From assembly GCA_903839535.1 (NCBI GenBank), contig CAIMCT010000136.1:1-32125 (forward strand): DNA of 32,125 bases, in the 5' to 3' direction. Within the stretch, counting starts at the first letter, position 1, and each line of letters opens with the position of its first letter. A program made the translations under genes and the position numbers. Below the pieces are notes generated by a model. The model was not told where the DNA came from. It did not search any database and saw only the letters and a list, made by a program, of their open reading frames with translations. The stretch comes from an uncultured Desulfobacteraceae bacterium (GTDB lineage: Bacteria; Desulfobacterota; Desulfobacteria; Desulfobacterales; Desulfatirhabdiaceae). This document shows positions 1 through 32,125 of the stretch, one piece after another.

Positions 1-140
1 ACCACCCACCACTATTTCACATCCAAATCGCAAACGCGCTCATCTGAAAGTAATCAAGTAACATAATAGAGAAGGTGTAATCAACTATGAACTATTCATT
101 CTAACTATTTTGTCGTTGTTGCAAAAGAGCCGCACCCAAA
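1..140. other. Non-coding stretch upstream of adhesin remnant
   Basis: No convincing gene, RNA or repeat is seen here. The reading frame of the adhesin remnant is closed by a stop codon at 102-104. The sequence changes character at about 141, where the glycine/serine-rich adhesin pattern begins abruptly, so a deletion or rearrangement junction probably lies near 105-150. Confidence 0.4.
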
Positions 141-1691
141 ACAATATGCATCAATAATGGAGGTACGATCAATATTGACAATTATGGAAAAGGGGATGGT
201 GGTTCAATTGTCATTCATGCTGATAGTCTTGTCGTAGATGAGAGTAGTGTTTCTGCATCGGCTTTTCATGGAAAATCCGGCGATATCGATTTGACGGTCA
301 AGGAATTGATGTTGACTAATGGAGGTATGCTAAGAGCAAGTTCTTATGGAGAAGGATCGGGAGGATCGATTCATGTTCTGGCTGAAAGCGTTCTGATAGA
401 TGGTGAATTCTCCAATTCACTCTGCGGCATGTTCAGTGAAGCAAGTGGGGCCGGTTCAGCCGGTTCCATCACTGTACAAACACCCACTTTGAATATATCC
501 AATTCCGGAGAAATCAGCACGTCCGCGTCGGGTACAGGGCCTGGAGGGAACATCGACATTAATGTTGCTAACCTGAACATGACTTCCGGTGCAGTCATCT
601 CTTCCGCCAGCACCGGAACCGGTGACGCAGGCAGCATCATTATTGCTGCAAACGATTCGATGTTGCTACATGACGCGGCCATTACAGTTGAGGCAAGCAA
701 AGCAAGTGCCGGTGATATCAAAATTCAAGCACTGAATTTGGACATGACAAAAACGAGTCACATCACCGCCAGCGTGTCAGGCGGATCAGGATCAGGCGGT
801 AGCATTGATTTGAATGTGGATACGCTGTCGATCACCGAAGGAAGCCGGATAGAAAGCAACACTGCCGGCTCAGGTTCGGGGGGTAACATTACAGTTGCGG
901 CAGGCACCAGCGTGACAATTTCCGGTAAAACTGAAGAAGCCAGCGGCATGTATAGCACATCGACAGGTGCCGGTTCAGCCGGTTCCGTCACTGTAAAAAC
1001 ACCTTCTTTGAATATATCAGATACCGGAGAAATCAGCTCGTCCGCGTCGGGTACAGGTCATGGAGGAAGCATCGACATCAATGTCGCTAACCTGAACATG
1101 AATTCCAGCGCTGTCATCTCTTCCGCCAGCACTGGAACCGGTGATGCTGGTAACATCAGCCTGACAATTGCAGACAAACTGGAAAGCCGAAACAGCACCA
1201 TCACCACAGAATCAACCCAGGCGGACGGTGGCGACATCACTATCACCAACACCGGCTTTTTAACCTATCTGATCAACAGCTCCATCACGGCTACTGTCGG
1301 CGGCGGCCCCCATACCACCGGCGGCAATATCCGTATCAATTCGCCCTACGTAGTACTCAAAGACAGCCATGTCATAGCCAACGCTTATGAAGGAAAAGGC
1401 GGCAACATAGGCATAACCGCAGATACCTATTTGGCGGACTGGACCAGCACTGTCAGCGCATCTTCCGCCCTTGGAATCAGCGGCCAGGTGGACATCAATT
1501 CTCCCTTGGTCAACCTTAGCGGATTGCTTTCCCCCCTGCCCACTACTTTTGCGGACATCACCGAACTTCTGGCCGATGACTGTGAGACCCGCTACAAATA
1601 CCGCAAGGTTAGCAGCCTGGTCGTCCGGGGCCGGGATGCGCTGCCTGCCCAGCCGGGTGACTTGTGGCCAAGTCCGGTCATGATGCGGTAG
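141..1691 (+). pseudogene. 5'-truncated filamentous hemagglutinin-like (two-partner secretion) adhesin
   Basis: This is the C-terminal part of a secreted beta-helical adhesin. The translation is an array of short repeats with a GG-x-I-x-I ... L-x-I-x-x-x-G-x-I pattern, rich in Gly, Ser, Thr and Asn and almost free of Cys, as in right-handed beta-helix hemagglutinins exported by a TpsB pore. The C-terminal tail (SSLVVRGRDALPAQPGDLW, then SPVMMR) matches the usual ending of these proteins, so the 3' end looks native. The 5' end does not. The frame is open only from 105, with no ATG, and the first usable start is a TTG at 291 without a Shine-Dalgarno, in the middle of the repeat pattern. The signal peptide and TPS secretion domain are absent. 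I therefore read it as a broken remnant; a 466-residue product from the TTG is the alternative. Confidence 0.7.
426..1160 (+). repeat. Two direct repeats inside the adhesin remnant
   Basis: Segments 426-641 and 945-1160 are near copies, offset by 519 bp (173 codons, frame preserved). Both encode a block beginning GM(F/Y)S and containing GAGSAGS, SASGTG, IDINVANLNM and ISSASTGTGDAG. This indicates internal duplication of a beta-helix block, common in such adhesins. Confidence 0.8.
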
Positions 1692-1902
1692 GAATTCGCC
1701 ATCTATGAAACATAAACGGGAACAGCGACTGGATTCTCTATTAATCCGGCATCCATAATAGCTTTGACATATCCGGAAAAAGGACATAACATGCAGAACA
1801 CAACTACAATCCAAAGCGCTTATCACCTGATGTTTCGGTGCCAGTTTTCAGCTTATCTGACACATCTGATCGCTTGCGAAGTTACCGTTTAAATTATCGA
1901 AA

Positions 1903-2169
1903 GACCCGCGCACCGGAATCATCCGGCGACATCATCTGGACGAATGCGGCTTACAGCGTGCGGTGAAATCTGCGGCGCAGAAAGCCAAAATCAGCAAAAT
2001 GGTAAGTTGCCATACCTTCCGCCACAGTTTTGCAACACATCTGCTCGAAAGCGGATACGACATTCGGACGGTTCAGGAGTTGCTGGGGCATAAAGACGTA
2101 ACAACGACAATGATTTACACCCATGTTCTGAATAAAGGCGGACTGGCGGTTCGCAGTCCTTTGGATTGA
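1903..2169 (+). pseudogene. intI: C-terminal stub of an integron-type tyrosine recombinase
   Basis: Only the last ~88 residues of a tyrosine recombinase remain. The stub holds the catalytic box [15 protein letters not shown], then LLGHKD and the nucleophile region [10 protein letters not shown], so box II His/Arg, the second His and Tyr are present. The flanking [14 protein letters not shown] and the ending [10 protein letters not shown] are typical of integron integrases (IntI) rather than housekeeping XerC/XerD. The frame is closed by a stop at 1867-1869 and there is no start codon with a Shine-Dalgarno; a GTG at 1963 is the only formal start. The N-terminal core-binding domain and the first catalytic Arg are missing, so it cannot be active. 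It fits the mobile-element debris around it. Confidence 0.75.
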
Positions 2170-2231
2170 TGCCGCATTCACCGACAATTCCGAATCCGGT
2201 TTTCCTACACCGCAGAAGACTGGATAAGCCA

Positions 2232-3299
2232 CTACACCAAGGCCATGGCTTTTTCCGGACATATCTCCTGGCAACAGAAACAGCGGATGCAGATTTCCGG
2301 ATCAGCAATCGGGTAATTCTCATTCATCAAAAGAGCAGACACCGGGCACTGATCAACACAAGCGCCACACCCCGTACAGCGTTTCTCATCCGCCCTGGGC
2401 CGAAGCAACGTCGGTCTATCAAGAACCGCCTGAATGGACTCGTTATGAGTGATGGCCTCACCACCCAGCGGGGGTAGTTTGAAATCAGTCAGTCGTTTGA
2501 GTTCCCCGATAATTTCAATCGTTTCAAGATCATAATCTCCCAGGCCCACGTTTTTGGCCTTCCGAAGAAACCCCAGCTTGGCCGGGTCGCACCCCATCAT
2601 GGTTGCAATGACAGCATCCAGGGCCACGGCATTGTCCGAGGCCAGAATCAGTCCGATATCCCTCAGCTCCGGAGATGCCGGACCATTTCCTTCCATTCCA
2701 ACCACCGCATCCACAATGAACAGATCCGGCACCCGGAGCCGGAACACATCCACAATCATTTCGTGGAACCGCGCCGGACTGCCCGCAGCCTTGTGAAGCC
2801 GGGCTTTTTGAGCGCCTGGCAGGAAACCGTAACTGTTTTTGATGGCTCCTGTCATTATCGTCAGCCCGTGGGTTTTGAATTTGGGCAGGCTGATAATGAT
2901 GTCCGCCTCCAGAACCGCCCGCGATAGACTTACCGTCGGCATATATTCCGGGTTAAAATCAATTTTCTGAGCATCAATGCCTATATTCCGGTAGTAACCC
3001 CCGGAAGCCGCCATCAGGCCAGTCTTTCTAAAACTTTCCTCGTTGGCTCCATAACTAAAAATGCCCGGATTATCCCCCACGATAATCGAAGCCGGTTCCA
3101 TGGATTCAACCCTTTGCACTACTGCAGCCAGCACTGCGGGATTTGTTACAATCGCCTCATTGGCCTCTGATGCTCTCAAGACATTAGGTTTGATCAATAT
3201 TTTTTTGGACTTCAGGTTCAGGGGGAAAATCTCGAATGCCCGGTCTATCGCTTTCCGGATGTCTTCATAGGTTGCTGGCTGGATCATTACAGTTGACAT
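2232..3299 (-). CDS. DUF362 domain protein with C-terminal 2x[4Fe-4S] ferredoxin domain
   Basis: This 355-residue protein has an N-terminal DUF362 domain (about residues 25-285; KILIKPNVL near residue 33 and a conserved LPKFKTHG segment) followed by a bacterial ferredoxin domain with two CxxCxxCxxxCP motifs (CTGCGACVDQCP and CIRCFCCQEICP) in the last ~50 residues. DUF362-ferredoxin fusions are common in anaerobes; their reaction is not established, and a role in electron transfer or iron-sulfur chemistry is only inferred. The ATG at 3299 has a GAGGAA Shine-Dalgarno 6 nt upstream. The 3' end lies 62 bp from the convergent recombinase stub. There is no signal peptide, so it is probably cytoplasmic. 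Confidence 0.85.
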   Translation of the reverse strand: MSTVMIQPATYEDIRKAIDRAFEIFPLNLKSKKILIKPNVLRASEANEAIVTNPAVLAAVVQRVESMEPASIIVGDNPGIFSYGANEESFRKTGLMAASGGYYRNIGIDAQKIDFNPEYMPTVSLSRAVLEADIIISLPKFKTHGLTIMTGAIKNSYGFLPGAQKARLHKAAGSPARFHEMIVDVFRLRVPDLFIVDAVVGMEGNGPASPELRDIGLILASDNAVALDAVIATMMGCDPAKLGFLRKAKNVGLGDYDLETIEIIGELKRLTDFKLPPLGGEAITHNESIQAVLDRPTLLRPRADEKRCTGCGACVDQCPVSALLMNENYPIADPEICIRCFCCQEICPEKAMALV

Positions 3300-3535
3300 T
3301 GCGGGTTCCTCAATGCGTGTTGGGTTGAATGGATAACTGACTTCAAGTTTGATGATACTTTAAATCATGCTCAGCATCCATAGAAAATTTCTCATTCGAC
3401 ATGAATTTTCCTGGCCACTCTCGGCCAGCATGGTATGATTCACAATATTATCTGATGTGGTTGGGCCATCTGTTTGATACCCTAAGCTGCTATGCGGAAC
3501 GTATTGCCAAAGTCGTTCGGGATACGGGGTGTATT

Positions 3536-4519
3536 TCAGAACCTGTAATCCATAGTGAACATGATGCTTGTCTGTTCAGACCAGCTTCTGACTCCGTTGT
3601 CAAAAGTAAGGTCAACATCAAATGCTTTGTTTATTAACTGGTGACTGCCTGTTGACTCGATCTTCAGCCAGTCAAACTCTATGCCTGCAGCAAGGTGCGA
3701 GGTGATATCCATCTTCAGTCCAGCCGAGCCGTGCAAAGCATCTCCAGTCGTGTTTTCAAAGGTGTATCTCGTACCTTCTCTAATCAGATGGTGATCCTTG
3801 TTGTCCCCATTCGCATATCCCCAGTCAAATTGACAGTTAAGATAGGTGTTTGGTAGAGCGAATGGCCTGCCAAGTCCAAACTTGCTTCGTATCCCCGCAA
3901 AGTAGTTCCACCATGTTTGATTGAAACGAAGCACATCCCCTGGAAGCAGCTCAATTGGAGTGGAACCATATAGTGTATACTGGATACCGTCATGGACCAT
4001 GAAATCAAGATACTGCCAACGAAAACCAGCAAGAGGCCTGATGTCAAGCCAATCAGGAAGTTCAAGCCAGTCAGAAACTTTTAGGTCGATGTCCCCCTTA
4101 ACCATCCAGCTTCTTTCCTGACGGCAAGAAGATTCTGAATAGATGGTCTTGACTGTCGGATTCTGCTCATCGTCCCAGTCAGAGTCTTTCATTTTGGAGT
4201 CTGCATCCCCTGAAATGTTTGTCAGACCTTCAATGCCGATCGAAAACCTGGGGAAATCCCTGCGCAGTTCTACACCTCCCCACCAAGTGGCAAGGGGAAA
4301 CTCAAGGCGACTAAGAGGAGACTGACCAGGCGGGAACGGGTTGCCAAACTCGTAAGATGTATGGCTCCCCGGATTGAACACAATTTTCGGGGTAACAGAC
4401 CATGGAAGTTGAACCGGCGGAGTGACTGCAGGGTTTTCAGATGCATCGGAATAACCGGCTAAAAGCATACATGCCAATACTGCTGTTAAAAAGAATCTTG
4501 ACGAGGATCGTTCATGCAT
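3536..4519 (-). CDS. Omptin-family outer membrane protease
   Basis: This 327-residue protein has an N-terminal signal peptide (hydrophobic stretch about residues 9-22, likely cleaved near residue 27) and ends in Phe after alternating polar/hydrophobic residues, the signature of a BAM-assembled beta-barrel. Omptin active-site landmarks are visible. KDSDWDDEQNP (D112, D114) corresponds to the DxDW segment holding the OmpT D83/D85 pair, and DNKDHHL (D242, H244) to the DNDEHY segment holding the D210/H212 pair. The spacing between the two (128 residues) is close to the 125 in OmpT. The predicted role is a surface endopeptidase cutting peptides or proteins, specificity unknown. The ATG at 4519 is preceded by repeated GGAAA Shine-Dalgarno copies. 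It is probably monocistronic. Confidence 0.75.
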   Translation of the reverse strand: MHERSSSRFFLTAVLACMLLAGYSDASENPAVTPPVQLPWSVTPKIVFNPGSHTSYEFGNPFPPGQSPLSRLEFPLATWWGGVELRRDFPRFSIGIEGLTNISGDADSKMKDSDWDDEQNPTVKTIYSESSCRQERSWMVKGDIDLKVSDWLELPDWLDIRPLAGFRWQYLDFMVHDGIQYTLYGSTPIELLPGDVLRFNQTWWNYFAGIRSKFGLGRPFALPNTYLNCQFDWGYANGDNKDHHLIREGTRYTFENTTGDALHGSAGLKMDITSHLAAGIEFDWLKIESTGSHQLINKAFDVDLTFDNGVRSWSEQTSIMFTMDYRF

Positions 4520-4521
4520 CT

Positions 4522-4565
4522 CAGTTTCCTTTCAGTTTCCTTTCAGTTTCCTTTCAGTTTCCTTA
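4522..4565 (-). repeat. Four tandem 11-bp repeats spanning the omptin ribosome-binding site
   Basis: On the plus strand the unit CAGTTTCCTTT occurs four times in a row (4522, 4533, 4544, 4555; the last base of the last copy differs). On the coding (minus) strand each copy supplies AAGGAAACTG, a Shine-Dalgarno-like string, and the copy nearest the gene sits directly before the omptin ATG. Copy-number change would leave the proximal site in place but alter leader length and the number of ribosome-landing sites. Confidence 0.85.
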
Positions 4566-4677
4566 ATTCGGGTCGAGTACATTCTTGTGCAGGATTGGGG
4601 GCAAGATGAGGTACACGCAGGCAATATCAAGCAAACCGTAAGTAGGGGGAACCCCTCACACATTCGTGTCATAAAGT

Positions 4678-4766
4678 GGCTAATGCTCCACATAAATTGC
4701 GCCGCCAAAAACATTGCCATGAAGCGCCACCGAGCTTCCCTGCGTGCCTTGATGCGGTTGTTAGAC
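4678..4766 (-). repeat. attC-like integron recombination site (candidate)
   Basis: Read on the minus strand, the 89-bp element starts GTCTAACAACCGCATCAAGG. This resembles the R''-L'' half of class 1 cassette attC sites (RYYYAAC, then AA, then a TCAAG box). It ends GTGGAGCATTAGCC, resembling L'-R' with a degenerate core (ATTAGCC in place of GTTRRRY). It lies 105 bp downstream of a small unknown gene in the orientation expected for a cassette. A matching GTTAGCC core is found on the same strand at 5293-5299, on the other side of that gene. The central arms are only weakly self-complementary, so the site may be decayed or a chance match. Confidence 0.4.
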
Positions 4767-4871
4767 ATCTCCATGGAGATGAGTCGCTGCATAATTGGGA
4801 AGTCATTCATGTTTATTCAATCAAAAAAACATTTGCAGTTTTTTGTTAGCCACTCTAATTTAATAGCATTA

Positions 4872-5246
4872 TTACTTTTTCTTCTGATGTTTATAGTCGG
4901 AAATGAGTTTTGTTACTAAATCATCAACACTGCAGTTCTCTGTTTCCGCCAATTGGTTAAGCCTTTTAACATTGGCAGTGGAAATTTTATCGTCCAGCAC
5001 TCTTACACTTCCGTCATTCCATTGAAGGACATTCCTTTTGTCCAAAATAAACCTGTCTGGATACAGTTTAGCAGCTCTACTTTTCGTTTCGTCCCAAGCT
5101 GCATTAATATCTCTATTTGAAGACAGTTGTCCTATTGAACCCAGTCGAAATGTAATATTTTCTTTCAGGTTTTTAGCGCCAGTAGGAAGTTGCAACAAGA
5201 TGTCCAACATCATCTTTGTCAGTCTGTTTTTTGATAATAGTGCCAT
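4872..5246 (-). CDS. Small protein of unknown function (possible integron-cassette gene)
   Basis: I do not recognise this 124-residue protein. The start is set at the ATG at 5246 because GAGGTG lies 6 nt upstream; the GTG at 5255 is part of that Shine-Dalgarno. It is basic, without a signal peptide or membrane segment. The last ~35 residues (KISTANVKRLNQLAETENCS, then VDDLVTKLI) look helical and somewhat like a ribbon-helix-helix or short DNA-binding tail, but this is weak. It is flanked by TTAGCC core-like sites at 5293-5299 and 4678-4684 that would delimit a 615-bp cassette, consistent with a captured gene. It lies 46 bp after the stop of the beta-subunit gene, so co-transcription with the oxidoreductase operon is possible. 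Confidence 0.65.
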   Translation of the reverse strand: MALLSKNRLTKMMLDILLQLPTGAKNLKENITFRLGSIGQLSSNRDINAAWDETKSRAAKLYPDRFILDKRNVLQWNDGSVRVLDDKISTANVKRLNQLAETENCSVDDLVTKLISDYKHQKKK

Positions 5247-5294
5247 ATCTATCACCTCAATCTACTTGCATTCAATCGTGCTGACGCCCCAGGG

Positions 5295-6266
5295 CTAACA
5301 GATACCCGCCTGGCGTTGGATGACCTGATTCGTATTATCCTGCTTTTGAACCAGCTCATTCCATTTTCGATCTACTTTTTTCTGGGTGTAATCAATCATC
5401 TCATCCGTAATCAGTCCGAATCGCCCCTGTGATTTTAAATACCCCTTTACGGAGACTTTTCTTTCAGGAAAGACATTGATGGTGTATTCCCAATCTTCTT
5501 CAAATCGCTGATTATCCTTTGAAAACCGTAATTTGTTAACTTCATAAATGGGAAATACATTGGACTGGGTCGCCATTCGCATAACCTGTATCGAATTGGC
5601 AGGGTCGATACGCCACCCTGGGGGGCAGGCGGACAAAAGGTGAATGAACTTCATGCCGGTAATCTGGCGCGCCTTCCTGAATTTTCGGAACATGTCATCC
5701 GGATAGGCTGCCGAAGCAGTGGCCATATAGGATATGTGATGCGCCAACATGATCTGCTCTATATCTTTTTTGGATTCTTCCTTGATGGACCCGGCAGGAG
5801 TGGTTGTTGTCCATGCACCCATGGGGGTTGCACTGGAGCGTTGAATACCGGTATTCATATAAGCCTCGTTATCATAGCAGACAAATAGAATGTTCTCGTT
5901 GCGTTCCGCAGCTCCGGAAAGAGCCTGCATGCCAATGTCGAAAGTGCCGCCATCCCCTGCCCACGCCATTACCACTACATCCTTTTCCCCCCGGACATCC
6001 AGCGCTGCAGCGGCGCCCGAAGCAACAACAGCGGCGGTTTCAAAGGGACAATGGATAATTGGAACCTTGAGGCTCGAATAAGGATATCCGCCAACAAACA
6101 CAGCGAAACAACATGCAGGAAGCACGACAACCGTTCGTTCCCCCAAGGCTTTCAAAGCTATCTTCATGGATATGGGCGCTGCGCAACCTTGACATGAGGT
6201 CATTCCAGGCTGCATCAATTCCTCTTCAACCAATACTTGCCGGGGAATATCAATCATTTTTTGCAT
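5295..6266 (-). CDS. 2-oxoacid:acceptor oxidoreductase, beta (TPP-binding) subunit
   Basis: This 323-residue protein is the thiamine-diphosphate-binding subunit of a pyruvate/2-oxoacid:ferredoxin oxidoreductase (PorB type). The TPP/Mg motif GDGGTFDIGMQALSGAAERN is followed by CYDNEAYMNTGIQRS, the usual site for TPP binding in PorB. Cysteines at 25 and 28 (CQGC), 52/53 (CC) and in SACPPGW match those ligating the proximal [4Fe-4S] cluster of the family. It catalyses oxidative decarboxylation of a 2-oxoacid to an acyl-CoA together with the alpha subunit, whose gene ends 9 bp upstream. The substrate cannot be read from sequence: pyruvate, a branched-chain or an aryl 2-oxoacid are all possible. 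The stop codon lies within a GTTAGCC core-like string next to the putative cassette. Confidence 0.88.
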   Translation of the reverse strand: MQKMIDIPRQVLVEEELMQPGMTSCQGCAAPISMKIALKALGERTVVVLPACCFAVFVGGYPYSSLKVPIIHCPFETAAVVASGAAAALDVRGEKDVVVMAWAGDGGTFDIGMQALSGAAERNENILFVCYDNEAYMNTGIQRSSATPMGAWTTTTPAGSIKEESKKDIEQIMLAHHISYMATASAAYPDDMFRKFRKARQITGMKFIHLLSACPPGWRIDPANSIQVMRMATQSNVFPIYEVNKLRFSKDNQRFEEDWEYTINVFPERKVSVKGYLKSQGRFGLITDEMIDYTQKKVDRKWNELVQKQDNTNQVIQRQAGIC

Positions 6267-6275
6267 AATAAGCCT

Positions 6276-7430
6276 CTATTGTTTCAAGCCCCAGAACAAG
6301 GGCTCATCGGATGGTTTGTCATGGGTAAGTACATGGTTCAAAATCCCTTCCACATCCTCCGGAGTAACATCGCGCCCGCCCAGACCGGCGATCACGGAAT
6401 AAATCGGGGGCCGATTATCCGAGGCATAGAGAGCGGAGCGGATTTCACTGGCGAACACTCCCCCCAAACCAACGGACATGTTGCGATCAATGACCACTAC
6501 CTTCCTGGCTTTTCCCAGAACATCCCGCCAGCAATCGACGGGAATGGGCCTGAACATGCGCAGCTTCATAATGCCGACTTTTTCGCCCTTGGCCCGTAAT
6601 TTATCAATGGCGATACGGGATACCGAGGTAATAGCGCCTGCAGTAACCAAAATGACTTCCGCATCTTCTGCTTGATAGGTTTCAACCAGATCATAAGCCC
6701 GGCCGAAAACGCCATGAAATTCCCGGCAAACTTCCGGATAGTAGCGCAATGCCTCGTGAGTAGCCTGCTGCAGGGTATAGCGGTGTTCGTAGAAATAATC
6801 GGTGGCGAAAAAGCCTCCGAACATCCTTGGTTCATCGAAATTCAGGCTTACCGGCGGTACATAAGGCGGAATGAACCGATCCACGAGATCAGCATCCGGA
6901 ATATCGACAATTTCTGTTGTGTGGCTCAGGAAAAATGCGTCGTAGGCAATCATAACCGGGAGCATAACCTTCTCCGCCAGTTTGTAGGCCATGATTACAG
7001 CATCCAGAAGTTCCTGGCTGGATTCGCAGTAAATCTGAATCCAGCCAGTGTCCCGCTGCGCAAGGGAATCTGTTTGCTCGGCCCAGATGTTCCATACGCC
7101 GCTGACGGCCCGGTTGACATTGGCCATTACAATGGGTAAACGGGCGCCTGCGGTCCAGTGCAACACCTCGTGCATCAGGAGCAGGCCGTTGCCGCTGGTT
7201 GCCGTAAAGGTGCGAACTCCGGTGGTTGCAGCGCCGATAAGGGCCGCCATTGCCGAGTGCTCGCTTTCAACCTTGATAAAGCTCGCATCCAGATCTTTAC
7301 TTGCGCACATTTCGGATAATTCTTCCACGATCGTCGTCTGCGGGGTGATAGGATAGGCCGATATTACGCCCACCTTACTCAGCTTTACGCCATAAGAAAT
7401 CGCGTGATTTCCTTTGATTGCCTTTTTCAA
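6276..7430 (-). CDS. 2-oxoacid:acceptor oxidoreductase, alpha subunit
   Basis: This 384-residue protein is the alpha (PorA-type) subunit. YPITPQT at residues 26-32 is the conserved pyrimidine-domain motif, followed by the VESEHSAMAALIGAATTGVR segment and the TATSGNGLLLMHE stretch of this family. The C-terminal third (from about residue 255, EVILVTAGAITSVSRIA) is the transketolase-C-like domain. It forms the active site with the beta subunit. Its length is normal for a separate-subunit enzyme. It follows the NAD(P)H/ferredoxin fusion gene by 55 bp and precedes the beta gene by 9 bp, so it is clearly in one operon. Confidence 0.9.
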   Translation of the reverse strand: MKKAIKGNHAISYGVKLSKVGVISAYPITPQTTIVEELSEMCASKDLDASFIKVESEHSAMAALIGAATTGVRTFTATSGNGLLLMHEVLHWTAGARLPIVMANVNRAVSGVWNIWAEQTDSLAQRDTGWIQIYCESSQELLDAVIMAYKLAEKVMLPVMIAYDAFFLSHTTEIVDIPDADLVDRFIPPYVPPVSLNFDEPRMFGGFFATDYFYEHRYTLQQATHEALRYYPEVCREFHGVFGRAYDLVETYQAEDAEVILVTAGAITSVSRIAIDKLRAKGEKVGIMKLRMFRPIPVDCWRDVLGKARKVVVIDRNMSVGLGGVFASEIRSALYASDNRPPIYSVIAGLGGRDVTPEDVEGILNHVLTHDKPSDEPLFWGLKQ

Positions 7431-7460
7431 TTATACCTCCTTCAGTCTTTAGCTATAAAC

Positions 7461-7478
7461 ATGCCGGTATGCCGGCAT
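7461..7478. repeat. ATGCCGGTATGCCGGCAT palindromic repeat
   Basis: A short palindrome-rich string sits between the fusion gene and the alpha-subunit gene. A longer relative, with the 8-bp unit TATGCCAG in tandem, occurs at 15294-15327, so this is a dispersed repeat family rather than an operon-specific site. Confidence 0.5.
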
Positions 7479-7485
7479 TCCGCCT

Positions 7486-9306
7486 TTAGCCTTCAGCGAC
7501 CATGGTAATGGCATGACGCGGACATTCCGTAAGACAGATGCCGCATCCTTTGCAATAGTCATAATCAATGGCGTATCCGAATGTTTCACGGGTTTGATCC
7601 AGAATCGACACATCTGGGCAGAAAATCAAGCAGTTATCACATTCCGTACAACGACCGCAGTGCATACATCGCTCTGTTTCATGAAGTGCTTCTTCCACGG
7701 AAAGAGTAGCGTGATAGGGTTCAAAAGAATCCTTACGCAGATCGGCTGGTTGAATGGTTTTTTCGCATCCCGGCATTTTGATGAAATAATCATAAACGAT
7801 TTTTGTTGAATCCACCACTTTCTGATCATTCTGTAGTACGGGATTCACCGGAGCCCAATTCATATATCTGGAAAAACTGAGAGCATCGCCACTGCCGATG
7901 CGAATCTGATTCAGAACATCAGAAAATGCAACACCTCTTCGGTCACAGTCCATGGCGATGGCGGCTTTTTTGCCGGAAGCAACGGCATGGACAACAGTAT
8001 GCGGGATGTCTATCATGTCGCCGCCCGCAAACACCTTCTCTCCATCGGTATGATCTGATAGAATTGATAAATCATCCCCGGTGCGAATGATGGTATCGCT
8101 TGAACGGACGCGCCTGCCAAGATAATCAAAATCCGGATTTTCCCCGATGGCGACCAGGATGGTGTCTACTGGTACGTCAAACGTCACGCCCTCCTTGCGG
8201 ATGGGCCGGCAGCGCCCGCTCTCGTCAGTTGGGCCCAGTTCCATTTCACAGCATACGAGATTTTCAATCGTAGTGTCCGCATTAAGCGTAATATCTTCGG
8301 GGGCCGCCAGAAAACGAAAAATGACGCCTTCTTCCTGGGCTTCCCGGACTTCCTCCGGATGAGCCGGCATTTCTGTTAACGATCTTCGGTAAATAACCGT
8401 GACATGGCATCCCATGCGAATGGCTGTTCGCGCTGCATCAATTGCGGTATTGCCACCGCCGATCACCGCCACCCGCTTGCCCAGCGCAACGGTTTCGCCC
8501 CTGGCTACCTGCTTCAGAATGTTCATGGCGCTCATGATTTGACAGCAGGAGAGGTTTGCCGTCAGTTCCATCTGAACGCTTCTATGCGCTCCGGTGGCCA
8601 AAAACACATAGTCGAATGTTTGAGTAAGGGTTTCCAGTGGGATATCTTTTCCGATTTCCGTATTCGGCCGCAGCTCAACGCCCATAAGGGATAGCCCCTC
8701 AAATTCAGATGCAACGACCTGTCTGGGAAGGCGATAGTTAGGGATACCCAGCCGTAGAATACCGCCCAGCAAGGCTTCTTTGTCAAAAATCGTCACCCTG
8801 AATCCGAGCAGTCTGGCGAAATAAGCCACAGACATGCCGGATGGACCCGATCCGACAACAGCCAGACTCCTTATTTTGTCAGACTGGCCATTGTTATCGG
8901 GCAGCTCCGGATGGGGGGTTGCGGGAGCGAATTGATCTCCGACAAACCGCTCCAGTTCCTTGATCTGGATACAATCATCCAGTACCGTCCTGTTACAGGC
9001 ATCCTCACAGAATTTAAAACAAACCCGGCCCAGGATCGCCGGAAAAGGTTCTTCCCGCTTGAGATGCCAATAGGCTTTTTCATATTCCTTGTTATTGAGC
9101 AGTTTCACCCAGCCTTCAATATCATTACCCGCCGGACAGGCGTTCTGGCATGCCGGAATCTTGTCTTCATAGATTGGCTTGATAAAACGCCAACCGCCGG
9201 TTTTATTGTGAAGCATGTTTCCCAGGGAAACATGCATCGGGGTGATGTCGCGATACGATTTGAACTTGTGTTTTATCGCCATTTCACTGCGTTTTTTCGC
9301 CGCCAT
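7486..9306 (-). CDS. GltD-like NAD(P)H/FAD oxidoreductase fused to a C-terminal PorD-type ferredoxin
   Basis: This 606-residue flavoprotein is the electron-transfer arm of the 2-oxoacid oxidoreductase. Residues ~50-115 form the GltD-like N-terminal cluster-binding region (CQNACPAG, CFKFCEDAC). A FAD Rossmann motif (VVGSGPSGMS, ~150-159) and an NAD(P)H Rossmann motif (VIGGGNTAIDAA, ~280-290) follow, then FAGGDMIDIPHTVVHAV of the second FAD motif. The last ~65 residues carry CMHCGRCTECDNCLIFCP and CKGCGICLTECP, a two-cluster domain equivalent to a PorD delta subunit. It probably links 2-oxoacid oxidation to NAD(P), as phenylglyoxylate dehydrogenase does in aromatic degraders. The ATG at 9306 has AGGAAAGGAAGAG upstream. 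It lies between the gamma and alpha genes. Confidence 0.88.
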   Translation of the reverse strand: MAAKKRSEMAIKHKFKSYRDITPMHVSLGNMLHNKTGGWRFIKPIYEDKIPACQNACPAGNDIEGWVKLLNNKEYEKAYWHLKREEPFPAILGRVCFKFCEDACNRTVLDDCIQIKELERFVGDQFAPATPHPELPDNNGQSDKIRSLAVVGSGPSGMSVAYFARLLGFRVTIFDKEALLGGILRLGIPNYRLPRQVVASEFEGLSLMGVELRPNTEIGKDIPLETLTQTFDYVFLATGAHRSVQMELTANLSCCQIMSAMNILKQVARGETVALGKRVAVIGGGNTAIDAARTAIRMGCHVTVIYRRSLTEMPAHPEEVREAQEEGVIFRFLAAPEDITLNADTTIENLVCCEMELGPTDESGRCRPIRKEGVTFDVPVDTILVAIGENPDFDYLGRRVRSSDTIIRTGDDLSILSDHTDGEKVFAGGDMIDIPHTVVHAVASGKKAAIAMDCDRRGVAFSDVLNQIRIGSGDALSFSRYMNWAPVNPVLQNDQKVVDSTKIVYDYFIKMPGCEKTIQPADLRKDSFEPYHATLSVEEALHETERCMHCGRCTECDNCLIFCPDVSILDQTRETFGYAIDYDYCKGCGICLTECPRHAITMVAEG

Positions 9307-9370
9307 AAATTCTCTTCCTTTCCTCTGGCTGATCCCTACAAAACAGATGTCTCTTTTTTCCGGAAACCCG

Positions 9371-9928
9371 TCAAACTTTCACCACCTGATTATATGCTGC
9401 TTGCGCCGCCTGCTGGTTCTGCGCTTTTTTTACCGGTACATAAGCTTCAATGGCCTGTAGAATGGCATTGATTCCGACCAGACCTGTGGCTTTCGAAAAA
9501 GCGCCTAAAATAGCTGTGTTTACAATTGGGTTGGCCGCGGAACCGAGACGATGCGAAACGGCGATAGCAGCCGCATCAATCACGAAAAGCCGATAATCAT
9601 CGCCAAAAAAATCCTTATAAAATTCCGGTGTACGGGATGAGTTGATCACAATGCTGCCGTTTTTTTTCAACCCCTCTATCACATTCACATTATCAAGCAT
9701 GGAAGCATCCAGCACCACCACATGATCCGGGTGGTAAATTTGACTTCGCAGATTGATATGCTGATTGTCAATCCGGCAGAAAGCCGTGACCGGCGCTCCC
9801 CTGCGCTCCACACCAAAAGCTGGAAATGCCTGAACAAATTTGCCCTCGATAAAAAAGGCCTGTGCAAGAACCTCTGACCCTATAACAGACCCTTGACCGC
9901 CTCTTCCGTGGAATCGAATCTCCTGCAT
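9371..9928 (-). CDS. 2-oxoacid:acceptor oxidoreductase, gamma subunit
   Basis: This 185-residue protein is a PorC/PorG-type gamma subunit: RFHGRGGQGSVIGSEVLAQA at the N-terminus, AFGVERRGAPVTAFCRI, and VVVLDASMLDNV are characteristic of the family, which contributes to CoA handling. The start is placed at the ATG at 9928, five bases after a GGAGG. A longer frame with a start at 9961 exists but would put that Shine-Dalgarno inside the coding region and add 11 residues not expected before RFHGRGGQG. It is the first oxidoreductase gene, 33 bp after the putative end of the selenoprotein reading frame. Confidence 0.88.
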   Translation of the reverse strand: MQEIRFHGRGGQGSVIGSEVLAQAFFIEGKFVQAFPAFGVERRGAPVTAFCRIDNQHINLRSQIYHPDHVVVLDASMLDNVNVIEGLKKNGSIVINSSRTPEFYKDFFGDDYRLFVIDAAAIAVSHRLGSAANPIVNTAILGAFSKATGLVGINAILQAIEAYVPVKKAQNQQAAQAAYNQVVKV

Positions 9929-9947
9929 GCAATCCTCCATGATATAT

Positions 9948-9989
9948 TGACCGTTCACCATTCACCGTTTGTCGTCAACGGTCAACGGC
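9948..9989. repeat. GTTCACC/CAACGGTCAACGG dispersed repeat
   Basis: The string with TTGACCGTTCACCATTCACC followed by CGTCAACGGTCAACGG belongs to a family also seen at 22140-22169 and, as the palindrome CCGTTGACGGTCAACGG, within hrpA at 18789-18805. Here it provides the last codons of the selenocysteine read-through extension of ArsS. Confidence 0.55.
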
Positions 9990-11014
9990 TTTGTTAATTG
10001 GGCTCCCTGACAGGGAGTCAGTTCTCCCTGTCATGATGATCCTGCGCTGGCAGTACAGGCAAAACAATGATTCATAATCATGATTTCCCGGCTCGCCAGT
10101 TTATCGAAATCAAAATCACGAATATGCCTGGGGGAGTCGCTGTTTACCGATAGACCCAGCATCTGGTTAAAATCACAATCAAAAAGACTTCCGTTCCATC
10201 CCACAGACAACGTGGTCCGGCACATCACATTTTGCACTGCATCAGGATTGAAGGATTGTCTCAGCTTACACATATAATTATCAAAATTGTCGCTGTTAAC
10301 CAGATAATCCAGATAGCGACCCACCGGACAGTTCGTCAGACAATATAAGCGGTTGAACTCGATCCCGTACTCTTCCCGAAGACGAAGCCGGTACTCGTTT
10401 TCCAGAGATGCCTGGCTCGCAGGCAGACAGGCGTCAGGTGGGTTGTGAGCAAGGTTTAGTATCAGCCCGCTTCCTTGCATTCCATACCCTCTTTGATTCA
10501 GATCACGGATGGATGCAATGGTCTGCAGAAATGTGTTCTTCCCGCGCTGAAGCTCGGCGCGATCCAGTTGATAGTCTGGCATGGAACCTATGACTTCAAT
10601 GCCCAATCGAGCATAGAGATCAAGATAAAAAGAATATTTCAAATCCTGGAGAATGACAAGGTTGCTTCTGACAATGACCCGGCGGCCGATCCGGGTTGCC
10701 TGTTCCAGAAGCCACGGAAGATCCGGGTGAAGCTCCGGGGCGCCGCCGGTGATGTCCAAGGTCGGAATATGGTGCACATCGGCTGCCAGAAGACACAGCT
10801 CAAGGGTTTCTCTGTCCATTCTCTCTTTTCTGTCCGGACCGGCCTTCACATGACAATGGCTGCAACTGAGATTGCATTGCCGGGTAATATTGATCTGAAG
10901 AATTTTAATCCCGTCCGCGCGCAAGGAACAAAGCCCCGATTCCCGGACAATGGACGAAAAGGATTCTTTGCTGCGTTTACCTGATAAGAGCGCCATCTGT
11001 CTCGACATCGGCAT
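9962..11014 (-). CDS. arsS: ArsS-family radical SAM protein, probable selenoprotein (in-frame TGA)
   Basis: This radical SAM enzyme has CNLSCSHC (Cys 47, 51, 54) binding the [4Fe-4S]-SAM cluster, a DITGGAPELHP segment, and a Cys-rich C-terminal half (YCLTNCPVGRYLDY, MCRTTLSVGWNGSLFDCDFN, HCFACTASAGSS). These match the arsenosugar-biosynthesis radical SAM (seleno)protein ArsS family, which acts on methylated arsenicals. The frame reaches TGA at 10031-10033 directly after the SS of CTASAGSS. In this family a Cys or selenocysteine follows that motif, so I read the TGA as Sec (residue 328), with 22 more codons to a second TGA at 9962-9964. The start is the ATG at 11014 (AGGA 5 nt upstream) rather than the GTG at 11017. 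If the TGA is a true stop, the product is 327 residues and lacks the motif's last residue. It is first gene of the oxidoreductase operon; no ArsM partner is in view. Confidence 0.8.
10003..10033 (-). promoter_or_regulatory. Candidate bacterial SECIS hairpin after the arsS TGA
   Basis: On the coding strand, TGA (10033-10031) is followed 19 nt later by the loop of a 6-bp hairpin, CUCCCU-GUC-AGGGAG (10017-10003). G and U are the first loop bases, and the UGA-to-loop distance lies within the 16-37 nt range usually given for bSECIS elements. An alternative, stronger-looking 10-bp perfect hairpin, TGACAGGGAG-AACTGA-CTCCCTGTCA (10033-10008), would bury the TGA in its stem and excludes the first. There is no U-run after either, so they do not look like a rho-independent terminator. 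Confidence 0.55.
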
Positions 11015-11205
11015 CACATTCCTTTTTTTCTGATGATTTTACAGATTTGGAATCAGTTTATACAACCATTGATGTTATATTTACAATCAATTATGCTTGA
11101 AATTCAAATCTTTTTTGATTACAACAAAATTCAGAAACGATATGTAATAATTATATATTTTGATTACCACGACTTATTGGGAAGTTACAGGCAAAGTTAT
11201 CTAAC

Positions 11206-11901
11206 ATGCTTAAAACACTTGAAGATGTTCGTCAAAGACTCATTAACGGTTACGATCCGTACAGTATTATTCTTTTCGGTTCGTACGGCGCTCAACATGC
11301 ACGGGAACACAGCGACATCGATCTTCTTATCGTAAAAGATTCCTTGAAGAACCATCTCGAACGGCACATGGAAATAGAGAAACTTCTTGCAGACAGAAGC
11401 GTTTCAATCGACATAAAAGTATTTACCCGGCATGAGGTTCGGCATCTTTATTCATCTGGAAGCCCTTTTATGGAAGAAGTCATGGAAACAGGGAGGCTTA
11501 TTTACATGCGAAAAGCAACAGAAGTGTGGATGAACGATGCAAAGGAAGAGAGAGAAACGGCAACAATCCTGCTTGACCATGGAAAATTCAAAGGAGCCTG
11601 TTATCACGCCCAGCAGTGTGTGGAAAAATGTCTGAAGGCGCTCATTCTTGAAAAAGGTAAGAAACCGGAAAAATCGCATGATATTATAAAGCTTCTGAAT
11701 GATGTCAGTTTATCAGGGTATGACATTTCTTTTTCCGTGGACGATGCGGTCTTTATGAACAGCATTTACCGGGGACGATATCCTGCTGATGAAGGGCTTC
11801 TGCCACATGGTGAACCATCAGGGGATGAATCCGGAAGAGCGGTAAGGATAGCAGAAAGTATCTTTGAAATTCTCAGGAAACATCTTGGGGAAAAAGAATG
11901 A
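11206..11901 (+). CDS. MNT-type nucleotidyltransferase fused to a HEPN domain
   Basis: This 231-residue protein has two domains. Residues ~5-95 form a minimal nucleotidyltransferase: GSYGAQ at 25-30, then SDIDLL with D37 and D39, and a third acidic position near D69. Residues ~103-228 form a HEPN domain (ACYHAQQCVEKCLKALILEK, then KSHDIIKLL, and the YRGRYP segment near the end). Stand-alone pairs of these domains (MntA/HepT) act as toxin-antitoxin modules in which the NTase AMPylates the HEPN RNase. In this fused form the HEPN part shows no clear R-x4-6-H catalytic motif, so RNase activity is doubtful. It is a single gene, divergent from arsS, with a 191-bp AT-rich spacer (11015-11205) that must hold both promoters. 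The Shine-Dalgarno is weak. Confidence 0.8.
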   Translation: MLKTLEDVRQRLINGYDPYSIILFGSYGAQHAREHSDIDLLIVKDSLKNHLERHMEIEKLLADRSVSIDIKVFTRHEVRHLYSSGSPFMEEVMETGRLIYMRKATEVWMNDAKEERETATILLDHGKFKGACYHAQQCVEKCLKALILEKGKKPEKSHDIIKLLNDVSLSGYDISFSVDDAVFMNSIYRGRYPADEGLLPHGEPSGDESGRAVRIAESIFEILRKHLGEKE

Positions 11902-11909
11902 ACACTGAA

Positions 11910-12039
11910 CCTTGATCATCGTTTCGGCCATATTGCTTTCCCCCCACCCCGACCCTCCCCCGCTGAGAGAGGGAGGTTTTCTGCTCCTCCCCCCAGCGGG
12001 GGGAGGTTGGGAGGGGGCTGGCCGAAACGAGAATCAAGG
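11910..12039. repeat. 130-bp nested inverted-repeat element (MITE-like)
   Basis: The outer arms are CCTTGAT (11910-11916) and ATCAAGG (12033-12039). Inside them CGTTTCGGCCA pairs perfectly with TGGCCGAAACG, and further in CCCCCACCCC...CCTCCCCCGCTG pairs imperfectly with the G-rich right half, with a small loop around 11977-11983. The whole can fold into one long hairpin just after the NTase-HEPN gene. Half-elements of the same core occur at 21454-21488 and, in shorter form, at 30353-30393. The remaining spacer to the next gene (12040-12208) shows nothing recognisable apart from that gene's Shine-Dalgarno. Confidence 0.75.
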
Positions 12040-12208
12040 CCAACACCGTTTTATCGGCATTCGTTCGCAAAGTTTTGAATATTGGAATTGAGGTCATCAT
12101 CGGACGGCAAAGCTCCGGTTCTCCATGCCTTTATTTGCCATTGACTCTCAGAGCGCCATATTCTATGGTACCTCAATACCGTCTTTAATGACCAAACAAG
12201 GAGGTCTT

Positions 12209-13552
12209 ATGAAAAAATATTTTATCGCCCTTCTGATAGTTGCGTTAGGGATAGCCCCCGCCTGGGCCACGGAAATCCCTAAAAAAAAGCCAGTCGCGCC
12301 CACCAAAGCCTCGGTGCAGGCTTCCTCAAAAAAACCGGCTGCTTCGGCCAAAGCCTCGACTCAAGCCACCAAAAAAAAACCGGCTGCTCCGGCCAAAGCC
12401 TCGGCTCAAGCCACCAAAAAAAAACCGGTTGCTCCGACAAAAGTCGCCAAGCAACCCGCACCCCTCAAAAATGTCCCCGCACAAAAACCAGCACCAGAAC
12501 CACCGGTACTCTACAAGGCGTTTATTGTTGTGGAAGCGCAAACCGGTAAAATGCTGGAGGGCGAAAATGTTCACCTGTCCCTGCCCCCGGCCAGTATCAC
12601 CAAGCTGATGCTGGCAGCCATCGTGATGGACAGATTGGAAAGCGGCCAGATCAAGCTTGGTGACAAGGTAACCGTATCCCAAGAGGCGGCCAGAATGGGC
12701 GGCAGCCAGGTTTTTCTTAAGCCAGGCGAGGTATTTCCCCTGGAAGAGATGATGAGGGCTGTCATGGTGGCATCGGCCAACGATGCGGCTTTTGCCGTGG
12801 CCGAATTCGTTGCCGGCAGCCGGGAGAATTTCGTCGATCTGATGAACGAAAAGGCCAAATCGCTCAACATGGCCGATTCCCGATTTCACTCCATGCACGG
12901 ACTGCCCCCTGCCAAGGGTCAGGAACCGGATATGACATCATGCGCGGATCTTTCCATTCTGGCTGGAAATCTGCTCACCCATCCCGGAATCCTGGAATGG
13001 ACATCCCTGAAAACCGCTCCATTTAGGGACGGTACCCTGATCATGCGGAACCACAACCAACTGATGAACCGTTTTTCCGGCATGGACGGCCTTAAGACTG
13101 GCTTTTATCGTGAGGCCGGCTACAGTATCGCCGCCACTGCCAAGATAAACAACCTTCGCCTCATTGCCGTGGTCATGGGCAGTTCCACAGCCAAAACCAG
13201 AGATAGCTTCGCCGAAAATAAGCTAAAAACGTATTTTTCACAGTATGAAATGATGACTCTCGTCAAAAAAGGTGATCCCGTGGACAAAGACGTAGCCCTT
13301 CCGGATGGCAAGCAAAAAAGCCTCAAGCCGGTGGCTGCTACCGATTTTTTCTATCCAGTTCCCCGCGATAAGAAAAAACAGATTACCAGAAATATCGACC
13401 TTCCCGATCAGGTTAGAGGAGAGATCAAAGAAGGTCAACGTCTCGGCGAAATGGTTATCCAATTCGACAAGGACATTGTGGGCAAGGTGGATCTGATCTC
13501 ACCGGTTTACATACCCAAAGCCGGATTTTTTTCAAGATTTTTCAATAATTAA
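12209..13552 (+). CDS. D-alanyl-D-alanine carboxypeptidase (PBP5/6-type, peptidase S11)
   Basis: This 447-residue periplasmic penicillin-binding protein trims the terminal D-Ala from peptidoglycan pentapeptides. The three active-site motifs are present: SITK (S129, K132), SAN (189-191) and KTG (296-298). A PBP5 C-terminal beta domain follows (about 365-430), then a short GFFSRFFNN tail that could be amphipathic and membrane-binding. The start is the ATG at 12209 (AAGGAGG 6 nt upstream), giving a standard signal peptide cleaved at about AWA-TE (residue 20). A 12125 start would place 28 unlikely residues before the signal. Between signal and catalytic domain lies an unusual Lys/Ala/Pro linker (residues ~25-97) with a 15-residue repeat. 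Confidence 0.92.
   Translation: MKKYFIALLIVALGIAPAWATEIPKKKPVAPTKASVQASSKKPAASAKASTQATKKKPAAPAKASAQATKKKPVAPTKVAKQPAPLKNVPAQKPAPEPPVLYKAFIVVEAQTGKMLEGENVHLSLPPASITKLMLAAIVMDRLESGQIKLGDKVTVSQEAARMGGSQVFLKPGEVFPLEEMMRAVMVASANDAAFAVAEFVAGSRENFVDLMNEKAKSLNMADSRFHSMHGLPPAKGQEPDMTSCADLSILAGNLLTHPGILEWTSLKTAPFRDGTLIMRNHNQLMNRFSGMDGLKTGFYREAGYSIAATAKINNLRLIAVVMGSSTAKTRDSFAENKLKTYFSQYEMMTLVKKGDPVDKDVALPDGKQKSLKPVAATDFFYPVPRDKKKQITRNIDLPDQVRGEIKEGQRLGEMVIQFDKDIVGKVDLISPVYIPKAGFFSRFFNN
12284..12448 (+). repeat. 45-bp tandem repeats with poly-A tracts in the carboxypeptidase linker
   Basis: The linker is about three copies of a 15-residue unit of the form KASxQAxKKKPAAPA (KAS at residues 33, 48 and 63). 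Each KKKP block is encoded by a run of A: A8 near 12281, A7 near 12330, and A9 near 12371 and 12416. Such runs are slippage-prone and lie before the catalytic domain. Confidence 0.75.
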
Positions 13553-13608
13553 ATATCTTAAAATCGTATCTTTCTTAAATTCGATCACACCACATATGAA
13601 AATGATAC

Positions 13609-13698
13609 TTCCCCCTTTGAAAAAGGGGGATCGAGGGGGATTTTCCAGGTGGATAGCCTCCTAAATCCCCCCTGGCCCCCCTTTTTCAAAGGGGGGAA
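13609..13698. repeat. 90-bp palindromic element (CCCCCTTTGAAAAAGGGGG family)
   Basis: The left arm begins TTCCCCCTTTGAAAAAGGGG and ends GAGGGGGATTT. The right arm, AAATCCCCCCTGGCCCCCC to CAAAGGGGGGAA, is its reverse complement with few mismatches; about 18 bp form the loop. A diverged copy sits inside hrpA at 19211-19296 and a fragment at 17363-17387. It occupies most of the gap between the carboxypeptidase and S1 genes. Confidence 0.8.
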
Positions 13699-13802
13699 TC
13701 CTTTCGATTTTAGTTGTGATTAGCGGGCACAAGAGCGTTCGATGAAATTTAAGAATGATATTTAAAATAAATCACTTAAAATGAACAAGAGGAAAATGAC
13801 AG

Positions 13803-15290
13803 ATGCCATCCTTTTCTGAAGAAGAACTCCATGAAGAAGAGCTTCCTAAAGAAGAACTCTCTACAGAAGACGCTGAACCCAGTTTTGCAGATCTATTGGA
13901 GTCATACAGCTCCAAAATCACACGAAATATTGAGGTCGGCAATAGAATATCCGGCCGCATCATTTCAATTGGAAAAGATTCCATCTTCCTGGATACCGGA
14001 ACCCAGATAGACGGAGTGGCCAACAGAGCTGATCTGCTCAATTCCAATGGCGAATTTCCCTACGTCATCGGAGACATTGTTGAACTCTATGTGGTTTCCG
14101 TCAAAGAGGACGAAATCCGGCTTTCAAAAGCCATTTCCGGATCAGGGGACAACACCCTGCTCATTGAAGCCTACCACAATGCAATTCCGGTAAACGGAAA
14201 AGTCATCGAACAGTGTAAGGGCGGATTCAATATAGACATTCATCATACCCGCGCCTTTTGTCCTATCAGCCAGATGGACGTGTCCCATATTGAAAATCCG
14301 GAATTATTCATCGGGCAGTCCTTTGATTTTTTGATCCTTCAGTTTGAAGAAAGAGGCAGAAATATCGTTGTTTCAAGGCGTGAGTTGTTAAAACAGGATA
14401 TGGATAGTAAAAAAGAGCTGTTTCTGGAAAAACTCTCCGTAGGCTCCGTCTGTACCGGAAGGGTCGCCAGAATCATGCCCTACGGCGCATTCGTCGAACT
14501 GATACCTGGGCTGTCGGGCCTGGTGCCAATATCCGAAATCAGTTGGTCACACATTGAAAAACCCGAAGATGTCCTTAGTCCCGATGATACGATTCAGGTG
14601 GTTGTCACCTCGATGCAGCCAAGGCCGGAAGATGATCCCAAGATTGCTCTGTCCATCAAACAGGTTCTTGATAATCCATGGAGCCATATCAGCGATCAAT
14701 TTCATGCTGGCGATCGGGTAAAAGGAAAAATTACCCGGCTGGCGCCTTTTGGGGCCTTTGTGGAACTGGCGCCCGGCATTGATGGACTGGTTCATCTTTC
14801 TGAAATCAGCTATACTCAGCGGGTCAATCGGCCGGAAGATTTTCTTCGACCTGGGGAGTCGGTTTTTGTCCTGATCAAGGAAATCGACCTGTTGAAAAAG
14901 CGCATTTCCCTCAGCATCAAGGATGCAGAAGGAGATCCGTGGATGGATGTTCCGGAAAAGTATAAGACAGGCCAGACCTTGGAGGGCATGATTCAGAAAC
15001 GGGAAAAATGGGGATATATCGTCACCCTGGAGCCTGGCATTGTCGGCATCCTGCCGCTTTCCAGAATCCGGTCATCGGGACAACCTTCCGCCATGGATTC
15101 CCTTAAACCGGGCCGCGCCATGACTGTGGTGATTGACGAGATCAAGCTGGCGGAAAGAAGAATCACCCTGAGACTGGATGCCCCGGAGGATGATAACTGG
15201 CAGCAGTATTCACCTCAGAAATCTTCCCAGCCTGTTGGAACCTTTGGGGATAAATTGCAGCAAGCGCTCGACTTGGCGAAATCAAAGTGA
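13803..15290 (+). CDS. S1-domain RNA-binding protein (ribosomal protein S1-like, five S1 domains)
   Basis: This 495-residue protein begins with an acidic Glu-rich leader (residues ~5-27) followed by five consecutive S1/OB-fold repeats at roughly 40-110, 120-195, 207-287, 298-373 and 383-460. Repeats 3 and 4 are the most canonical (GRVARIMPYGAFVELIPGLS and GKITRLAPFGAFVELAPGID); repeats 1, 2 and 5 are diverged. It probably binds mRNA or structured RNA. It is smaller than the six-domain S1 of the main 30S particle and may be a paralogue that helps translation or RNA turnover; the sequence alone cannot decide. The ATG at 13803 has GAGGAAAA upstream. Next downstream are two RNA helicases on the same strand. 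Confidence 0.85.
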   Translation: MPSFSEEELHEEELPKEELSTEDAEPSFADLLESYSSKITRNIEVGNRISGRIISIGKDSIFLDTGTQIDGVANRADLLNSNGEFPYVIGDIVELYVVSVKEDEIRLSKAISGSGDNTLLIEAYHNAIPVNGKVIEQCKGGFNIDIHHTRAFCPISQMDVSHIENPELFIGQSFDFLILQFEERGRNIVVSRRELLKQDMDSKKELFLEKLSVGSVCTGRVARIMPYGAFVELIPGLSGLVPISEISWSHIEKPEDVLSPDDTIQVVVTSMQPRPEDDPKIALSIKQVLDNPWSHISDQFHAGDRVKGKITRLAPFGAFVELAPGIDGLVHLSEISYTQRVNRPEDFLRPGESVFVLIKEIDLLKKRISLSIKDAEGDPWMDVPEKYKTGQTLEGMIQKREKWGYIVTLEPGIVGILPLSRIRSSGQPSAMDSLKPGRAMTVVIDEIKLAERRITLRLDAPEDDNWQQYSPQKSSQPVGTFGDKLQQALDLAKSK

Positions 15291-15293
15291 CTC

Positions 15294-15327
15294 GCCGGTA
15301 TGCCAGTATGCCAGTATGCCGGCATTC
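15294..15327. repeat. TATGCCAG tandem/palindromic repeat
   Basis: CGCCGGTATGCC is followed by AGTATGCCAGTATGCCGGCAT: about three copies of the 8-bp unit TATGCC(A/G)G ending in the palindrome ATGCCGGCAT. It lies directly after the S1 gene stop. A shorter relative lies at 7461-7478. The rest of the gap to 15534 holds nothing I recognise. Confidence 0.6.
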
Positions 15328-15534
15328 TTCTTGTGGATATCCCCACTTCGAATTTTTACGATTTCATCGTACTTGATAATTCCTGTAAAAAGAGTATGCT
15401 GTATGCAGATGGAAATAAATGGATCGTTCCATAAAAAGCATGTTTGTGGCATTGGAACGCCCTCATATCGGGAAGGAAACTGGGATTGTTTCCCCGGAAG
15501 CCATTTAAAGGAATATCGTTAATAAGGATAATGA

Positions 15535-17325
15535 ATGACAGACATACTTGATGAACCCATTTTCGAACCCCGGGCAGACAAGCCAAAATTTCTTACCCAT
15601 ACCTATTTTGACGAAATGACTCTGCCCGAGCCTGTCCTGAAAGGATTATCAGAGGCTGGATTTATCCAGTGCACCCCGATTCAGGCTCAAACCCTGCCCC
15701 TTTCCCTTTCCGGCAAGGACGTGGCGGGACAGGCCCAGACCGGAACCGGAAAAACCGCCGCCTTTCTGGTAACCGTTTTCACCCGCTTGCTTACCGAAGA
15801 AGCAAGGGTCCCCGGCGAGCCGGGCGCCCTGATCGTGTCCCCCACCCGCGAACTGGCGCTTCAGACTTATGAGGAAGCCTGCCTTATAGGAAAATATACC
15901 GGTCTTACGATCGCCCAGGTTGTCGGCGGCGTGGATTATCAAAAACAGGCGGATATTCTGCGAGGCGGCGTTGACATAGTTATCTGTACGCCCGGAAGAA
16001 TCATTGATTATTTCAAGCAGGGCATCTTTAAAACCGGCAGCGTTAAAATCATTGTGATTGATGAGGCGGACCGGCTCCTGGACCTTGGTTTTTCCAAAGA
16101 CATGCGGTTTATTCTTCAGAAACTGCCCCGCTATGACAAGCGCCAGTCCCTGCTATTTTCCGCAACCCTGTCCTTCCGGGTGATGGAACTTACTTATGAG
16201 TACATGAACCTTCCGGAATTTATTTCCGTAACCCCGGAGGATGTTGCGGTTGAGGGCATTGAGCAGTCCCTTATTCATGTTGGCTCCGACCAGAAACTAT
16301 CTCTGCTTCTTGGGCTTCTGGAAAGGGAGACATGGGAACGCATCCTGATTTTTGTAAACACCAAGTCCGGAGTCGAATGGCTGGCTACCAAACTAAAGGG
16401 CAATGGATGGCCAGCCGAGGGAATTACCGGCGATCTGCCGCAGCAAAAGCGCTTCAAGCTGATGGAACAGTTCAAGGAAGGAAAGATCAAGATGTTGATT
16501 GCCACAGATGTGGCATCACGGGGTATCCATGTGGAGGATATCAGCCATGTCATCAATTTCGATCTTCCCCAGGATCCGGAAAATTATGTCCACCGCATCG
16601 GTCGAACGGCCAGAGCCGGAAAAACCGGCAAGTCCATTGCCTTTGCCTGTGAAGCTTATGTTTTTCACCTGGAACCACTGGAAGCCCTGTTGAATGCCAA
16701 AATTCCAGTGGTATGGCCTGAAGACGACTGGTTCAAGGAAGACAAGGCGGGGCCAGTCCCCCGGAACCGCTATTCTCAGGATAGAACATGCAAACCCGAA
16801 CGAAAACCGCGCGCTGCCGCACCCAAACGCGGCGAACGCACCGACCGCCCGGATCGCCCAGACCGGGTTGACCGCCCTGCTCGCCCTGATCGCAGAAAAG
16901 AGATACCTGCCTTTAAATTTACCATTCCGCGGGGAGATGATTATTTTCCGGGAACTTTTTTTGGATTTGCCCCGGAACCGCCTGAAGGGTTTGATTTTTC
17001 CGCATCATCCACCGATCCAATTGAAGACGACGATATCATGGATTTTGAGGAAACGTCCCCTTCTGAGATTCCAGAAAACTTGCCTGCACCTATTGATGAA
17101 ATTGATGAAATCGAATCCGATGATCCCCAAAAATTGCCGGAGGAGTTGCCCGCGGAATCATCTGATTCTCCGGATTCGCCGGAGGAGCCGCCCGCAGAAT
17201 TATCTGAACCAGCACCTGTCAAAAAGAAACGCAGACGCCGTCGGTACAACAAGAAAAAGAGTCCGGCCACTGCATCAGAATCGTCTGTTTCTTCGGATTC
17301 CACGAACAGTTCAGAATCCGCATAA
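15535..17325 (+). CDS. rhlB: DEAD-box ATP-dependent RNA helicase, RhlB-like
   Basis: This 596-residue protein has a complete DEAD-box core: Q-motif region with CTPIQ (46-50), Walker A AQTGTGKT (67-74), PTRELALQ (103-110), CTPGR (151-155), DEAD (176-179), SAT (209-211) and HRIGRTARAG (353-362). The sequence around DLGFSKDMRF and LSFRVMELTYEYMN is closest to RhlB, the degradosome helicase. The core ends near residue 400. The remaining ~196 residues are a low-complexity tail: an RPDRPDRVDRP block (about 438-452), an acidic Pro/Ser/Glu-rich region and a terminal KKKRRRRRYNKKK cluster, likely for RNA or partner binding. The ATG at 15535 has AAGGA upstream. It unwinds short RNA duplexes using ATP; hrpA follows 128 bp downstream. 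Confidence 0.9.
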   Translation: MTDILDEPIFEPRADKPKFLTHTYFDEMTLPEPVLKGLSEAGFIQCTPIQAQTLPLSLSGKDVAGQAQTGTGKTAAFLVTVFTRLLTEEARVPGEPGALIVSPTRELALQTYEEACLIGKYTGLTIAQVVGGVDYQKQADILRGGVDIVICTPGRIIDYFKQGIFKTGSVKIIVIDEADRLLDLGFSKDMRFILQKLPRYDKRQSLLFSATLSFRVMELTYEYMNLPEFISVTPEDVAVEGIEQSLIHVGSDQKLSLLLGLLERETWERILIFVNTKSGVEWLATKLKGNGWPAEGITGDLPQQKRFKLMEQFKEGKIKMLIATDVASRGIHVEDISHVINFDLPQDPENYVHRIGRTARAGKTGKSIAFACEAYVFHLEPLEALLNAKIPVVWPEDDWFKEDKAGPVPRNRYSQDRTCKPERKPRAAAPKRGERTDRPDRPDRVDRPARPDRRKEIPAFKFTIPRGDDYFPGTFFGFAPEPPEGFDFSASSTDPIEDDDIMDFEETSPSEIPENLPAPIDEIDEIESDDPQKLPEELPAESSDSPDSPEEPPAELSEPAPVKKKRRRRRYNKKKSPATASESSVSSDSTNSSESA

Positions 17326-17362
17326 TTGACAGATCGAATATTTCCGATCCGTTCGCCCCTTC

Positions 17363-17387
17363 TTCCCCCTTTTTTCATAAGGGGGAA
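17363..17387. repeat. Short C5/G5 hairpin between rhlB and hrpA
   Basis: TTCCCCCTT and AAGGGGGAA flank a 7-nt loop. It resembles the arms of the 13609-13698 element. On the plus strand the hairpin is followed by A rather than T, so it does not look like a terminator for rhlB. Confidence 0.5.
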
Positions 17388-17453
17388 AAAAGAACACGGC
17401 CAAAAGATATTTTGGCCCCTTTGTCCACATCATGATGATTACCTTTCCAAACA

Positions 17454-20400
17454 ATGAATCCACGTTTAATAAACTCTCATCACCAGGCATCAACCGGTTC
17501 GAAGCCGGATCAGGCGCCGACGCGACTCACCAGAGCCAGCCGTCCCAAACGCGTTTACGATCCAGCCCTTCCCATTATTGACAAAAAAGACGAAATTATC
17601 CAGACCATTTCTGAATACCCGGTCGTGATCGTGTCCGGAGAAACCGGCTCCGGAAAAACCACACAGCTTCCTAAATTCTGTCTGGATGCAGGCCGCGGGC
17701 TAAGCGGTGTTATCGGCTGCACCCAGCCGCGAAGAATTGCCGCCATGACCGTGGCAAACCGAATTGCAGAGGAACTTGGCGAGACTCTCGGCCAGTCCGT
17801 CGGGTATAAAATACGATTTACAGACAAGACCAGCCGCCATTCGATCATCAAGGTTATGACCGATGGCATCCTTCTGGCTGAAACCCTGAATGATCCCTTT
17901 CTGAACCGCTACGACACCCTTATTGTGGATGAAGCCCACGAGCGAAGCCTGAACATTGATTTTATCCTGGGAATTGTCAAAACCCTGCTTCGGAAGCGCA
18001 AAGACCTGAAACTGATCATTACCTCCGCTACCATCGACACGGATAAATTTTCCAAGGCATTTGATAATGCACCGGTAATCGAGGTGTCCGGACGCATGTA
18101 TCCGGTGGAAGTTCGCTACTTGCCGCCGAATGCGCCATCAGATGAAGACGGTGAGCCGTCCCCTGTCGAACTGGCAGTGAAGGCAGTGGACCGACTCTGC
18201 CGGCAAGAGCCTTTTGGAGATGTACTCATTTTCATGCCTACCGAACAGGACATTCGGGAAACCTGCGAAATGATTGAGGGCAGAAGGCTGATGCACGTCA
18301 CCGTTCTTCCCCTGTTCGCCAGGCTTTCTGCAAAGGATCAGGCCAGGGTTTTTTCCCCTGCTGTGGGACGAAAAATCATTGTAGCCACCAATATCGCCGA
18401 AACATCCCTGACCATTCCAGGGGTAAAATATGTGATTGATGCAGGCCTTGCCCGGATTTCCCAATACACACCCCGATCCAGAACCACGTCCCTTCAGGTG
18501 CGGCCCATCAGCAGAAGCAGCGCAGATCAGCGCAAGGGCCGCTGCGGACGCCTGGAAAATGGTATCTGCATCCGTCTCTATTGCGAAGAAGACTATTTGT
18601 CCCGCCCCCAGTTTACGCGACCGGAAATACTCAGATCCAACCTGGCCGAAGTCGTCTTGAGAATGATGGCCCTGAAGCTGGGAGCCATCGCTGATTTTCC
18701 TTTTGTTGACCAGCCCGATTCACGCAGCATTTCGGACGGCTTTGACCTGCTGACAGAGCTTGGGGCCATTCGTAAAACAGACGATTTACCGTTGACGGTC
18801 AACGGATTTACACTAACCGAACAGGGCCGGCTCATGTCCAGAATACCTGTGGATCCCCGGCTGTCAAGAATTCTGATTCAGTCCCGAACCGAGGGGTGCG
18901 TTCCGGAGATTGCCATCATCACTGCGGCACTCTGTATTCAGGACCCCAGGGAAAGACCCGTGGAAAAGGCTCAGCAGGCGGATGCCATGCACCGAATTTT
19001 CAGCGATCCATCATCGGACTTTATCGGTCTGTTAAATATATGGAACCAGTACCACCAACTTCAGGAAACGGATAAATCCTCCGCCAGGTTGAAACGGTTC
19101 TGCAGCCAGCATTTTTTATCGTTTAAACGGATGCGGGAATGGCGGGATATTCATTCACAACTTTCAGCGATCGTTGAAGAATTCGGGATGATAACGTCCA
19201 AAACAAACCCTTCCCCCCTTTGTAATATGGAGGCTGTGGGGGATTTAGGCGACCCGGAAAAGGACTCTCCATTGATCCCCCTTTTGCCTAAGGGAAAGCA
19301 TAAAAACGTCACAGATTTCCCGGACCGCTACAGCGCCATCCACCGCTCAATCCTCAGTGGATTTCTTTCCAACATAGCCATGAAAAAGGAAAAAAACATA
19401 TTTAAAGCAGCACGGGACCGGGAAGTCATGGTTTTTCCGGGGTCCAGCCAATTCAACAAGGCCGGAAACTGGATCGTGGCGGCCGAAATGGTGGAAACCT
19501 CGCGCCTGTTTGCCAGGATCGTTGCCGGCATTGATTCCAAATGGCTGGAAGAACTGGGAAAGTCCCTTTGCCGTTACACTTGGAGCCAGGCGCACTGGGA
19601 ACGAAGCCGGGGCGAGGTTGTAGCGCTTGAGCAGGTCAGCCTCTTTGGACTCATCATCGTCAGCCAGCGTTCGGTTTGCTATGGCCGGATTGATCCGGTG
19701 GAAGCCTCGAACATCTTTGTGCGCAGCGCGCTGGTGGAAGGTGATGTAAAAAAACCGTTTGCCTTCATGATCCGCAATCAGAATTTGATTGAAGAAATTC
19801 AGGATATGGAGAACCGGTTCCGGCGAAAAGACCTGCTCGTCGGCGAAGCAGACCTATATGATTTTTACCACCAGCGTATTCCCGCAACAATCAGTGATAT
19901 CAGAACATTTCAGAAATTCTTGAAGGATAAGGGGGATGAAGGTTTTCTGCTCATGAACCGGGAAGACCTGCTGCAATATGCTCCCGATTCCGGGGAACTG
20001 GCGCTTTATCCGGACAGGGTCACGCTGGGAAATAACCATTTTTCGTGTTTGTACAGTTTTGAACCCGGAAGCAAGGAAGACGGACTCACCGTTCACATTC
20101 CTTCGGCTGCAGCTCCGACCATACCCAAGGAATCACTCGACTGGATGGTGCCTGGTATCCTGAAGGAAAAAGTCGGCGCCATGATCAAGGCGCTTCCGAA
20201 AATGTACCGAAAAAAACTTGTACCTATCTCCAGAACAGTGGAAATCCTCGTCACAGAAATGCCCAGGGAATCTGAAATTCTGGCAAACGCCCTCAGCCGG
20301 TTCATCTACCAGCGTTTTGGCATTGATATTCCGGCCTCAGCCTGGTCTGAAGAAACTCTTCCGGATTATCTCAAAATGCGCATTGCCATTACCAGTCCCG

Positions 20401-21389
20401 AAGGCAAGGTGATCTGCAGCGGCAGAGACCTGTCGGTACTCGATAACCTGGCGCCGGAGCGCATCAGCAACGCAGCCCTTGATCTTGCCAGAAAAACCTG
20501 GGAACGCCCGTCCATCACGGGATGGGATTTGGCGGAACTTCCTGATGTCATCAATATCCAGGGAGATGCCGGGGTCACCTGGACGTTATTTCCAGCCCTG
20601 GTCAAGAATTCGGACTGCGTTAGTCTTAGGCTCTTTGAAGAACCTGGCGAGGCGATTTTGGCCCACCGTCTGGGAGTTGCCGGACTGGTTGAGATCGTTT
20701 ACGCCAGAGAAATGAAATTCATGCAGAAATATCTGTCGATTCCCAGACACCGAACACTTCTGGCCGAACAGTGGGGCGGAGCAAAAAAGATTCAGAAAAG
20801 ACTTTATCATGCGCTCTTAATACGACTGTTTTCCAGAAACATTCGATCAGAAAGCGAATTTATCGCCTATACGGAAAAGACGTTTCCAGACATGCCGTCC
20901 CTTGCCAAAAATTTGTTGGATGCCAGCATGGAAATTCTTGAAGCCATTACCGAAGCCGGCGGCAGCATCGAAGGTCTGATTCGAAATAACCCAACCAATG
21001 CCATTGCCAGGCAGTTCTGGACAGATATGAAAGAACAGCTTCGCATCCTGATACCCGAAGACTTTATGATTCAGTATGAACCCGAACGATTCCCCCACCT
21101 GATTCGGTACATTCGCGCCATTGCGATCCGTGCTCAGAGGGCCTGGCTGGATTTTGACAAGGATCAGACAAAAAGCCGGGAAATTCAGATACTGTCAGAC
21201 AGACACCAGGTTCTTCAGGACGGGCTGTCCCCTCATGCGACGAATAAAAAGAAGCAGGCAATTCAGGATATCTTCTGGATAATCGAGGAATATAAAGTCT
21301 CACTTTACGCACAGGAATTGAAAACAGCGTTTCCGGTTTCCCGGAAACGCATTGAAAAAGCCTTTGAGGAAATCGACAGGATGATATGA
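17454..21389 (+). CDS. hrpA: ATP-dependent RNA helicase HrpA (DEAH-box)
   Basis: This 1311-residue protein is close to the length of E. coli HrpA (about 1300). Walker A GETGSGKTT (62-70), TQPRRIAA, DEAH (159-162), SAT (191-193), the QRKGRCGR motif VI, the HA2/ratchet region and the OB-fold are followed by the long HrpA-specific C-terminal domain. HrpA resolves stalled or collided ribosomes and acts on mRNA. The ATG at 17454 lacks a strong Shine-Dalgarno; the first basic 35 residues are low in conservation and the true start is not certain. Residues ~586-614 come from a palindromic repeat (19211-19296) inserted in frame, and LPLTVNGF near residue 448 is encoded by a second palindrome. Both sit at surface-loop-like positions. 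Confidence 0.93.
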   Translation: MNPRLINSHHQASTGSKPDQAPTRLTRASRPKRVYDPALPIIDKKDEIIQTISEYPVVIVSGETGSGKTTQLPKFCLDAGRGLSGVIGCTQPRRIAAMTVANRIAEELGETLGQSVGYKIRFTDKTSRHSIIKVMTDGILLAETLNDPFLNRYDTLIVDEAHERSLNIDFILGIVKTLLRKRKDLKLIITSATIDTDKFSKAFDNAPVIEVSGRMYPVEVRYLPPNAPSDEDGEPSPVELAVKAVDRLCRQEPFGDVLIFMPTEQDIRETCEMIEGRRLMHVTVLPLFARLSAKDQARVFSPAVGRKIIVATNIAETSLTIPGVKYVIDAGLARISQYTPRSRTTSLQVRPISRSSADQRKGRCGRLENGICIRLYCEEDYLSRPQFTRPEILRSNLAEVVLRMMALKLGAIADFPFVDQPDSRSISDGFDLLTELGAIRKTDDLPLTVNGFTLTEQGRLMSRIPVDPRLSRILIQSRTEGCVPEIAIITAALCIQDPRERPVEKAQQADAMHRIFSDPSSDFIGLLNIWNQYHQLQETDKSSARLKRFCSQHFLSFKRMREWRDIHSQLSAIVEEFGMITSKTNPSPLCNMEAVGDLGDPEKDSPLIPLLPKGKHKNVTDFPDRYSAIHRSILSGFLSNIAMKKEKNIFKAARDREVMVFPGSSQFNKAGNWIVAAEMVETSRLFARIVAGIDSKWLEELGKSLCRYTWSQAHWERSRGEVVALEQVSLFGLIIVSQRSVCYGRIDPVEASNIFVRSALVEGDVKKPFAFMIRNQNLIEEIQDMENRFRRKDLLVGEADLYDFYHQRIPATISDIRTFQKFLKDKGDEGFLLMNREDLLQYAPDSGELALYPDRVTLGNNHFSCLYSFEPGSKEDGLTVHIPSAAAPTIPKESLDWMVPGILKEKVGAMIKALPKMYRKKLVPISRTVEILVTEMPRESEILANALSRFIYQRFGIDIPASAWSEETLPDYLKMRIAITSPEGKVICSGRDLSVLDNLAPERISNAALDLARKTWERPSITGWDLAELPDVINIQGDAGVTWTLFPALVKNSDCVSLRLFEEPGEAILAHRLGVAGLVEIVYAREMKFMQKYLSIPRHRTLLAEQWGGAKKIQKRLYHALLIRLFSRNIRSESEFIAYTEKTFPDMPSLAKNLLDASMEILEAITEAGGSIEGLIRNNPTNAIARQFWTDMKEQLRILIPEDFMIQYEPERFPHLIRYIRAIAIRAQRAWLDFDKDQTKSREIQILSDRHQVLQDGLSPHATNKKKQAIQDIFWIIEEYKVSLYAQELKTAFPVSRKRIEKAFEEIDRMI
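19211..19296 (+). repeat. Palindromic element translated in frame within hrpA
   Basis: The left arm TTCCCCCCTTTGTAATATGG ending GTGGGGGATTT corresponds position by position to the left arm of the intergenic element at 13609-13645. The right arm, GATCCCCCTTTTG to AAGGGAA, corresponds to its reverse complement. It encodes about 29 residues between the WRDIHSQL and YSAIHRS segments, which are normally close together in HrpA. Confidence 0.75.
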
Positions 21390-21453
21390 ATAAAGCCATG
21401 ACATTCTGTTTGCAATGGGATACTTTGAACTGGCACAATTTTGCGTTTTTGTA

Positions 21454-21488
21454 CCCCCACCCCAACCCTCCCCCGCTGGGAGAGGGAG
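21454..21488. repeat. Half-copy of the CCCCCACCCC/CCCTCCCCCGCTG repeat
   Basis: The CCCCCACCCCAACCCTCCCC-type string matches the left core of the element at 11910-12039, but the right arm is missing. The rest of the gap from 21390 to 21677 is AT-rich; it must hold the promoter for the hemerythrin gene, but I cannot pick boxes with confidence. Confidence 0.6.
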
Positions 21489-21677
21489 TTTATGGAAAGC
21501 TCGGATTATGTTCGTTCACAGTATAGTCCAATTATAAGTTGCAGAAATTTAGCATTCGTTATATGCAGAAAATTTTGATTATATCTGACTATAGTGGACT
21601 TTGTTTCTGCGTTTCCAATACAATTGTTTGTTTTCATTTCCAGTTGCTCTGGTGTATTCAAAACATAAGGAGGAGAA

Positions 21678-22085
21678 ATGGCGTTTTTTGAATGGAAAAA
21701 TGACTACAGTGTGGGAATCACCAAAATTGATGATCAGCACAAAATATTGGTGGGTTTTCTAAACGACTTGTATGAGGCGATGCAGGCAGGCAAGGGCAAG
21801 GAGACACTTGACACTGTTCTGAAAAACCTGGTGGAATATACCAAAACCCATTTTATAACCGAAGAAAGCATCTTGAAACTGTACAAGTTTCCCGATTATC
21901 AAGAGCACAAACAAAAGCATGATAAAATGACAGAGCATGTACTGAAGCTGAAACAGCAGTTTGATTCCGGGCAGATAGCCAATCCTATTCAGATCACCAA
22001 TTTTTTAAAAGACTGGCTGTCAAAGCACATCATGGGTACGGATAAAGCATATACGACTTTTTTGAATGCAAAAGGGGTTCGATAA
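21678..22085 (+). CDS. Bacteriohemerythrin
   Basis: This 135-residue single-domain protein binds O2 at a non-heme di-iron site. The full ligand set is visible: H21 (DDQH), H58 and E62 (THFITEE), H77 and H81 (HKQKH), H117 and D122 (HIMGTD). The N-terminal FEWKNDYSVGI stretch is typical. It is cytoplasmic, of normal length, with AAGGAGGAG just before the ATG. In anaerobes it is usually thought to deliver, store or sense oxygen. The hybrid kinase gene starts 97 bp downstream on the same strand, so a sensing partnership is plausible but not shown. Confidence 0.93.
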   Translation: MAFFEWKNDYSVGITKIDDQHKILVGFLNDLYEAMQAGKGKETLDTVLKNLVEYTKTHFITEESILKLYKFPDYQEHKQKHDKMTEHVLKLKQQFDSGQIANPIQITNFLKDWLSKHIMGTDKAYTTFLNAKGVR

Positions 22086-22139
22086 TATCAACGACTGACA
22101 CAAAGTTGATGAACTCATAAAATGTCAAGGCAGAATTTT

Positions 22140-22169
22140 GTTCACCGTTCACTCTCAACGGGCAACGGT
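22140..22169. repeat. GTTCACCGTTCAC/CAACGG repeat copy
   Basis: TTCACCGTTCACTCTCAACG followed by GGCAACGG is a relative of the repeat at 9948-9989. It ends about 14 bp before the kinase ATG, within its leader. Confidence 0.45.
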
Positions 22170-22182
22170 TTTTGAGGATATA

Positions 22183-25110
22183 ATGATAAAACAGAAGACG
22201 ATATTGGTGGTGGATGACAGCTCAGTAATTCGAAAGATAATCCGGAGGGAGCTAAAGGATAGCGATTATCTGATAGCCGATGCAGTTGATGGTGAGTCCG
22301 CACTGAGATTGGTAACGCAATCCAGGGTGGATTTGGTAACCCTTGATATCGAAATGCCCGGGATGGATGGTTTTGAAACTTGCCGGAGACTCCATAGCGA
22401 ACAAAACGCCCTTTTTTTTCTCCACATCAAGAACCGCAAAGTACCCGTCATATTCGTAACTGGAAAAGACAACCTGGAAGACCGCAAGAAAGGTTTTAAG
22501 TTAGGGGCTGCTGATTTTATAACCAAGCCGTTTGCGCGAGGTGATTTGCTCTTGGCTGTCAACAAGATTCTTAAACATGACAGCCGGTTGGAAGGACTAT
22601 CCGCGTTAATCGTGGATATTAGCGCTACTGCGCGCAGCATCATTTCGGGAGTCTTGGAGCGAGAGGGGCTGAAGGTCATCGAAGCGGAAGATGGAGTTCA
22701 AGCCTTTGAGATCATTTCCAGCCGCATGGCGGAAATCGACATGGTGATTACCGATTTTAACATGCCGCGGATGCAAGGCATCGACCTTTGCAGAAAAATC
22801 AGGAAAGAATTGAAGATGATGGATATGCCGATCATCCTTCTGACAGACATGAGCGATCGATCCAGAGTGCTTGAAGTTTTCCAGGCAGGTGGAACGGATT
22901 ATCTTGTCAAGCCATTCGTGAAGGAAGAACTGCTTGCCCGCCTGATTGTTCATCTGGAAAGGACTCAGCTTACGCATCGCCTTAGAGAAACGATCAAAGA
23001 TGTCAGTGACGCCAAAATAATAGCTGAGTGCGCCAATCAGGCCAAAAGCGAATTCCTGGCGAATATGAGCCACGAAATCCGTACACCCATGAATGGGGTG
23101 ATCGGCATGACAGGGCTGTTGCTTGATACCGAACTCAGCGACGAGCAGCGGCGCTATGCCGAGACCGTTCGCAACTCCGGTGAATCCCTGCTGGCGCTTC
23201 TGAACGACATCCTCGATTTTTCGAAGATTGAAGCCGGCAAACTGGAGCTGGAGATACTGAACTTCGATCTTTCGATTCTGTTAGACGACTTCGCCGACAC
23301 GCTGGCAGTGCGGGCTCACGAGAAGGGGTTGGAGCTGCTATGCTCCACCGATCTGAATATACCCACGCTTTTGAGCGGCGACCCTGGCCGTCTGCGCCAG
23401 GCCCTGACTAATCTGGCGGGCAACGCCGTCAAGTTCACTTCTGAAGGCGAGGTGTCTGTCCGCGTCACGCTTGCAGAAGAAAGCGAAAACGATGTTATGC
23501 TTCTCTTCTCGATACGCGACACTGGCGTAGGCATCCCGGCAGACAAGATCGGCTTGCTCTTCAACAAGTTCAGCCAGGTAAACGCATCGACCACGCGGCA
23601 TTTCGGTGGCACCGGTCTGGGCCTTGCTATCTCCAAACAATTGGCCGAGCTGATGGGCGGTGAGGCTGGTGTGAACAGCGAAGAAGGCAAGGGCTCGGAG
23701 TTTTGGTTCACCGCGCGCCTTGGCAAGCAGGCCATGGGAACGCAGGAGGAAAGTCTCACGCCCGCTGATCTGCGTGGCATACATGTGCTGATCGTGGATG
23801 ATAATGCCACCAACCGCGAAATTCTGACTGCCCGTATGACTTCCTGGGGCATGCGCTCGTCCGAGGTGGAAGACGGCCCCAAAGCGATCCTGTCGCTCTA
23901 CCAAGCTCTGGACGAGAACGACCCCTTCCGGGTTGCTGTTATCGACATGCAGATGCCAGGTATGGACGGCGATGCATTAGGCCGTACTATCCGGGCGGAC
24001 GAACGTCTGGCGGACACCAGAATGGTAATGCTGACTTCCATGGGGGCGCGTGGTGATGCCCGGCACTTCAAGGAGATCGGTTTCGCGGCCTACATGAACA
24101 AGCCGATACGGCACCATGAACTGAAAGCGGTTCTTGCCCTGGCACTGACGGATCGGAACAAGGTGGTACCAGAGCCGCAGCCCATCACCACACGTCACAC
24201 AGCCCTTGAAACGCTGAATATGTTTGTCGGTCGCAAGGTGCGCATTCTGCTGGCCGAGGACAACATTACCAACCAGCAGGTGGCATTGGGCATACTGCAG
24301 AAACTGGGCCTGCGCGCGGATGCCGTGGCTAACGGAGCGGAAGCACTCAGGGCGCTGGAAATCCTGCCCTACGACCTGGTACTGATGGATGTGCAGATGC
24401 CCGAGATGGACGGGATTGAGGCCACGAAGAGAATCAGGAATTACAAATTAATAACGAGGAACGAAAATGCTTCTATGAAAGGCGGAGTTCACCCGCCACT
24501 CGTCACTCATAATTCATTGCTATCTTCCAGCATTCCGATTATCGCCATGACCGCCCACGCCATGAAGGGCGACCGGGAGCGCTTTCTGGAGGCTGGCATG
24601 AATGACTACATCACCAAGCCGGTTTCTCCCCAGGCGTTGGCGGGAGTGCTGGATTTATGGCTTCCAAAAAGTAATGATGAAAAGAAAATGGTGGATGAAG
24701 AGAAGATGGTGGTGCTGGTGAATGATGAAAGGGAAATGATTGAAAAGAGTGAAACAGAAAAAGACGAAGCCCAATCATCACTCATTTTTGACAGGGAAGG
24801 CATGCTATCCAGGCTGATGGATGACGTGGACCTGGCTAGAATGGTGGTCAAAGGTTTTCTGGAGGACATTCCGCGACAAATCGTAGCTTTGAAGGGTTAT
24901 ATTGAAGCCGGAGATATCCCGGGTGCCGAACGCCAGGCTCACACCATCAAGGGCGCGTCCGCCAACGTCGGCGGCGACACCATGCAGGCGGTGGCTCTCA
25001 ATATGGAACTGGCGGGAAAGGCTGGCGACCTGAACGCCGTCAAGGCCAACATGGCCGAGTTGGAAGTGCAGTTCGACCTGTTGAATCAAGTGATGATAAA
25101 AGAAATGTGA
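22183..25110 (+). CDS. Hybrid sensor histidine kinase, REC-REC-HisKA-HATPase-REC-REC-Hpt
   Basis: This 975-residue soluble phosphorelay kinase starts at the ATG at 22183 (GAGGATATA upstream; an ATG at 22138 would add 15 residues from a repeat). Domains in order: REC1 (~6-130, D55, TKPF), REC2 (~139-258, D191; the usual acidic pair is only D145-Ile), a short coiled linker, HisKA with [15 protein letters not shown] (H297), HATPase with N-box [10 protein letters not shown]1 DTGVGIP and G2 GTGLGLA, REC3 (~534-655, D588), REC4 (~687-828, D736) and Hpt (~872-970, [13 protein letters not shown]920). There is no transmembrane or sensory domain, so input probably comes from other proteins through the N-terminal receivers. 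REC4 carries a ~31-residue insertion at 753-783 that looks repeat-derived. The REC4-Hpt linker is Lys/Glu-rich. Confidence 0.93.
24439..24531 (+). repeat. Repeat-derived in-frame insertion in REC4 of the hybrid kinase
   Basis: Between KRIR and [13 protein letters not shown], which are almost adjacent in related receivers, lie about 31 extra residues of low-complexity, intergenic-looking sequence. It contains the hairpin GGCGG-AGTTCAC-CCGCC and imperfect outer arms (AATTAATAACGAG versus CTCGTCACTCATAATT). Confidence 0.6.
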
Positions 25111-25238
25111 ACAATCAGGAAAGGAGAACACGCTGAGGACATTTTTTTGTTGAGCCCCAATATACCAAAATATATAAAGTTGGCGCTTCTGCTGGCAAAA
25201 ACCATGAATCAGTAAACAATTAAAAGGAGGGGTATGTT

Positions 25239-25706
25239 ATGAAAAGAATGTTAATTATAGCAGGCATTGCAGCATTTTTGTCAATGGGTTGTTTTACGGG
25301 CTATGTCTGTGCAGGTGATGAAGGCACTAAGGATGAAGCCGTGGCTATGGTGAAAAAAGCCATCGAATACATCAAAGCCAACGGTAATGAAAAGGCTTTT
25401 GAAGAGATCAGCAATCTCAAGGGCAAGTTCATCGACCGGGATCTTTATGTGGTTGTCTATGACATGACCGCAAAATGCCTGGCGCACGGCCAAAAGAAGA
25501 ACATGGTCGGCAAGGAATTGATTGATTTTAAAGATACGGACGGTAAGGAATACATGAAAGAGCGCATAGATCTGATGAAAAAGCAGCCAAGCGCCTGGCA
25601 GAATTACAAGTTCATGAACCCTGTATCCAAACAGATCGAGCCCAAGTCCATGTACATAGAACGATCTGGCGATCTGATAGTTGGCTGCGGTATTTACCAG
25701 AAATAA
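25239..25706 (+). CDS. Secreted single-Cache-domain protein
   Basis: This 155-residue protein has a signal peptide (residues 1-25, ending VCA-GD) and one Cache-type ligand-binding domain: a long N-terminal helix with AVAMVKKAIEYIKANG, then a beta-sheet core with DLYVVVYDMTAKCLAHG, VGKELIDFKD and the C-terminal strand DLIVGCGIYQK. Free-standing periplasmic Cache proteins are thought to bind small ligands and may present them to membrane sensors. AAAAGGAGGGG lies before the ATG. The next gene is a chemoreceptor 115 bp downstream on the same strand, an obvious candidate partner. The ligand is unknown. Confidence 0.85.
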   Translation: MKRMLIIAGIAAFLSMGCFTGYVCAGDEGTKDEAVAMVKKAIEYIKANGNEKAFEEISNLKGKFIDRDLYVVVYDMTAKCLAHGQKKNMVGKELIDFKDTDGKEYMKERIDLMKKQPSAWQNYKFMNPVSKQIEPKSMYIERSGDLIVGCGIYQK

Positions 25707-25718
25707 TCGTAAAATGTA

Positions 25719-25740
25719 GGGGCGACCGGCCGGTCGCCCC
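25719..25740. repeat. 22-bp perfect palindrome GGGGCGACCGG/CCGGTCGCCCC
   Basis: It is preceded by GTA; a close relative occurs at 27959-27982. It lies 13 bp after the Cache gene stop. It could act as a hairpin that limits read-through, but no T-run follows. Confidence 0.7.
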
Positions 25741-25821
25741 CAAGCCTCACCCCGCCCCCTTATCGCTGAGATCGGGAATGAACGGCTACGAATAAGTCAA
25801 GATTACAAAAAGGATCATTTT

Positions 25822-27747
25822 ATGAAGCTCAGCACGAAAATATTTGCGGGATTCGGGATTGTTCTGTCCGTTGCCATGATACTGACGGGAACCTCCCTCT
25901 ACATCATGAAGGGTGTAGCCGGACAAGCCAGGATTTTATCGAATCAATACATGCCCGAAACGCAAATTGCCAGCAGTGTTGAGCGATCTGCATCCAAAGC
26001 CATTTCTGCAATGAACGAATTTGATGTCGCCTACGATGAATCTTTTCTGTCTGTTTCTCGTGAACACTTAAATAATGTGAAACAAAATCTTCAGGAAGCA
26101 GGGCGGTTGACTACCAAATTCCCGGAGTTGAAAGTTCTTAAAAAAAATGCCGCCAATGTCTCGGCTCGACTCCTGGAATATGAAACACTGATAACCGATA
26201 CGGAAAATACAGGAAAGGAAATTCAGGCTATCCGAATTAAACTCGAGTCCGCAGCTCAGGAGTTTATGAAGTCCTGCCTTGAATTCGTAGATGATCAAGC
26301 AGAAGAGATGACTGAAGGTATTAAACAAATAGGGGCGAATCCGGCATCCTTAAAAGAGCAATTTGAAAAGATCAGAGACATGGATGAATTGATACAGCTC
26401 GTTTATGTCATTCAGTTGGATACCTTGAAAGGCCAACTGATAATGGATCCGCAAATTATCGAAGAGTCAGCTAAAAAATTTGTGGAAATGGAAAACACAT
26501 TACTTGCAATCCAGAAAAAGACCACCAGCGACACCACTATATCACAACTGGAAGACATCAGAATGGCCGGTTCCAGTTATAAAACGAATATGAAAAAGCT
26601 TGTGACAAATTATGCTGCCTTGACCGATCTTGGTAAAAAGCGCAGCGTAACCGAAAATGCCGTTTTAACATCGGCCGAAACAATCGCTGTTGCAGGAATT
26701 GATGAAACCTTAAAGAGCGCCGCCAGTGTGGAGTACATTCTTAGCAGCTCCAGCAAAATTCTGCTTGTTGGCGGGATCATCGGCGTTTTAATCAGTCTGA
26801 CGCTGATTTTCATTATCACCCGAGGTATTACCAGGCCCATCGGATGGATCATCGAAGGTCTCAATGAGGGTGCGGATCAGGTGGCATCAGCATCCAGCGA
26901 GGTTTCTTCCGCCAGCCAGTCTCTGGCCGCAGGTGCATCGGAGCAGGCAGCCTCCATCGAAGAGACATCCTCCTCACTGAAAGCGATGTCCTCCGTGACA
27001 AAACAAAATGCAGAGAATGCTAGTCATGCGAATAGTCTCATGAAGAACGCCAACAATGTGGCGGCAATGGCCAATACATCCATGACGGAACTGACAGCAT
27101 CCATGAAAGAAATCTCCAAGGCAAGCAAAGAAACTTCCAAGATCGTCAAGACAATTGATGAAATCGCCTTTCAGACAAATCTTCTGGCCTTGAATGCCGC
27201 AGTTGAGGCGGCCAGGGCCGGAGTGGCTGGCGCCGGATTTGCTGTTGTCGCGGACAAAGTCCGGAATCTGGCCATGAGGGCATCCAAAGCCGCCATGAAT
27301 ACCTTTAGCCTGATTGAAGAAACAGACAAAAAGGTAAAGGATGGGGCTCTGCTGGTGGCAAGAACAGATGAAGCTTTTTCAGAGGTAGCCAAAAACACAA
27401 TCAAGGTTGGAGAACTGGTGGCGGAGATTACCGTAGCCTCCTCTGAACAAGCTCAGGGAATTGATCAGATTAACAATGCGGTAGCAGAGATGAACAAAGT
27501 AGTGCAGCAGAATGCGGCCAGTGCTGAAGAGTCTTCCTCTTCCGCCGAAGAAATGAACGCGCAAGCGGAAGAGATGAAAGGCATGGTGAACGAATTACTG
27601 GCGCTTGTGGAGGGAACATCCGCAAAAATTGATAGCTCCGGGAATTCTTTTGAACGTGCGGTTAAAGCTGTTTCCAGTCGTAGTAATCTTGCAATAACAA
27701 AGAAACCCAATAAAATTGGACTCTTCCTCCCTGATGACATGAAGTGA
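25822..27747 (+). CDS. Methyl-accepting chemotaxis protein with HBM-like periplasmic domain
   Basis: This 641-residue chemoreceptor has TM1 at about residues 7-30, a ~280-residue all-helical periplasmic region resembling a helical bimodular (HBM) sensor, TM2 at about 313-333, then ITRPIGWIIEGLNEGADQV, a very short HAMP-like link, and the coiled-coil signalling domain. The CheA/CheW-binding hairpin tip, DEIAFQTNLLALNAAVEAAR, lies at about 445-464. The likely adaptation-site region is rich in Glu, Gln and Ser. There is no C-terminal CheR-docking pentapeptide. It senses a small ligand, or the upstream secreted Cache protein, and feeds a Che phosphorelay that is not in the window. A close Shine-Dalgarno (AAAGGATC) precedes the ATG. 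Confidence 0.9.
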   Translation: MKLSTKIFAGFGIVLSVAMILTGTSLYIMKGVAGQARILSNQYMPETQIASSVERSASKAISAMNEFDVAYDESFLSVSREHLNNVKQNLQEAGRLTTKFPELKVLKKNAANVSARLLEYETLITDTENTGKEIQAIRIKLESAAQEFMKSCLEFVDDQAEEMTEGIKQIGANPASLKEQFEKIRDMDELIQLVYVIQLDTLKGQLIMDPQIIEESAKKFVEMENTLLAIQKKTTSDTTISQLEDIRMAGSSYKTNMKKLVTNYAALTDLGKKRSVTENAVLTSAETIAVAGIDETLKSAASVEYILSSSSKILLVGGIIGVLISLTLIFIITRGITRPIGWIIEGLNEGADQVASASSEVSSASQSLAAGASEQAASIEETSSSLKAMSSVTKQNAENASHANSLMKNANNVAAMANTSMTELTASMKEISKASKETSKIVKTIDEIAFQTNLLALNAAVEAARAGVAGAGFAVVADKVRNLAMRASKAAMNTFSLIEETDKKVKDGALLVARTDEAFSEVAKNTIKVGELVAEITVASSEQAQGIDQINNAVAEMNKVVQQNAASAEESSSSAEEMNAQAEEMKGMVNELLALVEGTSAKIDSSGNSFERAVKAVSSRSNLAITKKPNKIGLFLPDDMK

Positions 27748-28057
27748 AGCCAAATGCAGTGATTCCGCAGGACGATGCGCAGACATGGTCTCAAACGGTG
27801 CTCATCCATATCTGCTGACTTTAAAATTCGGTGTTGTCAACCGGATATTCAAGTTAATATTCATAGCAATTCGAATAATTATTGTTGAACTCGAAGGCTG
27901 TTTATCTCATACTGTTTTACCGTGAAAATACTTTTAAACCACGAAAGACACGAAACATGTAGGGGCGGCCGGTCGCCCCTACCACCCTTGCGTCTTCGCG
28001 TGAGAAATAATTTTCATTAATGGGGACGAACAACCCATTAATTATGAAGGTTTACTG
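27748..28057. other. Intergenic region with one palindromic repeat
   Basis: No gene is seen. It contains only the GTAGGGGCGGCCGGTCGCCC-type palindrome (27959-27982), with AT-rich sequence on either side. The preceding ACCACGAAAGACACGAAAC string looks like another short intergenic repeat. Confidence 0.5.
27959..27982. repeat. GTAGGGGCG/CGCCCCTAC palindrome
   Basis: Nine-bp perfect arms surround GCCGGT. This is the same family as 25719-25740; together they bracket the chemoreceptor gene. Confidence 0.7.
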
Positions 28058-28111
28058 TTGCTCTGCGGTGGAACAAAATGGTACAGGGTGTGGGGTGCAG
28101 CTTTTCTTTGC

Positions 28112-28529
28112 CTGCCACTTGATATCCGCCTCCCGGATAAAAACGGCCTTGACATATTAGGGGAAATGCTGATCATTGCCAATCCACCCAAAGTCATCAT
28201 GATGACGGCCTTTCAGGATATGGAAACCACAATTGAGGCGATGAAGTCAGGCGCTTATGAATATCTCAACAAGCCTCTGAACACCGGAGAAATCGAACGC
28301 ACTGTTGATCGCTCATTTCGATATAGCGGATATTGTGCGTAAGGGCCGCTTTCGGGAATACCTCTATTATCGGCTTAAATTTGTTTCCATTTTTGTTCCC
28401 CCGCTAAGAGACCGCGTATGTGATATTCCTGACCTGGAGCGGCATTTTCTGTAGAAGGCCGCCAGAGATTACTGCACAGAAGCTCAGCAATTCGAAGACG
28501 GCTTTATGGATGTACTCTGTAATTTTTAG
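28112..28529 (+). pseudogene. Decayed NtrC-type sigma-54 response regulator
   Basis: Two fragments of one family lie in different frames. Positions 28112-28310 encode the second half of a receiver domain (LDIRLPDKNGLDILGEM with the phospho-acceptor Asp, then MMTAFQDMETTIEAMKSGAY and YLNKPL with its Lys). Positions 28320-28526, shifted to another frame, encode the latter part of a sigma-54 AAA+ domain (DIADIVRKGRFREYLYYRL, then VPPLRDRVCDIPDLERHFL). An in-frame TAG at 28452-28454 then interrupts it before KAARDYC. The start of the receiver, the Walker A/GAFTGA part of the AAA+ domain and the DNA-binding domain are all missing. It is therefore a remnant with a large internal deletion, a frameshift and a nonsense codon. 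Confidence 0.8.
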
Positions 28530-28675
28530 ATAGTTTTGTTTATCTCCATTTATTATTTTATCATCATTAAATTCGGCATGTTATTTGCTTATTCATGTCA
28601 AAAGAGTGTTCTGAATCAGGGCGCCAACAATGGCGCGAAATAACAATCGAAAAAGCTGTGCAAAGGAGATGTGCG

Positions 28676-30241
28676 ATGACAACAAGTTTAAATCTTCCTG
28701 AAATATTCAATGCTGCGGATCATTTTGTGGACCGGCATATTCGTGAAGGCCGGGGCGAACGAACCGCAATACTCTGCAATGATTGCTCCTACACATACGC
28801 CGATGTTCAAGCGGGAATGAACAGGGTCGGAAATGGCTTAAAATCCCTGGGTGTTCGAATGGAAGAGCGGATTGCGGTGCTGCTGCATGACACGGAGATA
28901 TATTCTCAGGTTTTTTTCGGCGCAATCAAGATAGGCGCAGTTCCCATCTGTCTTAATACCCTGATGCGCCCCAAGGACTATCAGTATTTCCTGAACGACA
29001 GCCGGGCGCGGGTCCTGATTGTCGAATCTACGCTCTGGGAGCTTGTTGAGCCGCTTAGAGACAGCCTGATTCATCTGGAGCATGTCATTGTGACCAATGG
29101 TCCGGCACCAGACGCAACCCTTGCTTATGAAGAATGGGTCTCTGGCCAGTCATCGGATCTTTCTCCGGCGCCCACCACTCCGGATGACCCATGTTTCTGG
29201 CTTTACAGCTCGGGTACAACAGGGCAGTCCAAAGGGACAGTTCATTTGCAGCATGACATGGTTTATGCTGCAGAAACTTACGGAAAACAGGTTCTGGGCG
29301 TTCAGGAAAGCGACATCTGTTTTTCGGCAGCCAAACTTTTTTTTGCTTATGGCCTGGGAAACGGTCTCTATTTTCCCTTCCATGTCGGCGGAACCGCGGT
29401 ATATCTTCCAGGCCGACCTACTCCAGATGCAGTATCCGATATCATTAGCCGTTATCGACCCACGCTTTTTTTCGGAGTCCCAACGCTTTTCAGCAATATG
29501 CTGGTTGCCGAAGGAGGGGATATGAAAGGCGTGCGGCTTTGTGTGTCAGCCGGCGAGGCTCTTCCACCGGACATCTTGAAACGGTGGGAAAAACGATTCG
29601 GAGTCGCCATATTGGACGGTATCGGATCAACGGAAATGGCCCACATTTTTATTTCCAACCGGATCGGGGACATTCAGCCTGGCAGTACTGGGCTTCCGGT
29701 TCCAGGATATGAGGCTAAAATTGTCGATGAAAATCTGAATCCTGTTGTGGAAGGTGATATCGGCACCCTTCTGGTCAAAGGAGACAGCTCCGCTGCATAT
29801 TATTGGAACAAACACGAGAAAACCAAAGAAACAATGCTCGGAGCCTGGCTGAACACCGGGGATAAATTCTATAAAAACGAAAAAGGATATTATTATTATG
29901 TTGGCCGCTCAAACGACATGCTGAAAGTAGGCGGCATATGGGTGTCTCCCATAGAGGTGGAAGCCTGCCTGACCGAACACCCTGCAGTCCTTGAATGCGC
30001 AGTTGTCGGGGCTGCTGATGAAGACAGGCTGATAAAGCCCAGGGCATTTGTTGTCTTGCAGAAAGGATATGTGGCGTCAAAAGATATGGAAAAGGAACTC
30101 AAGGCTCATGTGAAAGGATCTTTGGCCCCCTACAAATATCCGAGATGGATTAATTTCGTAGAGGATCTGCCGAAAACCGCAACTGGCAAGATCAAGCGCT
30201 TCGTCCTGAAAAATGCCGATGATTCGGACAAGCCTTCCTGA
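28676..30241 (+). CDS. Benzoate-CoA ligase family protein
   Basis: This 521-residue acyl-adenylate-forming enzyme activates a carboxylic acid, probably benzoate or a hydroxybenzoate, to its CoA thioester using ATP. The P-loop is YSSGTTGQSKG (177-187). KLFFAYGLGNGLYFPFHVGG (220-239) and GIGSTEMAHIFISN (315-328) are hallmarks of the benzoate-CoA ligase subgroup. TGD (394-396), GRSNDMLKVGG (410-420) and the catalytic Lys 505 in PKTATGK complete the set. The start is the ATG at 28676 (AAGGAGATG upstream); an ATG at 28595 would add 27 unlikely residues. No other aromatic-degradation gene is adjacent. The exact substrate is not readable from sequence. Confidence 0.88.
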   Translation: MTTSLNLPEIFNAADHFVDRHIREGRGERTAILCNDCSYTYADVQAGMNRVGNGLKSLGVRMEERIAVLLHDTEIYSQVFFGAIKIGAVPICLNTLMRPKDYQYFLNDSRARVLIVESTLWELVEPLRDSLIHLEHVIVTNGPAPDATLAYEEWVSGQSSDLSPAPTTPDDPCFWLYSSGTTGQSKGTVHLQHDMVYAAETYGKQVLGVQESDICFSAAKLFFAYGLGNGLYFPFHVGGTAVYLPGRPTPDAVSDIISRYRPTLFFGVPTLFSNMLVAEGGDMKGVRLCVSAGEALPPDILKRWEKRFGVAILDGIGSTEMAHIFISNRIGDIQPGSTGLPVPGYEAKIVDENLNPVVEGDIGTLLVKGDSSAAYYWNKHEKTKETMLGAWLNTGDKFYKNEKGYYYYVGRSNDMLKVGGIWVSPIEVEACLTEHPAVLECAVVGAADEDRLIKPRAFVVLQKGYVASKDMEKELKAHVKGSLAPYKYPRWINFVEDLPKTATGKIKRFVLKNADDSDKPS

Positions 30242-30352
30242 ATCCATCGGATCAGACATAAGCATGCCTGATTCTACCGGATTTTATTTGATAGCATTTT
30301 GGAGTTCAAAACCGAATGTTTACATACTGTGAACGGGCATAGTCCATGATTT

Positions 30353-30393
30353 CCATGCAGTTCCCTCCCCCAGCGGGGGAGGGAACTGCATGG
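30353..30393. terminator. 41-nt perfect hairpin between convergent genes (possible bidirectional terminator)
   Basis: Nineteen-bp perfect arms, CCATGCAGTTCCCTCCCCC and its complement, flank the loop AGC. It lies 112 bp after the ligase stop and 59 bp after the end of the convergent repeat-protein gene. No T-run follows on either strand, so it may be a repeat (its core resembles 11910-12039) rather than a true intrinsic terminator. Confidence 0.5.
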
Positions 30394-30451
30394 TGGGTTC
30401 TTCGCCCTGGCGGATCAAGGCGCAATCACAAGATTATAGCCAAACAGGTGA

Positions 30452-32125
30452 TTATATCCCTCCATAATGTCCAAGAGTGAATACCGTCGGTATATTAATT
30501 GTTCCACCCGTACTTTCCGTTAGATTTGTGACGACCACAATTGGCGAACCAATGGAAAATTCATAAGTGACAGGAGTACCACTTGGGAAGCGATTCCTGA
30601 GGTCGTTCCCTTCGATTGTGGTTGTGCCATGATTATTAAGTTTCAGCGCTATGGCGCTTCCAGATTCGGGAATCAAAATTCCGCCCCCATCCCTGGCAGT
30701 AATGGTGATACTGGCTCCACCTGCCGGAATGCCACCGGACATATCCGTGATTCGAATGGTACTCAGGTCACTGACATAGTTGGTAGTATAGTTGGTTATC
30801 CCACTGGTGTGAACCGTTGGAATATTGATGCTGCCGTCCGTGCTGCTCTTGACATTGGTGATCACGACCTTTGATGAATCGACGGTGAACTGATATGTCA
30901 TGGGTGTACCGGAAGAGAATCGGCTGCCCAGCTCTGCACCTGTGATCGTTACCGTTTCATAATTGAAAATTTTATACGAACTGACAGACACAGACTCGGG
31001 AATTTCCGTTCCGGAAACATCCCATGCTCTTACGCTGATAGCAGCTCCGTCTGTATCTAATGTACCTGAAAAATCAGAAATATAGATGGTATTTCTGTAT
31101 CCAATGGAGTTTGAGACAAAACTGCTGACCCCAACCGTATAAACGGTTGGAATGTTCAGAGTTCCATCACTGCTGTTTTTCACATTCGAAATAACCAGTT
31201 TCGGTGAGGCTATGGTAAACTGATATGTCATGGGCACACCCGTTAGAAAACGGGCCGGAAGTGATGATCCGGCAATGGTGGTTGTGCCATGGCTGTAAAG
31301 TTTCAAAGGCGTTGCAGATGCTGATTCCGGAATGGCCTTACCGGATGCATCCCAAGCCGTAATGGTAATCGTAATGCCACTGCCGTCAATGGTACCTGAC
31401 ATGTCCGTCACTTTAAGGGTGTTTCTGGTACCGATGGAGTTTGAAACAAAGTCGCTTAGCCCGTTTGAATAAATGATGGGTACCTTAACTGCGCCATCAA
31501 TGCTGTTATTGACATTGGTGATAAACATTTTCGCAGATTCAACTGAAAAGGAATATGCGGCAGGAGCGCCATCAGGGAATCTGTCCTCGAGATCCCTACC
31601 CAAAACACTGGACGTTCCATGATTGTAAATGGATAACGGCGGGGCATATCCGGCTTCTGTAAGCTGCTTTCCGTCTTTATCCCATGCACTAACAGTGACA
31701 ACCATGCCGCCATTAGGAAGCAGACCCGACATATCTGTAATCTTGACCACATCCATTGCATTGATTGAATTTGAGCCAATTATTGGTGTTTTAGCACTGG
31801 GGGTAACACTGTTGGATGCAGTTGATGGCGGACTGATTCCGGCGGCATTGGTGGCTGTGACCGTGAAGGTATAGGGTGTGTCATTGATAAGTCCAGTAAT
31901 CGTAATTGGGCTGGCGCTACCAGTGGCTGTTTTCCCACCTGGGTTTGATGTTACCGTATAGCCGGTGATTGAGCTTCCGCCGTTAGAAGCCGGTGGCGTA
32001 AAGCTGACCGTTGCCTGTGCATTACCCGCAGTAGCTGTACCGATGGTTGGCGCTCCTGGAACGGTGCATGGGGTAACACTGTTGGATAAAGCTGATGGCG
32101 CACTGCTTCCGCCTGCATTGGTGGC
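30452..32125 (-). CDS. Large FN3/tandem-repeat protein, C-terminal part (runs off window)
   Basis: The frame is open from the window edge to a stop at 30452; 557 residues are visible and the start lies beyond 32125. An internal ATG at 31756 is not the start, because the frame continues upstream into fibronectin type III-like sequence (PTIGTATAGNAQATVSFTPP, GYTVTSNPGG, YTFTVTATNAAG at about 31806-32065, with the end of another such unit at the edge). It is followed by four tandem domains of exactly 110 residues, each opening with (I/V)(T/S)D(M/F)SG and holding a HGTTTI-type stretch, R-F-x-x-G-x-P, YxFxxxS, and IPT(V)xT. I do not recognise this 110-residue domain. It is Ser/Thr/Gly-rich and almost Cys-free, suggesting an extracellular beta-sandwich. 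No C-terminal anchor is evident. Confidence 0.8.
   Translation of the reverse strand, partial: ATNAGGSSAPSALSNSVTPCTVPGAPTIGTATAGNAQATVSFTPPASNGGSSITGYTVTSNPGGKTATGSASPITITGLINDTPYTFTVTATNAAGISPPSTASNSVTPSAKTPIIGSNSINAMDVVKITDMSGLLPNGGMVVTVSAWDKDGKQLTEAGYAPPLSIYNHGTSSVLGRDLEDRFPDGAPAAYSFSVESAKMFITNVNNSIDGAVKVPIIYSNGLSDFVSNSIGTRNTLKVTDMSGTIDGSGITITITAWDASGKAIPESASATPLKLYSHGTTTIAGSSLPARFLTGVPMTYQFTIASPKLVISNVKNSSDGTLNIPTVYTVGVSSFVSNSIGYRNTIYISDFSGTLDTDGAAISVRAWDVSGTEIPESVSVSSYKIFNYETVTITGAELGSRFSSGTPMTYQFTVDSSKVVITNVKSSTDGSINIPTVHTSGITNYTTNYVSDLSTIRITDMSGGIPAGGASITITARDGGGILIPESGSAIALKLNNHGTTTIEGNDLRNRFPSGTPVTYEFSIGSPIVVVTNLTESTGGTINIPTVFTLGHYGGI
30455..31753 (-). repeat. Four 330-bp tandem protein repeats
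   Basis: The TDMS/SDFS motif recurs at residues 7, 117, 227 and 337 counted from the internal Met at 31756: a strict 110-codon period with no indels. Repeats 1 to 3 end in a VSNSIGxRN-type or related junction; the fourth ends early at FTLGHYGGI. Repeats have diverged in sequence but not in length. Confidence 0.9.

Follow-up and report, generated by a model that had tools for sequence, protein, structure and literature searches.

Does the arsS gene of this uncultured Desulfobacteraceae bacterium end at the TGA that closes its annotated reading frame, or is that TGA read as selenocysteine (Sec), so that the protein runs on? The gene lies in a window of 32,125 nucleotides, by which we mean the whole stretch of DNA that was analysed (contig CAIMCT010000136.1 of GenBank assembly GCA_903839535.1). 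A preliminary description of the window, made from its letters alone, had proposed that arsS probably encodes a selenoprotein, with a frame that reaches the TGA and then stays open for 22 more codons. Both parts of that frame are present in the minus-strand sequence (Table 1). From its GTG, or from an alternative ATG start at 11014, the frame runs to ...HCFACTASAGSS immediately before the TGA at 10033-10031, and an ORF caller terminates the protein there at 328 aa. As anticipated for automatic annotation, plain ORF calling drops the predicted Sec together with the predicted last 22 residues of ArsS.

Table 1. Features of the arsS locus (coordinates of the window; codons and arms are read on the minus strand).
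Feature	Position	Strand	Basis or detail
arsS through the predicted recoded TGA	10031..11017	minus	328 sense codons from GTG 11017; TIGR04167, DUF3641, Radical_SAM
In-frame TGA, predicted Sec (U329 of P0001)	10031..10033	minus	Cys/Sec column in relatives
Predicted arsS extension QGELTPCQGAQLTKPLTVDDKR, 22 codons at 10030-9965, with terminal TGA 9964-9962	9962..10030	minus	
SECIS-like hairpin CUCCCU-GUC-AGGGAG, loop 10011-10009	10003..10017	minus	folding
Competing perfect 10-bp hairpin TGACAGGGAG/CTCCCTGTCA, pairs the TGA	10008..10033	minus	-17.2 kcal/mol fold
TGTCAGGGAG, in-frame near-copy (9/10) of the ten bases from the TGA, 21 nt downstream; encodes C-Q-G-A	10003..10012	minus	

The identity of the gene is clear from its family. 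The translated protein (P0001) scores 390.2 bits against the NCBIfam model TIGR04167 (rSAM_SeCys; curated cut-off 300), whose full name is 'arsenosugar biosynthesis radical SAM (seleno)protein ArsS', aligning to model positions 2-303 of 303, and it is the sole match above this cut-off in the genome. It comprises a Radical_SAM domain (PF04055), in which the CxxxCxxC motif reads CNLSCSHC, and a DUF3641 domain (PF12345). In a search of PDB sequences the four matches to ArsS were weak (31 bits at best) and all to other radical SAM proteins, so the protein has no close solved relative. In the portion of PMC12159101 available to us the chemistry of ArsS is given as adenosylation of arsenic (citing Cheng et al. 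2021), and by analogy with the family the window ArsS may likewise perform arsenosugar-type adenosylation. An arsM gene that scores above its own family cut-off is present in the same genome.

Firstly, the TGA stands exactly where relatives of ArsS carry Cys or Sec, as the preliminary description had stated. In a phylum sample of 395 genomes, 121 contain an ArsS match at E <= 1e-60, and the corresponding table holds 125 ArsS rows (four genomes with two). A single in-frame TGA is flagged in 40 of these rows, the window's own among them. All 39 of the other flagged rows have this TGA in the column of the C-terminal Cys; a pattern search placed 38 of them, and a looser inspection placed L079. From the TGA rows of an additional search, the window, G105 (= L074) and six others (L120, L133 and L142-L145) were read. 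In all, 114 rows are placed, 45 of them with TGA and 69 with TGC or TGT in this column; the Cys rows number 67 when two duplicates are removed. Seven rows were unplaced by pattern and stand outside these 45 Sec and 69 Cys rows (L048, L079, L096, L101, L115, L116 and L141). On closer inspection L048, L096 and L101 are Cys and L079 is Sec-like with a TGA, while in L141 the contig ends directly after GSS and L116 (G005) shows a GFT-TGA-GG context but lacks the HCxxCTAG stretch before the TGA. Among the close relatives, all of them Cys, none ends at SS without a Cys or Sec. The distant row L115 (G319) is ambiguous: its Cys column holds a TGA preceded by GSH, an odd context, and this codon may encode Sec or truly end the protein, making L115 the one row that possibly lacks a Cys or Sec residue. 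A scan of the named genome contigs yielded one further ArsS relative, which is 45% identical and Cys.

Two of the rows differ in another respect. L096 (G289) and L114 (G128) form a divergent ArsS-like pair ending in TALxGTGCFGxLT, as against TAGxGSSC, and G289 carries an in-frame TAG somewhere within its ArsS match.

Secondly, the source genome, which is 99.46% complete, encodes the machinery for Sec that the preliminary description had suggested looking for. It contains selA (600 bits), selB (371 bits), tRNA-Sec (selC; 77 bits, gathering score 47) and two selD genes (L052 and L053). Each selD gene has a single in-frame TGA (contexts GAGUASK and TCGUAAK), so that both apparently encode selenoproteins themselves, and the selD at L052 gives a predicted hairpin whose 3-nt loop has G as its first base. 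The selB gene occurs in all 7 of the other genomes of the host's family examined, and the same-genus relative that carries arsS also has a tRNA-Sec. A second arsenite-methyltransferase (arsM)-like gene, below the family cut-off, was seen elsewhere in the genome (L155, G000:C428:29019-29705). Within its frame a TGA lies in the context FQ-U-EGG (UxxG), and downstream of this TGA a hairpin is predicted whose 3-nt loop begins with G; the UxxG context is the one given for ArsM selenoproteins in the accessible part of PMC13188914.

Thirdly, the RNA downstream of the TGA can fold into a SECIS-like hairpin with a 3-nt GUC loop on a 6 bp stem. The hairpin with loop GUC that had been noted 19 nt after the TGA is indeed found at 10017-10003, its loop starting at that distance and thus within the 16-37 nt expected. 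In those sections of PMC13188914 that we could consult, a bacterial SECIS is defined by a loop of 3-9 nt, an upper stem of 4-16 bp, a spacing of 16-37 nt, a G within the first two loop positions and an energy <= -7.5 kcal/mol. The window hairpin agrees with this partly consulted definition in loop, stem, loop G and UGA spacing, while in energy it is borderline, at -7.3 kcal/mol for the isolated hairpin and -8.4 kcal/mol when nt 9-45 past the UGA are folded (limit -7.5). For loops that begin 18-23 nt past the codon, a range picked after inspecting the Sec loop positions, a hairpin of <= -7.3 kcal/mol is present in 30 of 45 Sec genes vs 1 of 67 Cys genes (41/45 vs 6/67 at <= -4) and in 48 of 5000 dinucleotide shuffles. 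The window has 1330 TGA trinucleotides, counting both strands, and 22 of them, including the target, are followed by such a hairpin. When the loop is allowed anywhere from 16 to 37 nt, the same energy is reached in 155/5000 shuffles and in 3/67 Cys relatives. None of 4227 Rfam families matched at the TGA site, the one weak hit (E 2.9) lying away from it on the opposite strand, and three loci with other Sec genes gave no match either; the SECIS call is therefore based on the predicted fold and on the published model. The combination of this hairpin with the exact Cys column and the Sec machinery is well beyond chance. Family, column, machinery genes and hairpin together support the original proposal, and the window gene very probably encodes a radical-SAM (DUF3641) enzyme, ArsS, in which a TGA-encoded Sec takes the place of the C-terminal Cys.

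A point against recoding is that the UGA also lies in a second, stronger hairpin (-17.2 kcal/mol; Table 1), which the preliminary description does not mention. Some of its bases belong to the SECIS-like hairpin as well, and only one of these competing structures can form at a time. The GUC hairpin is predicted when the first 4 to 14 nt past the UGA are kept from folding and is absent from the predicted fold when 0 to 3 or 15 nt are withheld. Such burial is not unique to the window, since 9 of the 45 Sec genes, the window included, are predicted to have every base of the UGA paired when it is folded with the next 44 nt. In the mechanism that we propose, a ribosome arriving at the UGA would melt the first (competing) hairpin, and the released CUCCCU would pair with AGGGAG to give a bacterial SECIS with its GUC loop. 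SelB, presumably bound there, and the Sec-tRNA would then decode the UGA, and translation would proceed for another 22 codons.

The closest ArsS relative found (L138/L151 in G572) belongs to the same genus and has Cys at this position. It is 82% identical to the window protein and shares with it an upstream D-Ala-D-Ala carboxypeptidase gene (12125-13552 in the window). Unlike the window gene, it has TGC for the TGA, ends after CQGELTPA and is followed by other DNA and other downstream genes. L138 reads TGC CAG GGG GAG CTG ACC CCC GCA TAG at the Sec site and the window TGA CAG GGA GAA CTG ACT CCC TGT CAG GGA GCC. The blastn match between the two stops at window position 10013, 18 nt past the TGA, and the TAG of L138 sits two codons beyond this point of divergence. 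The window gene thus lacks the stop of its sister, and DNA that L138 does not share supplies the right arm of the SECIS-like hairpin. Among eight genomes of the host's family, five are without an ArsS match at the threshold used, and that of G254 is Cys at 55% identity.

An ArsS tree, computed by a quick method from 112 of the 114 rows (duplicates L129 and L132 left out) after removal of the trait column, pairs the window with L138 (100*) inside a 17-row clade (100*). The other 16 rows of this clade are all Cys, so that no relative there confirms the TGA, which is carried by one assembly only and is not conserved within the clade. A separate 45-row clade contains 41 Sec and 4 Cys rows, and three GSTU rows fall at a third place; at least 3 changes of the Sec/Cys label are forced by starred branches and 5 by parsimony. 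Descent of the window gene from the main Sec clade is unsupported, its nesting in the Cys clade being at 100*. As read from these sequences, the simplest account is that Cys gave way to Sec recently and independently, within the genus and along the branch that leads to the window, and the best reading is that this switch came with the loss of the old stop and the gain of the hairpin. Switches of this kind have precedents: among families in which selenoproteins are rare and Cys homologues widespread, most have selenoproteins that derive from Cys ancestors, according to the part of PMC1794560 at hand. The same-genus pair of TGC and TGA orthologues beside the same upstream gene would offer a close before-and-after view of the birth of a Sec codon and its SECIS, a step often deduced from more distant homologues.

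The 22-residue tail contains an in-frame near-copy of the ten bases that begin with the TGA (Table 1). Repeats of this quality (in register, 9 of 10 bases, within 12-57 nt) occur at 344 of 64090 window positions, and the tail may have arisen by tandem duplication. A fuller scenario, which we offer tentatively and regard as rather unlikely when taken as a whole, is that of a newborn selenoprotein: within the genus the Cys codon would have become TGA, and the TGTCAGGGAG copy (CQGA), arising beside its complement CTCCC at the break in synteny, would at one stroke have made the SECIS and removed the stop. If this scenario is true, the protein would hold a Sec...Cys pair with six intervening residues, and its UGA would lie in a hairpin opened only by the translating ribosome.

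The foremost alternative to a selenoprotein is that a simple nonsense mutation turned the Cys codon into the TGA. ArsS would then lack its last Cys and end at SS, and the hairpin would be there by chance. The all-Cys state of the nearest relatives is consistent with such a loss, and a hairpin this good with its loop at 18-23 nt arises by chance at about 1-2% of sites. The window branch is also longer than that of the sister L138 (0.17 vs 0.036). Depending on the outgroup, 17-20 ArsS changes are window-derived vs 4-8 sister-derived (30 vs 9 with nine outgroups pooled). In addition, two near-invariant glycines are altered (G197D and G326S), a number of changes that three others share and none exceeds in the 110 sequences compared (the tree rows minus L114 and L100). 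Against this, 46 of the 48 near-invariant positions are retained and dN/dS relative to L138 is low (about 0.22-0.24, from dN of 0.10 and dS of 0.42-0.45). Moreover, SelB from the same two genomes shows the same asymmetry (15 window vs 5 sister changes), so the faster branch is not specific to ArsS, and ArsS-specific decay was rejected as its cause. The glycine changes and the branch asymmetry thus favour decay weakly and are outweighed by the remaining evidence. A chance mutation would moreover have had to strike the exact Sec/Cys column, in a genome with the Sec machinery and ahead of a matching hairpin, and we consider this explanation improbable. Still less probable is a sequencing or assembly error that turned TGT or TGC into TGA, the true protein having Cys and the same 22-residue tail: the sequence comes from one assembly of 580 contigs and the sister has TGC, but such an error leaves a SECIS-like hairpin at the right place unexplained.

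Several other genes of the window were noted. Directly downstream of arsS on the minus strand (5295-9961) lies a 2-oxoacid:ferredoxin oxidoreductase gene cluster, made up of gamma, a pyridine-nucleotide oxidoreductase with ferredoxin domains, alpha and beta. The product of a gene at 3536-4519, also on the minus strand, resembles outer membrane proteases of the Omptin family (Pfam PF01278, 37.8 bits). On the plus strand at 11206-11901, divergent from arsS, nucleotidyltransferase and HEPN domains are fused in one protein; in toxin-antitoxin systems the two are often separate genes.

Finally, the window ArsS can be set against the selenoproteins already described. In the parts of PMC13188914 and PMC9312934 available to us, the TIGR04167 radical SAM protein is listed as a predicted selenoprotein with AAR34688.1 as its example, and the former source has a table row 'Radical SAM domain protein TIGR04167 GxxU', citing Zhang and Gladyshev 2005. 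A Sec-bearing ArsS is thus a known kind. In the partly accessible literature on ArsS and selenoproteins, no description was found of Sec in the GSSCQG clade. What is new is the TGC/TGA contrast with a same-genus relative and the position of the window's predicted Sec gene inside an otherwise Cys clade. The window ArsS is like the TIGR04167/rSAM_SeCys selenoprotein in matching the same model, in the C-terminal GxxU position and in having a TGA with a SECIS-like hairpin. It differs from the main Sec clade, whose context is typically GFT-U-GG, in its grouping with Cys proteins and in its own context, GSS-U-QGEL. Its predicted tail of 22 residues is the longest among the Sec tails compared, the next being 20 (L093), and holds a Cys separated from the Sec by six intervening residues.
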